DNA of 64,000 nucleotides. Source: an uncultured Selenomonadales bacterium (GTDB taxonomy: Bacteria; Bacillota; Negativicutes; Selenomonadales; Selenomonadaceae). The stretch spans positions 1 to 64,000 of the forward strand of contig CAMZAX010000010.1 in assembly GCA_947304355.1 (NCBI GenBank). The letters run 5' to 3'. Of this stretch, positions 1 through 64,000 are shown one piece after another. The notes below the pieces were generated by a model. It made no database searches. It saw only the letters and a program-made list of their open reading frames with translations, and was not told where the DNA came from. A program made the position numbers and the translations under genes. Numbering within the stretch: the stretch's first letter is position 1; each line of letters starts with the position of its first letter.

Positions 1-30
1 CTTTTTACTCGCTGCTTCTGTTATTCACTT

Positions 31-58
31 TTAATTTACCAACAGCCCCTAGTATAAT
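31..58 (+). promoter_or_regulatory. possible sigma70-type promoter (TTAATT-N16-TATAAT) upstream of murE
   Basis: TATAAT at 53-58 with a weak -35 at 31-36. Confidence 0.3.
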
Positions 59-175
59 GCGCGAAAAAAATTTTTGGTCTCTTTCAAAGGGACAACGGCA
101 GAAAATTTTTTGGCGGCATTGTCTTTTCAGGCAAAGCTCAATTATAATTGGCGGCAAACGAAGGGAGGCTCAGTC

Positions 176-1651
176 TTGACAAAAAAACTCAGCGAACTTG
201 CGTTGCTCGTGCCCGAAGCCAAAATTCTTGGCGACGACGTTGCAATCGGCGGCATTGAGCACGACTCGCGCAAGGTCACCACAGGCAATTTATTCGTGTG
301 CATGGAGGGTGCGCACGTTGACGGGCATAATTTCATTTCGCAGGCAAAGGCACGCGGCGCGGTTGCCGTTCTCACGGCGCGACAAAATTTCACGCCGCCC
401 GAAGGTCTGTCCGCGCTCGTCGTCCCGGACATGCTCAACGCGTTGGCTGTTATCGTCCCGTATTTTTACGACTACCCTGCGCGGGCGATGCGCGTCGTCG
501 GCGTGACGGGCACCAACGGCAAGACAACGACGACTTACATGTTGCGCGACATTTTCAGAGGCGCGGGCTTGAGCGTCGGGCTTATCGGCACGATTCAAAT
601 TCTTATCGACGACGAAACTTTTCCGAACCCCAACACCACACCCAACGTCATTGACTTGCAACACGTGCTGAACGAAATGCGGCGGCGCAAGATTCAAATC
701 GTCGTCATGGAAGTTTCGAGCCACGCACTTGCCGAGCATCGGGTCGCGGGCGTCGAATTCGACACAGCGATCTTCACGAACCTCACGCAAGATCATCTGG
801 ACTTTCACGGCACCATGGAAAATTATTTGCGGGCAAAGGCGAAGCTGTTCGACGCGGTTTCGCGCCACGGACGCAAGCAAAACAAAACCGCAGTCATAAA
901 CGCGGACGACGCGGCGAGTGAAAAAATTTTGCACCACTGCCTGTGCAAGCGAATCACTTACGGCTTAAACGATTCTGCAGACCTGCGCGGCGTCGATGTT
1001 GACGTTCGAGCCGACGGCATGAACTTATCCCTTGCCCCTTGTCCCTTGTCCCTTAACCTGCACGTGACGGGGCTTTTCAACGCGTACAACGTGCTTGCGG
1101 CGATTGGTGCGGCGACGGCTGAAAATATTCGACCCGACGTAATCAAGCGGGCTCTGGAAAATTTTCGGAACGTCCCCGGCAGATTCGAGCGCGTCTTTGC
1201 CGACGTGCCCTTCGCGGTTATCGTCGATTACGCGCACACGCCCGACGGCGTCAAGAACGTTTTGCAGACCGCCGCGCAGATTGTCACGGGCAAGATTATC
1301 ACGGTGTTCGGCTGCGGCGGCGACCGCGACCACGCGAAACGTCCGATTATGGGCAAGCTTGTCGCCGAGCTGTCTGACGTTGTTATCGCCACTTCGGACA
1401 ATCCGCGCACCGAAGACCCCGAAAAAATTCTTGATGACATCGAACGCGGTATCGGCGACAAAAAGCACGAACGCATTGCCGACCGACGCGCCGCGATTTT
1501 CAGAGCGATTGAACTTGCCGAGGCCGGCGACGTGGTTTTAATCCTTGGCAAAGGTCACGAGACTTATCAGATACTCAACAGCGGCACGATTCACTTCGAC
1601 GACCGCGAAGTTGCTCACGAAGCTATCACGGAGGTTATATCCCATGAATAA
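176..1651 (+). CDS. murE: UDP-N-acetylmuramoyl-L-alanyl-D-glutamate--2,6-diaminopimelate ligase
   Basis: GVTGTNGKTTT P-loop; DNPRTEDP motif typical of meso-DAP-specific MurE; TTG start at 176 preceded by GGGAGG (ORF track start at 74 is probably too long). Confidence 0.95.
   Translation: MTKKLSELALLVPEAKILGDDVAIGGIEHDSRKVTTGNLFVCMEGAHVDGHNFISQAKARGAVAVLTARQNFTPPEGLSALVVPDMLNALAVIVPYFYDYPARAMRVVGVTGTNGKTTTTYMLRDIFRGAGLSVGLIGTIQILIDDETFPNPNTTPNVIDLQHVLNEMRRRKIQIVVMEVSSHALAEHRVAGVEFDTAIFTNLTQDHLDFHGTMENYLRAKAKLFDAVSRHGRKQNKTAVINADDAASEKILHHCLCKRITYGLNDSADLRGVDVDVRADGMNLSLAPCPLSLNLHVTGLFNAYNVLAAIGAATAENIRPDVIKRALENFRNVPGRFERVFADVPFAVIVDYAHTPDGVKNVLQTAAQIVTGKIITVFGCGGDRDHAKRPIMGKLVAELSDVVIATSDNPRTEDPEKILDDIERGIGDKKHERIADRRAAIFRAIELAEAGDVVLILGKGHETYQILNSGTIHFDDREVAHEAITEVISHE
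1025..1052 (+). repeat. heptanucleotide array TTGTCCC (4 units) inside murE
   Basis: TTATCCC TTGCCCC TTGTCCC TTGTCCC. Confidence 0.85.
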
Positions 1652-3002
1652 ATTGACATTGAAAGAAGTTGCGCAAGTCACGAGCGCAACGGTTGATTTC
1701 GACGCAGAAATTTCTTTCGAGTGCGTGACGACCGACAGCAGGAAGGTTACGAGCGGCTCATTGTTCGTCGCATTGAAGGGCGAAATTTTCAACGGCGAAG
1801 ACTTTGCCGAAGACGCCTTCAGCAAGGGCGCGGCTGCCGTTATCGTCAGCAAAGACTTCGACAAAAATCTTGACGGCGTTGTCTTGAAAGTCGACGACAC
1901 GTTGACGGCTTATCGACAAATCGCGGGCGCGTGGCGCGACAGATTCAATATCCCCGTCGTCGCTGTCACCGGCTCCAACGGCAAGACCACGACCAAAGAC
2001 TTGACTGCCGCCGCGCTCAGCGGACTTGGTAACGTCAATAAAACTTCCGGCAACTTCAATAACGAAGTCGGCGTCCCAATGACGTTGCTTGAACTAAACG
2101 ACAAACACACCGCCGCCGTCGTCGAAATCGGTATGCGCGGGCGCGGACAAATCGAAACGCTTGCAAAAGTCGTCAAGCCGACAATCGGTATCGTAACAAA
2201 CGTCAGCGAGGCGCACATTGAACTTTTGGGCTCAATCGAAAACATTGCGCGGGCGAAAGGCGAACTCGTCGAGGCTATTCCCGACGGCGGTACAATTATC
2301 CTTAACGCGGACAATCGGCACACGGCGGCAATGAAAAACTTGGCGGGCGCGGGCGTCAACGTCGTGACTTACGGCTTGGACACTTCGGCGGACGTGACGG
2401 CGCGGGACATTTTAATCGGCAGCGTGGCGACGGAATTCACGTTGACTTATCGCGGCGAAGACTTTGACTTTGAAATCCCGATGCTCGGTCGCCACAACGT
2501 CTCAAATGCGCTTGCGGCTATCGCGGCGGGCTTTACAGTCGGCTTGAACGTCGAAGAGATTCAGCGCGGCATTTCGACTTTGACGACGACGAAAATGCGT
2601 TTCGAGGTTATCAGGCGCGACGGCTTGACGATTGTCAACGACGCCTACAACGCAAGCCCCGCTTCCATGCGCGTGGCGATTAAGACTTCGGCTGAAGTTT
2701 ACGACGGGCGCAAAATCGCCGTGCTTGGCGACATGATGGAACTCGGCGACATATCGGAGGCTGTCCACCGCGAAATCGGCGCGGAGCTTGTCGAAAACAA
2801 ATTCGACGTGCTGATAACGTTGGGTGAGCTCGGCAAGTTCATTGCTGCGGGCGCGCGCGACGCCGGCTTGAAGGACGTTTACACCTTCGACACGCACGAA
2901 GACGCCGCAAAAAAAATCTTGGAGCTTGTCCGCGACGGCGACACGATTCTTTTCAAGGCGTCCCACGTCATGCATATGGAGAAAATCATTGAGCTGATAT
3001 GA
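1644..3002 (+). CDS. murF: UDP-N-acetylmuramoyl-tripeptide--D-alanyl-D-alanine ligase
   Basis: VAVTGSNGKTTTKD motif, MurF-like layout; ATG 1644 after GGAGG, overlapping the murE stop. Confidence 0.94.
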   Translation: MNKLTLKEVAQVTSATVDFDAEISFECVTTDSRKVTSGSLFVALKGEIFNGEDFAEDAFSKGAAAVIVSKDFDKNLDGVVLKVDDTLTAYRQIAGAWRDRFNIPVVAVTGSNGKTTTKDLTAAALSGLGNVNKTSGNFNNEVGVPMTLLELNDKHTAAVVEIGMRGRGQIETLAKVVKPTIGIVTNVSEAHIELLGSIENIARAKGELVEAIPDGGTIILNADNRHTAAMKNLAGAGVNVVTYGLDTSADVTARDILIGSVATEFTLTYRGEDFDFEIPMLGRHNVSNALAAIAAGFTVGLNVEEIQRGISTLTTTKMRFEVIRRDGLTIVNDAYNASPASMRVAIKTSAEVYDGRKIAVLGDMMELGDISEAVHREIGAELVENKFDVLITLGELGKFIAAGARDAGLKDVYTFDTHEDAAKKILELVRDGDTILFKASHVMHMEKIIELI

Positions 3003-3229
3003 GCAAACTTGAAAAACTTCTTCAACGAATCAAAAACAATCCGAAGACCGTCCGCTTTGAAGAGATAGAAAAATTGTTATTGCGTCGCGGTTTCATTGAA
3101 AGTCAAGCAGGCGGCGGGTCGAGCCATTATGTCTTCAAGAAAGACGATGTTTTTGTGACCATACCTCGGCACGGAAAATTTGTCGACGAAGTTTATATCA
3201 ACAAAGCTGTAAAAGCAATGGGAATCTAA
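2999..3229 (+). CDS. hicA: HicA-like mRNA interferase toxin
   Basis: 76 aa; 'GGGSSHYVFKKDDVFVTIPRHGK' matches the HicA dsRBD-like signature; ATGA overlap with the murF stop; followed by a HicB-like gene. Confidence 0.85.
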   Translation: MSKLEKLLQRIKNNPKTVRFEEIEKLLLRRGFIESQAGGGSSHYVFKKDDVFVTIPRHGKFVDEVYINKAVKAMGI

Positions 3230-3248
3230 AATTTGGAGGTTGATTGCA

Positions 3249-3623
3249 GTGGAAAAAAATTTGGATTACTATGCAACGTTGCCTTATGACATTGTAGTCA
3301 CATCTTCACCGGAGGGCGGTTACGTCGCGACGATACCCGACTTGCCCGGCTGCATAACTCAAGGCGATACGCGTTTGGAAGTTCTCGAAATGATTGAGGA
3401 CGCAAAACTTTGCTGGTTGGCGGCGGCTCTTGAGGACGAAGACGACATCCCCGAACCTGATTTGGATTTGTACAACGGACGATTGAATTTGCGCATTCCA
3501 AAGAGCTTGCACAGGAAACTTGCGGAGAGTGCCAAGCGCGAAGGCGTCAAACTCAATCAGCTTGCGATTTACCTTATGGCGAGCGGCATCGGCGAGCAAC
3601 GTGACATTCAAGCAAAGGAGTAG
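3249..3623 (+). CDS. hicB: HicB-like antitoxin (partial RNase H fold plus C-terminal RHH-type DNA-binding segment)
   Basis: 'YVATIPDLPGCITQGDTRLEVLEMIEDAKLCW' HicB signature; 'LNLRIPKSLHRKLAESAKREGVKLNQL' Arc/RHH-like; GTG 3249 after GGAGGT. Confidence 0.85.
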   Translation: MEKNLDYYATLPYDIVVTSSPEGGYVATIPDLPGCITQGDTRLEVLEMIEDAKLCWLAAALEDEDDIPEPDLDLYNGRLNLRIPKSLHRKLAESAKREGVKLNQLAIYLMASGIGEQRDIQAKE

Positions 3624-3634
3624 AGACTCTTTAC

Positions 3635-4588
3635 ATGGAAAAACTTTTAATAGCGGGAGCAATCGCGGCGGGCGTGGTCATCATGCTTGCGCCGATTTGC
3701 ATTCCGATTTTGCACCGATTGAAATTCGGACAGAGCATACGCGCCGAAGGTCCCAAAAGTCATCAAGTCAAAAGCGGCACGCCGACCATGGGCGGAATTT
3801 TTTTAATCACGGGCATCGTCGCCGCGACGCTGATTCAAGCCGATTGGAACGCGGAAATTTTCCTTGCGCTGTTCATTTTGCTCGGTCACTTTATTTTGGG
3901 CTTTATTGACGATTATTTGAAAGTCGTCCGCAAACACAATCAAGGCTTGCTTGCGCGTTACAAACTGGCGGGGCAAATCCTAATCGTTATCGTGACGACG
4001 TTCGTGGCAAGCGAATTGCTGATTGACTTCAACCCGACGATTTGGCTGCCCGTCGTCAACGTGACAATCGACGCGGGCGGCTGGTATGTGCCGTTCCTGT
4101 TTTTCGTGGTGGTCGGCGCGTCGAACGCCGTCAACTTGACGGACGGACTTGACGGCTTGGCTTCGGGTTGCATGGCGATTGCGGCGAGCTGTTACGCGGT
4201 GATTTGCATTTTGACGGGACACAACGACTTGGCGATTTTCTGTGCGGCGACGGTTGGCGCGTGCGTGGGTTTCTTGCGCTTCAACTTCCACCCCGCGAAA
4301 GTCTTCATGGGCGACACGGGCTCACTTGCATTGGGCGGCGCGTTCGCGGCTGTCGGCATCTTGTCGCGCACCGAAGTCTTGTTGGCAGTCGTTGGCTTCG
4401 TGTTCGTCTGCGAGGCGTTGTCGGTTATTCTGCAAGTCATTTCGTTCAAGTCGACGGGCAAGCGAATCTTCCGCATGAGCCCGTTGCATCATCACTTCGA
4501 GCTTGGCGGCTGGTCGGAAGTCAAAGTCGTGTTCGTCTTTTGGGCGGTCGGACTTATCGCGGGCGTCGTCGGCTTATCAATGCTGTAA
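3635..4588 (+). CDS. mraY: phospho-N-acetylmuramoyl-pentapeptide-transferase
   Basis: polytopic; 'SGTPTMGGI', 'NLTDGLDGLA', 'FMGDTGSLALGG', 'HHHFELGGW' motifs. Confidence 0.95.
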   Translation: MEKLLIAGAIAAGVVIMLAPICIPILHRLKFGQSIRAEGPKSHQVKSGTPTMGGIFLITGIVAATLIQADWNAEIFLALFILLGHFILGFIDDYLKVVRKHNQGLLARYKLAGQILIVIVTTFVASELLIDFNPTIWLPVVNVTIDAGGWYVPFLFFVVVGASNAVNLTDGLDGLASGCMAIAASCYAVICILTGHNDLAIFCAATVGACVGFLRFNFHPAKVFMGDTGSLALGGAFAAVGILSRTEVLLAVVGFVFVCEALSVILQVISFKSTGKRIFRMSPLHHHFELGGWSEVKVVFVFWAVGLIAGVVGLSML

Positions 4589-4600
4589 GGAGTCTTGATA

Positions 4601-5965
4601 ATGAATTTTGCAGATAAAAAAATTTTGGTTATCGGCGCGGCACGGAGCGGCATTGCGGCGGCGAAGATTGTTAAACATCTCGGCGCGACGGTCGTACTCA
4701 GCGACGCGAAACAAGAATCGGAGCTTAACGTTGACTTCGGCGAACTGCGCGGGCTCGGCGTCGATTTGCGTTTCGGCAAGCAGACAGAAGAACTTTTAAT
4801 CGGCGTCGATTTGATAATCGTGTCGCCCGCCGTCCCGCTCAGGATACCGTTGCTTAAGTCCGCCGCCGCGCAGGGCATTAAAATCATCAGCGAAGTCGAA
4901 TTTGCTTACGACTTGGCTCAGTCGCCGATATGCGCCGTGACGGGCACCAACGGCAAGACCACGACGGTTACGCTGCTCGGCTTGCTGCTGAAGACCGCGT
5001 TCGATAAGGTCGGCGTCGGCGGCAATATCGGCTTTCCGTTGAGCGAAGTCGCTTTGGAAGTCGGCGCGGGCGGTTGTCTTGCGGCGGAGATTTCCAGTTA
5101 TCAGATGGAGGCGACGAAAAATTTCAAGCCGCACATTTCCGCCGTCTTGAACGTCACGCCCGATCACCTCAAGCGTCACGGCTCAATGGAAGTCTATCAA
5201 GCCATGAAGGAAAAAATTTTCGCGCAACAGACCGCCGAAGATTTCCTGGTGCTGAATTACGACGACGAACGTACCCGCGACATGATTGATCGCGCCGCGT
5301 GTCGAGTGTTGTATTTCAGTCGGCAGGTCGAGCTGTCGGAGGGCGCGTTTGTCCAAAACAATCGGCTTGTCATAAAATTCAACGGCACGCGTCACGAACT
5401 GTGCACCGTCGACGAACTCGGCATTAAGGGTTGGCACAACGTCGAGAACGCCCTTGCCGCGTCGCTGATTGCGTTTCTGGCGGGCGCGTCGGCTGAAGGC
5501 ATTCGCGGCGTGCTGAAAACGTTTCAAGGCGTCGAACACCGCATTGAATTCGTCCGCGAGCTTGACGGCGTGAAGTACTACAACGACAGCAAGGCGACCA
5601 ACACCGATTCGGCGATTAAGGCGTTGGAGACGTTCGCGGGGCATATCGTCTTAATTGCGGGCGGCGACGACAAGGGCACCGATTTGACGGACTTCCTGCG
5701 CCTTGTCAACGAACGCGTCGACAGTTTGATTCTCGTCGGCGACGCGGCGGCACGATTCAAAACCTGCGCGGCGGAGAGCGGCTATCCTGTCGAAAAAATC
5801 TTGGAGGCGGGCTACTCAATGGAACGTGCTGTTGCGCTTGCAAAGGATGTTGCACGTTCGCCGCAAATCGTGTTGCTCAGTCCTGCCTGCGCGAGTTTCG
5901 ACATGTACAGCGACTTCGAGGAGCGCGGGCGCGACTTCAAACGCATTGTTCACGAGCTCAAATGA
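4601..5965 (+). CDS. murD: UDP-N-acetylmuramoylalanine--D-glutamate ligase
   Basis: 'AVTGTNGKTTTVTLLG', 'YYNDSKATNTDSAIKAL' motifs; position in cluster. Confidence 0.94.
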   Translation: MNFADKKILVIGAARSGIAAAKIVKHLGATVVLSDAKQESELNVDFGELRGLGVDLRFGKQTEELLIGVDLIIVSPAVPLRIPLLKSAAAQGIKIISEVEFAYDLAQSPICAVTGTNGKTTTVTLLGLLLKTAFDKVGVGGNIGFPLSEVALEVGAGGCLAAEISSYQMEATKNFKPHISAVLNVTPDHLKRHGSMEVYQAMKEKIFAQQTAEDFLVLNYDDERTRDMIDRAACRVLYFSRQVELSEGAFVQNNRLVIKFNGTRHELCTVDELGIKGWHNVENALAASLIAFLAGASAEGIRGVLKTFQGVEHRIEFVRELDGVKYYNDSKATNTDSAIKALETFAGHIVLIAGGDDKGTDLTDFLRLVNERVDSLILVGDAAARFKTCAAESGYPVEKILEAGYSMERAVALAKDVARSPQIVLLSPACASFDMYSDFEERGRDFKRIVHELK

Positions 5966-6119
5966 AAAGACGCGCCGGTAAATTCTGCGGAACCAGTATC
6001 TTCCGAAGAAGCCCTCGGTCTTCCGCCCGTCGACGCGTCTTTTCGCGGACAAGATTTGACGTGCGCCCCACAAACACGCCCAAAGCCGCTTAAGGGATAC
6101 TGCGGAAAATCTTTGTCCG
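5965..6119 (+). ncRNA. candidate structured leader RNA (two adjacent long hairpins with complementary 7-nt internal segments) upstream of the SMR gene
   Basis: AAAAGACGCG 5965-5974 / CGCGTCTTTT 6034-6043; GCGGAA 5987-5992 / TTCCGC 6021-6026; CGGACAAGATTT 6046-6057 / AAATCTTTGTCCG 6107-6119; CAGTATC 5994-6000 complementary to GATACTG 6096-6102. Confidence 0.35.
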
Positions 6120-6178
6120 AAAAAATTTTATCACGGGCGGCGGCTTGCGGCAAGAAAATTTTTAAAGCGGTGACGACT

Positions 6179-6502
6179 ATGGGTTACGTTTATCTTGGCT
6201 TGGCGATTGTTTTGGAGCTGTGCGGCACGATGTGCATGAAGTTATCGGACGGCTTCGAGAATAAAATTTTCGCGGCGGGCACGCTGATTTCTTTCGGCGT
6301 TTGTTTTTACTTTTCCGCGCTGTCAATGAAGACCATCCCGTTAAATATCCTTTACGCGACTTGGAGCGGACTCGGAATAGTTTTCGCGGCAGTCATTGCC
6401 AAAATATTTTTTCACGAAACCGTTTCGACGCCGGGATTGATTGGAATCGTCCTAATCGTCGTCGGCGTCGTGCTGTGTAATTTTTTTGGAGAGAATCACT
6501 AA
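6179..6502 (+). CDS. small multidrug resistance (SMR/EmrE-like) family transporter
   Basis: about 107 aa, four TM segments; 'LAIVLELCGTMCMKLSDGF' and 'YATWSGLGIVFAAVIAKIFFHE'; ATG 6179. Confidence 0.85.
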   Translation: MGYVYLGLAIVLELCGTMCMKLSDGFENKIFAAGTLISFGVCFYFSALSMKTIPLNILYATWSGLGIVFAAVIAKIFFHETVSTPGLIGIVLIVVGVVLCNFFGENH

Positions 6503-7612
6503 ATGAAAATAATCGTATCGGGCGGCGGCACGGGCGGTCACATCTACCCCGCACTGACGCTAATTGACGCCGTAAAGGCAAAGCGGGCGGACGCCGAATT
6601 TCTTTACGTCGGCACCGAAAAAGGCTTGGAGGCTGACATCGTTCCGAAGGCGGGCATAAATTTCACCGCGCTGAAGTTGGAGGGCGGGCTCGAACGACGT
6701 TTCACGCTGTCGAACATTTCGCGCGCCGCCAATGCCGTTTGGAGTATCAAGCGCGCTTCGGACGTTATCAAGGACTTCAAACCCAACGCGGTCGTCGGGA
6801 CGGGCGGCTACGTTTGCGGTCCGATTCTGCTTGCCGCAAGCCTTATGAAAGTTCCCACGCTGATTCAAGAGCAGAACGCCGTTGCGGGCGTCACGAATAA
6901 AATTCTGTCGAAGTTCGTCGACAAAATCGCTGTCGGCACCCGCGACGCGCTGAAAAATTTTCCCGCCGATAAGACGATTTACACTGGCAATCCTATTCGC
7001 GCCGAGGTCTTGGCGGCAAAGCGTGAGGACGGGCTCCGCGAATTCAACTTTACGGGCGACAAACCGATTGTTCTGATTTCGGGCGGCTCTCGCGGCGCAC
7101 GCAGTATCAACACCGCAATGATCGACGTGTTGAAGGCGGCGGCTCAAAAAAATTCCGCGCAATTCCTGCACGTCACGGGCAAAGGCGAATTCGACACCGT
7201 AACGAGCAAATTGCGCGACGTACTCGACGCGCCCAACGTCAAGGTCGTGCCGTATCTTTACAACATGCCCACGGCTATGGCAATGGCTGATTTGGCTGTC
7301 TTCCGCGCAGGCGCGACGGGTTTGGCGGAACTGACGGCGCGCGGCGTCCCCGCGATTTTGATACCCTACCCCTACGCGGCGGAAAATCATCAGGAGTTCA
7401 ACGCGCGTGCATTGGTCGAAGCGGGCGCGGCACGTATGATTCTCAACCGCGATTTGACGGCTGAAATTTTATCGGCGACGCTGGACGAGCTGTTATCGTC
7501 GCCCGAACTGCTCAAGCGCATGGCTGCGGCAAGCTTGTCTCTGGGCAAACCCGACGCCGCCAACGAAATTGCCGACTTGATTCTACAACTGACTGGAGGA
7601 ACGATAACTTGA
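6503..7612 (+). CDS. murG: UDP-N-acetylglucosamine--N-acetylmuramyl-(pentapeptide) pyrophosphoryl-undecaprenol GlcNAc transferase
   Basis: 'SGGGTGGHIYPALT', 'TLIQEQNAVAGVTN', 'FRAGATGLAELTARGVPAILIPYPYAAENHQ'. Confidence 0.96.
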   Translation: MKIIVSGGGTGGHIYPALTLIDAVKAKRADAEFLYVGTEKGLEADIVPKAGINFTALKLEGGLERRFTLSNISRAANAVWSIKRASDVIKDFKPNAVVGTGGYVCGPILLAASLMKVPTLIQEQNAVAGVTNKILSKFVDKIAVGTRDALKNFPADKTIYTGNPIRAEVLAAKREDGLREFNFTGDKPIVLISGGSRGARSINTAMIDVLKAAAQKNSAQFLHVTGKGEFDTVTSKLRDVLDAPNVKVVPYLYNMPTAMAMADLAVFRAGATGLAELTARGVPAILIPYPYAAENHQEFNARALVEAGAARMILNRDLTAEILSATLDELLSSPELLKRMAAASLSLGKPDAANEIADLILQLTGGTIT

Positions 7613-9930
7613 AACTTGACGGCTTGAAAAATTTTCACTTCATAGGAATCGGCGGCGTGGGCATGAGCGCACTCGCCAAAATTTTAATCGCACGCGGGCT
7701 TGAAGTCAGCGGCTCGGACGCCAAAGACTCGTCGACGCTTGACATGTTGCGCGGGCTCGGCGCACGGATTTTCGTCGGGCACAGGGCGGAAAATATCCTT
7801 GACGACGCCGGTAAGCCTGTCGACGCAATCGTCTGTTCGTCAGCCATTCCCGCCGACAATCCCGAAATCGTCGCGGCTGCAAAGTTCAAAATCCCTAAAC
7901 TGCACCGCTCCGACATCAACGCTTGGCTGCTGAATTCGCGCAAGGGCATTGCAGTCGCTGGCTCGCACGGCAAAACCACGACGACTTCAATGATCGGGTA
8001 CGTCTTGCACAGCGCGGGCGTCGACCCGACGATTGTCATCGGCGGCGAATCGCTTGACTTGGGCACGGGCGCGATTCTCGGCAAAAGCGATTGGCTCGTC
8101 AGTGAGGCGGACGAAAGTGACGGCACATTTGTCACGCTCAAGCCCGCCGTCGCCGTCGTCACCAACGTCGAGGACGACCACCTTGACCACTACGGCTCAA
8201 TGGACAAAATTCGCGACGCGTTCAAAAATTTTATCGAGAATGTCGACCGCGAAACGGGCGTTGCCGTCCTGTGCTTTGACAACGAAAATCTGCGCGGGCT
8301 TGCAAAGATAATTGACCGCAACGTAATTTCCTACGCGATTGACTGCGACGCGGACTTCACGGCGCACAATATCCGCACGACGAGCAAGGGCGTCAACTTT
8401 GAAGTCATGCACGGCGACGACCTTTTGGGCAGAGTGCAGTTGGCGATTCACGGGCGGCACAACGTCTTGAACGCGTTGGCGACGGTTGCCACGGCTCTCC
8501 ACGTCGGCGTTACGTTCGATAAGATTGTCGAAGGCTTGCGCAACTTCCACGGCGCGAAACGTCGTTTCCAGACCAAGGGGCGTCTTCAAAATATTTTGGT
8601 TGTCGACGACTACGCGCACCACCCGACCGAGATTGCAGCGACGCTCAAAGCCGCCCGCGAGCTTAAGCCAAACAAAATCATTTGCATTTTCCAACCGCAC
8701 AGATATTCACGGACACAGCTTTTGCTGAAGGAATTCGGCAGCGCGTTCGCCGAAGCCGACATGCTGATTTTGACGGACGTTTATTCGGCGGGCGAAGAAA
8801 AAATTTTGGGCGTCAGCGGCGAATCAATTCTGCGCGAGGTTTTAAGTCAAACCAATCAAGCCGTGTCGTACATCCCCAAGCGCGAAGACATTGCCGCCTT
8901 CCTCAAAGACCGTCTGTCGCCGGGCGATTTGGTTATCACGATGGGCGCGGGCGACATCTGCAAGACGGGCGAAGAACTTTTGGCTTTGCTCAAGGCTGAA
9001 CGGCGGCGCAAGATTGTCGTGCTGTGCGGCGGCACGTCCACCGAGGCTGAAGTTTCGCGGCGCACGGGCAAGGCGATTTACGACGCGCTCAAGTCCAAAA
9101 ATTACAACGTCGAGCTTATGGAGCTTAACCCGCAGACTTTTGCCGCCGACATTCGCGAAAAGGATTGCAGTATCGTCTTCAACGCGGTGCACGGTCGCTA
9201 CGGCGAGGACGGTCTGATTCAAGGCACGCTTGACATGCTCAAAATCCCCTACACGGGTTCGGGCGTCCTGTCCGCCGCGCTGACCATGGACAAGGTCGCC
9301 ACGAAACATTTCCTTAACTCCGCGCAGATTTCCACGCCGCGCTTTGCCGTTTACCGCGAAGTCGACAGACGCACCGAGCTTGCCGCCGAGATTGAACGGA
9401 CGTTCGGCTTGCCCGTGGTTATTAAAGCCGCCGCGCAGGGTTCGAGTATCGGCGTGACGATCGTCGAGGATTCGCTGGACATCGAGCCGGCGATTGACAA
9501 CGCGTTCATCTTCGGCGACGAAATTTTGGTTGAAGAATTTATCGAAGGTCGCGAGCTGACGGTTGCGGTTTGCGGCAACGAGGACGACGCAGAGGCAATG
9601 CCCGTCATTGAAATCACGACGACGACGGGTCGCTACGACTACAAGACGAAATACACCAAAGGCATGTCGACGCACATTTGCCCCGCGCCGCTGAGCGACG
9701 ACTTGACCGACGAAGTGCAACGGCTTGCGGTTGCGGCATTCAAAATCTGCAAGTGCGCGGGCGTGGCGCGTGTTGACATGATGCTTTCCGAAAAGAACGT
9801 ACCCTACGTCATTGAAGTCAATTCGGTGCCGGGCATGACGGAGACATCGCTTGTGCCCGACGCGGCGCGCGCGGCGGGTATCGACTTCCCTGAGCTGTGC
9901 GAAAAAATTCTTGCGCTGTCCGAGTGCTGA
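7609..9930 (+). CDS. murC-ddl: MurC-Ddl fusion: UDP-N-acetylmuramate--L-alanine ligase joined to D-alanine--D-alanine ligase
   Basis: 773 aa single frame; MurC part 'FIGIGGVGMSALAKI', 'VAGSHGKTTTTSM'; from about residue 466 'RKIVVLCGGTSTEAEVS', 'VIKAAAQGSSIGV', 'VARVDMML...IEVNSVPGMTETSLVP' (Ddl ATP-grasp). Confidence 0.92.
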   Translation: MKLDGLKNFHFIGIGGVGMSALAKILIARGLEVSGSDAKDSSTLDMLRGLGARIFVGHRAENILDDAGKPVDAIVCSSAIPADNPEIVAAAKFKIPKLHRSDINAWLLNSRKGIAVAGSHGKTTTTSMIGYVLHSAGVDPTIVIGGESLDLGTGAILGKSDWLVSEADESDGTFVTLKPAVAVVTNVEDDHLDHYGSMDKIRDAFKNFIENVDRETGVAVLCFDNENLRGLAKIIDRNVISYAIDCDADFTAHNIRTTSKGVNFEVMHGDDLLGRVQLAIHGRHNVLNALATVATALHVGVTFDKIVEGLRNFHGAKRRFQTKGRLQNILVVDDYAHHPTEIAATLKAARELKPNKIICIFQPHRYSRTQLLLKEFGSAFAEADMLILTDVYSAGEEKILGVSGESILREVLSQTNQAVSYIPKREDIAAFLKDRLSPGDLVITMGAGDICKTGEELLALLKAERRRKIVVLCGGTSTEAEVSRRTGKAIYDALKSKNYNVELMELNPQTFAADIREKDCSIVFNAVHGRYGEDGLIQGTLDMLKIPYTGSGVLSAALTMDKVATKHFLNSAQISTPRFAVYREVDRRTELAAEIERTFGLPVVIKAAAQGSSIGVTIVEDSLDIEPAIDNAFIFGDEILVEEFIEGRELTVAVCGNEDDAEAMPVIEITTTTGRYDYKTKYTKGMSTHICPAPLSDDLTDEVQRLAVAAFKICKCAGVARVDMMLSEKNVPYVIEVNSVPGMTETSLVPDAARAAGIDFPELCEKILALSEC

Positions 9931-9939
9931 AAAAAATTT

Positions 9940-9975
9940 ATCCCCGGCGTCGCGTTGACGTTGGGGATTTTTATT
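9940..9975 (+). terminator. probable intrinsic terminator of the mur operon
   Basis: ATCCCC...GGGGAT stem followed by TTTTATTTT, 10 bp after the murC-ddl stop. Confidence 0.7.
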
Positions 9976-9980
9976 TTGCG

Positions 9981-10020
9981 CAAAAAAAATTGCCGACAAG
10001 CTAATTTTTCTTGTCAGCAA
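9981..10020 (-). terminator. intrinsic terminator of the antirepressor-like gene, overlapping its last codons
   Basis: TTGCTGACAAG / CTTGTCGGCAA stem followed by a T-run on the minus strand. Confidence 0.6.
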
Positions 10021-10867
10021 TGAGATTAACGTATTCGACGAAATTTTTTGTTGCGACAACCAAAGATTTGTCGTCGCGTTCAACGTTGTAGACTTTCGAC
10101 AAGCCGACGATTAATTTCTCCAACGTTTTGATGATTCTGCACGCTTCGTCGTATTCTATGTCGAAAAATTCGTTGCCCAACGCAAACGGAGCAAATATCG
10201 TGTGGCAAGCCCACTCAAGCAAGCGAGCGACTTTGCGCGGGAACAAAGCAGTCTGATAATATGTTTTTTCCGTGCGCCCCTTGACGTGCGGCAGGCGTTT
10301 TTTTGCGTCGTGGCTGTGCCCGATTTTGACTTTGTCGCCAACTTTGGCAGCGTAAATACCGGCGGGCGTTTTCTGTCCGGCAACACGATTAGGATTTTTT
10401 ACCTTCGCGGGCTTGGCGACGGCGGCGGGCGCGGTTTCGCCTGTGAGGGAATAGGTGCCGTTCTTGCGAATCGCCGGCATGATTTCGTAGGCGACTTTGT
10501 ATTGGAATTTTTTTGCCGCCGCATTGTTCGCCTTCATCGCTAAAAAGTAAAACCATTGTTCGGGGATGTAATTGCCCGATTTAACGTCGGGGTCGTCCTT
10601 GCCGAGGCAATCGCAATCGCGCAGATACTTGTTGATACGCTCCCAACGAATAGCTGTGTAAGGTTTGTAACCACTTGTGGGGACAGTATCCCCACTTTTG
10701 GGCGATTTGTCCCCACAAGTGGGGACACGATTTTTTTTGACTTGCACGATACCGAGCCCGACAGCAACGTCGTCAACGAGGAGATGAACGGTGCCAACGG
10801 AGTCAGCGTAACCGTGCACATTATAAACCTCGAAGATTTGCGGGTCGAAATTTGTTTGCGTGTCCAA
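10001..10867 (-). CDS. BRO/antirepressor-like protein with C-terminal GIY-YIG-like (T5orf172/MUG113-type) domain
   Basis: N-terminal BRO-N-like segment '...YIPEQWFYFLAMKANNAAAKKFQYKVAYEIMPAIRKNGTY'; C-terminal 'AGIYAAKVGDKVKIGHSHDAKKRLPHVKGRTEKTYYQT'; TTG 10867 after AAAGGAAG. Confidence 0.65.
   Translation of the reverse strand: MDTQTNFDPQIFEVYNVHGYADSVGTVHLLVDDVAVGLGIVQVKKNRVPTCGDKSPKSGDTVPTSGYKPYTAIRWERINKYLRDCDCLGKDDPDVKSGNYIPEQWFYFLAMKANNAAAKKFQYKVAYEIMPAIRKNGTYSLTGETAPAAVAKPAKVKNPNRVAGQKTPAGIYAAKVGDKVKIGHSHDAKKRLPHVKGRTEKTYYQTALFPRKVARLLEWACHTIFAPFALGNEFFDIEYDEACRIIKTLEKLIVGLSKVYNVERDDKSLVVATKNFVEYVNLIADKKN
10671..10728. repeat. tandem imperfect copies of a CCCCAC(TT/AA)GTGGGG palindrome inside the antirepressor ORF
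   Basis: perfect hairpin GTCCCCAC-AA-GTGGGGAC at 10709-10726; related partial copies at 10671-10684 and 10688-10700; encodes VPTCGDKSPKSGDTVPTSG. Confidence 0.8.
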
Positions 10868-10943
10868 GAAATCACTTCCTTTCAATAAAACGACGGGGAC
10901 AACGGCTTTTCAGTCAATACACACCAACACCTTTCGGTTGAAC

Positions 10944-10972
10944 TTGACAATCGCCAAGCCCTTTGCTAGAAT
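10944..10972 (+). promoter_or_regulatory. consensus sigma70-type promoter TTGACA-N17-TAGAAT with no ORF downstream on this strand
   Basis: TTGACA 10944-10949, TAGAAT 10967-10972, 17-nt spacer. Confidence 0.7.
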
Positions 10973-10979
10973 TAACGAT

Positions 10980-11105
10980 ACAGGAATCCTGGGCGCGTTG
11001 CGCGTCACTTGTAGGAACTTATCAGCGGTGATTATACCGTAAAGCGGGTGAAGCGTCAAGCGAAAGTTGATACTTCGCCCGCGTCAACAGGTCTTATTTT
11101 TTTTG
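10980..11105 (+). ncRNA. candidate small structured RNA of unknown family
   Basis: downstream of a consensus promoter; hairpin GCGGGTGAAG-CG-TCAA-GCGAAAG-TTGA-TA-CTTCGCCCGC; ends near TTATTTTTTTT; no convincing ORF. Confidence 0.4.
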
Positions 11106-11112
11106 CAAATAA

Positions 11113-11146
11113 AAAATTCCCGCAAGACGAACCTTGCGGGTTTTTG
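11113..11146. terminator. bidirectional intrinsic terminator
   Basis: CCCGCAAG-ACGAAC-CTTGCGGG with TTTTT on + and A/T-run on the other side. Confidence 0.75.
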
Positions 11147-11157
11147 ATTGTCGTGAT

Positions 11158-13395
11158 TCAGGCGGGCAGAATCTTTGCGAGCGTCTCCATCATCTTGAGC
11201 ACGTCGATAGGCTTGGCAATGTGCGCGTTCATGCCGGCGTCGAGCGCGGCTTTCACGTCTTCGCTGAACGCGTTCGCCGTCATTGCGACAATCGGAATCT
11301 TCGCGAGCGCGGGGTCGGGCAACTGCCGAATCCGTTTCGCCGCCTCGTAGCCGTTCATAATCGGCATTTGAATATCCATAAGAATCGCGTCGTAATCGCC
11401 CGCCTTCGCCGCCGCAACCTTTTCGACAGCCTCGGAGCCGTCGCTTGCCGTGTCGACGATAAAGCCTTCGCTCTCAAGTAACATCTTGGCAATTTCGCGA
11501 TTAACTTCAATGTCGTCGACGAGCAAAAGTTTTTTGTCGGTGAAGTCGACAATCTGCGCGGCCAGGCGATTTTCTTCGGCGACTTCCTCTTGCATGTCTT
11601 CGGCAAGGTTGAACGTCACGTTGATGATAAATTCGGTGCCCTTGCCCAATTCGGTTTCGACGCGAATGTCGCCGCCCATAAGGTCGACGATGCTTTTGGT
11701 AATCGCCATGCCGAGCCCGGTGCCTTGAATCTTGCTGACGGTCGACGTGCGTTCGCGTTCAAATGCCTCAAAAACTTTCGCGGCGAATTCGGGCGTCATG
11801 CCGATGCCGCTGTCCTTTACGCGCAATTCGTAATCCGCCGCGCCGTCGTGACTGTCGCCGATTTGATTGAGCGTGACGGCAATGGTGCCACCGTCGGGCG
11901 TGAACTTGTAGGCATTGCTCAAAAGATTCAGAAGAACGCGATTCAAGCGGTTTTTGTCGCAGACGACGAACTTGTTGCGGACGCCCGAAGTGTCGACGCC
12001 GAACGAAATATTTTTGCCTTTCATCTGCGTGGCGAACATGTCGTGCACTTCGGCGAGCGCGGTCGCAATGTTCACGTCTTCAAGCTCTAGTTCAATCTTG
12101 CCGCTTTCGATACGGCTCATTTCAAGCACGTCGTTAATCAGGGCGAGCAAATGCTGACTGGACGCGTCGATTTTCTTCAGGAAGTCGTACATCCTGTCGG
12201 GAATGTTGTCGGGGCACGGTTCGTTCCGATACAATGGGCAAGCTTCGCAGACGTGGTGCAGTTCCTTGGCGAGGTTCAAGTAGCCGACGATAGCGTTCAT
12301 TGGCGTGCGAATGTCGTGGCTCATATTCGACAGGAATTGCGACTTGGCGCGCGAGCCTTCCTCGGCGCGTTCCTTCGCTGCAATAAGTTCCGCCTGCTGA
12401 CTTTTCAGCTGTTCGCTCTGTTGCTTAATCGTGTCGTAATGCTCCTGCAGTTGGTGCGTGTAAGCCTCCTGCGAATGAACGTAGCGAACTTGCATTACGG
12501 TGTAGCCGATAAGCAGAATCACGAACAGGCAACTTGAAATAATCATCGCGATAAGCCACGGGCGGCTGGTAACCATTTCTTCGAGCGTGATGTTTTCGTA
12601 ACGGTTGATTATCCATTTCTTGTTGAGCGCGTCGAGACGACCTTCCTGTTGCATTTGAATCAGGACGGCATTGACGCGGACGCGCAGTTGAGTATCTTCC
12701 GGGTGCAGGGCGAGCGTGCCGTAGACGTGCTGAACGGCGTAGCTTGGAAAGACGCCGTCAATGTCGAGCTTTTCGACGAACGCGCCGCCGACTTGAATCG
12801 GGCAGATGGCAAATTCATATTCGCCGCTTTTGAGCCCGTTGAAGATTCGCTGATACGAATGCACGTAAGAAATTTCGTCGTCGAGACCGAGCCCCGGCAT
12901 TTTGTGCAAGGACGCGACGCGACGCCCGTACAGTTCGGCGACGGACGAAATATCTTTGCGCCCGTAAACGACGTATTGCTTTTCGGTCGTCGGCAAGGTT
13001 GCAATAATCGCGGGATTGTTTATAATCAAATCGCTTTCCATGTTCATGATAATATCCGCGCCGCCGCTTAGGAAAATCCTGTTGGCGTCGTTCCAATCCA
13101 TAAGCGACAGGTCAAGATTCATTTGCAGGCGGTTGGCGATTTCGTTCATCATTTCCACGTCGTAGCCCTGGTAGTTGCCGTTTTCGTCGACGTAGGAGTA
13201 AGGCGCGTAGTCTTGGTCGGTCACGACGTGCAGAGTCTTTTTGAAGTTGTTGAGCGGCTGAATTTCGACTTTGGGCGCGTCGCGGAAGATGCCCGAAAGA
13301 TTGAAGTAAATGCCCGCGAAGATCGCCGTGAGGATTATCGGCAACGCGATCGCCGCTTTGACGAGTGTATCTTTTTTCGGTGCCTTAGTCTTCAT
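11158..13395 (-). CDS. hybrid sensor histidine kinase with periplasmic SBP_bac_3-type sensor domain, HisKA, HATPase and receiver
   Basis: 'LHVVTDQDYAPYSYVDENGNYQGYDVEMMNEIANRL' (SBP_bac_3); TM; 'FLSNMSHDIRTPMNAI' H-box; 'GTGLGMAITKSIVDLMGG'; REC 'LLVDDIEVNREIAKMLLE...ILMDIQMPIMNGYEA'. Confidence 0.9.
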   Translation of the reverse strand: MKTKAPKKDTLVKAAIALPIILTAIFAGIYFNLSGIFRDAPKVEIQPLNNFKKTLHVVTDQDYAPYSYVDENGNYQGYDVEMMNEIANRLQMNLDLSLMDWNDANRIFLSGGADIIMNMESDLIINNPAIIATLPTTEKQYVVYGRKDISSVAELYGRRVASLHKMPGLGLDDEISYVHSYQRIFNGLKSGEYEFAICPIQVGGAFVEKLDIDGVFPSYAVQHVYGTLALHPEDTQLRVRVNAVLIQMQQEGRLDALNKKWIINRYENITLEEMVTSRPWLIAMIISSCLFVILLIGYTVMQVRYVHSQEAYTHQLQEHYDTIKQQSEQLKSQQAELIAAKERAEEGSRAKSQFLSNMSHDIRTPMNAIVGYLNLAKELHHVCEACPLYRNEPCPDNIPDRMYDFLKKIDASSQHLLALINDVLEMSRIESGKIELELEDVNIATALAEVHDMFATQMKGKNISFGVDTSGVRNKFVVCDKNRLNRVLLNLLSNAYKFTPDGGTIAVTLNQIGDSHDGAADYELRVKDSGIGMTPEFAAKVFEAFERERTSTVSKIQGTGLGMAITKSIVDLMGGDIRVETELGKGTEFIINVTFNLAEDMQEEVAEENRLAAQIVDFTDKKLLLVDDIEVNREIAKMLLESEGFIVDTASDGSEAVEKVAAAKAGDYDAILMDIQMPIMNGYEAAKRIRQLPDPALAKIPIVAMTANAFSEDVKAALDAGMNAHIAKPIDVLKMMETLAKILPA

Positions 13396-13444
13396 GAAAG
13401 TCCTTACCTCCGCGCGGAGCCGTGTTAAAATTTTAAACGCGTAA

Positions 13445-13473
13445 ACTATATCAAAAAATATTTTGCTTGACAA
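13445..13473 (-). promoter_or_regulatory. sigma70-type promoter for the hybrid kinase (TTGTCA-N17-TATAGT)
   Basis: read on the minus strand upstream of ATG 13395. Confidence 0.5.
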
Positions 13474-13492
13474 CGAAAGGAGCGGACGCCCA

Positions 13493-13813
13493 ATGAAAAA
13501 TCTTTTAGCTTGCGTGCTTGCGCTGATAATTTGCGCGGCGGCGAACAGTGCGCTTGCCTCGCCGATTTCGGTTGACGGCTACTTCAAGGGGATAAAACTT
13601 TGCGGCAAGGTTCGCGTCGTGAATGCCTTTGCCGACATAAAAGTTCAAGTCGTCGACGCCTTCCCCGATTTGAAAGTCCTGCGCGTGTCGTCGTTCCCCG
13701 ATAAGATCGGCGAATGGGAATTCGTTCGGCACGGCGAAGACTTCACGATTCAATTTGTCGACGCATTCCCCGACATCAAGATTAAGTTCGTCGACGCGTT
13801 CCCGGGCTTGTAA
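13493..13813 (+). CDS. small exported protein with internal 'VDAFPDxK' repeats; pattern resembles DUF6150 / 7(1) septoil-knot proteins
   Basis: signal peptide MKNLLACVLALIICAAANSALA; repeats VVNAFADIKV/VVDAFPDLKV/FVDAFPDIKI/FVDAFPGL; ATG 13493 after AAAGGAGCGG. Confidence 0.6.
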   Translation: MKNLLACVLALIICAAANSALASPISVDGYFKGIKLCGKVRVVNAFADIKVQVVDAFPDLKVLRVSSFPDKIGEWEFVRHGEDFTIQFVDAFPDIKIKFVDAFPGL

Positions 13814-13822
13814 AAATTTTCC

Positions 13823-13851
13823 TTGACAGTTTGCATTTGAACGTTTATAAT
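13823..13851 (+). promoter_or_regulatory. tRNA promoter TTGACA-N17-TATAAT
   Basis: perfect consensus hexamers with 17-nt spacer upstream of the tRNA-Val pair. Confidence 0.85.
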
Positions 13852-13887
13852 TGCGCCTGTCTTGAAGGACGCAAGTTCTTGGGACGT

Positions 13888-13964
13888 GGGGTTGTAGCTC
13901 AGATGGTTAGAGTGCCTCGTTGACATCGAGGAGGTCACAGATTCGAGTTCTGTCAGCCCCACCA
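13888..13964 (+). tRNA. tRNA-Val (anticodon GAC)
   Basis: GGGGTTG/CAGCCCC acceptor, CCTCG-TTGACAT-CGAGG anticodon arm, ACAGA-TTCGAGT-TCTGT T-arm, encoded CCA. Confidence 0.93.
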
Positions 13965-13980
13965 AAATTTTTTTTTATCG

Positions 13981-14056
13981 GCTCGCTTAGCTCAGTTGGT
14001 AGAGCATCTCCGTCACATGGAGGAGGTCGGGGGTTCGAGTCTCTCAGCGAGCACCA
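13981..14056 (+). tRNA. tRNA-Val (anticodon CAC)
   Basis: GCTCGCT/AGCGAGC acceptor, TCTCC-GTCACAT-GGAGG anticodon arm, TTCGAGT T-loop, encoded CCA. Confidence 0.9.
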
Positions 14057-14072
14057 CTCAATACGACAACAA

Positions 14073-14103
14073 AAAACGCCTTCCAAATCGGAGGGCGTTT
14101 TCG
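14073..14103. terminator. intrinsic terminator after the tRNA pair / ribH
   Basis: AAAACGCC...GGCGTTTT stem-loop. Confidence 0.7.
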
Positions 14104-14119
14104 TTTTGCAAAAATCGTT

Positions 14120-14653
14120 TCAAGCATCGACGAGTTCTTGCACTTTCGGCGGACGACCGCGGGTTTTGCGCGGCTTGACGTTTTCGGCTTTCTTGAGCGT
14201 CTTGAACAGATTCGCCATTTCCATCGCGGAAACGGCAGCGTCGAAGCCTTTGTTGCCGGATTTGGTGCCCGCGCGCTCAATCGCCTGCTGAATGTTTTCC
14301 GTCGTGACGACACCGAAAATTGTCGGGACGCCGCTTTGCAGGCCGACGGCAGCCACGCCCTTGGAAACTTCGTTGCAGACGTAATCGTAATGCGTCGTCG
14401 CGCCGCGAATCACCGCGCCCAAACAGATTATCGCGTGAAATTTGCCCGTTGCCGCCATTTGTTTCGCGACAATCGGGATTTCAAACGCACCCGGCACCCA
14501 AACGACCGAAATATTTTCGTCGGGCGTCTCGTGGCGTTTCAGAGCGTCAAGTGCGCCGTCCAAAAGTTTGCCTGTGATGAATTCGTTGAAGCGCGCAACG
14601 ATTATCGCGAACTTCAAGCCTTTGCCGCTGATGTTGCCTTCGTAAACGTTCAT
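14120..14653 (-). CDS. ribH: 6,7-dimethyl-8-ribityllumazine synthase with basic AT-hook-like C-terminal extension
   Basis: '[16 protein letters not shown]', '[17 protein letters not shown]', '[27 protein letters not shown]'; C-terminal '[18 protein letters not shown]'. Confidence 0.92.
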
Positions 14654-15858
14654 GCGTTACCCTCCTCGAATACGTGACCCATTTTGACTTTCTTGACCGT
14701 CAGATAATTTTTGTCGAACTTCGTCGGCGCAATGACAATCGGAACGCGTTCGGTTATCGTCAAGCCGTGACCTTCAAGCCCGGCGCGTTTGGCGGGGTTG
14801 TTCGTCAGCAAGCGTATCGTTGTCAAGCCCAAGTCGGCAAGAATCTGCGCGCCTATGCCGTAGTCGCGAAGGTCGGGTTTGAAGCCCAACAAGATATTCG
14901 CCTCAACGGTGTCCTTGCCGGCGTCCTGCAACGCGTAAGCCCGAATCTTGTTGGCAAGCCCGATGCCGCGTCCTTCCTGCCGCATGTAAAGCAAGACGCC
15001 TTCGCCCGCCGATTCGATCTTGCGCAAGGCTGTCGCGAGTTGGTCGCCGCAATCGCAACGCAGGGAGCCCAACGCGTCGCCCGTCAAGCATTCGGAATGC
15101 ACGCGCACCAAAACGTTTTGCTTGCCCGCCACGTCGCCCTTGACAATCGCAAGGTGACATTTGCCGTCCAGCGTGCTTTCGTAAGCCTTCAGCCTGAAGC
15201 GCCCGTACTTGCTCGGAAAGTCGACGTCGGCGATTTGCTTGACGAATTTTTCCGTCCGCTTGCGATACTCAATCAGCGCGCGCACCGTTATGATACTCAG
15301 CCCGTGACGCTCGGCGAATTTTTTCAAGCCGTCCGTGCGCATCATGTGTCCGTCGTCGTCCATTATCTCACAGCACAAGCCTGCAGGATAAAAGCCCGCC
15401 AGTCGCGCCAAATCGGTCGTGGTCTCGGTGTGACCTGCGCGGCGCAACACTCCGCCTTCCACCGAACGCAACGGGAACACGTGACCCGGTTTGCGGAAAC
15501 TTGACGGCTTGGCGGCGGGGTCGAGAAGCATTTTAATCGTGCGGCACCGTTCGTAAGCCGAAATGCCCGTGTCCGTGTCGAACGCGTCAATCGACACCGT
15601 GAACGCCGTCTCGTGATTGTCGGTGTTGTTCGCAACCATCTGCCCGATTTCCAGTTCGTCAAGGCGTTTGCCGTCAATCGGCGTGCAAATCAAGCCCTTG
15701 GCGTGCGTCGCCATGAAATTTATATCGGCGGGCGTGACGGTCTCTGCGGCAACAATCAAGTCGCCTTCGTTCTCGCGGTCTTCGTCGTCGACGACCACAA
15801 TCATCTTGCCGCGCCGTATGTCGTCAATCGCTTGTTCGATCGTCGCGAATTCGCTCAT
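14650..15858 (-). CDS. ribBA: bifunctional 3,4-dihydroxy-2-butanone-4-phosphate synthase / GTP cyclohydrolase II
   Basis: '[13 protein letters not shown]' (RibB) and '[24 protein letters not shown]', '[15 protein letters not shown]' (RibA). Confidence 0.95.
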
Positions 15859-16906
15859 AAGCATTCCCCTCCGTGAAGTCAATCGTTTGGTTGTAAGTTT
15901 TCGAGTACTCTTTAAGGTGATTCAAAATCTGCGCGGCTTCGTCGCCTTCGACGGGCGTCGGGCGGAAGTCGTTGCGCGCGGTCGTCGAAGAAATGCGGCA
16001 GGGTATGACATGCGGCGTTATCGTGATTGCGTCGCCGTCTCTGCTCAAGGTTGCTTGCAAAATGAAAGTCTCCTTGTCGCGCGGGTTGTAGTTCGCGCCG
16101 AAGCAAAAGTTGCCGAGGCTGTAAGCGATAATCTTGCCGTTGTAGTTTTCGACGCCCTGAATGACGTGCGGGTGCGCGCCGACGATTATGTTCGCGCCGC
16201 TGTCCGCCGTGAAGTGCGCAAGGCTGTTTTGATACGCGTCACTGATATGCGCAAGCTCGCGTCCCCAATGAAATTCCACGACGACAATTTCCGCGCCGTC
16301 GTTGCGGAGCATGTGTATATCGGAGAAAATTTTTTCGCGCAGGGCGTCGTTGTCCGACCAAGCCGCGTAGCCGAGGAAACCGATTTTCATGCCGCGCACG
16401 TCGATTATTTCGGAATAGCCTTCGCCGCAAAATTTTATGCCGTGTTCGTTCAGCAGGTTGACGGTATCGCGAAAGCCGGCGTCGCCGCAATCGTAAATGT
16501 GGTTGTTGGAAAGGTTGCAAAGCTCAACGGAGCCCGCCGTCAGAATTTCGACGTACTTAGGCTCGCCGCGTATCGGGAACTGCTTAACGGCGGTCGTCGG
16601 GCGTGCGGTCAAAGCTCCTTCCAAGTTCACGAAGGTTATATCGTCCGCCGCGAAAATCGGCTTGACGTTGCCGAGGTAGTAATCCGCGCCGTTCTTCCAG
16701 TGATGTTCAAAGTCGTATTCGGAGCCGGGAAAGGCGTCCAACGCGCAGTCGCCGGCGAACGAAATAACGACGGGGCGTTGACTTTCGGGCGGCTCTTCGA
16801 CTTTCAAAGCCGGCTCGACTTCAAAATCAAGCTCGACGTTTGAATCGGCGGAAGCCATGCCGCAAATCATCATTACGAACAAAATCGCTGTAAAAAATTT
16901 TTTCAA
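15824..16906 (-). CDS. CapA-family (PGA_cap) metallophosphoesterase-like exported protein
   Basis: signal peptide; 'ISFAGDCAL', 'FVNLEGALT', '[14 protein letters not shown]', 'VEFHWGREL', '[25 protein letters not shown]'. Confidence 0.88.
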
Positions 16907-16920
16907 CGTCGCAACTCCAA

Positions 16921-17547
16921 TCACATGAAACCGTTGGCGGCAAGGAAGTCCGCAGTTATTTCGGGCGACGCGTTGAAGTTCAGAAGCCGTTCGACGTATT
17001 TGGCAAGAACGTCCGTCTCAATGTTGACGAGACTGCCGACGCGCTTGCCCTTGAAGTTGGTGACTTCGCGGGTGTGCGGAATCATCGATACGCTGAAACT
17101 TTCCGCGCCCGCGTCCACGACCGTCAAGCTTATGCCGTCAAGCGCGACGGAGCCTTTTGGCGCGATCTGTCGAAGCAAATGACTTGCCGCCGCCACGTCG
17201 ATTAAAAGCGCGTTGCCTTCGGCGCGTATGCTCAAAATCTTGCCGACGCCGTCGATATGCCCGCTGACGATATGCCCGCCGAGTCTGTCGCCGATTTGCA
17301 GGGCGCGTTCCAAGTTGACAAGCCCGCCGCAGTTGAGTTCGGCAAGCGACGTTTTACGCAACGTTTCGGGCATGACATCCGCCGCAAAAAAATTTTCGCC
17401 GAAATCGACGACCGTCAAGCAAATGCCGTTGGTGTTTATGCTGTCGCCGACCTTGACGCCTTCCAACGCCGTCGTGCAAGAAATTTCGATTCGTCCGCCG
17501 CGCAAGCTCTTAAGCCGCCCGACTTCCTCGATTATGCCCGTGAACAT
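16921..17547 (-). CDS. ribE: riboflavin synthase alpha chain
   Basis: 'MFTGIIEEVG', duplicated lumazine-binding repeats with 'NTNGICLTV' and 'ALDGISLTV'. Confidence 0.95.
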   Translation of the reverse strand: MFTGIIEEVGRLKSLRGGRIEISCTTALEGVKVGDSINTNGICLTVVDFGENFFAADVMPETLRKTSLAELNCGGLVNLERALQIGDRLGGHIVSGHIDGVGKILSIRAEGNALLIDVAAASHLLRQIAPKGSVALDGISLTVVDAGAESFSVSMIPHTREVTNFKGKRVGSLVNIETDVLAKYVERLLNFNASPEITADFLAANGFM

Positions 17548-17565
17548 TTTCAACCTCCAAAAAAT

Positions 17566-17922
17566 TTACGCGTCAAAAATACCACGCTCAACTTTGCCTG
17601 TCAAATTCTGTCGACGGATAAACGCAAGCAAATCGTCGTAACGTTCAAGCGTGTCCGACGGCGCGTTCCGATTTTTCAGGCGCAAGCAGGCGGCGTGATT
17701 CATTTTGTGAAACTCCTCGCGGCTCATCTTGTGCGAAAGATATTTATCGTAGTAGGCGTCGATGTTGCAGTAAAGCGGGCGCGCGGCGTAAATGGCGCAG
17801 AGATTGTCCGCCGTCAAGTGTTTGCAGACGCCGTCGCCTCGGTCAAGCTCCTCCGTGTAAAAAATCGAATGACGAATATTTTTGCAACACACGCCGCATT
17901 TGTCGCAGTCAAACGTATTCAA
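17566..17922 (-). CDS. YkgJ-family cysteine-cluster protein (putative zinc/iron-chelating domain)
   Basis: 'CDKCGVCCKN...CKHLTADNLCAIYAARPLYC'. Confidence 0.8.
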   Translation of the reverse strand: MNTFDCDKCGVCCKNIRHSIFYTEELDRGDGVCKHLTADNLCAIYAARPLYCNIDAYYDKYLSHKMSREEFHKMNHAACLRLKNRNAPSDTLERYDDLLAFIRRQNLTGKVERGIFDA

Positions 17923-18532
17923 ACAGAATCAGCCCGCCTTTCCTTTCAAAGCCCGTGTTCCACAACGTCGCGAAGTCAAGCCAACGCCCGACGCCGTAAC
18001 TCACCGCCTTGACGAAAAAATCTTCGCCGCGCACTTCGTAACCGTCCAAGATGAACCAATGCCAAGTGTATTTTTTCAGCTCCGCCGCCTGATGATTCAG
18101 CGTCAAGCACGGCAACGGAAAGCCCGCGTCGATTTGCCGGCGGATGATTTGTTGCGTGTCGACGAGATTGTTTTCGCCCGACCAACCCGACAGCTTAAGT
18201 TGCGTGGCGTTGCGGTCTTGCAAGAATCGCCCGAAGCCGTCAAGGTAAATTTCCAACTTGTCGACGCCCGACCAGCGCGGATACAAGTACGGCTCCATAA
18301 TCTTGCCAAAACGCAAATAATCTTCCCGCGTGATGTTTTCCAAATCGAACGGGTAGAGCCCGCGCAGGTTGAAATATTTTGCGAAGCAGATGGCGCAATC
18401 GCAAGCCGAAACCGCCGCGCACCCGCCGATGTTCATGCCGAAATCGGTTACGCGCGAATACCACGCCTGCTGCCCGCCGAGCGAGTCGCCAATATAAAAA
18501 TGCGGCAATTCTTTTTTGATGTCCAAGTTCAC
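17909..18532 (-). CDS. papain-like (C39-like) cysteine peptidase-fold protein
   Basis: 'GGQQAW...GCAAVSACD' and 'YTWHWFILDGYE' resembling Cys/His catalytic motifs. Confidence 0.5.
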   Translation of the reverse strand: MNLDIKKELPHFYIGDSLGGQQAWYSRVTDFGMNIGGCAAVSACDCAICFAKYFNLRGLYPFDLENITREDYLRFGKIMEPYLYPRWSGVDKLEIYLDGFGRFLQDRNATQLKLSGWSGENNLVDTQQIIRRQIDAGFPLPCLTLNHQAAELKKYTWHWFILDGYEVRGEDFFVKAVSYGVGRWLDFATLWNTGFERKGGLILFEYV

Positions 18533-19617
18533 GCCTCCGTGACGTAACCGCTGATTAAAATGTCGTCGCCGAGCCGCTCCGTCGTCAAGTCTTTAAGCGC
18601 AACGGCGTCGGATAATTTTTCAAAGCCCGCGCCCGCAACCGCCGTCAACGCATTTGCTCCGCCGAGAATCTTCGGCGCGACGAACGCCAACACTTTGTCG
18701 ACGAGCCCGGCTTTCAGCATGGCGAAATGAATCGTGCCGCCGCCTTCGACCAAAACCGATGTCAGCTCCCGTTCGGCAAGCGCGCGCATTAAAATTTTCA
18801 AGTCAACGCGTTCGCCGTCGCCCGCCGTGATTATTTCGACGCCGCAAGCCTCAAGCGCGGAAAGTTTTTCTTCGGGCGCGCGTGAAGTCGTCGCGATAAT
18901 CGTCCGCGCAGATTTGTCCTTCACGACCGTTGCGTCAAGCGGCATGCGGGCTTTGCTGTCGACAATCACGCGGACGGGATTCTTGCCCTCGACAAGGCGC
19001 GTCGTCAAGCTCGGATTATCGGCAAGCACGGTGCCCACGCCGACCAAAATCGCGTCGTTGGTGTCGCGCAGGCGGTGAGCGAACGTCCGCGACTCGATAC
19101 CGCTTATCCATTGCGATTCGCCGCCGACCGTCGCGATTTTCCCGTCAAGCGAGCAGGCAAATTTCAGCGTGACGAACGGCAGCTTGCGCGTCACCCACTT
19201 GATAAAAATTTCGTTGAGCCGCCGCGCCTCCGCCTCCAACGTGCCGACTTCGACTTGAATGCCCGCCGACCGTAAAATTTCAAAGCCGCGACCCGCGACC
19301 TGCGGATTGGGATCGGTCATTGCCGCGACGACACGACTTATCCCTGCGTCGACGATTGCCCGTGCGCAAGGCGGCGTTCGTCCGAAATGCGAACACGGCT
19401 CAAGCGTCACGTAAAGCGTCGCGCCGCGTGCAAGTTCGCCAGCCATGTTCAGCGCGTGGATTTCGGCGTGCGGCGTTCCGGCTTTTCGGTGCCAACCTTC
19501 CGCGACGATTCTGCCTTCGCGAACGACGACCGCCCCGACCAACGGATTGGGCGACGTGCGACCCACGGCATTGCGCGCCAACCGCAACGCCTCCCGCATA
19601 AAAATTTCGTCCGTCAA
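18529..19617 (-). CDS. ribD: bifunctional diaminohydroxyphosphoribosylaminopyrimidine deaminase / 5-amino-6-(5-phosphoribosylamino)uracil reductase
   Basis: 'GRTSPNPLVGAVVV', 'HAEIHALN', 'TLEPCSHFGRTPPCARAI', RibD_C 'VLVEGGGTIHFAML'. Confidence 0.95.
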   Translation of the reverse strand: MTDEIFMREALRLARNAVGRTSPNPLVGAVVVREGRIVAEGWHRKAGTPHAEIHALNMAGELARGATLYVTLEPCSHFGRTPPCARAIVDAGISRVVAAMTDPNPQVAGRGFEILRSAGIQVEVGTLEAEARRLNEIFIKWVTRKLPFVTLKFACSLDGKIATVGGESQWISGIESRTFAHRLRDTNDAILVGVGTVLADNPSLTTRLVEGKNPVRVIVDSKARMPLDATVVKDKSARTIIATTSRAPEEKLSALEACGVEIITAGDGERVDLKILMRALAERELTSVLVEGGGTIHFAMLKAGLVDKVLAFVAPKILGGANALTAVAGAGFEKLSDAVALKDLTTERLGDDILISGYVTEA

Positions 19618-19630
19618 AAATTTTGCCTCC

Positions 19631-20242
19631 TCAGCCCAAATAAAGGTGCGCCGTGCTGTTCATGAGTTCGACGCTGAAAAGCCCGTCCTCGAAAGTCAAA
19701 ATGTTCAGCGCGGTGTTGAATTGGTGTATCGCCCACATCTTCCGAATGCGAATTTCCAACGCCGCGCAGATGAGCAAACGAATCGCCGCGCCGTGACAGA
19801 CGACGATAATGCGTTGACCGTCATGCTCGGCAATTATTTCGTCCATGGCGTTTTCGACGCGGGCTTGACACTCCAAAAAAGTTTCGCCGTTCGGCGGCTT
19901 GACTTTGTCGGGCTTAATGAAAAAGTTGCCGAAGTCTTCGGGCAGTTCTTCAAGCAGTCCGCTGATGACTCTGCCTTCCCAGTCGCCAAAATTCGTTTCG
20001 CGCAAGCCGGGCATCGTCGTCACGGGCAAATTGAATTTCGCCGCCAAAATTTTCGCGGTGTCCGAAGCGCGTTGCAAATCGCTCGCGTAAACGGCGTCAA
20101 TGTGATTAAAGGGCACATAAGCCGCCATAAGTTGCTCCTGCCGTATGCCTTCGGGCGACAAGCTGACATCCGAATTGCCCTGCAGTCTGCCAAGTTTGTT
20201 CCATTCGGTTTCACCGTGGCGAATCAAAAAAATTTTCGTCAA
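19631..20242 (-). CDS. histidine phosphatase family protein (PhoE/CobC/GpmB-like)
   Basis: 'KIFLIRHGETEWNKLGRLQGNSDVSLSPEG', 'ETNFGDWEG', 'VCHGAAIR'; TTG 20242 after GGAGGCGA; the longer track ORF (to 20728) is out-of-frame readthrough of ccmC. Confidence 0.88.
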   Translation of the reverse strand: MTKIFLIRHGETEWNKLGRLQGNSDVSLSPEGIRQEQLMAAYVPFNHIDAVYASDLQRASDTAKILAAKFNLPVTTMPGLRETNFGDWEGRVISGLLEELPEDFGNFFIKPDKVKPPNGETFLECQARVENAMDEIIAEHDGQRIIVVCHGAAIRLLICAALEIRIRKMWAIHQFNTALNILTFEDGLFSVELMNSTAHLYLG

Positions 20243-20847
20243 AAGAATCGCCTCCTCATCAGTTGAATAAAAATCAAAGTCGCGTCGACGACCGCTGCGA
20301 TAAGCACGACCAAAACGACCGAATCCATTTCGACGCGTCCCGCCGAATTCAGCACGGGCGACGGGTGCAACGAAAAATACATGCGCGGCAAAATGAAGAC
20401 CAGAAACGGCACCGTCAACACGCTTAAAAGCGAATAGACTGCTGAAACCTTTGCGCGAACTTTTTCGTCGGAGACAGCCGCCCGCAATGTCAAATACGCG
20501 CCGTAAATCAAAATCAGCACGAAAATCGTAGTCTGGCGCGGATCCCAATTCCAATACGCGCCCCAAGTCAATTTGCTGAAAATCGCGCCGCTTATCGTCG
20601 ACAAAAGCACGAACACGAATCCCAAACGCGCCGCTCGTGCGCTCAACGTGTCGAAGGAAAAATCTTGCGTTCGCAAAAATTTCGCCGCGAAGAACGCGCT
20701 CGTAAAGAACGCAATCACCGCAACCCAAGCCGTCGGCACGTGGAAAAATATTATCTTTGCCAAATCGCCGAGTCCTTTTATCGGCGGCACCAAAAAAATA
20801 ACCGCCGCGCAGATTGTCAGCGTCAGCAAGACTAAAATTTTATTCAT
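20239..20847 (-). CDS. ccmC: cytochrome c biogenesis protein CcmC (heme exporter subunit)
   Basis: 'FFHVPTAWVAVIAF', 'WGAYWNWDPRQTT', polytopic. Confidence 0.92.
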   Translation of the reverse strand: MNKILVLLTLTICAAVIFLVPPIKGLGDLAKIIFFHVPTAWVAVIAFFTSAFFAAKFLRTQDFSFDTLSARAARLGFVFVLLSTISGAIFSKLTWGAYWNWDPRQTTIFVLILIYGAYLTLRAAVSDEKVRAKVSAVYSLLSVLTVPFLVFILPRMYFSLHPSPVLNSAGRVEMDSVVLVVLIAAVVDATLIFIQLMRRRFF

Positions 20848-20853
20848 GACACC

Positions 20854-21519
20854 TCACAAATAATCGTAAAGGATTGAACTCGCCAAAATTAAAATCGCGT
20901 CGAATGCCGCCACGACGACGAGCGAACTCACGTCGAACGCCGCGCCCGTCAAAGCCGCCTCCGTCAACGCAATCGCCGGCAGGAATATCGGCAACGTCAC
21001 GGGGAACAGCAAAATCGGGAACAAGCCGCCCTTGACCGTCGCCGAAGTCGTCAAAGCCGCCGTCAACGTGCCCGCCGCCGACAAACCGATTAATCCGATT
21101 AAGACCGTCGCCGTCAGCAGGAAAAAATTTTCAACCGCCGCGTCGAACAGGATTAAAAATATCGGCAAGATGAACGTCGTCAGCGTGACAAGCGACAGCA
21201 ACACGCCCGCCATTTTCCCGAACAGGACAGCCTGCGCGGCGGCGTAAAGTTTCAGCGTCAGGAGCGTGCCGGCTTGCGCCTCGTCGTCGAAGGTGCCCGA
21301 TATGCCCGCGCCGGCCGCAAAGAATATCACGACCCAAAGCAACGCCGCCAAAATTTTCGGTTCGACGAAGTTGCCGCCCGTTGACAGGCTCAAAGCCGCA
21401 ACCGCAGTCAGCGCGAACATCATCATTGCCGCGAACGTCGCACGTCGCCGCAACCCGATTACAAAGTCTTTCCGAACAATCGCCGCGACTTGTTCACAGC
21501 GGGAGCCGAATAATTTCAT
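20854..21519 (-). CDS. ccmB: heme exporter protein CcmB
   Basis: hydrophobic; 'VRKDFVIGLRRR...FDDEAQAGTLLTLKLY' and C-terminal layout typical of CcmB; between ccmA and ccmC. Confidence 0.85.
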   Translation of the reverse strand: MKLFGSRCEQVAAIVRKDFVIGLRRRATFAAMMMFALTAVAALSLSTGGNFVEPKILAALLWVVIFFAAGAGISGTFDDEAQAGTLLTLKLYAAAQAVLFGKMAGVLLSLVTLTTFILPIFLILFDAAVENFFLLTATVLIGLIGLSAAGTLTAALTTSATVKGGLFPILLFPVTLPIFLPAIALTEAALTGAAFDVSSLVVVAAFDAILILASSILYDYL

Positions 21520-22090
21520 CGCAAGCCTCAACCTCGGTTTTGTCGTTCGTGGCGAGCAGGATAATTTTTTCGGACTTGGCGGCTTGAATTTCGGCGAAAA
21601 ATTTTTCGCGCCCGTCGTCGTCAAGGTTGGCAGTCGGTTCGTCCAAAAGCCAAATGTCCGCGTCGACGCTTAACAGTATCGCGAACTTCAAACGTTGCCG
21701 CATTCCCGTCGAAAAGGTGCCTGCGCGGGCGTCGCCGAAAGTTTTCATGTCAAGCCCGACGCGCGAGCCGAGCTCCGAAATTTTTTCGTCCGTCAAAGCT
21801 TTGCCGCGCAGTCGTGAAAAAAATTTCAAGTTCTCCGTCGCAGTCAAGTCGTCGTAGATTTTCATTTCGGGCGAGACCATCGCAACCGCCCCCTGCCCCC
21901 TTCTCCCTGCCCCCTGAACCGTGCCGCTGTCGGGTTTGATGATTTGTCCCGCGAGCTTAAGGAACGTCGACTTGCCGGCACCGTTCGCACCCGTCACGCC
22001 GATAACGCGACCGCCGCGCAGATTCAACGTGACGTGACCGAAAAGCACGCGCCGCCCGAAACTCAAAGTAACGTCATCGAAACGAATCAT
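21494..22090 (-). CDS. ccmA: heme ABC exporter ATP-binding protein CcmA
   Basis: Walker A 'GANGAGKST', 'FSTGMRQRLKFA', 'WLLDEPTANLD'; adjacent ccmB/ccmC. Confidence 0.85.
   Translation of the reverse strand: MIRFDDVTLSFGRRVLFGHVTLNLRGGRVIGVTGANGAGKSTFLKLAGQIIKPDSGTVQGAGRRGQGAVAMVSPEMKIYDDLTATENLKFFSRLRGKALTDEKISELGSRVGLDMKTFGDARAGTFSTGMRQRLKFAILLSVDADIWLLDEPTANLDDDGREKFFAEIQAAKSEKIILLATNDKTEVEACDEIIRLPL
21889..21916. repeat. heptanucleotide array CCCCCTG (4 units) inside ccmA
   Basis: CCCCCTG CCCCCTT CTCCCTG CCCCCTG. Confidence 0.85.
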
Positions 22091-22752
22091 TTAAGCATGT
22101 CCTTGTTAAGGCGCATCCAGTTTTCGCCGAATTCAACGAGCCCGTCCGCCCGCATTTGCGAAATTTCGCGCGTCAAGGAAGAACGATTGCACTCAAGCTC
22201 CTTGGCGAGATAACCGCGTCGCGGCACCGTCACGGTCTCCGAGCCCTGCCGTTGTTCGCGTTGCAACAGGTACAGGATGATTCGTTCGCGCAAATTTTTT
22301 TGCGACAGCAACTCAACTTTTTGCATCATCAGGACGTTTTTGCGGCTGAACGTCTCCAAAAGATTTTTCATAACGATGCCGTGCATTCTGCCGAGCTTGG
22401 GACCTGCAATCAGCAAAGCGCGATAGGGCAGCCACATTATCACGGCGTCTGTCGTCAGCTGAACACTTGTGGCAATTAAGTCTTCGCCGAGAATCGCCGA
22501 GACCGTCCCGAACATTGCGCCGCGTTCGAGCGAGTGACCGACCGTTTCGTTGCCGAGCCTGTCGAGCGACAAAATCTGCGCTTCGCCGCTTACGATTATG
22601 CCGATGTTCGCGTTTGGCATGAACGCTTCCAAAACCCGTTCGCCGCGCGGATAACTGCGAATCGTCGTCCCCGTGAACTTCATGAACTCTTCGATCTCAA
22701 TCGGCAACAAGTCTTTGAAAAGCGGCACGTCCTTAAGTTCTTCGCCTGTCAA
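22087..22752 (-). CDS. Crp/Fnr family transcriptional regulator
   Basis: cNMP-binding-like N-terminus, C-terminal HTH 'RRGYLAKELECNRSSLTREISQMRADGLV'; TTG 22752 after GGAGGTGG. Confidence 0.85.
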   Translation of the reverse strand: MTGEELKDVPLFKDLLPIEIEEFMKFTGTTIRSYPRGERVLEAFMPNANIGIIVSGEAQILSLDRLGNETVGHSLERGAMFGTVSAILGEDLIATSVQLTTDAVIMWLPYRALLIAGPKLGRMHGIVMKNLLETFSRKNVLMMQKVELLSQKNLRERIILYLLQREQRQGSETVTVPRRGYLAKELECNRSSLTREISQMRADGLVEFGENWMRLNKDMLK

Positions 22753-22834
22753 CGTCGCCACCTCCGTAGGATTTTTTCCGATTACACCACGGCGCATTGT
22801 AACACGGGCGGGGGATTTGGGACAAGTTTTTTCG

Positions 22835-22863
22835 TTGACGGCGGGCGGCGCGCTTGATAAAAT
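22835..22863 (+). promoter_or_regulatory. sigma70-type promoter for pfkB-family gene (TTGACG-N17-TAAAAT)
   Basis: spacer of 17 nt, 19 bp upstream of ATG 22882. Confidence 0.6.
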
Positions 22864-22881
22864 TTTTTCGAGGTGAATTTT

Positions 22882-23823
22882 ATGAGCAAAGACATTTCGA
22901 TAATCGGCGCGAGCGTCATTGACGTGTTGGCGGGCGCGGTCGACGAAAAAATTTTTACCGTCGACGGGCAAGACGTTGACTACATTAAAACGGCTTTCGG
23001 CGGTGACGCGCTCAACGAGGCGGTTGCGTTGTCGCGACTGGGCAAGCGCGTGCAGTTAATCAGCAACGTCGGCGACGACGACGCGGGACAAAGAATTTTG
23101 GATTACGCGTCGACAAACGGCTTGGATATTTCGGGCGTGACGGTGCAGGCGGGCTTGGAGACGAGTATCATCGTCGTTTTGGTTGACGGGCGCGGCGAGC
23201 GACGTTTCCTGATGAATCCTTCCGGCAGTATGCGAAAATTCGCGTTGGAAAATATTTTGCCGCACGTCGACAGCTTCGCGCCAATCGTCTGCCTTGCGAG
23301 CATGTTCATATCGACGACGTTGGACGTGCCGGCAATGGAGCAGCTGTTCAGTCGAATCAAAGCGAGCGGGCGGACGTTGGCAGTCGACATGAAACCGTAT
23401 ACACACGGCAAGACGCTTGACGACTTGGCGCGCGCGCTGAGCCATGCCGATTATTTCTTCCCGAACGAATTTGAGCTTGCGACGTTGACGGGTTCAAGCA
23501 ACCTTCAGCAAAACATTGCGGCGTTGCTTGCTTGCGGCGTGAAATGCGCTGTCGTCAAGCGCGGCGACAAAGGTTGCATTATCGCCACGGCGTCCGCGCA
23601 GATTGAAATTCCGGCTTGCCCCGTCAAACAGGTTGTCGACACGACGGGCGCGGGCGATTCGTTTGCGGCGGGCTTCCTGTGGGCGTTGTCGGAAGGTTGG
23701 CGGCTTGAAGATTGCGGACGCTTTGCCTGCGCGGCGGCGAGCCTGTCAATCGAGGCGGTCGGTGCAGTCAACGGCGTCACATCCTTGGCGGCAGTCATGG
23801 CGCGTTACGAGGCTGCACAATGA
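22882..23823 (+). CDS. PfkB-family carbohydrate kinase
   Basis: 'FGGDALNEAVALSRLG' and 'VDTTGAGDSFAAGFLWAL'. Confidence 0.9.
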   Translation: MSKDISIIGASVIDVLAGAVDEKIFTVDGQDVDYIKTAFGGDALNEAVALSRLGKRVQLISNVGDDDAGQRILDYASTNGLDISGVTVQAGLETSIIVVLVDGRGERRFLMNPSGSMRKFALENILPHVDSFAPIVCLASMFISTTLDVPAMEQLFSRIKASGRTLAVDMKPYTHGKTLDDLARALSHADYFFPNEFELATLTGSSNLQQNIAALLACGVKCAVVKRGDKGCIIATASAQIEIPACPVKQVVDTTGAGDSFAAGFLWALSEGWRLEDCGRFACAAASLSIEAVGAVNGVTSLAAVMARYEAAQ

Positions 23824-25319
23824 AAAAATTTTTACTGATAATTTGCGCGGCGTTGCTGATTGCAGGTTGTGGCGACGACGTTAAGCAGATAAACTCAATC
23901 GACGACTTGAAGACGGCGCGAATCGGCGCGTGGCCTAAATGCGCCTACGAACTCAAGGCACGGGAAGTCTTGCCCGAAGCGCAATTCGTCGGTCTGGATT
24001 TTATCAGCGACCTCGTTCAAAATCTCAAGCAAAGAAAAATTGACGCGTTCGTTCTCGGAAAAACTTACGTCGAAAATCTTAAATTCGAGGGCGTCGACGT
24101 GGATTATCTGCCGCAATCTTTGGGCGACGTGCCAATTTCTTACGTCTTCACGAAAAACGAGCGCGGTCAGAAACTTTGCAATCAAATGAACGAATTCCTT
24201 GCCAAGGCCGAGGCGAGCGGCGAACTTGACGCGTTGCGAAATAAATGGCTCCACAGTGACGAAAGCAAACGAACTTTCACGAAGTCAAACCTTTCGGGCG
24301 AAAACGGCACTTTGAAGGTCACCACTGAAGCGAAAGGCACGCCGTTTGAATATTTGCGCGACGGGCAAGTCGTCGGCTTCGAGGTCGAACTTCTTGATAA
24401 ATTCTGCGCGGCTTACGGCTACGACTACGAAATAAAAGTGGATATCTTTGAGACGATGCTTATCGAAGTGACGACGGGCAGGATTGATATCGGAATGGAC
24501 GCGATTGAAATTTTGCCGGAGCGCGAAAAAAGTATGCTCTTCGCAAACCCGACCGACATTGAGCAGACCGTCGCCGTGATTAACCCCGGAACTTCCGGCA
24601 AAGAAAATTTTTTTGCCGCTCTTGAACACAGAATCAAAACTTCGCTCTTCGACGAAAACCGCTGGCGAATGATTCTTGAAGGCGCAGGCAGAACGTTGGC
24701 AATAACGTTGACGTCGACAATTTTCGGGACGTTGCTGGCTTTGGCGATGTACATGCTTTATCGCGAAGGCAACCGCCGCGTCAACAAGATAATCGACGAG
24801 ATTTATCGAACGCTGCAGGGTGTGCCGACAATGGTTTTGCTGTTGATTTTTTATTACGTCGTCTTCGCCAACTTCGACTTGCCTGCGATTATCGTGGCGA
24901 TCGTAGTCTTTTCAATCGTGCTGAGCATAACGGTATTCATCATGCTCAAGAGCGGCGCGGAGAGTATTTCGCGCGGGCAAACGGAGGCGGCTTTGTCGCT
25001 GGGCTATTCGGGGCGGCGGGCGTTCGTCAAGTTCATCTTGCCGCAAGTTGTGCGCAACAACTTCAAGCAATATCAGCTTGCGCTTAACGTGACGCTGTTG
25101 GAAACGGCGGTTGTCGGCTACATATCGGTGCAAGACTTGACAAGGGTTGCGGACTTGATTCGCGCCCGCACTTACGACGCCTTTGTCCCGCTAATCGCAA
25201 TCGCAATCGTCTATCTGCTGTTGTCGCGGTTGTTGCTGTTCGTGACGGACTGCATTGCCCGCCGCCTTGACCCGAAGAATCGGAGCCGCGAAAAAATTTT
25301 GGACGGTGTTAAGTTGTGA
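23820..25319 (+). CDS. amino-acid ABC transporter: fused substrate-binding lipoprotein (two SBP-like segments) and permease
   Basis: lipobox LLIAGCGDD; 'GTPFEYLRDGQVVGFEVELLDKFCAAYGYDYEIK' SBP_bac_3; permease 'RTLQGVPTMVLLLIFYY...EAALSLGYSGRRAFVKFILPQVVRN'. Confidence 0.88.
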   Translation: MKKFLLIICAALLIAGCGDDVKQINSIDDLKTARIGAWPKCAYELKAREVLPEAQFVGLDFISDLVQNLKQRKIDAFVLGKTYVENLKFEGVDVDYLPQSLGDVPISYVFTKNERGQKLCNQMNEFLAKAEASGELDALRNKWLHSDESKRTFTKSNLSGENGTLKVTTEAKGTPFEYLRDGQVVGFEVELLDKFCAAYGYDYEIKVDIFETMLIEVTTGRIDIGMDAIEILPEREKSMLFANPTDIEQTVAVINPGTSGKENFFAALEHRIKTSLFDENRWRMILEGAGRTLAITLTSTIFGTLLALAMYMLYREGNRRVNKIIDEIYRTLQGVPTMVLLLIFYYVVFANFDLPAIIVAIVVFSIVLSITVFIMLKSGAESISRGQTEAALSLGYSGRRAFVKFILPQVVRNNFKQYQLALNVTLLETAVVGYISVQDLTRVADLIRARTYDAFVPLIAIAIVYLLLSRLLLFVTDCIARRLDPKNRSREKILDGVKL

Positions 25320-26434
25320 GCGAAATTATTTTGCGCGTTGAAAACTTGCGCAAGGAATACGGCAACGTCGCCCCGCTGAAAGGTGTCAGCTTGGAAGTTC
25401 GGCGCGGCGAGCGCATTACGATAATCGGCGGTTCGGGCACGGGCAAATCGACGTTCCTGCGCATGTTGAATCTTTTGGAGCGACCGACGGCAGGGAAAAT
25501 TTTTTTCGCGGGCGAGGAGATAACGGCGGCGGGTTGCAAGCTTGAATCGGTGCGACAACGAATCGGCATGATTTTCCAATCGTTCAATCTGTTCGCGGGC
25601 TTGACGGTGCTTGAAAACGCAATCGCCGCGCCCGTCGAGCTGAAAGGACTTTCTCGGCAGGCGGCTTGCGACAAGGCAAAGGCACTCTTCGCGAGCGTGG
25701 GCTTGTCCGAAAAACTTTTCAACTACCCCGACGAATTGAGCGGCGGGCAACAACAGCGTGCGGCGATTGTTCGGGCGTTGATGATGGAGCCGGAAATTTT
25801 GTTATTCGACGAACCCACCAGCGCGCTTGACCCGACGATGGTTGGCGAAGTGCTTGCCGTTATCCGTATGCTTGCCAAGCGCGATTTGACGATGCTTATC
25901 GTGACGCACGAGATGAACTTTGCCCGTGAAGTTGCCGACAGAGTTTTATTTTTCGCGGACGGTGAAATTTACGAACAGGGCACGCCCGCCGAAATTTTCG
26001 ACGCGCCGAAGCGTCCAAAGACCGTGGCGTTCATTCGGCGGCAAAAATATTTTCATTACGAAATTTCTGCGCGGACGTTCGACTTGCCGGCAATGCAGGG
26101 CGGCATTCAAGTCTTCGCGGAAAAATACGGGCTCGGCGCGAAAAATTTGCAACGCTTGCAACTTTGCAGCGAGGAGCTGATTTACGCAATGCTCGGCGGC
26201 TGTTACGACGCGGGCGACGAAATTTTCATGACGCTTGAAATTGTCTACGTCGAGGCGGAAAAAATTTTAGAGCTGAATCTCACGTGCGGCGGCGCGGCGT
26301 TCAATCCCTTCGACGAAAAAATTTCCGACGGCGACGATGATTTGGGCGTCAAAATTCTGCGCGGCTTAACGAAAGATTTTTCCTGCACACGCGACGGCGG
26401 CTTGAATCAAGTTCGCTTGCGGCTCAAAGACTGA
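25316..26434 (+). CDS. amino-acid ABC transporter ATP-binding protein with C-terminal RsbW/GHKL-like ATPase domain
   Basis: 'GGSGTGKSTFLRMLNLLE', 'LSGGQQQRAAIVRALMMEPEILLFDEPTSALDP'; extra ~125 aa 'LQLCSEELIYAML...FNPFDEK...DDLGVKILRGLTKDFSCTRDGGLNQVRLRL'. Confidence 0.85.
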   Translation: MSEIILRVENLRKEYGNVAPLKGVSLEVRRGERITIIGGSGTGKSTFLRMLNLLERPTAGKIFFAGEEITAAGCKLESVRQRIGMIFQSFNLFAGLTVLENAIAAPVELKGLSRQAACDKAKALFASVGLSEKLFNYPDELSGGQQQRAAIVRALMMEPEILLFDEPTSALDPTMVGEVLAVIRMLAKRDLTMLIVTHEMNFAREVADRVLFFADGEIYEQGTPAEIFDAPKRPKTVAFIRRQKYFHYEISARTFDLPAMQGGIQVFAEKYGLGAKNLQRLQLCSEELIYAMLGGCYDAGDEIFMTLEIVYVEAEKILELNLTCGGAAFNPFDEKISDGDDDLGVKILRGLTKDFSCTRDGGLNQVRLRLKD

Positions 26435-26465
26435 TTCTGTCAGCGCGGCAGGATTTTTTTTGTTA

Positions 26466-26537
26466 GTTAGGAATTAGGAGTGAAGAGTTAGGAGTTATGT
26501 AAAGCAAAATTTAACTCCTACCTCCTAACTCCTAATT
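26466..26537. repeat. inverted pair of heptanucleotide arrays (GTTAGGA)n ... (TAACTCC)n forming a hairpin
   Basis: GTTAGGA ATTAGGA GTGAAGA GTTAGGA (26466-26493) versus TAACTCC TACCTCC TAACTCC TAATT (26512-26537). Confidence 0.85.
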
Positions 26538-26557
26538 GATAGAAAGGCAGTGATGTT

Positions 26558-29500
26558 ATGTTACGACAAATTTCCAAGAACGTCAGGAGGCGAATCGCAA
26601 AAACGTTGGCGGCGGCTTTGGTCGTCGGCTGTCCGCTGTCGGCTTCCGCTATGGAGACTTACTCAATCGGTTGGGACGGCAAGCAACTGTTCGAGGTGCA
26701 ATACTACGGCACTGAAGACAAAACCGAAACCACGACGAATTTTTTCAACCAGGATAACGATTTTTCGTCCGCCGGTCTGCTCGTCTACAACTTGACGCCA
26801 AGCATGAAGTACGCGCTCAACAAAGCCTTTTACTGGTGGGCTGAAATTATCGCGCCCGGTGCTGTCGTCAATCAGCCCGCGCAGTACTTCGTAGGCAACT
26901 ACACCGATTCCAACGCCGACGCCGCGTCAATTTCAAAACTTTACGGCGTAGAGACAAGAAATCCCAACCTGTTCAGCGAAATCTTTCAACGCGGCAGAGT
27001 CGTCGACTACTTCGCGGACGTGAACGACTACATGACAAGGAAAGCTCTCGGCGCGATTGTTCAAGACGCTTACGGGCAAATTCGTATCGGGCAAAACCTC
27101 GGAATAAACGAAGGCGACGGCGAATACGGCTGGGTCAATACCGATTATTACGCCTTCCCGATTGCGCAGGCTATGAAGAGCGACGACCTTACGCCCGTCA
27201 TGTTCCACGAAATCGGACACAGCTTGGGAATTTCGGCCGACAGACGCGACAATCCTTATAATTTGACTTTCGACGGCTACGAAGTTTTGAGTTTTGGCGA
27301 CGGCGCGGACAATCCGTATCAATACACTTCGCACTTGCGCGACCAATTCGGCGGGACTCCTCACAGCAACGCTTTGATACTTACGCAAGAAATGTTCAAC
27401 GACGCGACGTTTCGCAATAACTACCTCGCGGCGACGGGCAGGGAATTGACGATTGACGACGCCTTTATCGTCGACGCCGATATCACCGGCTCAACGGGAC
27501 GCGCCGGCAGAGTCGGGGCTTACTTCGTCGGCGACAACGTTTTGGAAGTTTTGGACGGCAAGACCTTCACGCGCTTTGACGGCGTGCAAGTCAGCGGCAT
27601 TCCGATTAATCTTTGGGAAGGCTCGCCGAAATTCCCCGAAATCAGTCACAGCGAACTTGCCCGCTCTTTAATGAGCCATCAACTCTATCGCAGTTACAAC
27701 AACTTCATTGAGGCGGAACTCGCGCTTCTTCAAGACATCGGCTACAACATCGACAGGAAAAATTTTTACGGCTATTCGGTTTACAATGACGGCTTGACGT
27801 TGACCAACGACGCGGGCTTTTCTGCGCGGGCTAACGGTCAATACGTCGACGGCTACAATTCCTCGACAATGGGCGTCGGCTTGCACGTCTTCGGCTCCTA
27901 CAACACAATCGCGCAACGCGGCGACATCTGGACGAACGGCGCGGGCGCGGCGGGCATTCGCGTCGACGGCATTAACGACACGGTAATCGTCCCGCAGGGC
28001 ACCGAAATTCATTCGGACGGCTCGCTCGGCACGGGCGTCATGGTTGCTTACGGCAAGAACAACAACGTCATAATCAACGGCACCGTCACTGCCAACGGCG
28101 AAGGCGGCAACGCGGTGCACTTTGAATTCGGCGCGAACTCTCTCGGCGGCACGTTTGAATATCGCGGCTCCTATCTGCGCTACACAAGAAACATCAACTC
28201 TTTGGACGGTCAGTTGGTCGGTGCGCAGAATCGCGGCTTAACGGAAATTATTCACCGCAACGACGACTACAGCATAACCGATTTGGTAAACGGCGACCTC
28301 AATGCGCCGATGGGTTCGATAACCGTCAACGGCAAGCTCGAATCGAAAGACGGCTCGGCGATTTATATCGCTGAAGAAAGTTTCGTCGACCGAATCGACA
28401 TCAACAAGGGCGCGGAGATTAACGGCGACATCAATTCCGTTTGGAAACAATTCGACGAGGACGAATACGGACTTCAAACCACCGCGCAGACCGTCACTTA
28501 TCAAGCGGCGCAACGCGACGACCTCGGCAACATCACGGGCTTTGAGACGAAGACCGGCATCATTGAGCCGCTTTATATCCAGTACAACGGCGGCAATTAC
28601 GTTTACGACCGCTATATCCCCGACCTCGTGACGCAACTGAACTTCAACGCTCAAGACGGCGAAATTTTCTATAACGGCGACATCAACGGCTTCGACAACA
28701 TGAAAATGAACGTCACGAGCGGCACGCTGTACTACGGCGGCACGGCTAACGTTGTCAACACAAACGTCGCTTACGGCGCGCGGCTCTTCGGCGGCAACTA
28801 CACGCTTTTCGACATGACGGAGCGCATGGCGGACGGCTTCAGCGATTGGACGACGGGCAAATTTATCAATCACGGCACGATAGGCGCAATGACGATTAAC
28901 GGCGATTTGATTTCCGACGGCGCGATAACGGGCGTCAACGGCTACACGAACGGCAACGTCATCGTCAACGGCGCGGCTCACGTCGAAGGCACGACCGCAA
29001 TCGCGACCAACATGCTGCCCGGCGAAACCACTCCGATTTTGGCGGCGGCGAACATCACGGGTAATCTTGCCAACGCGACGACGGCGGCTCCCGTCAGCGG
29101 CATGTTGAGCAACACGGGCGCGGTTGTCGGCAACACGATTCAAACGACGGCGCACGCCTCCAACAACATGGGCAACTTGAATTCGACGCAGGCGGCAAGC
29201 TTCGACGCGGCAAACGACATGAACACGGCTTTGGCAGGCGACGCGCGACGCGAACAGCTCCGCCCGCTTTACAACTTCGACGCGGCGACGGCTCGGACTG
29301 CGCTTGAAAAAATGGGCACGTCGCACGCTCCGCAGATGATGAGTTACGCGCAACAGAGCACTTTGGCAAGCCGACTGATTGCCGACCGTTTGAGCGCGAA
29401 AGATTTTTCCGACGACGCTTGGGTTAAATTCAGCAAGGACTGGGGCAAACTCTACGGCGGCGACAAATTCCACGGTCAAGCGATTTCGGGCGGCTGGGAT

Positions 29501-30184
29501 AAACAATTCAGCGACAAGTGGCGCGGCGGCATTTTCGTCAGCTACAACGCAACGACCCTCGACAACGGCAACATCTACGACACGCGCGGCGGACTTTACG
29601 GCGGTTTCAAGAGCGGCGCGGATTCGGCGTTCGTTTACGTCGACGGCGGCTCGGTTCGCAACAAACTTTCGCGCGGACTGAATTCGTTGGGGCTCGGCAC
29701 TTCGGCGAAATACCACGGAAGAATTTTTGAGATCGGCGGCGAATACAAACGCGACCTCACGCCCGACAAAGATTATCACGTCAGCCCGTTTATCGGTCTG
29801 CAGGCGTCGCACATGAAACAAAACGCCTACAACGAACGCGGCGCGGGCATTTACAATCAGCACGTCCGCTCCAAGACGAACAGTTACTTCGCGGGTCAGC
29901 TCGGTCTTGAATATCGCAAAGACTTTGAGCGCGGGAATTTGGCGGCGCGAATCGGCGTGCGTCACGCGTTCAGCGGCGCGGCTCCGGAATTGCGTTTCAG
30001 CTACGAAGGCGGCGGCAACTCCTACACCCTGCGCAATCGTCAAGACAAAACGCATTTCATCCTGTCGTTGAGCGGCGAAAACGAATTCGCGAACAACTGG
30101 ACGTTCGGCGGCGAAATTTACTTGCAAAAGGGCAGTCACGACCGTGACTTGTCTGCGTCGGTGTTCCTGCGCAAAGTCTGGTAA
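26558..30184 (+). CDS. autotransporter (type Va) with zincin-like HEIGHSLGI motif in passenger and C-terminal beta-barrel
   Basis: N-terminal signal region; 'VMFHEIGHSLGISADRRD'; repetitive passenger; barrel 'WVKFSKDWGKLYGGDKFHG...' ending in ...SVFLRKVW. Confidence 0.85.
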   Translation: MLRQISKNVRRRIAKTLAAALVVGCPLSASAMETYSIGWDGKQLFEVQYYGTEDKTETTTNFFNQDNDFSSAGLLVYNLTPSMKYALNKAFYWWAEIIAPGAVVNQPAQYFVGNYTDSNADAASISKLYGVETRNPNLFSEIFQRGRVVDYFADVNDYMTRKALGAIVQDAYGQIRIGQNLGINEGDGEYGWVNTDYYAFPIAQAMKSDDLTPVMFHEIGHSLGISADRRDNPYNLTFDGYEVLSFGDGADNPYQYTSHLRDQFGGTPHSNALILTQEMFNDATFRNNYLAATGRELTIDDAFIVDADITGSTGRAGRVGAYFVGDNVLEVLDGKTFTRFDGVQVSGIPINLWEGSPKFPEISHSELARSLMSHQLYRSYNNFIEAELALLQDIGYNIDRKNFYGYSVYNDGLTLTNDAGFSARANGQYVDGYNSSTMGVGLHVFGSYNTIAQRGDIWTNGAGAAGIRVDGINDTVIVPQGTEIHSDGSLGTGVMVAYGKNNNVIINGTVTANGEGGNAVHFEFGANSLGGTFEYRGSYLRYTRNINSLDGQLVGAQNRGLTEIIHRNDDYSITDLVNGDLNAPMGSITVNGKLESKDGSAIYIAEESFVDRIDINKGAEINGDINSVWKQFDEDEYGLQTTAQTVTYQAAQRDDLGNITGFETKTGIIEPLYIQYNGGNYVYDRYIPDLVTQLNFNAQDGEIFYNGDINGFDNMKMNVTSGTLYYGGTANVVNTNVAYGARLFGGNYTLFDMTERMADGFSDWTTGKFINHGTIGAMTINGDLISDGAITGVNGYTNGNVIVNGAAHVEGTTAIATNMLPGETTPILAAANITGNLANATTAAPVSGMLSNTGAVVGNTIQTTAHASNNMGNLNSTQAASFDAANDMNTALAGDARREQLRPLYNFDAATARTALEKMGTSHAPQMMSYAQQSTLASRLIADRLSAKDFSDDAWVKFSKDWGKLYGGDKFHGQAISGGWDKQFSDKWRGGIFVSYNATTLDNGNIYDTRGGLYGGFKSGADSAFVYVDGGSVRNKLSRGLNSLGLGTSAKYHGRIFEIGGEYKRDLTPDKDYHVSPFIGLQASHMKQNAYNERGAGIYNQHVRSKTNSYFAGQLGLEYRKDFERGNLAARIGVRHAFSGAAPELRFSYEGGGNSYTLRNRQDKTHFILSLSGENEFANNWTFGGEIYLQKGSHDRDLSASVFLRKVW

Positions 30185-30189
30185 TGAAC

Positions 30190-30218
30190 TTGTCCCTTGG
30201 CGCGTTCCCTGCTATAAT
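30190..30218 (+). promoter_or_regulatory. sigma70-type promoter for purF (TTGTCC-N17-TATAAT)
   Basis: hexamers and spacing read directly. Confidence 0.5.
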
Positions 30219-30271
30219 TAACACGCAAGCATTTTCAATAATCGCAGTCAGCGTGGCGCAAAAATTTTCAT

Positions 30272-30306
30272 CATTGCGCATTACGCATTTCGCATTACGC
30301 ATTGAA
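30272..30306 (+). repeat. heptanucleotide array CATTACG (5 units) abutting the purF ribosome-binding region
   Basis: CATTGCG CATTACG CATTTCG CATTACG CATTGAA. Confidence 0.9.
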
Positions 30307-30320
30307 AAGGGGTGGCGTCA

Positions 30321-31748
30321 ATGGATTTCGGAATTGGTTCGATGGGCGAATCGTGCGGAGTGTTCGGCATGTACGACCTCGACGGCGGCGACGTGGCGGC
30401 TACGATTTACTACGGGCTTTACGCCTTGCAACATCGCGGGCAAGAAAGCGCGGGCATTGCGGTAACCGACACGGCGACGCGCAACGACAAAGTTTTTTGC
30501 CACAAAGATCTCGGACGCGTCAACAAAGTATTCAACGCGGAAAACATTGCGGCATTGGACGGCAACCTCGGCGTCGGACACGTGCGCTACTCGACGGCGG
30601 GCGCGTCCACTCGCGAAAATTCTCAGCCGCTTGTTTTGGCGTATATCAAAGGCACGCTCATGCTCGCGCACAACGGCAACTTGGTCAACGCCCCGCGACT
30701 GCGACGGGAATTGGCGGCGGGCGGCGCGATTTTCCAGACGACAACAGATTCCGAAACGATTGCTTACCACATTGCCCGCGAACGCGTCAAATCCCGCTCG
30801 GTGCAGGAGGCGACCGTCCGCGCGCTGAAAAAAGTTCAAGGTTCCTATTCGCTCGTCGTCGCCAGTCCGCGCAAGCTTATCGGTGCCCGCGACCCGTGGG
30901 GCTTTCGTCCGCTGGTTATCGGCAAGCTCGGCAACGCTTATATAATCACCTCGGAGACATGCGCGCTGGAAACCATTGACGCGGAATTTATTCGCGACGT
31001 GGAGCCCGGTGAAGTCGTCACGATTTTCCAGAACGGCAGAATCGAATCCAACATGGAACTCGCCCTACCCAAGGAGAAAACCGCGCGCTGTGTCTTCGAG
31101 TATATTTATTTTTGCCGCCCCGATACGACGTTCGACGGCATGAGCGTCACGCGTTCGCGGCTTATCGCGGGCAAGTTGTTGGCGCGCATTCACCCGATTG
31201 ACGCGGATTTGGTCGTCGGCGTCCCCGAAAGCGGCAACATGGCTGCTGTCGGTTACTCAATGGCGTCGGGCATTCCTTACGGCATCGCCTTCACGAAGAA
31301 CACTTACGTCGGGCGCACGTTCATCAAGCCGCAACAGTCAAGCCGTATGCAAAGCGTCAAAGTCAAGCTCAACGTCCTGCGCGACGTGGTTGCCGGCAAG
31401 CGGATTGTCATGATTGACGATTCGATTGTTCGCGGCACGACAAGCGGGCAAATCGTCAACATGTTGCGGGAAGCGGGCGCGGCTGAAGTTCACGTGCGCG
31501 TTTCGAGCCCGCCGTTTTGTCACCCGTGTTATTTCGGCATTGACATTCCGAGCCGCGAGCAGTTGATTGCTCACAATCGGAGCGTCGAGGAGATTTGCAA
31601 GATTCTTGGCGCGGATTCGTTGGGATACTTGCCAATCGGTTGCCTTGACGAGATGGCGGGCGGGCGCGAACTGTGCACGGCCTGTTTCAGCGGCGACTAC
31701 CCGATTCCCCCGCCGACCGAAGACATTCGCGGCGAATACTTAAAATAG
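30321..31748 (+). CDS. purF: amidophosphoribosyltransferase
   Basis: 'ESCGVFGMYD', 'ALQHRGQESAGIA', 'VVGVPESGNMAAVGYS', 'VMIDDSIVRGTTSGQIV'. Confidence 0.96.
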   Translation: MDFGIGSMGESCGVFGMYDLDGGDVAATIYYGLYALQHRGQESAGIAVTDTATRNDKVFCHKDLGRVNKVFNAENIAALDGNLGVGHVRYSTAGASTRENSQPLVLAYIKGTLMLAHNGNLVNAPRLRRELAAGGAIFQTTTDSETIAYHIARERVKSRSVQEATVRALKKVQGSYSLVVASPRKLIGARDPWGFRPLVIGKLGNAYIITSETCALETIDAEFIRDVEPGEVVTIFQNGRIESNMELALPKEKTARCVFEYIYFCRPDTTFDGMSVTRSRLIAGKLLARIHPIDADLVVGVPESGNMAAVGYSMASGIPYGIAFTKNTYVGRTFIKPQQSSRMQSVKVKLNVLRDVVAGKRIVMIDDSIVRGTTSGQIVNMLREAGAAEVHVRVSSPPFCHPCYFGIDIPSREQLIAHNRSVEEICKILGADSLGYLPIGCLDEMAGGRELCTACFSGDYPIPPPTEDIRGEYLK

Positions 31749-31782
31749 TTAGGAGTTAGGAATTAGGAGTTAGGAGTTAAAT
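31748..31782 (+). repeat. heptanucleotide array GTTAGGA (4-5 units)
   Basis: GTTAGGA GTTAGGA ATTAGGA GTTAGGA GTTAAAT. Confidence 0.9.
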
Positions 31783-31807
31783 TCTAGTCCCTTAGGAGGT
31801 TTTAATT

Positions 31808-32320
31808 ATGAGTTTCTTGGATTTGGCAAAGGCGCGGTATTCTTGCCGCAAGCTGACGGACGCGGCGATTGAACCCGAAAAAATCGAACGCATCTTGCAA
31901 GCGGCGATTGCGGCACCCACCGCGAAGAACGAGCAACGCTACACGATTTGGGCTGTCCAATCGCCCGAAGCCTTCGACAAGCTCAAGCAGACGACGCCTT
32001 ACACGTTCGGAGCGGCTTTGGCGTTCGTCGTCGGCGCGCAACGCGACGGAGCCTTCGACAGACCCTTCGACAACAAAAATTTCGCGGAGATTGACGCGGC
32101 GATTGTCGCGACGCATTTGATGTTGGCTGTGCAGGACGAAGGACTCGGCACGACGTGGGTCGGCTGGTTCGACGCGCCCAAGCTGCAGGAACTCTTCCCC
32201 GAAATGCAGGGTTACGAGCTGATTGCGATTTTCCCCGTCGGCTGCCCCGCGCAGGACGCAAAGCCGCATGTTCGTCACGAAGATCGTCGCCCGCTTAAAG
32301 AAGTCGTCGTCGAACTGTGA
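31808..32320 (+). CDS. nitroreductase family protein
   Basis: 'FLDLAKARYSCRKLTD', 'AAIAAPTAKNEQRYTIW', 'GLGTTWVGWFD'. Confidence 0.88.
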   Translation: MSFLDLAKARYSCRKLTDAAIEPEKIERILQAAIAAPTAKNEQRYTIWAVQSPEAFDKLKQTTPYTFGAALAFVVGAQRDGAFDRPFDNKNFAEIDAAIVATHLMLAVQDEGLGTTWVGWFDAPKLQELFPEMQGYELIAIFPVGCPAQDAKPHVRHEDRRPLKEVVVEL

Positions 32321-32688
32321 ACACCAAGGTTGCGGGCAATTTCGGCGAAGACTGCGCGGCAAAATTCCTTGCGGACAACGGTTACACAATCGTCGCGAGG
32401 AATTTTCGCATTCGGTCGGCGGAGATTGACATAATCGCGCAACGCGACGGCGTGCTTGCTTTCGTTGAAGTCAAGGCGCGGTCGAGCGTTCGTCATGGCT
32501 TGCCGAGCGAGGCCGTCACCCTTCGCAAGCAAAAAAAAATTATCGCGGCGGCAGGCGTTTTCTTGCAAGACGAAACATTTTGCGACTGCGCCTGTCGCTT
32601 TGACGTTGTGGAAGTCTATTTGGACGGCGAAAGCGTCGAAGAGATTAACCATATCGAAAATGCTTTTGAAGTCACGCAAGAATTTTAA
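32317..32688 (+). CDS. YraN/UPF0102 family putative endonuclease
   Basis: 'GNFGEDCAAKFLADNGYTIVARNFRIRSAEIDIIAQRDGVLAFVEVKARSS'. Confidence 0.9.
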   Translation: MNTKVAGNFGEDCAAKFLADNGYTIVARNFRIRSAEIDIIAQRDGVLAFVEVKARSSVRHGLPSEAVTLRKQKKIIAAAGVFLQDETFCDCACRFDVVEVYLDGESVEEINHIENAFEVTQEF

Positions 32689-32704
32689 GGAAGGTTGAAA
32701 AAAA

Positions 32705-34192
32705 TTGCCCGATACACTCACGTCCGCACGGTTGTCTTGCCCCGATGTTTCGGTCGTCATCCCGCTCTACAACGCCGAAAAATATATCGCCGAATGTTTG
32801 GACAGCCTCCTTGCCCAGACGTTCCAAAACTTTGAAGTTATCGTGGTTGATGATTGCTCAACCGACTCAAGTTGCGCCGTTGTCGAAAGTTACATGGCAC
32901 GCTTTGACGGGCGGTTGACGCTCACGCACATGGAAGAAAATTCCGGCAGCGGCGCAATTCCTCGTAATATCGGCTTGTCGCTTTCACGCGGCGAATACAT
33001 TCAATTTTTAGACTCCGATGATACTCTTACAAAGAGTGCCTTGGAAGAAATGCACGCGCTCGCAAAAGAATATGACGCCGACGTTGTCCACTGTGAAAAA
33101 TATTACGAATCGGATGAAGATGGCACAAATATCCGAATTAAATTTTCAAAAAACAGAAGTTCCGTTGATAAGCCGACGCTTGAAACTACAGATTTTAACA
33201 AAAGAATCTTGGGAATAATAAATAGCACGTATGTGTTGATGACGTGCAGTAAACTTGTCAGACGGAATTTGATTTTGGAAAACAAAATCTTTTTTCCCCC
33301 CATATCTCCCAGCGAAGATAATATATGGGCTCAAAGCTTGTTATTTTATGCTAAAAAATTTCTTCGTGTTCCCAATGCCGTTTATGTTTACCGTCAAAGT
33401 AAAAACTCCTCGCAACGAACCCAAAGAACCCCTCAACAGCGCATAAATTTCTGGCTCAATCCCGTGTTGCTCGGTTTAAAAAGTCTCGACAAAATGATGA
33501 ACGGAATCGAATTCTTTCAAAAAAATCCACAACAACAATATGCCATTTTGGAAAAGTTCGTTCAGAAAAGAGTGCGCTTGGCTTTTCAAAATAACGAACA
33601 ACTCAAGACTTGCGACGTTTACTCGACGATAAAAGACGAGTTCGGCGACAAATTGGGTGAGTATGACGTTTTAATTTCCGCGCTGTGCGCCGCTCTGTAT
33701 CGCGAAAAAAAATCTCATTCTGACGATGTTAAAGAATTGCTCGAATTCAAACGCAAATTTACCGCCCGAATAGACATTAAGCTGGTGCCCAAGGACGCGG
33801 GCGGCGATTTGAAAATCCTGTCCGTATCCGATAATAAAGCCGAGGTATTACAGCCCGAATGGCTTAATCAAGACGGTGTCGCTTATGTCATCAAATCTTA
33901 CGTCGGCAATGTGAAGTTGGTCGTAAAAACCGAAGCGGACGGACAAATTCAGTTGGCACTCAAGGGCTTAAACTTTCAGCACCCCGCCGACAAAAACAAA
34001 AGCATTCGCTATTTGGTTTATTACACATCTCTCAAGATAAACGGCAACGCGGTATTCAATGAAATCACGCCCGCCAGATTCGGCAAGCCGTATATTCACG
34101 ACACGGACGTTAAAGCCGGCGAAAAAATTACCCTGGAAATCAAATGGCTCTCTCTTAAGAGCGATAATTACAAAATTTTAACGGAGGTTTGA
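32705..34192 (+). CDS. glycosyltransferase family 2 protein
   Basis: 'VSVVIPLYNAEKYIAECLDSLLAQTFQNFEVIVVDDCSTDSS', 'YIQFLDSDD'. Confidence 0.9.
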   Translation: MPDTLTSARLSCPDVSVVIPLYNAEKYIAECLDSLLAQTFQNFEVIVVDDCSTDSSCAVVESYMARFDGRLTLTHMEENSGSGAIPRNIGLSLSRGEYIQFLDSDDTLTKSALEEMHALAKEYDADVVHCEKYYESDEDGTNIRIKFSKNRSSVDKPTLETTDFNKRILGIINSTYVLMTCSKLVRRNLILENKIFFPPISPSEDNIWAQSLLFYAKKFLRVPNAVYVYRQSKNSSQRTQRTPQQRINFWLNPVLLGLKSLDKMMNGIEFFQKNPQQQYAILEKFVQKRVRLAFQNNEQLKTCDVYSTIKDEFGDKLGEYDVLISALCAALYREKKSHSDDVKELLEFKRKFTARIDIKLVPKDAGGDLKILSVSDNKAEVLQPEWLNQDGVAYVIKSYVGNVKLVVKTEADGQIQLALKGLNFQHPADKNKSIRYLVYYTSLKINGNAVFNEITPARFGKPYIHDTDVKAGEKITLEIKWLSLKSDNYKILTEV

Positions 34193-34195
34193 ACT

Positions 34196-35728
34196 TTGTA
34201 CGCGAGAACATTTGGCGCGGCGACGCAGGGCGTTGACGGGCTGATTATTTCCGTGGAGGTCGACAGCGCAAACGGTATGCCCGCCTTCGACATCGTCGGC
34301 TTGCCGTCCACTGCCGTCCGCGAATCGAAAGAACGCGTGCGCACCGCGATTAAAAATTCGTCGCTTAGGATGCGCGCCGAGAAAATCACAATCAACCTTG
34401 CGCCCGCCTCCGTCAAAAAGGAAAGTGCCGGGCTTGACTTGCCTATTGCCATTGGACTTCTTGCCGCGCAGGGCAGATTGCGTCCGTCGGTCTGCGAAGA
34501 ATTTCTTTTCGTTGCCGAGCTGTCGTTGGAAGGTCTCTTGCGGAGCGTGGCGGGCGTTTTGCCGATTGCCGTCACCGCGCGAGCTGAAGGCTTCAAAAAA
34601 ATTATCGTCGCGCAGGAAAACATCAACGAGGCTTTGCTTGTCGAAGGGCTTGAAGTCTACGCGCCGCGCAACCTTGCCGAGCTTGCAGACTTCCTTGACG
34701 GCGAAATTGAACTTGAGCCGGCAAAGCCCGTGCCCGTCGACGAGCCCGAAGGTTTCGTTGAGCTGGTTGACGACTTCGCGGACGTGCAAGGGCAATTCAT
34801 GGCGAAACGCGCATTGGAAATCGCGGCGGCGGGCGGTCACAATGTTCTTATGGTCGGCGTGCCAGGTTCGGGCAAAACCATGCTTGCCAAGCGCATGAGT
34901 TCAATCCTGCCCGAAATGACGCGCGAAGAGGCGTTGGAAGTCACGAAAATTTACAGCATCGCCGGTAAGTTGCCGCAAGGCAGCGGACTGGTGACGAAGC
35001 GACCGTTCCAAAATCCGAATCACGACGCGTCGACGGCGGCGATAATCGGCGGCGGCACCAACCCCACGCCGGGACAAGTCACCCTTGCGCACCACGGCGT
35101 ACTTTTCCTGGACGAATTGCCCGAATTCAAAAAGACGACGCTTGAGGCTTTGCGCGAGCCGCTTGAGGAACGACAAATCACAATCAGCCGCGTCAGCGGG
35201 ACTTTGACTTTCCCGTCAAGCATGATTCTGATTTGCGCAATGAACCCGTGCCCGTGCGGTTGGAACGGCGACAACGACCATTTTTGCCGCTGTTCGACAA
35301 TGGACATCAAGCGATACATGCGCCGCCTGTCGGGTCCCCTGCTTGACCGAATCGACATTCAAATTCGCGTGCCGCGCGTCAAATACGACGACCTAAGCTC
35401 CAAACGCCGAAACGAGCTGTCCGTCACGATTCGCGAACGTGTGGCGGCGGCAAGACGCATTCAAACGCAACGCCTTGCGAAGTATCATCTGTTCTGCAAC
35501 GCGCAAATGACGCACGCGCTGATTCAAAAGCTGTGCATACTTGACCCCGCCGCCGAGGAATTGCTCAAGGACGTGTTCGAGACGAAAAAACTTTCCGCGC
35601 GCTCCTACGACAGAATAATCAAGGTCGGGCGCACGATTGCGGACTTGGACGGCGGCGCGAAGATGATTACCCCGCGACACATTGCCGAGGCGATTAAACT
35701 TCGCAGCGACTTCGAGATGGACGGTTAA
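34196..35728 (+). CDS. comM: YifB/ComM-family Mg-chelatase-like AAA+ ATPase
   Basis: 'FDIVGLPSTAVRESKERVRTAIKNS', 'MVGVPGSGKTMLAKRMSSILP', 'NPCPCGW'. Confidence 0.94.
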   Translation: MYARTFGAATQGVDGLIISVEVDSANGMPAFDIVGLPSTAVRESKERVRTAIKNSSLRMRAEKITINLAPASVKKESAGLDLPIAIGLLAAQGRLRPSVCEEFLFVAELSLEGLLRSVAGVLPIAVTARAEGFKKIIVAQENINEALLVEGLEVYAPRNLAELADFLDGEIELEPAKPVPVDEPEGFVELVDDFADVQGQFMAKRALEIAAAGGHNVLMVGVPGSGKTMLAKRMSSILPEMTREEALEVTKIYSIAGKLPQGSGLVTKRPFQNPNHDASTAAIIGGGTNPTPGQVTLAHHGVLFLDELPEFKKTTLEALREPLEERQITISRVSGTLTFPSSMILICAMNPCPCGWNGDNDHFCRCSTMDIKRYMRRLSGPLLDRIDIQIRVPRVKYDDLSSKRRNELSVTIRERVAAARRIQTQRLAKYHLFCNAQMTHALIQKLCILDPAAEELLKDVFETKKLSARSYDRIIKVGRTIADLDGGAKMITPRHIAEAIKLRSDFEMDG

Positions 35729-35737
35729 CACGACAAT

Positions 35738-35778
35738 AAAAAACTCCTCAACCGCATTGCAGCCGAGGAGTTTTTATT
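35738..35778. terminator. bidirectional terminator between convergent comM and rpmB
   Basis: AAAACTCCTC...GAGGAGTTTTT. Confidence 0.8.
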
Positions 35779-35789
35779 TTGCCCGAAGT

Positions 35790-35981
35790 TTAAATGGCAC
35801 GCTGAATCTTGCCGGAACGAAGGCAACGGGTGCAGACGTTGACGCGCTTGATTTTGCCGTCGACAACCGCACGCACGCGCTGAATATTCGGCTTCCATTT
35901 GCGTTTGGTCTTCAAGTGCGAGTGGCTGACGTTCATTCCCGACATCGCGCCCTTTTGACAAATTTCGCAGTAAGCAGACAT
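35790..35981 (-). CDS. rpmB: 50S ribosomal protein L28 (cysteine-containing form)
   Basis: 'MSAYCEICQKGAMSGMNVSHSHLKTKRKWKPNIQRV...VCTRCLRSGKI'. Confidence 0.95.
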   Translation of the reverse strand: MSAYCEICQKGAMSGMNVSHSHLKTKRKWKPNIQRVRAVVDGKIKRVNVCTRCLRSGKIQRAI

Positions 35982-36262
35982 GGCACTCACCTCTTTTCTG
36001 AAAAAAGACGCGTGCATTTTAGCACAGAACATTTCGCGGCGCAAGTGCTTTGCAAACGAAAAACCCCTGCCGAACGCGGCGGGGGCTGTCGTTTAGGGGT
36101 TGTCGGTCAAATCTTGCAGTGACGGTTATTTTTCCGCCTGACGTTGTTGCCGCGCGCTCGACGTACCTTAGTACGACTTCGCGCTTGCGCCTCGTCATGC
36201 GAAAAAATTCCGCGTCACATAATGATTTTGACTTTGCCAACACACCCGGCAAAGCAAGCAAA

Positions 36263-36625
36263 TCATTCTTCGGTGTAAAACTGAATAACATTGCCGAAAC
36301 GCAGGCGCGGCGGACGGACTCCGCTGACCGCGATTTGACCGGGCATGGTCGCTTCTTTGTTGACGACGATTGTGCAGTGACCTTCCTCGCGCAGATTCTT
36401 ATTGGCGGCGTCGCCGACGAACGTGACTTCGAATTCGCTCTTGCCGACTTTGACTTTGTCGCCGACGGCAATGTCCGCCGCAAGTTCGCCGACCGTGTGT
36501 TCAACGACCATGTCCGTCAACATCGGGCGAATCTTCTCGTTAATCAGGATGAAGCTGCTGTTGCTCGTCAAATACGTTTGCGCGTCCTTGCCGATACTCG
36601 TCATTTTTACTTCGTACTTTACCAT
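36263..36625 (-). CDS. stand-alone PTS glucitol/sorbitol EIIA-like protein
   Basis: 'VGDAANKNLREEGHCTIVVNKEATMPGQIAVSG' resembles EIIA-Gut. Confidence 0.7.
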   Translation of the reverse strand: MVKYEVKMTSIGKDAQTYLTSNSSFILINEKIRPMLTDMVVEHTVGELAADIAVGDKVKVGKSEFEVTFVGDAANKNLREEGHCTIVVNKEATMPGQIAVSGVRPPRLRFGNVIQFYTEE

Positions 36626-36695
36626 TCAAATCAACCTCCCTGCGCGAATAATACCACAGTTACTGCAAAATGTTCAAGAAAAATTTGCGCCGTTT

Positions 36696-36724
36696 GACTT
36701 TGCAAATTACGCGTTATAAAATCC
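36696..36724 (+). promoter_or_regulatory. sigma70-type promoter for hisG (TTGACT-N17-TAAAAT)
   Basis: hexamers and spacing read directly. Confidence 0.6.
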
Positions 36725-36748
36725 CGCGCGAACAGGAGGACGAAAATT

Positions 36749-37390
36749 TTGGACGATAAAAATTTTATAACAATAGCCCTGCCGAAGGGAAAACTTTTCG
36801 GATTGTCGGCTCAGTTGCTCGCCAAAGTCGGCTGGACGGCGGAAGGGCTCAACGAAAAATCGCGCAAGCTCGTCATAACCAACGACGCCGCGCGATTAAA
36901 ATTTATCATAACGAAGACCGCTGACGTGCCCACTTACGTCGAATACGGCGCGGCGGACATCGGCATTATCGGCAAGGACGTGATTCTTGAATCGGGCAAG
37001 GACGTTTACGAACTGCTTGACCTCGGCTTCGGCAAGTGCCGCTTGATGATGGCTGTTCCGAAGGACAAACGCCGCCCGCGCCTTGAGGATTACGCTCATA
37101 CCCGCGTCGCCACGAAGTTCCCGAACATAGCCGAGAAATTTTTCGCCGCGCAGGGCATGCAAATGGAATACATCAAGCTCAACGGCTCGATTGAACTCGC
37201 GCCGATAATCGGCATGTCGGAAAGTATCGTCGACATCGTTGAGACCGGCACGACGCTCCGCGAAAACAATCTTGAAGAGATCGTCACGATAATGAACGCG
37301 ACGGCTCGGCTCATTGCCAACCGCGTCAGCTACAAGCTCAAGTTCGACAGAATCAACGCGCTTGTCAACGACTTAATCGCGCTTAAATAA
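36749..37390 (+). CDS. hisG: ATP phosphoribosyltransferase, short form
   Basis: 'TIALPKGKL', '[14 protein letters not shown]', '[19 protein letters not shown]'; 213 aa without the C-terminal regulatory domain. Confidence 0.93.
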
Positions 37391-38611
37391 GTCGCGCGTG
37401 TAAACTTTGTCCTTCACGTCGTCAAGGGCGGCCTCGTAGCGGTTGGCGATAATGCAACGGCTCAGGCGTTTGAACTCGGCTGCGTCATTGACGACGCGGC
37501 TCCCGAAGAACGTCGACCCGTCAGGCAACGTCGGCTCGTAAACGATAACGGTCACACCCTTCGCCTTGATTCGTTTCATTATGCCTTGAATCGACGATTG
37601 GCGGAAGTTGTCGCTGCCGGTCTTCATGGCAAGCCGCCACACGCCTACAACAGTATCATGCTCGCGGTCGGGCGAAAAGTTTTCACTGCCCGTGTATGCG
37701 CCCGACAATTCAAGCACGCGTTCGGCAATGAAGTCCTTGCGCGTGCGGTTGCTGTTGACGATTGCCTCAATCAGATTTTCCGGCACGTCTTGATAATTCG
37801 CAAGCAGTTGCTTGGTGTCCTTGGGCAAGCAGTAGCCGCCGTAGCCGAACGACGGATTGTTGTAATGGTCGCCGATTCGCGGATCGCAGCAAATGCCTTT
37901 GATGATGTCGCGCGTGTTGAGTCCCTTCAGCTCGGCGTAGGTGTCCAGCTCGTTGAAGTAGGCGACGCGCAACGCAAGATACGTGTTGGCGAAAAGTTTG
38001 ACCGCCTCCGCCTCGGTCGTTCCCATGATGAGCGTGGGAATATTTTTTTTGAGCGCGCCCGCCTGCAACAGCGCGGCGAATTCCTCGGCGGCGGCAACCT
38101 GCGCGGCGTCGTCAAGATTTGTGCCGACGATGATTCGCGACGGATACAGGTTGTCGTAAAGAGCTTTGGATTCGCGCAAGAATTCGGGGCTGAACAAAAT
38201 TTTCTGCGTGGAATATTCGGCGCGCGCGGTCTTGACGAAACCGACGGGGATTGTGCTTTTGATGACCATGAACGCCCGCGAGCCCGAATTGATAACCGCC
38301 TCAATGACGGAACGAACAGCAGACGTGTCGAAGAAATTTTGTTGCGGGTCGTAATTGGTCGGCACGGCGATAATCACGAAGTCCGCCGCCGCGTAAGCCG
38401 CCTGCGCGTCAGTCGTGGCAGTCAAGTCCAATTCGCGTTCGGCGAAAAATTTTTCAATGTACTCGTCGCGAATGGGCGAACGGCGTTCGTTGACGGCGTT
38501 GACGCGTTTGGGCAAAACGTCGACGGCAAGCACGCGATTGTTTTGCGCGAGCAGGGTCGCCAAGGACAGCCCGACGTATCCGAGCCCGGCAACCGCGATT
38601 GTCTTTTTCAA
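37373..38611 (-). CDS. UDP-glucose/GDP-mannose dehydrogenase family protein (UDP-glucose 6-dehydrogenase-like)
   Basis: '[17 protein letters not shown]', 'IKSTIPVGF', 'FSPEFLRE', '[14 protein letters not shown]'; TTG 38611 after AGGAGGAG. Confidence 0.9.
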
Positions 38612-38730
38612 AAGGTATCTCCTCCTTGTTCGCGCAACGATAACAAAAATTCCCGCGCCTGTCAAAATTTGCGGCGAGGGATTTTTTCTGTTATCATACA
38701 TGAAAATTTAACACGAATCGGAGATTAAAA

Positions 38731-39522
38731 ATGACAGACGTACAAAATCAGCCGGACGGTCGCGGCATAAAAATACAAAGGACAGGCGTCACGGGAGTAC
38801 ACCTGCCGTTTTTTGTTGCGGACGGCGGCACGACACAGCAAGTCACGGCGCAAATCCGATTCACGGTCGCGCTGAACGAAAACCTGCGCGGCACGCACAT
38901 GAGCCGCCTTATGGAAATCTTGACGGATTGGACGCAACGCCCGATTGTAATCGCCGACGTGGAAAAAATTTTGCTCGACGCGCTGGAAAAACTGTCGACG
39001 GACTTCGCGACGATAACGATGGCGTTCAAGTTCTTCACGAAAAAAAAATCGCCCGTGTCGTCGCGGGTGTCGTTAAGTGCTGTCGATTGCGAATTCGGCG
39101 GCGAACTGCGGCGCGGCGGGCGCATGAAATTCACGTTGGGCTTGAGCGTGCCGTTTACGTCGCTGTGCCCGTGCAGTCGCGAAATTTCGGATTGCGGCGC
39201 GCATAACCAACGGTCGCTTTGCCGCGTGAAGCTGACCTTCGCCGACGCCGACAAGCTTGACGCCGTGAACATCGCGCAGTTGATTCGGCTGATTGAAACG
39301 CAGGGCTCGGCGGAAGTCTTCCCGCTGCTCAAGCGCGAGGACGAAAAATTTTTGACGGAGGCGGCGTATCGCAACCCGAAATTCGTCGAAGACATTTTGC
39401 GCGACGTGGTGACGGCTCTGCGGCGCGTGGACAACCTTGCGGCGTTCGCGGTCGAGTGCGAGAACTTTGAATCGATTCACAACCACAACGCCTTTGCCGC
39501 CCACGAGGAACAGCTCACTTGA
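38731..39522 (+). CDS. folE2: GTP cyclohydrolase I type 2 (FolE2/MptA)
   Basis: 'TSLCPCSREISDCGAHNQRS' and overall FolE2 layout. Confidence 0.92.
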   Translation: MTDVQNQPDGRGIKIQRTGVTGVHLPFFVADGGTTQQVTAQIRFTVALNENLRGTHMSRLMEILTDWTQRPIVIADVEKILLDALEKLSTDFATITMAFKFFTKKKSPVSSRVSLSAVDCEFGGELRRGGRMKFTLGLSVPFTSLCPCSREISDCGAHNQRSLCRVKLTFADADKLDAVNIAQLIRLIETQGSAEVFPLLKREDEKFLTEAAYRNPKFVEDILRDVVTALRRVDNLAAFAVECENFESIHNHNAFAAHEEQLT

Positions 39523-40744
39523 CGTAATGGCTGAAGTTGCCGACGGTCAGCGCGGGGAAAGTCGTTTCGAGTTCGCGCAGAAAATTTTTCGCGCCGACGA
39601 AATTTTTATCGGCGGGCATGACGCGGAAGAATTCATCCGGGTCGTAATTCAGATTGCGGACTTGAATCATCTGCACGGGCAAAGCGTCGAGAAAATTTTT
39701 CCAGGCGTCGAGCTCCGATTGGCGGTCGTTGAAGCCCGGCATGTAAAGCATATTCAACGAGACGTGCACGCCGTTATCAAGCGCGTAACGAATCGAATCC
39801 TTTACGGCGTCGAGCTTGTAACCCGCGCGGTAGTAGCGTTGGTAATTGTCGGCGTTCGCGCTGATAATCGACACGCGCATCGAATCAAGCCCGGCGTCGA
39901 CGATTTTTTTTATGCCCGCCGTGAAGCCCGCGTTCGTGTTGATGTTAATCTGTCCGCGCGAAGTCGCCGCACGGATTTTTTTTATTGCCGCGCAGATGTT
40001 TTCAGCTTGAAGACTCGGTTCGCCTTCGCAACCCTGCCCGAAACTGATAATCGCGTCCTCGGCGTGCGACAGGTGATAAATCCCGACGGCGGCGATTTCG
40101 TCGGCGGTCGGCTTGAATGTGATTCGGCTTTGCGGGCTCGGACAGCACTCGGCGGCTTGCAGGGAGATACAGCCCAAGCAATTCGCGTTGCACGTCGGCG
40201 AAGTCGGCACGCCGCATTCCCAACGCCCGTAAAAAAAATTCTGCGCGGTCAGGCAATGCCATTTGAGCGAACAATTCGCGACCTGCGCGACGATTCGATT
40301 TTCGGGCAAGTCGTGTTTGACGCGGCGAATCAGCTTGCGCAAAGCGGGCGTGTTGTAATGTTGCGGATCCCACTTGTGATTTTCGTCGGTGTAAAGCGCG
40401 GCGGCGTGCAGTTCGTCCTTGTAGACGACGACGGCGGTGTAACCGTACAGCGGCAAGATTTGCGCGTCGTGCGTCCTGCGGAAGGAGGGCAGGTGCGTGC
40501 GCGTGTATCCTTGCGGCAAAATCACGGACACGGCAAATCCTTTGAGCGTCACGAATTCGCCGCGACGATAGCCGACGGCTCGCCGCGCAGGCAGGAACAT
40601 TAAGTCAGCCGAATCGGGCAGCTTGATTAAGTCTTCGGGCTTGAGCTTGAAAAATTCTTCGCCGACGCGCCCGACGCCTTCCGCCGCCTCGTCGAAGATA
40701 TTGCCGCGTTCGTCAGCGATTAAAGCCGTAATTTTGTTTTTCAT
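39515..40744 (-). CDS. radical SAM protein
   Basis: 'CNANCLGC' CxxxCxxC cluster; 'ISFGQGCEGEPSLQ'. Confidence 0.85.
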   Translation of the reverse strand: MKNKITALIADERGNIFDEAAEGVGRVGEEFFKLKPEDLIKLPDSADLMFLPARRAVGYRRGEFVTLKGFAVSVILPQGYTRTHLPSFRRTHDAQILPLYGYTAVVVYKDELHAAALYTDENHKWDPQHYNTPALRKLIRRVKHDLPENRIVAQVANCSLKWHCLTAQNFFYGRWECGVPTSPTCNANCLGCISLQAAECCPSPQSRITFKPTADEIAAVGIYHLSHAEDAIISFGQGCEGEPSLQAENICAAIKKIRAATSRGQININTNAGFTAGIKKIVDAGLDSMRVSIISANADNYQRYYRAGYKLDAVKDSIRYALDNGVHVSLNMLYMPGFNDRQSELDAWKNFLDALPVQMIQVRNLNYDPDEFFRVMPADKNFVGAKNFLRELETTFPALTVGNFSHYVK

Positions 40745-41868
40745 TTGCCTCTTATGTATTGAACGTAAATGTCGTCGAATCGGGTTTGAGCCGCAAGCCG
40801 CATTGCGCGATTGAAATTATCAATGACGGCGGGCAAGCGGCGTTCGTACTCTTCGGGCGTGCACCGCTTGAGGATGTTTTCAATGTGGTTGCAGTCGTCC
40901 AAGCCGATTTGAATTATGCCGTCCGCGTTGAAAAATCTGCCGATCTCCGTCGCGCCGAGATAAATCGGGATTGTCTGCGCGGCGAAAGCGTTCATGATTT
41001 TTTCCGTGAAGTAAAACGGCTCGATACCGTTTTCGACGACGATTGAGTAACGATAATGTTCGAACGGAAGTTCCATTGCGCAATAAAGCCCCGCCGTCGA
41101 ATTTACCGTAAGTGTCCGCCAAGCCGTGTTCCTTGCAATAGAACGCGAGCTTTTTGCGAACGAGGTGCATCGGACACAGTTCCTTCGCCGAGGAGATCAT
41201 TGAAATGTTTTTGGTCTTGTGCTTGTAGTTTTCGGGCGAGATAACAAAATCCTTTGGCGGCTTGTAATCGGCTTGCACGGCATCGAACATAACCCCCCCA
41301 CCTCTTCCATACCAAAAAACTGCGCCGAAAGCCACGAATCGCGCGTTCCTCAGCGTCGACAAAAGTTGCGCGTTGTAGGTGAACAGAATGTCGAAATTTT
41401 TTTCAACGTAGTCTCTGTGCTTCAAGACGTTTTCGTAGGACTGCGGCTTAATCGAGTACGGCTCTATCAGGAAGGCGAAACGTCTCTTCGGGTTGCCGAC
41501 GGTGCGGAAAATTTCCTCATGCGTATAAAAGTGTGTGTTATTGACGTAATTGTATCTGTCCCAAATGATGTAACGGGATTTTTTGCTGTTCGGCGAATGA
41601 GCAGATTCTCGGTTGCTGATGAAAAAAATTTCCATGCGTTCGCCGTACTTATTGTAGACTTCGGGATATTCGCCCGACAAAGTGAGGTGGGGGGATAATA
41701 TGGAGTGAACGGACGCGGTGTGGTGTCGAAACCCAAGCGGCTTTCAAAAGCCTGTTGGCGTCCCATGATTGCGTTCGCCCACTGAAATTCCTCGGCGTGT
41801 GTTCGCGCCAAGTTCGCGTTGAGCGCGTCGAGCTTGCCGTTGAGTTGGTTGAACTGTTCGTCCGTCAA
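40741..41868 (-). pseudogene. frameshifted glycosyltransferase family 10 (fucosyltransferase-like) gene; pseudogene, phase-variable gene or assembly error
   Basis: three reading frames together give one GT10-like protein: TTG 41868 frame to C6 tract 41689-41694, second frame to about 41090, third frame 'ELPFEHYRYSIVVENGIEPFYFTEKIMNAFAAQTIPIYLG' to 40741. Confidence 0.7.
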
Positions 41869-42458
41869 GTTAAATCGCCTCCAATTTTTTTGCGTTTCGG
41901 ATTGAATTTGTTCATTGCGCTGTCGATACCTTCGCGGAAAATGCAAAGCACGGCGGGCACGAGTTCTTCAAGCGCGGCTGAAATTTTATAGGCGTCTTCC
42001 TGCGTGAAGGGGCTCAAGACGTGATGATTGACCGTCCAATCCTTTGGCGGACGCCCGACGCCGATTCGGACGCGCGGGAAGTTTTGCACACCGCCGAGGT
42101 TTTGAATAATCGATTCGACGCCGTGATGACCGCCGCCGCTGCCTTTCGGGCGCAAACGAATCATGCCGAGCGGCAAATCCATATCGTCATGCGCGACAGT
42201 CAAATCGGGTGCGTCGAGTTTGTAAAAGTGCACGAGCGGCGCGACAGCCTCTCCGCTCAAGTTCATGAACGTCTGCGGCTTGACGATTAAAATTTTTTCG
42301 CCGTCGAGGAAAGTCTCCGCAACGAGCGCGTTGAAACGTTCGCGCCAATCGGACGCGTCGAGATGCGCGGCGAGCCTGTCAGCCAGCATGAAGCCGACGT
42401 TGTGTTTCGTGGCGGCGTATTCGGGCGTTGGGTTGCCCAAGCCGACAAAAATTTTCAC
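41865..42458 (-). CDS. pth: peptidyl-tRNA hydrolase
   Basis: 'FVGLGNPTPEYAATKHNVGFM', 'HDDMDLPLG', 'GGGHHGVESII'. Confidence 0.95.
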   Translation of the reverse strand: MKIFVGLGNPTPEYAATKHNVGFMLADRLAAHLDASDWRERFNALVAETFLDGEKILIVKPQTFMNLSGEAVAPLVHFYKLDAPDLTVAHDDMDLPLGMIRLRPKGSGGGHHGVESIIQNLGGVQNFPRVRIGVGRPPKDWTVNHHVLSPFTQEDAYKISAALEELVPAVLCIFREGIDSAMNKFNPKRKKIGGDLT

Positions 42459-42472
42459 GCGTTCACCTCCAT

Positions 42473-44281
42473 TTACTTAGCGGGCGGAGCAGCTATTTCA
42501 CCGCGCTGAACTTGCAGATTGAAAGCCGCCTCCATGATTTGACGACCAATCGGAACAGCTGAGCTTGCGCCGAAGCCGCCCTGTTCGACGATAACCGCGA
42601 CGCTGATTGTCGGGTAATCGAAAGGTCCGTAGCCGACGAACCAGCCGTGGTCTGTGCCCTGCGAATTTTCGGCGGTGCCGGTCTTGCCCGCGATGTCGTA
42701 GGGGAAACCGATAAAGTTGCGCGCAGCCGTGCCATTTACCGTGACGTCGTGCAAACCTTCCTGCACGAGCTGAATAACCCACGGCTCAACTTGCAATTCG
42801 CCGACGAGTTCGGGCTGAAAGTCCTTGATGACTTCCTTGTCCTGCGTGACGATTTGTCTGACGAGGTGCGGCTTGAAACGTTTGCCGTTGGCGGCGATTT
42901 CGCCCATGACCATTGCGGCTTGCAACGGCGTCACGAGGTTGAAGCCCTGACCGATTGCCGCGTCCATGATTTCCGACAGATAAAATTCGTCGCCGTAAAC
43001 GTCCCACTTGTATTCCTTCCAATCGGCAAGTCCCGGCGATTCGTAAGGCAAGTCAATGCCCGTCGTGGAGCCGAGCCCGAACATTCGCGCGTAACTTTCC
43101 AGCAAGTCTGCGCCGAGTCGATTGCCCATTTCGTAAAAGTAGACGTTATCGGAATGCGAAAGCGCGTCGTGGAAATTCAGCCAGCCGAGAGCTTCGCCGC
43201 CCGCGTTGCCCTTGGGAACGAGCCAATGCGTGCCGCTGTCGAAAATCAATTCGTCGGGGGTAACCTTGCCCGCCGCGAGAGCCGCCGTGCCCGTCACAAT
43301 CTTGAACGTCGAGCCGGGCGGGTATTCGCCGGTTATCGCCTTGTTGTCCATCGGGTGATACGGGTTGTTGTTAATGGCGTTCCAGTCCTTTGTCGAAATG
43401 CCGTGCGCGAAAAGATTCGGGTCGAAGGCGGGGCGACTTACCAAAGCAAGCACTTCGCCCGTCTGCGGATTCAAAACGACGGCAGCCGCCGCGTGACAGC
43501 TCAACTGCGATAACATGTCGTCTACGGCTTTTTCCGCCGCCTCCTGCAAATCTTTATCGATCGTCAAAATCAAGTCGTAACCGGGCTTGGGTTCCTTCTT
43601 GCCGAGGATTTGTACGGGCTTGCCCGCCACGTCGACTTCAACTTGTTCGCCGCCGTTTTCGCCGCGAATCTCCTTGTCGTAAATACGCTCAAGTCCGAAC
43701 TTGCCGATGATGTCGCCCGACTTGTAGCCCTGGTCTTTTTTCGATTCAAGTTCGGCGTCCGAAATTTCGCTGACGTAGCCGAAGGTGTGCGCGCCCTCCT
43801 GATTCAAAACGTAGCTCCGCAACGGCTGAACTTCAATGACGACGCCGGGGTAAAGTTCCTTTTGCTCCTCGATAATCGTAACGATGTCTTGCGTCACGTC
43901 GGGGCGAATGCGTATGGGGTCGAAGCCGAAGTGCACGGAAATTTTCTGTTCGATTTCCTCTTGCGGGACGTTCAAAAGCTTTGCGACGCGGGCGACGACT
44001 TCGGGCTTAATCGGTTCGGTGAGCGGCAGGAGCGACACCGAAAAGCCGGGGCGATTGGTAACGAGCAGCTGACCGTTGCGGTCGTAGAACGTGCCGCGCG
44101 GCGCCATTGACGGGATAATCCGAATGCGATTGCCGTCGGCGAGATGCGCGTAATATTCGCCGTCGTAAATCTGCAGGTAGCCGACGCGCGCAATCAGAAT
44201 CGCAATGACGAGCGTGACCATGATTGCCAGCGGTTTGAGCCGCCCGATATATTCTTCGCCGTTGTTGGGGTTGTCAATCAC
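42473..44281 (-). CDS. mrdA: penicillin-binding protein 2 (transpeptidase)
   Basis: 'YPPGSTFKIVTG' (SxxK), 'SDN', 'KTGTAE'; GTG 44281 after AGGAGG. Confidence 0.92.
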   Translation of the reverse strand: MIDNPNNGEEYIGRLKPLAIMVTLVIAILIARVGYLQIYDGEYYAHLADGNRIRIIPSMAPRGTFYDRNGQLLVTNRPGFSVSLLPLTEPIKPEVVARVAKLLNVPQEEIEQKISVHFGFDPIRIRPDVTQDIVTIIEEQKELYPGVVIEVQPLRSYVLNQEGAHTFGYVSEISDAELESKKDQGYKSGDIIGKFGLERIYDKEIRGENGGEQVEVDVAGKPVQILGKKEPKPGYDLILTIDKDLQEAAEKAVDDMLSQLSCHAAAAVVLNPQTGEVLALVSRPAFDPNLFAHGISTKDWNAINNNPYHPMDNKAITGEYPPGSTFKIVTGTAALAAGKVTPDELIFDSGTHWLVPKGNAGGEALGWLNFHDALSHSDNVYFYEMGNRLGADLLESYARMFGLGSTTGIDLPYESPGLADWKEYKWDVYGDEFYLSEIMDAAIGQGFNLVTPLQAAMVMGEIAANGKRFKPHLVRQIVTQDKEVIKDFQPELVGELQVEPWVIQLVQEGLHDVTVNGTAARNFIGFPYDIAGKTGTAENSQGTDHGWFVGYGPFDYPTISVAVIVEQGGFGASSAVPIGRQIMEAAFNLQVQRGEIAAPPAK

Positions 44282-44337
44282 GTTGAATCCTCCTGCCAAA
44301 AAAATCTTTAAAATCAGCGACACGCCGCGTAACTTGA

Positions 44338-44501
44338 GGGCGCGCATGGACGCGCGCCCGCCCGCGTTGAAAGCCGGAAGCTTTCACAGCGGGCATACTG
44401 CATTTCGGGTTGCGCGGACGTTGCGGCAGTTGTGACCTAACGCCCCTGCGAGGCGGCCTTTCTTTTTGCTACTTTTTCTTTGGCCGCACAAAGAAAAAGT
44501 A
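44338..44501. repeat. cluster of three strong hairpins in the mrdA upstream region (possible dispersed repeat)
   Basis: GGGCGCGC-ATGGAC-GCGCGCCC 44338-44359; GCCCGC-gt-TGAAAGC-CGGAA-GCTTTCA-ca-GCGGGC 44360-44394; TACTTTTTCTTTG-GCCGCA-CAAAGAAAAAGTA 44470-44501. Confidence 0.75.
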
Positions 44502-44556
44502 GATCCTAAACATTAAAGTCAATGAAACGTTGAATCAGCGGGACGACCGCCGCCGA

Positions 44557-44970
44557 TTATTTAAGCTCCGTGCCTTCGACTTCGCCCGTCCAATCGATCA
44601 GCCCGCCAAATTCATAAACGCGCTTGTAGCCGTGTTCGACGAGAATTTTAGCGGCATCCTCCGCGCGGCGTCCCGTCCAACAGTAAACCAAAATCATTGC
44701 GTCCTTGTCGGGCAACTTTGAGAAATCGTCGGCGCGCAAGTCGTCAATCGGAACCAACAGCGCGTCGGGAATGTGTTTCTTTTCGTACTCTTCGGGCGTG
44801 CGCACGTCAAGGACAATCGCGTCGGGGCTTGACGCAATCATCGCCTGCGCCTCGTCCTGCGTGATGTGTTTGTATACATTGCCGCCGCAACCGGTAAGGA
44901 ACAAGGAACAAGCGACAAGGGACAAGATTACAAGAAAAACATTACGCATTACGCATTTCGCATTTCGCAT
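44557..44970 (-). CDS. rhodanese-like domain lipoprotein
   Basis: lipobox LTGC; 'IVLDVRTPEEYEKKHIPDALLVPIDDL', 'ILVYCWTGRRAEDAA'; start could be 44970 or 44949. Confidence 0.88.
   Translation of the reverse strand: MRNAKCVMRNVFLVILSLVACSLFLTGCGGNVYKHITQDEAQAMIASSPDAIVLDVRTPEEYEKKHIPDALLVPIDDLRADDFSKLPDKDAMILVYCWTGRRAEDAAKILVEHGYKRVYEFGGLIDWTGEVEGTELK
44898..44925 (-). repeat. heptanucleotide array TTGTCCC/TTGTTCC (4 units) in the signal-peptide codons of the rhodanese lipoprotein
   Basis: plus strand GGAACAA GGAACAA GCGACAA GGGACAA. Confidence 0.9.
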
Positions 44971-44974
44971 TATC
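44940..44974. repeat. heptanucleotide array CATTACG/CATTTCG (5 units) across the kinase stop codon and lipoprotein start
   Basis: CATTACG CATTACG CATTTCG CATTTCG CATTATC. Confidence 0.9.
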
Positions 44975-47873
44975 GCAAGACCTCCGTGAGTGTTTCGATC
45001 ATCTTTTGAATGTCAAGCGGCTTGGCAATGTGGCTGTTCATGCCGGCGTCCTTGGCGGCCTGTATGTCCTCGGTGAAGGCGTTGGCAGTCATAGCGATTA
45101 TCGGAATCTGCGCGAGCTTCGGATTTTTGAGTTCGCGAATTTTTTTCGTCGCCTCGTAGCCGTTCATTACGGGCATTTGAACATCCATAAGCACGCAGTC
45201 GTAATCGCCGGGATTGGACGCCGCAATCTTTTCGTAAGCGACTTTGCCGTTCTCCGCCGTATCGAGCGCGAAACCGAATTCCGAAAGAATCAGCGACGCA
45301 ATTTCGCGGTTGACTTCGTTGTCTTCGACAAGGAGCAACTTAACTTTGCTGAAGTCAATGTACGGCGCGTCGGCGGCTTTTTGTTCGGTGTCAACTTCGT
45401 CGGGGTCGTCGACGACGGGGAAATCGACGCGGACGATAAATTCGGTGCCCTTGCCCAGTTCGGTTTCAACGTCAATGGTGCCGCCCATAAGTTCGACGAT
45501 GCTTTTGGTGATTGACATGCCGAGCCCCGTGCCTTGGATGTTGCTTACGGTGCGGTCGCGTTCGTAGGCGGCGAAAACTTTTTTTGCGAATTCGGGCGTC
45601 ATGCCCATGCCGGTATCTTTGACGCGCAATTCGTAGGAGCCTTTTGATTCGTTGCCGCCCGTCTGCTTGAGCGTGACGGTGACGCAACCGCCTTCGGGCG
45701 TGAACTTGAACGCATTGCTTATCAGATTCAGCAGGACGCGATTGAGGCGCGGCGTGTCGCACATTACGGTTTTGTTCATGACGTGTTCGGCGTTTACGGC
45801 GAAGTCAATGTTCTTGGTTTTCATTTGCGTGGCGAAGAGATCGTAGACTTCGTTCAACGCCTTGACGAGGTTTGACTTTTGCAGGTCGAGTTCCATTTTG
45901 CCCGACTCAATGCGGCTCATGTCGAGAATATCGTTAATCAGCGCGAGCAGGTGGTTGTTCGACGCCTCAATCTTGTCTAGGTAGTCGCGCGTCTTTTTCG
46001 GCAAGCCGGGTTCCTTTTTAATCAGATTCGTGTAGCCGATAATGGCGTTCATTGGCGTGCGGATGTCGTGGCTCATGTTCGACAGAAAAGTTGACTTCGC
46101 TTTATTGGAACGCTCCGCTTGAACTTTTTGGACTTCCATATTGCGTTCGCGGCGCATCATCAAGTTGTAGATGTTGAACATGATAAACAGCGAAATCATG
46201 ACAAGAATCATCTGCATGAAGTTATGGCGCGTCAAAGAGTCGCTGACGAATTGCATTTGGTGTTGCAGGTAGAATTGCGAATCGGCCTTTTCGCGGTCGG
46301 TCGGGGGCACGCCATGTTCGTTGAGTTCTTCGGTGTAGTATTCGCTCAAGTTGCCCAAAACGACTTTGGCGGCGTCGCTGGTCGCCTCGCGCACCCACAG
46401 CATCGACGTGAAGAAAATCAGGAACAGCAACGCAATCCAAGAGATTGTCGACTTGCCGAAACGCCGTTGCTCGTCGTCGCGCTGAAAAATGTAGCGGAAG
46501 AACACGAAGCCCAAGATGCTCCACAGAATCAGAATCAAATAGCTTTCCGTCGACATCGCGCTGACCGTCCAGACGTTGGGCACCATGAAGTACAGGAAAA
46601 AAATCAGCGACACCACGCAGCCGATTGCACCCGTGATTTGCGGCAGTTCCTTGCCGATTTGCCGCGCAGTGATTATCGTGACCAGTGATGTGTAAGTATA
46701 ATCGATTGTCGCGCCGATTGTGTTCACGTCGATAATCCAAGCGATTGCCGTGCGCCCCAGGAACGGTATCGGCAACGACAACAGCATTATAAACAGGACG
46801 GCATTCATAGGCGTGCGGTTTTTGTTGAGCTTGCCGAACCACGCGGGCAACAAGTCGTCGCGCGTCAACGCAAAGATTAATCGGCTTGCGGCAATGTAGT
46901 TGCCGACCAAGCCCGTCACGACGCCGCAAACGCACGTAACTGCCAAAATCACAAGCCCCGTGTCGCCCATAAAAAAATGCACCGCGTGAAACGTCGGCAA
47001 GCCCTCAAGCCCGTCGTAAGCGTCAAGGTTGCCGATATACTCCGTCCAATCGGCGCAACCTGCAGGCAACGTCGACACGGCAAGAATCGTCAGGAAAGTG
47101 TAAGCCAATGCCGCCGCCACGACCGCGCAGAAAAAAATCGCGAACGTCCGCTTTATGGAAAAGGTGAAACCCTCCGCCGACTGCGACACCGACTCGAAGC
47201 CGACGAATGCCCACGGCGCAAGCACGACGATTCCGAAGACTGCCGCGAACGAATCGCCGCTTTCGGGCGGGAAGGCGGGCGCGATTGCAAAAATGTCGAC
47301 GCCGCTCGAAACGACCGCGCCGATACCGATAAGCACGCCGCCGAAAAGGATTATCGCCGCGACGGTTTGCACCCAAGCTGCCAACTTGCCGCCGTACATG
47401 CAGACCGCGCCGAACAGCCACAGCGCGCCCAAACTCAACAGAGCCTCGCCAAGCCAAATGTCAAAGCCCGCTATCGTGTAGTGAAAGCCGAATTGAAACG
47501 TGTCGCCCAAAAAGTTGCGGAAGATAATCGGGAGCGCGGTCGCGTTCGCCCAGGTTATCGCTATGTAAACCAGAATCAAAAACCACGAACTCAGAAAGCC
47601 GTGGTCGTAGCCCAGAACTTTTTTCGCGTATGAGTAAGTGCCGCCGGCGTCGGGATAGCGATTCATCATGAAGTGGTAATTGTATCCGATAATCAGCATG
47701 ATGATGCCGCCGATTGCCATGCCCAGCGCGGTGCCCAAAGGTCCGGCTATCGGCAAGAACGTCGTGCCCGGCATGACGAACGCGCCCCAGCCGACTGCGC
47801 AACCGAACGACAATGCCCAGACGTTCAGCGGCGACAAGTAAGGTTTCAACTTCGTATTTTCTGCAGTATCCAT
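44970..47873 (-). CDS. APC-family amino acid permease fused to hybrid histidine kinase and receiver
   Basis: N-terminal ~480 aa polytopic APC-like; 'NKAKSTFLSNMSHDIRTPMNAIIGY' HisKA; 'GTGLGMSITKSIVELMGG'; REC 'LLVEDNEVNREIASLIL...VLMDVQMPVMNGYEA'. Confidence 0.9.
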   Translation of the reverse strand: MDTAENTKLKPYLSPLNVWALSFGCAVGWGAFVMPGTTFLPIAGPLGTALGMAIGGIIMLIIGYNYHFMMNRYPDAGGTYSYAKKVLGYDHGFLSSWFLILVYIAITWANATALPIIFRNFLGDTFQFGFHYTIAGFDIWLGEALLSLGALWLFGAVCMYGGKLAAWVQTVAAIILFGGVLIGIGAVVSSGVDIFAIAPAFPPESGDSFAAVFGIVVLAPWAFVGFESVSQSAEGFTFSIKRTFAIFFCAVVAAALAYTFLTILAVSTLPAGCADWTEYIGNLDAYDGLEGLPTFHAVHFFMGDTGLVILAVTCVCGVVTGLVGNYIAASRLIFALTRDDLLPAWFGKLNKNRTPMNAVLFIMLLSLPIPFLGRTAIAWIIDVNTIGATIDYTYTSLVTIITARQIGKELPQITGAIGCVVSLIFFLYFMVPNVWTVSAMSTESYLILILWSILGFVFFRYIFQRDDEQRRFGKSTISWIALLFLIFFTSMLWVREATSDAAKVVLGNLSEYYTEELNEHGVPPTDREKADSQFYLQHQMQFVSDSLTRHNFMQMILVMISLFIMFNIYNLMMRRERNMEVQKVQAERSNKAKSTFLSNMSHDIRTPMNAIIGYTNLIKKEPGLPKKTRDYLDKIEASNNHLLALINDILDMSRIESGKMELDLQKSNLVKALNEVYDLFATQMKTKNIDFAVNAEHVMNKTVMCDTPRLNRVLLNLISNAFKFTPEGGCVTVTLKQTGGNESKGSYELRVKDTGMGMTPEFAKKVFAAYERDRTVSNIQGTGLGMSITKSIVELMGGTIDVETELGKGTEFIVRVDFPVVDDPDEVDTEQKAADAPYIDFSKVKLLLVEDNEVNREIASLILSEFGFALDTAENGKVAYEKIAASNPGDYDCVLMDVQMPVMNGYEATKKIRELKNPKLAQIPIIAMTANAFTEDIQAAKDAGMNSHIAKPLDIQKMIETLTEVLR

Positions 47874-47976
47874 ATAACGGGCACCGCTCTCCTTCCGAAT
47901 TTTTTATCGTGATTATACACGAATCGAAGGCAAAGTAAAGTTGCCGCCTGCCTTGACGCGCCACGCGGGGGAATTT

Positions 47977-48681
47977 TTATTTTGTCAGCGCGATAAAGGT
48001 TTCCTCAAGCGAATGACCCGCGCAGAGATTTTCGGTCGTGTCAAGTGCCGCAAGCCGTCCGCGATTCAAAATCGCCACGCGGTCGCACAAAGCCTCCGCC
48101 TCCTCGATGTAATGCGTCGTCAACACGATTGTTATGCCCTGCGTCTTCAAGTCGGTTATCAGTTCCCAAATTTTGCGGCGGACTTGCGGATCAAGCGCGA
48201 CAGTCGGCTCGTCCAGGAACAAAATTTGCGGGCGGTGAATCAGCGCGCGGACGATAAGCAATCGCCGTTTCATGCCGCCCGAAAGCTCGCGCACGAAGGA
48301 GAGCCGAACTTTTTCCAGCTCAACGAACTTCAGCAGCTCGTCAATTCGTTCGCGACGTTCAAGCTTCGGTAAGCGATGCAGGCGCGCATGAAGTTCCAAA
48401 TTTTCTTCAACGGTCAAGTCTTGGTCGAAGTTCAGATGTTGCGGCACGACGCCGAGCAGGCTCTTGATAAAAATTTCGTTGCCGGGAATCGGTCGCCCGT
48501 CGAAAAGAATTTGCCCCGCCGTCGGTTTCAGTTGGAGCGTCAAAAGTTTAATCGTCGTGGTTTTGCCCGCGCCGTTCTTGCCCAAAAGCCCGAAGACTTC
48601 GCCGCGTCGAATCGTCAAGCTCAAGCCGTCGACAGCTCGCACCGCCCCGAAAGTTTTTTCCACGCCCAAAAGTTCAAGCAC
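47977..48681 (-). CDS. ABC transporter ATP-binding protein (no permease gene adjacent)
   Basis: 'GLLGKNGAGKTTTIKLLTL', 'LSGGMKRRLLIVRALIHRPQILFLDEPTVALDP'. Confidence 0.88.
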   Translation of the reverse strand: MLELLGVEKTFGAVRAVDGLSLTIRRGEVFGLLGKNGAGKTTTIKLLTLQLKPTAGQILFDGRPIPGNEIFIKSLLGVVPQHLNFDQDLTVEENLELHARLHRLPKLERRERIDELLKFVELEKVRLSFVRELSGGMKRRLLIVRALIHRPQILFLDEPTVALDPQVRRKIWELITDLKTQGITIVLTTHYIEEAEALCDRVAILNRGRLAALDTTENLCAGHSLEETFIALTK

Positions 48682-48808
48682 AAATGTCACTCCCCTGCAA
48701 ACTTTTACGCCGCACAAGTTGAAAGATTAATTTTCGTGGTGTACAATATAAATCGCACTTATTGTAACTTATTTTTCCGGGCTCTTCAAACCAAAGGAAG
48801 TGACGCAA

Positions 48809-49678
48809 ATGGAGCTGAGACAACTGGAGTATTTTCAGATGGCAAGCCGTTTGAAAAACATCACTCGCGCCGCGAGAAAGCTTCGAGTTTCACAGCCGAA
48901 CATCACCGTAGCAATAAAAAAATTGGAAACTGAATTGGGCGTTCAACTTTTCGACCGCAGTCAAAAGCAACTGACCTTGACGCCCGAAGGCGCGGTTTTC
49001 CTTAAGCGAATCGAAATCGCGCTTCGAAATATCGACGACGCCATTTTGGAAGTCAACGACTACAAGCAACTGCAAAAGGGCACAATTAAAATCGGAATCC
49101 CGCCGATGATGGGCGCGTATCTGTTCCCGAAAGTGTTTTCGGGTTTTCGTCGCCTGCACCCAAAGCTTGACGTTTTGCTTTACGAGGAAGGCTCGCTGAC
49201 GATTCGCGAAAAGCTCGAAAGCGACGAACTCGACTTCGGAATCATAATCGTGCCCGACGCCGCGCCGAATCTGAACGTCTTGAAGATGATACGCAAGCAA
49301 CTTATGGTTTGCGTGGCGGAAGACAGCCCGCTCGCCGCCAAGGACGCGATTAAGCCCAAAGACATTGCCGGTGCCGATTTAATCATGATGAAAGAAGGCT
49401 CGTATCTTCGCGAAGTCGTGCAAAGCAAATTGTCCGCGCTGAAAATCACGCCGCGCACCGTCCTCGAATCGGGGCAAATCGTCACGATAAAGGGTCTAGT
49501 CGCTCACAAAGTCGGAATCGCCTTCCTGCTCGACTTCATTTGCGACGACACTCTGGGACTGAAAGCCGTCCCGTTCAGTGAGCCGATTTACGTCGACATC
49601 GGGCTGGCGTGGAAAAAAGATCGTTACGTCTCCAAAGCCGCGCAGGCGTTCGTAGATTTTTGCAAGCAACCGCTGTAA
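48809..49678 (+). CDS. LysR family transcriptional regulator
   Basis: 'MELRQLEYFQMASRLKNITRAARKLRVSQPNITVAIKKLETELGVQLFDR'. Confidence 0.93.
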   Translation: MELRQLEYFQMASRLKNITRAARKLRVSQPNITVAIKKLETELGVQLFDRSQKQLTLTPEGAVFLKRIEIALRNIDDAILEVNDYKQLQKGTIKIGIPPMMGAYLFPKVFSGFRRLHPKLDVLLYEEGSLTIREKLESDELDFGIIIVPDAAPNLNVLKMIRKQLMVCVAEDSPLAAKDAIKPKDIAGADLIMMKEGSYLREVVQSKLSALKITPRTVLESGQIVTIKGLVAHKVGIAFLLDFICDDTLGLKAVPFSEPIYVDIGLAWKKDRYVSKAAQAFVDFCKQPL

Positions 49679-49702
49679 CGGAACGAGGAATCAACATTGC
49701 AG

Positions 49703-50638
49703 ATGAAAAAATTTTTGCCGCTGATTTTGTCGGCGTGCGTGCTGTTGGGCGGCGGCGTCGTCGAAGCGAAAAAATTTCCGCGCCCCGTGCTGACCGCCGA
49801 ATTTGAGCAAATGGACTTCGCGCAGCTTTACCCGACGTACTCTTGGCAGCCTATACCGAAGACCGAATTCTACATGGTGCAGGTCGTCAAAGTTGAGGCG
49901 GCGCGCGACAAAATCGTCCGCGAACTGTTAAACACGGAGGGTTTCGATCGCATGACGGATTGGACGCCCTTCACGGAGCCCGGCGAATATTATTGGCAAG
50001 TGCGCGTTGTCGACAGGAACCGCAAGCCGTTGAGCGATTGGTCGGAGAAAAAATTTTTCACGGTGACTGCGCCCGTCAAATACGCGGTGCTCGGCGACAG
50101 TATCAGTCACGGCGGCGCGGCTTACATTCCCGCAGGACAGCTTTCTTGCCAATGGGAAACTTATTGCGACGTGCCGATTAAAAACTTGGCGCGCAGCGGC
50201 GACACCACGAAAACGATGCTTGACCGTTTCGACAACGACGTTCTGCCGTTCAAGCCGCAGGTGTTGCTTATCATGGCGGGGATTAACGACATTCGCACGG
50301 GAGCCGCCGCCGAAGCCGTCATAAAAAATCTTGAGGCGATTCGCGACAAATGCCTTGCCAACGACATGACGCCCGTCTTTTGCACGCTGACTTCGATGAA
50401 TCCCGAACTTATTCGCAGCAGAGGAATTCATTTGACCGACGGCGATTGGCGGCAGGAGCGCGAGAAAGTCAACTTTTGGATAATGCGCACGCCGTACTTT
50501 ATCGACGTTGCGCCCGCGCTTACCGACGAGTTCGGATACCTGCGCGCCGAATTCACGCCCGACGGTTTGCATCCCGCCCTGCGCGGCAAAAAAATAATCG
50601 GCGAAATCATTGTCGACTACCTTAGAAAAAATTTTTGA
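49703..50638 (+). CDS. exported SGNH/GDSL hydrolase family protein
   Basis: signal peptide; 'AVLGDSISHGG', 'MAGINDIRTG', 'DGLHPALRGKKIIGEII'. Confidence 0.88.
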   Translation: MKKFLPLILSACVLLGGGVVEAKKFPRPVLTAEFEQMDFAQLYPTYSWQPIPKTEFYMVQVVKVEAARDKIVRELLNTEGFDRMTDWTPFTEPGEYYWQVRVVDRNRKPLSDWSEKKFFTVTAPVKYAVLGDSISHGGAAYIPAGQLSCQWETYCDVPIKNLARSGDTTKTMLDRFDNDVLPFKPQVLLIMAGINDIRTGAAAEAVIKNLEAIRDKCLANDMTPVFCTLTSMNPELIRSRGIHLTDGDWRQEREKVNFWIMRTPYFIDVAPALTDEFGYLRAEFTPDGLHPALRGKKIIGEIIVDYLRKNF

Positions 50639-50651
50639 TTCGGAATCTGTA

Positions 50652-50684
50652 ATGCCCCGGATTCGGCGCGGGGCGTTTTATTTT
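50652..50684. terminator. terminator between convergent SGNH hydrolase and tcdA
   Basis: GCCCCG...CGGGGC followed by GTTTTATTTT. Confidence 0.7.
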
Positions 50685-51367
50685 GCGCTGATTAAATCGT
50701 TGACGACTTCGCCCGCCATAATCAAGCCGGCGACACTCGGCACGAACGCGACGCTGCCGATAAAATTTTTGACGGGGCGCGGCGGCTCGTCCGACCAAAC
50801 AACTTTTAAGCGTGCAATGCCGCGTTCCTTGAGTTTCTTGCGCATGATTTTGGCGACGGGGTCTGTCGTCGTTTGAAAGATGTCGCCGACCTTGAATCGT
50901 GTCGCGTCAAGCTTGTTGCCCGCGCCCATGCTCGAAATAATTTTGACGCCGCGCCGCGTGCACTCTTCGACCAGAAAAATTTTCGCGGTCAGCGTGTCAA
51001 TCGCGTCGACGACGTAATCGTATCGGCAAATAAAAAAATCCTCGACGGGCTCGCCGGGCAATAAAAATTTCTGAATCGCGTCGATCTGCGCGGCGGGATT
51101 GATGTCGTGAATTCGTTCGCGCATGACTTCGACTTTCGACCTGCCGACCGTCGACGTGAGCGCGTGCAGTTGCCGATTGATGTTCGTGGCGTCAACGTCG
51201 TCCTTGTCGATTAAAATCAAATGCCCGATGCCCGAACGCGCCAAAGCCTCGACAGCGAACGAACCGACGCCGCCCACGCCGAATACCGCGACCGTCGACG
51301 CGTTAAGCTTGGCAACGTTCTCCGCGCCGATTAAAAGCTTGAGCCTGTGAAATCTGTCGTCGTTCAT
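50678..51367 (-). CDS. tcdA: tRNA threonylcarbamoyladenosine dehydratase (ThiF/E1-like)
   Basis: 'VAVFGVGGVGSFAVEALARSGIGHLILIDKDDVDATNINRQLHA'. Confidence 0.9.
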   Translation of the reverse strand: MNDDRFHRLKLLIGAENVAKLNASTVAVFGVGGVGSFAVEALARSGIGHLILIDKDDVDATNINRQLHALTSTVGRSKVEVMRERIHDINPAAQIDAIQKFLLPGEPVEDFFICRYDYVVDAIDTLTAKIFLVEECTRRGVKIISSMGAGNKLDATRFKVGDIFQTTTDPVAKIMRKKLKERGIARLKVVWSDEPPRPVKNFIGSVAFVPSVAGLIMAGEVVNDLISAK

Positions 51368-52545
51368 TTGTTGTCACGCGGGCGGAAATTGAACGTCGGC
51401 ATTTGGAAATTGCTTTGCGGAGGAGCGGGCGACTTGGGCGGCTCGAAGTTGAAACCCTTCGACACGGTTACCGTCGACTTGGGGACTTCGACCGTCGGCG
51501 ACTTGAGCGCAAGGCTGTCGGCGAAATCCGTCGCGATAATCGTCGCCTGAATCATTCCGTTCATGCTCTTATCGATAACCGTGCCGAGGATGATGTTCAC
51601 GTCGTCTTCGGTCTGGCTGAAAATGTAACTTGCGGCGGCGTTGACGTCGTGAATCGGAAGCGTCTCGTCGCCCGTAATGTTGAGGATAATACCGCGCGCG
51701 CCCTTGAGCGACTTGTCGATAAGCGGGCTTTGAATCGCCTCTTGCACGGCTTTAACCGCGCTGATTTTGCTGCGACCGATGCCCAATAACGCGTCGCTGG
51801 ATTCGCTCTGGCGGAAAATCGTCGTCATGTCGGCGAAGTCAACGTTAATCACGCCGATAGTCAAGATGAGTTCGGCGACGCAACGAATCGCTTGGCGCAG
51901 GACTGAATCGGCGGCACGGAAGGCGTCGACCATGGAGATGTCTTTGTTTTCGGGGAGCTTCATAAGGTTATCGTTTTTGACGACGATTAGCGCGTCCATG
52001 TACGATTGCATTTTTACGATACCTTCGTTGGCGATGCGCTGTTTGCGACGACCTTCGAAGCTGAAAGGCAACGTGACGACGCCGACCGTCAACATGCCGA
52101 GTTCCTTGGCGAGTCGTGCGACAATCGGAGCCGCGCCGGTGCCTGTGCCGCCGCCCATGCCCGCCGTTATGAAAATCATATCCGCGCCCGTCATCATGGT
52201 TTTGAGGCGTTCGGCGTCATTTTTGGCAGCCTGTTCGCCCAAAGCGACACTGCCGCCCGTCCCGCGACCTTTGGTCAGTTCCGCGCCGATTTGCACGGCT
52301 TTAATCTTGTCGGTGTTTGAAAAGCTCAGCGCGTGCGAATCGGTGTTGACCGCGACCAAATCAATCGCAAGAAAATCGCTTTCGGCAATGCGTTTGAGGA
52401 CGCTGTTGCCGCCGCCGCCCACGCCGAAGACTTTTATCGTGACGAGGGCTCTTTTAATCGCCGCGTCGTCTTGCGCTTTCTGTTTCGCTTGGTTCAGGCG
52501 CAGTTTCTTCAACGCCTCCTTGATTGCCTCATCGTTAGCCCCCAT
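51364..52545 (-). CDS. ftsZ: FtsZ family cell-division GTPase with divergent features
   Basis: 'VFGVGGGGNSV', 'AGMGGGTGTGAAP', T7-loop 'NVDFADM', C-terminal 'QMPTFNFRPRDNK'. Confidence 0.85.
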   Translation of the reverse strand: MGANDEAIKEALKKLRLNQAKQKAQDDAAIKRALVTIKVFGVGGGGNSVLKRIAESDFLAIDLVAVNTDSHALSFSNTDKIKAVQIGAELTKGRGTGGSVALGEQAAKNDAERLKTMMTGADMIFITAGMGGGTGTGAAPIVARLAKELGMLTVGVVTLPFSFEGRRKQRIANEGIVKMQSYMDALIVVKNDNLMKLPENKDISMVDAFRAADSVLRQAIRCVAELILTIGVINVDFADMTTIFRQSESSDALLGIGRSKISAVKAVQEAIQSPLIDKSLKGARGIILNITGDETLPIHDVNAAASYIFSQTEDDVNIILGTVIDKSMNGMIQATIIATDFADSLALKSPTVEVPKSTVTVSKGFNFEPPKSPAPPQSNFQMPTFNFRPRDNK

Positions 52546-52651
52546 GTGTTTCGTTCCTCTCTGTTAAAACTTTTTCGGCAATTTTCGACGCGCCAAAAAA
52601 TTTTCCTTCACGGCGACCGTCGGAGGTGCCTTTTCATTTGCCAACGCGAAT

Positions 52652-52688
52652 AATATCCTCGACGACCAATCGGGGATATTTTTTTGCG
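52652..52688 (+). terminator. intrinsic terminator upstream of the lepA promoter
   Basis: AATATCC...GGGGATATTTTTTT. Confidence 0.5.
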
Positions 52689-52697
52689 GCGGCGGCG

Positions 52698-52727
52698 TTT
52701 ACAAAGGCGCGAATCGAACGTTATAAT
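52698..52727 (+). promoter_or_regulatory. sigma70-type promoter for lepA (TTTACA-N18-TATAAT)
   Basis: hexamers and spacing read directly. Confidence 0.6.
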
Positions 52728-52759
52728 TAATTTCTATTATCGGAGGAGGGAATAACCTT

Positions 52760-54559
52760 TTGAACGACAAGATTAGAAATTTTTCAATCATCGCGCACAT
52801 AGATCACGGCAAATCGACTTTGGCTGACCGCCTAATCGAAATGACGGGCACCGTCGAAAAGCGCGAGATGAACGAACAATTTTTGGACAACATGGAGCTG
52901 GAACGCGAACGCGGCATCACAATCAAGGCGCAGACCGTCCGCCTGAAGTACACCGCCCGCGACGGCGAAACTTATCTGCTAAATCTTATCGACACGCCCG
53001 GGCACGTTGACTTCACTTACGAAGTCTCACGCAGTTTGGCGGCGTGCGAAGGCGCATTGCTCGTCGTGGACGCAACCCAGGGCGTCGAGGCTCAAACGCT
53101 GTCGAACGTCTACCTTGCGCTTGAACACGATCTTGAAATCGTGCCTGTCATCAACAAAATCGATTTGCCCAGCGCAGATGTCGAACGCGCCCGCGAAGAA
53201 ATCGAAGAGGCTGTCGGACTGGACGCAAGCGACGCCGTGAAATGTTCCGCGAAGACCGGCGAAGGTGTCGACGAAATTTTGGAGGCAATCGTCAATCGAA
53301 TCCCGCCGCCCGAAGGTGACGCGACCAAACCTTTGCAAGCGTTGATATTCGATTCGTATTTCGACTCGTACAAGGGCGCGGTTGCTCACGTAAGAATTTT
53401 CGACGGCACCGTTCGCAAAGGCGACAAGCTCAAACTTTTGGCGACGGGCAAGGAATTCGAGGCGACCGAACTCGGTATCTTCGCGCCGAACATGACTGAA
53501 CTTGACGAACTCCGCGCGGGCGAAGTCGGTTACATTTGCGGCAGTCTCAAAGACGTGCGCGACGTTCGCGTAGGCGACACCGTCACCACTGCCCAAAAAC
53601 CTGCGCGGGCATTGGCGGGCTATCGTGCGCCCGTGCCGATGGTTTTCTGCGGACTGTACCCGACCGACAGCGTCGACTACGACAACTTGAAAGACGCGCT
53701 GGAAAAACTTCAGCTCAACGACGCCGCGCTTGTTTACGAGCCCGAAACGTCCGCCGCATTGGGTTTCGGTTTCCGTTGCGGCTTTTTGGGACTGCTTCAC
53801 ATGGACGTTATTCAGGAGCGGCTTGAACGCGAATACAAGCTGAAAATTGTCACCACTGCGCCGAGCGTCGTCTATCGCGTGCACAAAACCAACGACGAGG
53901 TCATTTCGATTGACAACCCCGCCGCCTTGCCGCCCACGACCGAAATTAAATTTATCGAAGAACCCATGGTCAAAGCGACCGTCATTGTGCCGAGCGACTA
54001 TATCGGCGCGGTCATGGAGCTTTGTCGCGACAAGCGCGGCACCTACAAGAGCATGGACTATATCGACAAGACACGCGTCATGATCGTCTACGAAATGCCG
54101 CTCAACGAAATCATCTACGACTTTTTCGACAAGCTCAAATCGATGACGCGCGGCTACGCAAGCCTTGACTACGAGCTGAGCGACTACAAGGAAAGCGACC
54201 TTGCCAAGCTTGACATCCTGTTGAACGGCGACTTGATTGACGCGCTGAGTTCAATCGTTCACCGCACGCGCGCCGCCAAAATCGGGCGGATTCTCGCGCT
54301 CAAGCTCAAGCGTATCATCCCCGAACAGCTGTTCGACATTCCCGTTCAAGCGGCTATCGGCGGCAGGATTATCGCCCGCGAAACCGTCAAGGCGCGCCGC
54401 AAGGACGTGTTGGCGAAATGTTACGGCGGCGACGTCTCTCGCAAGCGCAAACTCCTTGAAAAGCAGAAAGCCGGCAAGAAACGCATGAAGGCTGTCGGCA
54501 GCGTCGAACTCCCGCAAGAAGCGTTCATGGCTGTCCTTACCGTCGGTGATGAGGAGTGA
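52760..54559 (+). CDS. lepA: elongation factor 4
   Basis: '[18 protein letters not shown]', '[10 protein letters not shown]', '[10 protein letters not shown]', LepA C-terminus. Confidence 0.96.
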
Positions 54560-54565
54560 CGAGCT

Positions 54566-55651
54566 ATGGCGGGCAACAGAAATCTCAACGCCGCCGCGCA
54601 GGGCAAGAACGACGAATTTTATACGCAATACGGCGACATCCAGCGCGAACTCAATTGCTATTACGAATACGACAACGACTTTCTGCGCGGCAAGACCGTC
54701 CTGCTGCCGTGCGACGACCCCGAATTCAGCAACTTCACAAAGTTTTTCGCGGCAAACTTCGGGCTTTACGGCTTGAAGAAACTCATCTCCACAAGTTACG
54801 CCGCCGAAAAGAAAAAATTTATCTACAAGCCCATGCGCAACCTTTTCGACGAAAACGACCTGCCGCAATTCGACGCGTCAAAGGATTTTCATCACGGAAG
54901 AATTTATACGCTCGAAGCCGAAGACTTCGCCAACGTCAAACACGAATTCGACCCGCTCAAGAATTGGCGATACCTCGACGGCGACGGCGACTTTCGCTCC
55001 AACGAAGTAAAACGCCTGCGCGACCAAGCCGACGTTATCATAACCAACCCGCCCTTCAGCATGTTTCGCGACTTCCTCAAGTGGATTCTCGACGCCGGCA
55101 AGAAATTTCTCATCATCGGCAACATCAACTGTATCACCTACAAGGAAGTCTTCCCGCTGATTAAGGAAAATAAAATCTGGCTCGGCAACGGCATGGGCAG
55201 ATGGATTTCGGGTTTTCTCGTTCCCGAAGGTTACGAACTTTACGGCACGGAGGCTCGCGTCGACGAAGACGGCAACCGTATCGTCGCTACCAATCAATGC
55301 CTTTGGCTGACGAATATCGAACACGGGCGGCGACATCAACCGTTGCGGCTCATGACTTACGCCGACTGCGAACAATGCCACCCGAAAGTTCGCGACACGG
55401 GCTTTCAACGCTATGACAACTACGACGCAATAGAAGTGCCCGCCACCGACGCCATCCCCCGCGACTACGACGGCGTCATGGGCGTGCCGATTACTTTCCT
55501 CGATAAATTTTGCCCCGAACAATTTGAACTGCTGGGCATTTCATATAATCACGGTGCGCCGGATTGTCACATAAAAGGCGAAACGTGGAATGCCCGCATT
55601 AACGGACGAGAAATTTACAAGCGGCTGTTTATACGGAGGCGACAACAATGA
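54566..55651 (+). CDS. EcoRI-family adenine-specific DNA methyltransferase
   Basis: 'AAQGKNDEFYTQYGDIQRELNCYYEYDNDFLRGKTVLLPCDDPEFSNFTKFFAANF' and 'ITNPPFSMFRDFLKWIL' characteristic of M.EcoRI-like methylases. Confidence 0.85.
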   Translation: MAGNRNLNAAAQGKNDEFYTQYGDIQRELNCYYEYDNDFLRGKTVLLPCDDPEFSNFTKFFAANFGLYGLKKLISTSYAAEKKKFIYKPMRNLFDENDLPQFDASKDFHHGRIYTLEAEDFANVKHEFDPLKNWRYLDGDGDFRSNEVKRLRDQADVIITNPPFSMFRDFLKWILDAGKKFLIIGNINCITYKEVFPLIKENKIWLGNGMGRWISGFLVPEGYELYGTEARVDEDGNRIVATNQCLWLTNIEHGRRHQPLRLMTYADCEQCHPKVRDTGFQRYDNYDAIEVPATDAIPRDYDGVMGVPITFLDKFCPEQFELLGISYNHGAPDCHIKGETWNARINGREIYKRLFIRRRQQ

Positions 55652-56841
55652 ATACGACACTGCGGACGGATTGGACGGTTCGGGACATCTGCGCGGGCTT
55701 CGAGTTCAGCGACGCGGAGGGCAAAGAGCTTTACGGCTTGGGCGGCAAGCTGACGATTCAACCGGAATATCAGCGGCATTATCTTTACGCGGAGCAAAAC
55801 GGCAAGCGCGAACACGACGTCATTGATTCGGTACTGCGCGGCTACCCGATAGGGCTTCTGTATTTCAACAAGCCGCAAACCGACGCCGACAGGTTTGAAG
55901 TCTTGGACGGTCAACAGCGAATCACAAGCCTTGGACGCTTCACGAAAAATTATTTCTCCGTCGAAGACGCGCACGGCTTTCCGCATTACTTCAGGACGTT
56001 GCCCGCCGCCGAGCGCGAAAAATTTTTGGCGACGCCGCTGACTATTTACATCTGCGAGGGCACCGAATCGGAAATCAAAGCGTGGTATCGGACGATAAAC
56101 ATTTCGGGCATTGAGCTTAACAAGCAGGAAATCGACAACGCGGTTTATTCGGGCGCGTTCGTCACGGCGGCGAAGGCGGTCTTCAGCAACAGCACGAATT
56201 CAAATCTTTACGTGTGGAAAAATTTCGTTCGCGGCAACGTCAAGCGTCAAGAACTTTTGCGGACGGCTCTTGAGTGGGTCGTTAAGTCTTCGGACGACAA
56301 AAAGGTTGCGGCTTACATGAGCGCACACCGCGACAACGGCGACATTGCCGAGCTTGAAAATTATTTCGCGGCGGTGATTGATTGGGCGCGTGCGGTCTTC
56401 CCGAACCTGCGCGACGAAATGTGCGGGCTTGATTGGGGACGGCTTTACGAAACGTATCACGCGAACACTTACGACGCGACGAAACTTGCCGCCGAAGTCG
56501 ACGAACTCTTTGCGCAGGACGACGACGTTATCACGAGCAAGCGCGGCATTTACGAATATCTTTTGAGCGGGCGCGAGCTGACGAACCTTTTGCAGATTCG
56601 TTATTTCAAGGACGCGGTCAAGCGCACGGTCTACGACAAACAGACGAAAGCCGCGCAGGCAGCGGGCGTGTCGAATTGTCCGATGTGCGCGGCGGCGGGC
56701 GGCTCACGTTCACGAAAAATTTGGGCGTTGAGAGAAATGGACGCCGATCACGTGACGGCTTGGAGCAAAGGCGGCGATACGACTGCGGCGAATTGTCAAA
56801 TGCTGTGCAAGGCGCACAACCGTTCAAAAGGCAACGCATGA
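55648..56841 (+). CDS. DUF262 (GmrS/ParB-like) protein with C-terminal HNH nuclease domain
   Basis: 'IQPEYQRHYLY', 'FEVLDGQQRITSL'; C-terminal 'CPMCAAAGG...MDADHVTAWSKGGDTTAANCQMLCKAHNRSKGN'. Confidence 0.85.
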   Translation: MNTTLRTDWTVRDICAGFEFSDAEGKELYGLGGKLTIQPEYQRHYLYAEQNGKREHDVIDSVLRGYPIGLLYFNKPQTDADRFEVLDGQQRITSLGRFTKNYFSVEDAHGFPHYFRTLPAAEREKFLATPLTIYICEGTESEIKAWYRTINISGIELNKQEIDNAVYSGAFVTAAKAVFSNSTNSNLYVWKNFVRGNVKRQELLRTALEWVVKSSDDKKVAAYMSAHRDNGDIAELENYFAAVIDWARAVFPNLRDEMCGLDWGRLYETYHANTYDATKLAAEVDELFAQDDDVITSKRGIYEYLLSGRELTNLLQIRYFKDAVKRTVYDKQTKAAQAAGVSNCPMCAAAGGSRSRKIWALREMDADHVTAWSKGGDTTAANCQMLCKAHNRSKGNA

Positions 56842-57953
56842 TGATTTACGTTCACATACCGTTTTGCGTGCGGAAATGTCATTACTGCGCGTTCAACTCC
56901 AAAGTCGGCGGGGCGGCGGAGCGTGCGGCTTACGTCGACGCTTTGACGCGTGAAATCAATCTGCGCGGCGATGATTCGGCGGTCGAAACGATTTACTTCG
57001 GCGGCGGCACCCCCACGACGTTGACGCTTGCCGAGCTTGAAAAAATTATCGGCGCACTTCGGACAGCGTTCACGGTCGACGACAACGCGGAGATTACGAT
57101 TGAGGCGAATCCCGGCACGGTCGACGCGACTTATCTGCGCGGGCTGAAGTCTTTGTGCTTCAATCGGCTGAGCTTGGGCGTGCAGAGCTTCAACGACGCG
57201 CTGTTGAAAATTTTGGGCAGGATACACGATTCGCGGGCGGCTATTCAAACCGTTGAGCTTGCGAAGATTTTTTTTGCCAATGTGAGCGTCGATTTGATGT
57301 ACGGCTTGCCGAATCAGACGCTTGAGGACGTTCGCCGCGACTTGGAGCGTATCGACGGGCTCGGCGTTCAGCACGTGTCGCTTTACGGTCTTGAAGTCGA
57401 AGACGGCACGAAATTTTTTGAGCTCGCCCGCGCAGGACGGCTTGCCTTGCCCGACGACGACACCGCCGCCGATATGTACGACTTGATAACGACGACGTTG
57501 CCCGCGCTCGGCTTCAAACGCTACGAAATCAGCAACTTCGCTCGCGAAAATTTTTTCAGCCGCCACAACGTCGGATACTGGACGGGCAAGCGATACTTCG
57601 GCTTCGGAGCGGGCGCGCACGGTTTCGACGGCAAGCTTAGGACTTCAAACGTGCGCGACGTTGCGACTTACATTGAACGGCTTAACGCGGGCTTGAGCGT
57701 CTCGACGGTCGAAGAGGTCGTCACGCGACGTGCGGCAATGGAAGAATTTTGTTTCCTCGGCTTGCGCATGACCGACGGCATTTCCGCGCGGGTCTTTGCA
57801 GAAAAATTCGGCGCGAATATCTTTGACGTGTTCGGCGCGGCGATTGACGACAACAGACGGCGCGGCTTGCTTGCGGTCGACGGCGACAAAATTTTTCTGA
57901 CGGCACGCGGCATGGCTTTGGGCAACGCAGTCTTCGCGGACTTTCTGCTTTGA
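56838..57953 (+). CDS. hemW: radical SAM heme chaperone HemW (coproporphyrinogen III oxidase-like)
   Basis: 'YVHIPFCVRKCHYCAFNS', 'YFGGGTPTTL', 'LSLGVQSFNDALLKILGR'; ATG 56838. Confidence 0.93.
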   Translation: MMIYVHIPFCVRKCHYCAFNSKVGGAAERAAYVDALTREINLRGDDSAVETIYFGGGTPTTLTLAELEKIIGALRTAFTVDDNAEITIEANPGTVDATYLRGLKSLCFNRLSLGVQSFNDALLKILGRIHDSRAAIQTVELAKIFFANVSVDLMYGLPNQTLEDVRRDLERIDGLGVQHVSLYGLEVEDGTKFFELARAGRLALPDDDTAADMYDLITTTLPALGFKRYEISNFARENFFSRHNVGYWTGKRYFGFGAGAHGFDGKLRTSNVRDVATYIERLNAGLSVSTVEEVVTRRAAMEEFCFLGLRMTDGISARVFAEKFGANIFDVFGAAIDDNRRRGLLAVDGDKIFLTARGMALGNAVFADFLL

Positions 57954-57962
57954 GGTGAGAGC

Positions 57963-58598
57963 ATGACGAATTTTAAAACGATAGCGGACGGAGAGATTTA
58001 CGGCGCGGCTTACGAGGTGAACAAGTCGAAATTCTTGGCGCATGTCCGTCACGTCGACAACGAGGAGGCGGCGCGCGACTTCGTGCTGACGATTCGCAAA
58101 AAATATTTTGACGCAACGCATAATTGTTCAGCGTGGGTTTTGGGCGAACGCGGCGACAAACAAAAATCGAACGACGACGGCGAACCCGGCGGCACTGCCG
58201 GCAATCCGATTCTTGAGGCGATAAAAAAGAACGGCTTGACTAACTGCGCGGTTGTCGTGACGCGTTACTTCGGCGGAATAAAGCTCGGCGCGGGCGGGCT
58301 GATTCGCGCGTATTCGCACACCGCCGCCCTTGGATTGACCGCCGCCCGTCAAGTGCAGATGACGACGTTCAAGCGGCTCGCCTTGACGCTCGAATACAAT
58401 TTCCTTGCCACGGTCGAAAATTATTTGCGCAACAAAAAAATCCGCGTCACGGGCACCGATTACGCCGATGTCGTGACGCTGGAAATTTTATTGTTGCCCG
58501 CGCAGGTCGAAAGCTTTTTGACGGAGCTGAACGATTTGACTGCCGCGAATTTTTTATCGGAGGATCTCGGCGACGTGCTTATTCCGATTGAGGTTTGA
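57963..58598 (+). CDS. YigZ/IMPACT family protein
   Basis: 'KSKFLAHVRHV', 'DDGEPGGTAGNPILEAIKKNGLTNCAVVVTRYFGGIKLGAGGLIRAYS'. Confidence 0.93.
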   Translation: MTNFKTIADGEIYGAAYEVNKSKFLAHVRHVDNEEAARDFVLTIRKKYFDATHNCSAWVLGERGDKQKSNDDGEPGGTAGNPILEAIKKNGLTNCAVVVTRYFGGIKLGAGGLIRAYSHTAALGLTAARQVQMTTFKRLALTLEYNFLATVENYLRNKKIRVTGTDYADVVTLEILLLPAQVESFLTELNDLTAANFLSEDLGDVLIPIEV

Positions 58599-60669
58599 TA
58601 GTGAACCAAATTTCGTCCTTGACGTTGGTGTCGCCAACACGGTCGAAATTTTCCGTAAGGAGCTTTGCAATTCTTAAGCAATCCTTCGTCGAAAAGCCCG
58701 TATCCATGTAAAAGCCGTCGGCGATTTCAAAATCCGTCGGCTCGGTCGGAAACAAACTCTTGGGAACGTTTTCAAGTTGCGTCGCGCGTCGGAAGGTGTC
58801 GCCGTCAAGCGCGTAGAGTTGCCGAACAATTTCGCGCAACATCCATTTCCAGTACGGCATTTTCATTTCCGTGCCGCAGACAGACAACGTTGCGGGGTGC
58901 GTCCCTTTCAACGCGTCGAAGTCCGAATCCAGTGTGAGCGTTTCGTTCATGTTCGGCAAAGCCTTATTTAATTCTTCGGGAAGTGTCCAAACTTTGACGG
59001 CAATCGCCGCCATTTTTTTTGCCCGCGCCTGAATCTGTTTGCTCGTCCAATCCGAACACTCTGCCAAGGCTCGCGTGCCGGGATAATTTGATTGCGAATA
59101 AAATTCTTTCTTGATGTCAAACTCTTTGTTGCCGAGTTCCGTATTGTAAGCGGTGAGAGTCAAGTTGCCGAGTGTATGGAGCAAAATCTCGTGCGCCGAA
59201 TTATCGTTGTGAGTTGCCAAATAATTTTCCCAAGCGACATTGAGCTTTTGCGGCAAAATGTGTTCGACAGTTGCCTCCGAATAAGACGGCAACTCTTTTG
59301 TTTGCGCCGCTCGCTCCAAAGAGTAAAGCAAATATCTGCAACCGTCACTTTTTATCGTTTCATACAAATTGTTGCCGACCAAAGCTGCCTGAAAGTCTTT
59401 GTCGTCCGGGAAAGCGTATCGCCCTTTGCCGAAGGTTATCGCTTGCCAAAAAGCTTTTTCGGTCAAAGGATTTTCTTTGTCGAGGCGCGCCAGCACATTG
59501 CCGGCGAATTGCGAAGTTATTCCGCTGTTCTTGCAAATTTTAGCGCGGAACACAAGCGAGATCAGCGCGTCGACAAATTTTATAAACGTTGCCTCGTCGA
59601 AGTGATTTTGTTCATAACGGTCGAGCAGATACATCAGGATAATCGGTGCGTTGTCGGCTTTGAGCAGAAAAGTCAACTCGTAAAATTTTTTGTCAAGCGC
59701 GAAAAGGTTGGCGAACTTGGTTTCGTCATTGAAGATGACGCGGCGGAAAAATTTTGCGTAGCGATACATTTCTTTCAAACAAGACTCGGCTTCGCTGTAA
59801 TTTTCGCTGAAATATTCCTTGAACACCGCGTAAAGATTGCGATTGCTCAGGCGTTGCTTTTTCGTCTCCATAACAGAATCGGATTTGCGCTTGGTTATAA
59901 GATATTGCACCAAAAATTTTTCCACGTTGTCGGACGGGCGCAAGAGTTTTTCCATTTTCAGCCAGTAAGTTTTGTAAAGATTTTCCTGCAAATCGTAGCT
60001 TAGCGGCATGAGCAAAAAATTTCGGATTAAGTCGGCTTTGGTTAAGTCAAGCCCGGTTGAGTTGAGCGACTCGAAAATTTCTTGCGGATTCTCTTCCTTG
60101 AGCAAAATGCTGACGACATTGAGCCGGTCTATTGCGTCGCAGAAATCTTCATGCGTGAGAGTCGACGCGCCGATTTTCTCGCGGAAAAATCGATAATTCA
60201 AATACATCGGAGAATTTTTTTCGGGCTCGGAGAAATCACTTTCGTCAAAGCCGTCGTCCGCCATCAGCTTTTCAAAAGTGGCGCGGTCGAATTCGTTTGG
60301 GCGCAGACGGCATTTGTTTCTGATATTTTTGCCCGTAGTGTGTTTGATAAATTTCGTCCGCATATCATTTTTTGAGTCCGCGTCGTCCGTTAAATCATAA
60401 AGAGCCTTGGCGAACAGAATAATGCTTGTGATTCGCTGTTGTCCGTCGATTATAACGTATTCCTGCGGCGCGCCGACGCCGGCGACTTCGTGTTGATAGA
60501 CGAACGTCCCGATAAAATGCGGTTTTTTGTTTCTAATGATACCGACAATATCGTTGAACAACTGCTCACAATTCGCCTTGCGCCAATCGTAGTTACGCTG
60601 ATAGACAGGAATTACCAAAGTTACTTCGCCCGAAATGAACTTCGTAAAAGTACATTCACCTGCTTGCAC
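58579..60669 (-). CDS. DUF262-DUF1524 protein (GmrSD/BrxU/SspE-like architecture)
   Basis: 'LVIPVYQRNYDWRKANCEQLFNDI', 'VIIDGQQRITSIILF', 'EIFESLNSTGLDLTKADLIRNF', 'EATVEHILPQKLNVAW...LHTLGNLTLTAYNTELGNKEFDIKK'; GTG 60669 after GGAGGCGA. Confidence 0.88.
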   Translation of the reverse strand: MQAGECTFTKFISGEVTLVIPVYQRNYDWRKANCEQLFNDIVGIIRNKKPHFIGTFVYQHEVAGVGAPQEYVIIDGQQRITSIILFAKALYDLTDDADSKNDMRTKFIKHTTGKNIRNKCRLRPNEFDRATFEKLMADDGFDESDFSEPEKNSPMYLNYRFFREKIGASTLTHEDFCDAIDRLNVVSILLKEENPQEIFESLNSTGLDLTKADLIRNFLLMPLSYDLQENLYKTYWLKMEKLLRPSDNVEKFLVQYLITKRKSDSVMETKKQRLSNRNLYAVFKEYFSENYSEAESCLKEMYRYAKFFRRVIFNDETKFANLFALDKKFYELTFLLKADNAPIILMYLLDRYEQNHFDEATFIKFVDALISLVFRAKICKNSGITSQFAGNVLARLDKENPLTEKAFWQAITFGKGRYAFPDDKDFQAALVGNNLYETIKSDGCRYLLYSLERAAQTKELPSYSEATVEHILPQKLNVAWENYLATHNDNSAHEILLHTLGNLTLTAYNTELGNKEFDIKKEFYSQSNYPGTRALAECSDWTSKQIQARAKKMAAIAVKVWTLPEELNKALPNMNETLTLDSDFDALKGTHPATLSVCGTEMKMPYWKWMLREIVRQLYALDGDTFRRATQLENVPKSLFPTEPTDFEIADGFYMDTGFSTKDCLRIAKLLTENFDRVGDTNVKDEIWFTIKPQSE

Positions 60670-60754
60670 GCGGCATCGCCTCCAAAAATTTTTTCGGTCA
60701 TTATAAATTGCAGTCGCGGCGATTGCAAGAAAATTTTCAACATATGCGGCGCGA

Positions 60755-60783
60755 TTTACTTTTTTATAGCGGCGTGCTATAAT
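60755..60783 (+). promoter_or_regulatory. sigma70-type promoter for nifJ (TTTACT-N17-TATAAT)
   Basis: hexamers and spacing read directly. Confidence 0.6.
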
Positions 60784-60833
60784 CGCGTGCAATGTTCAAT
60801 TTCCAATGTTTGAGAGGAGAGCTTTGATAGCTT

Positions 60834-63800
60834 ATGGGCAAGAAAATGAAGACGATGGACGGCAATCAGGCGGCGGCGTATGTATCCTACGCATTCACGG
60901 ACGTGGCCGCGATTTACCCGATAACGCCGTCGTCGCCTATGGCTGAAGACGTGGACGTCATGGCGGCACACGGCGTCAAAAATATTTTCGGGCAGAAAGT
61001 GCGCTTGATTGAATTGCAATCGGAAGGCGGCGCGGCGGGCACGGTACACGGCTCGTTGCAGGCGGGCGCACTCACGACGACCTACACGGCGTCGCAAGGC
61101 TTCCTGCTCATGATTCCCAACCTGTACAAAATCGCGGGCGAAATGCTCCCCGGCGTCTTCCACGTATCTGCGCGGGCACTGGCGACGTCAACGCTGTCAA
61201 TCTTCGGCGACCACCAAGACGTTATGGCGGCGCGGCAAACGGGTTGCGCAATGTTCGCAGAAAGCAGTGTGCAGGAAGTCATGGACTTGTCGGCAGTGGC
61301 GCACCTCGCGGCGATTAAAGGGCGCATTCCGTTCATAAATTTCTTTGACGGCTTCCGCACGTCGCACGAGATTCAAAAGATTGAAATGATTGACTACGCC
61401 GACCTGGCAAAGCTGTTGGACTTCGACGCGGTGAATAAATTCCGTCACAACGCGTTGAATCCCGATCATCCCGTCATGCGCGGCACCGCGACCAATCCCG
61501 ACGTGTACTTCCAGATTCGCGAGACCGTCAACAACAACTACGACCGCCTGCCCGACATAGTCGAAGAAATTATGGCGGACGTGGCGAAGGTTACGGGGCG
61601 CGTTCATCACGTCTTCGACTACAGCGGCGCGCCCGATGCCGAACGCGTCATTATCGCTATCGGTTCGGGCTGTCAGACGGCGAACGAGGCGGCGGCTTAC
61701 CTCAACGCGCGTGGCGAAAAAGTCGGCGTCGTCAGCGTGCATTTGTATCGTCCGTTCAGCGTCAAACACTTCCTCAACGCGATACCCAAGACCGTCAAGA
61801 AAATCGCAGTCCTCGACCGCACGAAGGAAAGCGGCTCCGTCGGCGAACCGTTGTACACGGACGTCAAGGCGGCGTTCTATGACGTGGCGGACAAACCCGT
61901 TATCGTCGGCGGACGTTTCGGGCTCGGCGGCAAGGACACCACGCCCGACCAAATGCTTGCGGTCTTCGACGAACTCAAAAAGGATTCGCCGCTCAACGGC
62001 TTCACTATCGGCATAAACGACGACGTGTCAAACAAATCGCTCACTGCCGCGCACCACGACGTTGACTTGACACCCGAAGGCACGACCGCTTGCAAGTTCT
62101 GGGGGCTCGGCTCGGACGGCACCGTCGGCGCAAACAAATCGGCGATTAAAATCATCGGCGACAACACCGACCTTTACGCGCAGGCTTACTTTGCTTACGA
62201 CAGCAAAAAATCCGGTGGCATCACCATGAGCCATTTGCGCTTCGGCAAGTTGCCCATAACGTCGCCGTATCTGATTACCAAGCCCGATTTCGTCAGCTGC
62301 TCGCAGAAAAGCTACGTCCACCACTACAACTTAATCGCGGGCTTGAAACGCGGCGGCACCTTCCTGCTTAACACCGACTGGAGCGACGAAAAACTCGGTC
62401 ACAAACTCAAGCCCTACATGAAACACTACATCAAGGACAACGATATTCAAGTCTACACCGTCAATGCCGTGAAAATCGCGGGCGAACTCGGACTCGGCGG
62501 ACGTTTCAACATGGTCATGCAGGCGGCGTTCTTCAAGCTCGCAAACATCATTCCGCTCGACGACGCCGTTAAATACCTCAAAGACGCCGTGGAAAAATCT
62601 TACGGCTCGAAGGGTCAGAACGTCGTCGACATGAACTGCGGCGCAATCGACAAGGGCATTGAAGCTTTGCACAAAGTCGACACTTCCGGTTGGGACGTCG
62701 ACGACACAAGCATGAATCGCAACTTGAAACAAATCGACCCGCCCGAATTCATAACCGACATCCAAAACGTCATGAATCGTCAGGAAGGCGACAACCTGCC
62801 CGTCAGCAAATTCGTCGGCTTGGCGGACGGCACATTCCCCGTCGGCGGCACGGCTTACGAGAAACGCGGCACTGCCATCAAAGTTCCCGCGTGGGACAAG
62901 TCAAAATGTATCGGCTGCAATCAATGTTCGTTCGTTTGCCCGCACGCCGCCATCCGCCCGATTCTCACGACCGAAGACGAACGCAAAGACGCGCCCGAAG
63001 GTTTTGAATCAATCCCGTCGAAAATCTCGCGCGGCAAGTACGACGTGACAATCGCCGTCTCAACTTACGATTGCCTCGGTTGCGGCAACTGCGCGCAGGT
63101 TTGTCCGAAGCAGGCGTTGACTATGGTCAAGTTCGACGATAAGGCGATGGCTCGGCAGAAAATTTTCGATTACGGCGTCAAGCTCGCGGCGAAAGAAAAT
63201 CCCACGAAGAAGACGACCGTTATCGGCAGTCAGTTTGAAAAGCCGCTGTTTGAATTCAGCGGAGCCTGCGCGGGCTGCGGCGAAACACCTTACGCGAAAC
63301 TTTTGACGCAACTTTTCGGCGACCGCATGATGGTTGCCAACGCGACGGGCTGTTCGTCGATTTGGGGCGCGTCGGCACCGGCAATGCCCTACACCAAAAA
63401 TTTCAAAGGTCACGGGCCTGCTTGGGGCAATTCGCTCTTTGAAGACAACGCCGAATACGGCTTGGGCATGTTCCTCGGCGTCAAGGCGATTCGCGAAATG
63501 TTGGCGAACGAAATCGAACAAGCCCTTGCCCTCGACATAAGCGACGAACTCAAAGCCGCAATGACCGATTGGCGCGACAATCGCGACCTCGGCGAAAACA
63601 CTCGCGACCGCGCAGACAAGTTGACGGCGTTGCTTGCCGCTCAAAAGGACTCGGACGAACTGCTTAACAAAATCTACGACAACCGCGACTTTTTCGTTAA
63701 GCGTTCGCAATGGATACTCGGCGGCGACGGCTGGGCTTACGATATCGGCTACGGCGGGCTCGACCACGTGTTGGCAAGCGGCGAAGATGTCAACGTCTTT

Positions 63801-64000
63801 GTATTCGATACGGAAGTTTATTCCAACACGGGCGGGCAAGCGTCGAAGGCGACACCGGCTGCGGCTATCGCGCAATTCGCGGCGACCGGCAAGCGCACCA
63901 AGAAAAAAGACCTCGGCAAGATGGCTATGTCTTACGGCTACGTCTACGTCGCGCAAGTGTCAATGGGTGCCGACCAGAATCAACTGCTCAAGGCCGTCAC
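60834..64000 (+). CDS. nifJ: pyruvate:ferredoxin (flavodoxin) oxidoreductase, truncated by window end
   Basis: open frame from ATG 60834 to the window edge (missing from the ORF track because no stop is reached): 'MDGNQAAAYVSYAFTDVAAIYPITPSSPMAEDVD', 'CIGCNQCSFVCPHAAIRP', 'CLGCGNCAQVCPKQAL', 'VFDTEVYSNTGGQASKATP'. Confidence 0.96.
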   Translation, partial: MGKKMKTMDGNQAAAYVSYAFTDVAAIYPITPSSPMAEDVDVMAAHGVKNIFGQKVRLIELQSEGGAAGTVHGSLQAGALTTTYTASQGFLLMIPNLYKIAGEMLPGVFHVSARALATSTLSIFGDHQDVMAARQTGCAMFAESSVQEVMDLSAVAHLAAIKGRIPFINFFDGFRTSHEIQKIEMIDYADLAKLLDFDAVNKFRHNALNPDHPVMRGTATNPDVYFQIRETVNNNYDRLPDIVEEIMADVAKVTGRVHHVFDYSGAPDAERVIIAIGSGCQTANEAAAYLNARGEKVGVVSVHLYRPFSVKHFLNAIPKTVKKIAVLDRTKESGSVGEPLYTDVKAAFYDVADKPVIVGGRFGLGGKDTTPDQMLAVFDELKKDSPLNGFTIGINDDVSNKSLTAAHHDVDLTPEGTTACKFWGLGSDGTVGANKSAIKIIGDNTDLYAQAYFAYDSKKSGGITMSHLRFGKLPITSPYLITKPDFVSCSQKSYVHHYNLIAGLKRGGTFLLNTDWSDEKLGHKLKPYMKHYIKDNDIQVYTVNAVKIAGELGLGGRFNMVMQAAFFKLANIIPLDDAVKYLKDAVEKSYGSKGQNVVDMNCGAIDKGIEALHKVDTSGWDVDDTSMNRNLKQIDPPEFITDIQNVMNRQEGDNLPVSKFVGLADGTFPVGGTAYEKRGTAIKVPAWDKSKCIGCNQCSFVCPHAAIRPILTTEDERKDAPEGFESIPSKISRGKYDVTIAVSTYDCLGCGNCAQVCPKQALTMVKFDDKAMARQKIFDYGVKLAAKENPTKKTTVIGSQFEKPLFEFSGACAGCGETPYAKLLTQLFGDRMMVANATGCSSIWGASAPAMPYTKNFKGHGPAWGNSLFEDNAEYGLGMFLGVKAIREMLANEIEQALALDISDELKAAMTDWRDNRDLGENTRDRADKLTALLAAQKDSDELLNKIYDNRDFFVKRSQWILGGDGWAYDIGYGGLDHVLASGEDVNVFVFDTEVYSNTGGQASKATPAAAIAQFAATGKRTKKKDLGKMAMSYGYVYVAQVSMGADQNQLLKAV

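Follow-up and report, generated by a model that had tools for sequence, protein, structure and literature searches.

A candidate two-gene restriction-modification system between lepA and hemW, pairing an EcoRI-family methylase that varies in cassettes with a near-constant DUF262-HNH nuclease

Type I (hsdS) and Type III (Mod/Res) restriction-modification (R-M) systems combine a variable specificity part with a near-constant nuclease, and the gene pair described here resembles them in its sequence pattern. Repeats or inversion cause phase variation in these systems, inversion being known for Type I hsdS (PMC7394358), and such variation resembles the putative switch loci that we found in relatives of the pair. 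NgoAV HsdS (Type I) occurs in two forms that differ in specificity, depending on the length of a repeat (PMC7394358); these are Type I subunits in truncated and full-length forms, whereas the relatives described here have three alternative ends. Unlike the Type I and Type III systems, the present pair consists of two small proteins with neither a helicase nuclease nor a separate S subunit; the helicase domain of Type III Res is absent, Pfam finding DUF262 and HNH domains alone in the partner of the methylase.

Type IIG enzymes carry the nuclease and the methylase in one chain, and both change together. In the Helicobacter pylori Type IIG enzymes Hpy99XIV and HpyAXVI, a frameshift at a repeat extends the protein by a C-terminal domain and was shown experimentally to alter the methylated motif (PMC3936762). 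Here, by contrast, an unchanged nuclease is encoded by its own gene, and most switch loci have a family-type C terminus in each of the three frames. C-terminal phase variation was named in Helicobacter canadensis, in which a repeat near the 3' end swaps the C terminus while the gene stays on (PMC2823697); that case differs in involving homopolymer tracts in unrelated genes, with mostly few residues changed and no cassette set.

The two proteins also have relatives of their own. The methylase belongs to the same family as M.EcoRI (PF13651), but, in contrast to the EcoRI system, its partner is a DUF262-HNH protein, no EcoRI-type nuclease lies alongside, and it has two swappable segments (V1 and V2). 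The partner shares its DUF262 domain and a DGQQR motif with GmrSD, BrxU, and SspE (DUF262-DUF1524 proteins), and its predicted fold is nearest to that of BrxU; however, its C terminus is a PF01844 HNH domain instead of PF07510, it is shorter (397 aa versus 580 aa for BrxU), and this type of nuclease is obligately paired with a methylase.

The first-pass annotation of this DNA had proposed a putative defense module. PADLOC already lists the two genes as a Type II methylase and restriction endonuclease (REase), and the open-access literature yielded no experimental description of the pair. Both families and PADLOC Type II models for both genes are already known, and the pairing itself is not unknown. 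In the open-access literature, we found neither the pair itself nor an exchange of cassettes next to a nuclease that is separate and constant, nor a choice of C terminus among three frames. What is new here is the swapping of V1 and V2 beside a constant nuclease, together with alternative V2 ends that, in relatives, are encoded behind a repeat or lie inverted.

The locus between lepA and hemW

The pair lies in the genome of a gut bacterium of the Selenomonadaceae, flanked by the housekeeping genes lepA and hemW. "The window" refers to the whole 64,000-nt stretch of DNA that was analyzed. Its relevant features are as follows.

52760..54559, + strand: lepA, upstream host gene and left border of the insertion (LepA Pfam domains)
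54566..55651, + strand: EcoRI-family adenine-N6 DNA methylase gene, 361 aa (PF13651; PADLOC MTase_II)
55046..55057, + strand: NPPF catalytic motif of the methylase, residues 161-164 (invariant in 30 relatives)
55648..55651, + strand: ATGA overlap of the methylase stop and the nuclease start (read directly)
55648..56841, + strand: DUF262-HNH gene, 397 aa, predicted NTPase-nuclease effector (PF03235 and PF01844; PADLOC REase_II)
55753..56142, + strand: GmrSD_N/DUF262 domain, residues 36-165 (Pfam PF03235, E=1e-16)
55906..55920, + strand: DGQQR nucleotide-pocket motif, residues 87-91 (invariant in 30 relatives; role from the literature)
56677..56835, + strand: HNH nuclease domain, residues 344-396, with Cys-x2-Cys and D367-H368 (Pfam PF01844, E=4e-6)
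56838..57953, + strand: hemW, downstream host gene and right border (TIGR00539 HemW)

The tight junctions reported by the first-pass annotation were all borne out. The gap between the lepA stop (54557-54559) and the methylase ATG (starting at 54566) is 6 bp, the methylase stop (55649-55651) overlaps the ATG of the DUF262-HNH gene (55648-55650), and the stop of the latter (56839-56841) overlaps the hemW ATG (56838-56840). The annotation had also described lepA and hemW as common neighbors and the pair as a compact insertion between them. The two genes are indeed adjacent in almost every genome sampled from the other families of this class, and empty sites with an ATGA overlap of lepA and hemW are present in two genomes of the same genus (G030 and G018); the right border in the window is an overlap of the same type. 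Ribosome-binding-like sequences precede both genes of the pair, and the GC content and GC3 of the pair are close to the lepA and hemW values. The pair is probably read together with lepA, because a coding-strand scan upstream of the pair found promoter-like matches before lepA (52698) and inside lepA (53133) and none in the lepA-methylase gap.

The methylase matches PF13651 (EcoRI_methylase) over residues 6-358 (E=7e-116) and PADLOC MTase_II over its full length (326 bits). Its NPPF site, on which the proposed role depended, is intact and unchanged across 30 relatives. The predicted model has a pLDDT of 77 overall, with V2 poorly modeled (about 35), and the fold search gave weak methyltransferase matches. 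In line with the statement that no EcoRI-type restriction gene is visible, none adjoins the methylase, and a search of the whole genome for PF02963 was negative, in an assembly that is about 88% complete and with a search that had no positive control. For both proteins, a PDB sequence search gave no credible relatives and NCBIfam held no model.

The DUF262-HNH protein matches PADLOC REase_II (PDLC03418) over residues 10-396 (278.6 bits). Residues unchanged in 30 relatives are DGQQR 87-91, C344, C347, D367-H368, and N391; the role of DGQQR as a nucleotide pocket comes from the GmrSD and SspE papers (PMC4619093 and PMC10952713). The predicted model has a pLDDT of 87, and its nearest fold is BrxU (7p9k, E=6e-4). 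Below significance, the fold search returned ParB CTPases and an HNH nickase; its matches include the Gme HNH structure 4h9d. The fold matches of the model fit an NTP-controlled nuclease. The suggestion drawn from GmrSD, BrxU, and SspE that the protein responds to modified DNA found no support; the HNH end is PF01844 and not DUF1524. The Pfam scan did not find PF07510 (DUF1524) in the DUF262-HNH protein, although it did find it in a second DUF262 protein that the window encodes.

That second protein (58582-60792, - strand, 737 aa, GmrSD_N plus GmrSD_C, matching PADLOC Orf5/HEC-06 models) is encoded just beyond hemW. The GC content of its gene is 46%, compared with 52-57% in its neighbors, which suggests that this gene is a recent arrival.

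Pairing of the methylase and the nuclease across genomes

The first-pass annotation had proposed searching for the co-occurrence of the two families, and we found them side by side well beyond this genome. In two collections, an EcoRI-family methylase adjoined the DUF262-HNH gene at 154 of the 160 best-scoring loci, a set that covers close to moderately distant relatives of the window nuclease; the other six loci were all cut by a contig edge. Among named genomes, the methylase lay upstream of the nuclease at 78 of the 80 best-scoring loci found with the nuclease alignment, and at the two unpaired loci 27 and 205 bp of contig precede the nuclease match. In the viral collection, the methylase was adjacent at 76 of the 80 best-scoring loci, the other four lying at a contig edge. 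The named-genome loci span Bacteroidota, Saccharibacteria, Patescibacteria, Anaerolineae, Clostridia, Proteobacteria, and others, and the two genes also adjoin on plasmids (Enterococcus, Phocaeicola, Moraxella, and others). When the survey started from the methylase, full-length copies were present in 6 of 399 genomes of the phylum, including that of the window, and the nuclease was adjacent in all six. The adjacency of the pair is not due to chance, because it is kept across phyla.

These counts bear on the possibility that the DUF262-HNH protein is a Type IV enzyme that cuts modified foreign DNA in the manner of GmrSD and BrxU, with the methylase as a mere neighbor. The shared DUF262 domain and the best solved-structure match, BrxU, speak for such an enzyme. 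However, pairing at 154 of 160 loci (contig edges account for the remaining six) would be unexpected for a stand-alone enzyme, and PF07510 was not detected in the protein; we consider this explanation extremely improbable.

The genus of the host is a special case. EcoRI-family methylases are unusually frequent there: 25 of the 37 same-genus genomes (G000 to G036) have a match, some with several copies, compared with five further genomes with a full-length copy among the 399 sampled from the phylum. The genus has 18 methylase C-terminal ends without a nearby nuclease, some of which are fragments or tandem modules of one locus, and one unexplained nuclease without a methylase (L083, on a 4.9-kb contig). 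Thus, there is an asymmetry within the genus: orphan methylases are common and clear orphan nucleases are not.

Methylase cassettes beside a constant nuclease

Two segments of the methylase vary among relatives.

55178..55306, + strand: V1 variable cassette, about residues 205-247 (swapped among relatives with near-identical nucleases, e.g., L190/L202 and L135/L134; boundaries approximate)
55538..55600, + strand: V2 core of the C-terminal module, about residues 325-345 (differs by a swap at the orthologous G010 locus and in many relatives)

The V2 core is held in a conserved C-terminal frame (MGVPITFLDKYCPEQFEI ... YKRILIR). Its types form a limited set that is common to otherwise diverged methylases across phyla. 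The window itself has a single fixed V2 cassette, with no tandem repeat and no inverted cassette. In the same-genus genome G010, whose LepA is 98% identical to that of the window, the same methylase stands in the same place (86% identical), with V1 in common and a C-terminal cassette unlike that of the window; a Fic gene follows, and the nuclease is reduced to remnants while the methylase survives.

We compared loci by nuclease identity. Where the nucleases were 96-100% identical, the methylases differed mainly in V1 and the C-terminal V2. One example is L190/L202, in which the nuclease (99.7%) and the methylase core (97%) are nearly the same, while V1 and V2 are 26% and 19% identical; at the DNA level, identity is mostly 93-100% outside the cassettes and 38-63% inside them. 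In L135/L134, the nuclease is 97%, the core 90%, V1 18%, and V2 29% identical, and in L157/L146 the nuclease is 96% and the core 97% identical, with identical V1 and 15% identity in V2. In L136/L137 (nuclease, 97%; V1, 29%; V2, 20%), the remainder of the methylase has diverged too (76%). L160/L161 (nuclease, 99%; V1, 88%; V2, 40%) is less clean, as the DNA of the 3' half of the methylase gene is 72-82% identical. Each of V1 and V2 can therefore be exchanged while the other segment and the nuclease stay as they are. No nuclease residues that covary with V1 or V2 were seen by eye in the alignments.

A difference in evolutionary rate alone and a homogenization of the nuclease alone were both considered as causes of the L190/L202 pattern and rejected, as the DNA flanking the cassettes is mostly 93-100% identical. 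Homogenization of the nuclease alone is possible in L160/L161 and L136/L137.

From this cassette-like swapping, V1 and V2 would be the target-recognition parts of the methylase. An alternative is that the cassettes vary to evade phage inhibitors or to alter methylase activity, with the switches described below acting on expression or activity instead of specificity. An arms race can also yield variable surface segments, but replacement of whole cassettes at two sites between near-identical flanks looks like the exchange of recognition domains in hsdS, as does a limited cassette set common to several phyla, and we regard this alternative as very unlikely.

If V1 and V2 set the site, the question becomes how the nuclease follows. 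In an ordinary Type II system, DUF262-HNH would cut its own fixed sequence, the methylase would independently protect the same sequence, and changes in V1 and V2 would either leave the site as it is or shift it within limits that the nuclease tolerates. The full-length matches of both proteins to PADLOC MTase_II and REase_II agree with such a system, and obligate pairing suits any R-M system. Near-identical nucleases nevertheless adjoin methylases in which both cassettes have been replaced, and a fixed nuclease would cut unprotected host DNA if V1 and V2 set the site. A nuclease that is constant while the methylase cassettes change is hard to reconcile with a fixed specificity of its own; we give the ordinary Type II explanation some weight but think it unlikely.

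A nuclease could also tolerate a changing motif by reading the methyl mark alone, as would an SspE-like effector that senses general host adenine methylation, is activated or held ready by it, and attacks invading DNA without sequence specificity. The coupling of a DUF262 NTPase to a nuclease, as in SspE, is in keeping with this. Against it, Pfam detected no sensor domain beyond DUF262 and an HNH that is not DUF1524, and SspE itself reads one defined motif (PMC10952713). An effector of this kind is, in our estimation, distinctly unlikely.

The simplest reading of a constant nuclease beside changing cassettes is that specificity resides in the methylase and that DUF262-HNH follows it. We thus favor, as reasonably likely on the available sequences, a two-gene R-M system in which the methylase provides protection and exchangeable specificity and DUF262-HNH is a constant, NTP-dependent effector. 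The scheme that we infer is as follows. The EcoRI-family methylase would recognize its DNA site via the exchangeable V1 and the C-terminal V2 and would methylate adenine there, marking self DNA. DUF262-HNH would be the constant effector, cutting DNA with unmethylated sites; it would be directed to the site by the methylase, probably as part of a complex, with NTP use by its DUF262 domain controlling the HNH nuclease. One nuclease can thus probably be re-aimed by a change in its partner. The original proposal of a restriction system with a DUF262-HNH effector and a protecting methylase is supported by the genomic pairing, the intact NPPF, and the lack of an adjoining EcoRI-type nuclease.

Putative repeat and inversion switches in relatives and same-genus loci

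Eight relatives have a presumably unstable tandem repeat in the first V2 loop, upstream of alternative C termini. The units are 2, 5, or 7 nt, none divisible by three: CACCGGA x4 (L053), AGCTC x12 (L081), GAACA x7 (L215), CA x21 (L296), and GA or AG runs (L136, L175, L193, and L248). Downstream of the repeat, nearly all frames end in the family C-terminal motif, and at most switch loci all three do so. The clear exceptions are a frame of L248 with a stop shortly past the repeat and a frame of L175 with a near match at its end (YRRILIIKR). As a background, 171 methylase ends that do not belong to the main switch loci were read out of frame and had a family-type end in 5 of 342 cases (1.5%), and the true background is lower because two of the five come from L248 itself. 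The corresponding binomial value (about 1e-19) assumes that frames and loci are independent; owing to the shared ancestry of the cassettes this holds incompletely, and the value means no more than far above background. Selection of the eight loci was post hoc, on the basis of their repeats or tandem modules, and each repeat switch is a single assembled sequence, with no variation in length seen within a strain. At seven of the eight, the adjoining nuclease reads intact or, in L296, is open to the locus end; L053 has no nuclease. In the same-genus genome G025 (L073), three modules lie in three frames at the contig start, and the nuclease is frameshifted.

At seven other loci, the methylase is followed by V2 cassettes in inverted orientation; the accompanying inverted repeats are 15-46 nt long and 76-100% complementary. 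Those of L253 (76%) and L197 (81%) are weak, and part of such a short match is expected without inversion because the repeats sit in conserved codons. The Alloprevotella locus L197 (3270-3800) has one attached V2 cassette, two more in direct orientation, and one inverted.

Intact nucleases beside methylases with three alternative C termini also count against the ordinary Type II explanation; a fixed nuclease specificity is least expected where one gene could produce several C termini. A broader proposal, namely, a widespread and so far undescribed two-protein class in which the methylase alone holds the specificity and which is diversified by cassette exchange, DNA inversion, and a repeat that would select among three functional C termini, one for each reading frame, is more tentative, and we place it close to an even chance. 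If true, a nuclease of about 370-400 residues could be re-aimed by a short segment change in its partner methylase, which would be attractive for understanding and engineering DNA-targeting enzymes. The pairs would also be a compact addition to the few R-M systems with reversible specificity switching, and a switch of this type would put all three reading frames to use, which is unusual. Because nature provides pairs whose nucleases are nearly identical and whose cassettes differ, the question is directly testable by methylome sequencing.

Several further observations concern the same-genus and related loci. In G033, a different subfamily of the pair lies directly upstream of hemW. In the genus of the host, a Fic/DOC-family gene stands between the methylase and the nuclease at L059, L026, L044, L056, L061, L072, and L075, as identified by Pfam for L059 and by sequence likeness for the other six. 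The hemW gene of G010 (L059:4495-4608) has an insert of ~114 nt, flanked by a duplicated hemW stretch, and its frame stays open; a similar split match occurs in G020:C32. Copies related to this insert number ~24 in G010 and are mostly partial in ten other genomes, including that of the window. Between lepA and the methylase start of G010 (L059, about 2370-2420), there are imperfect CTAGTCC-like heptamer repeats.
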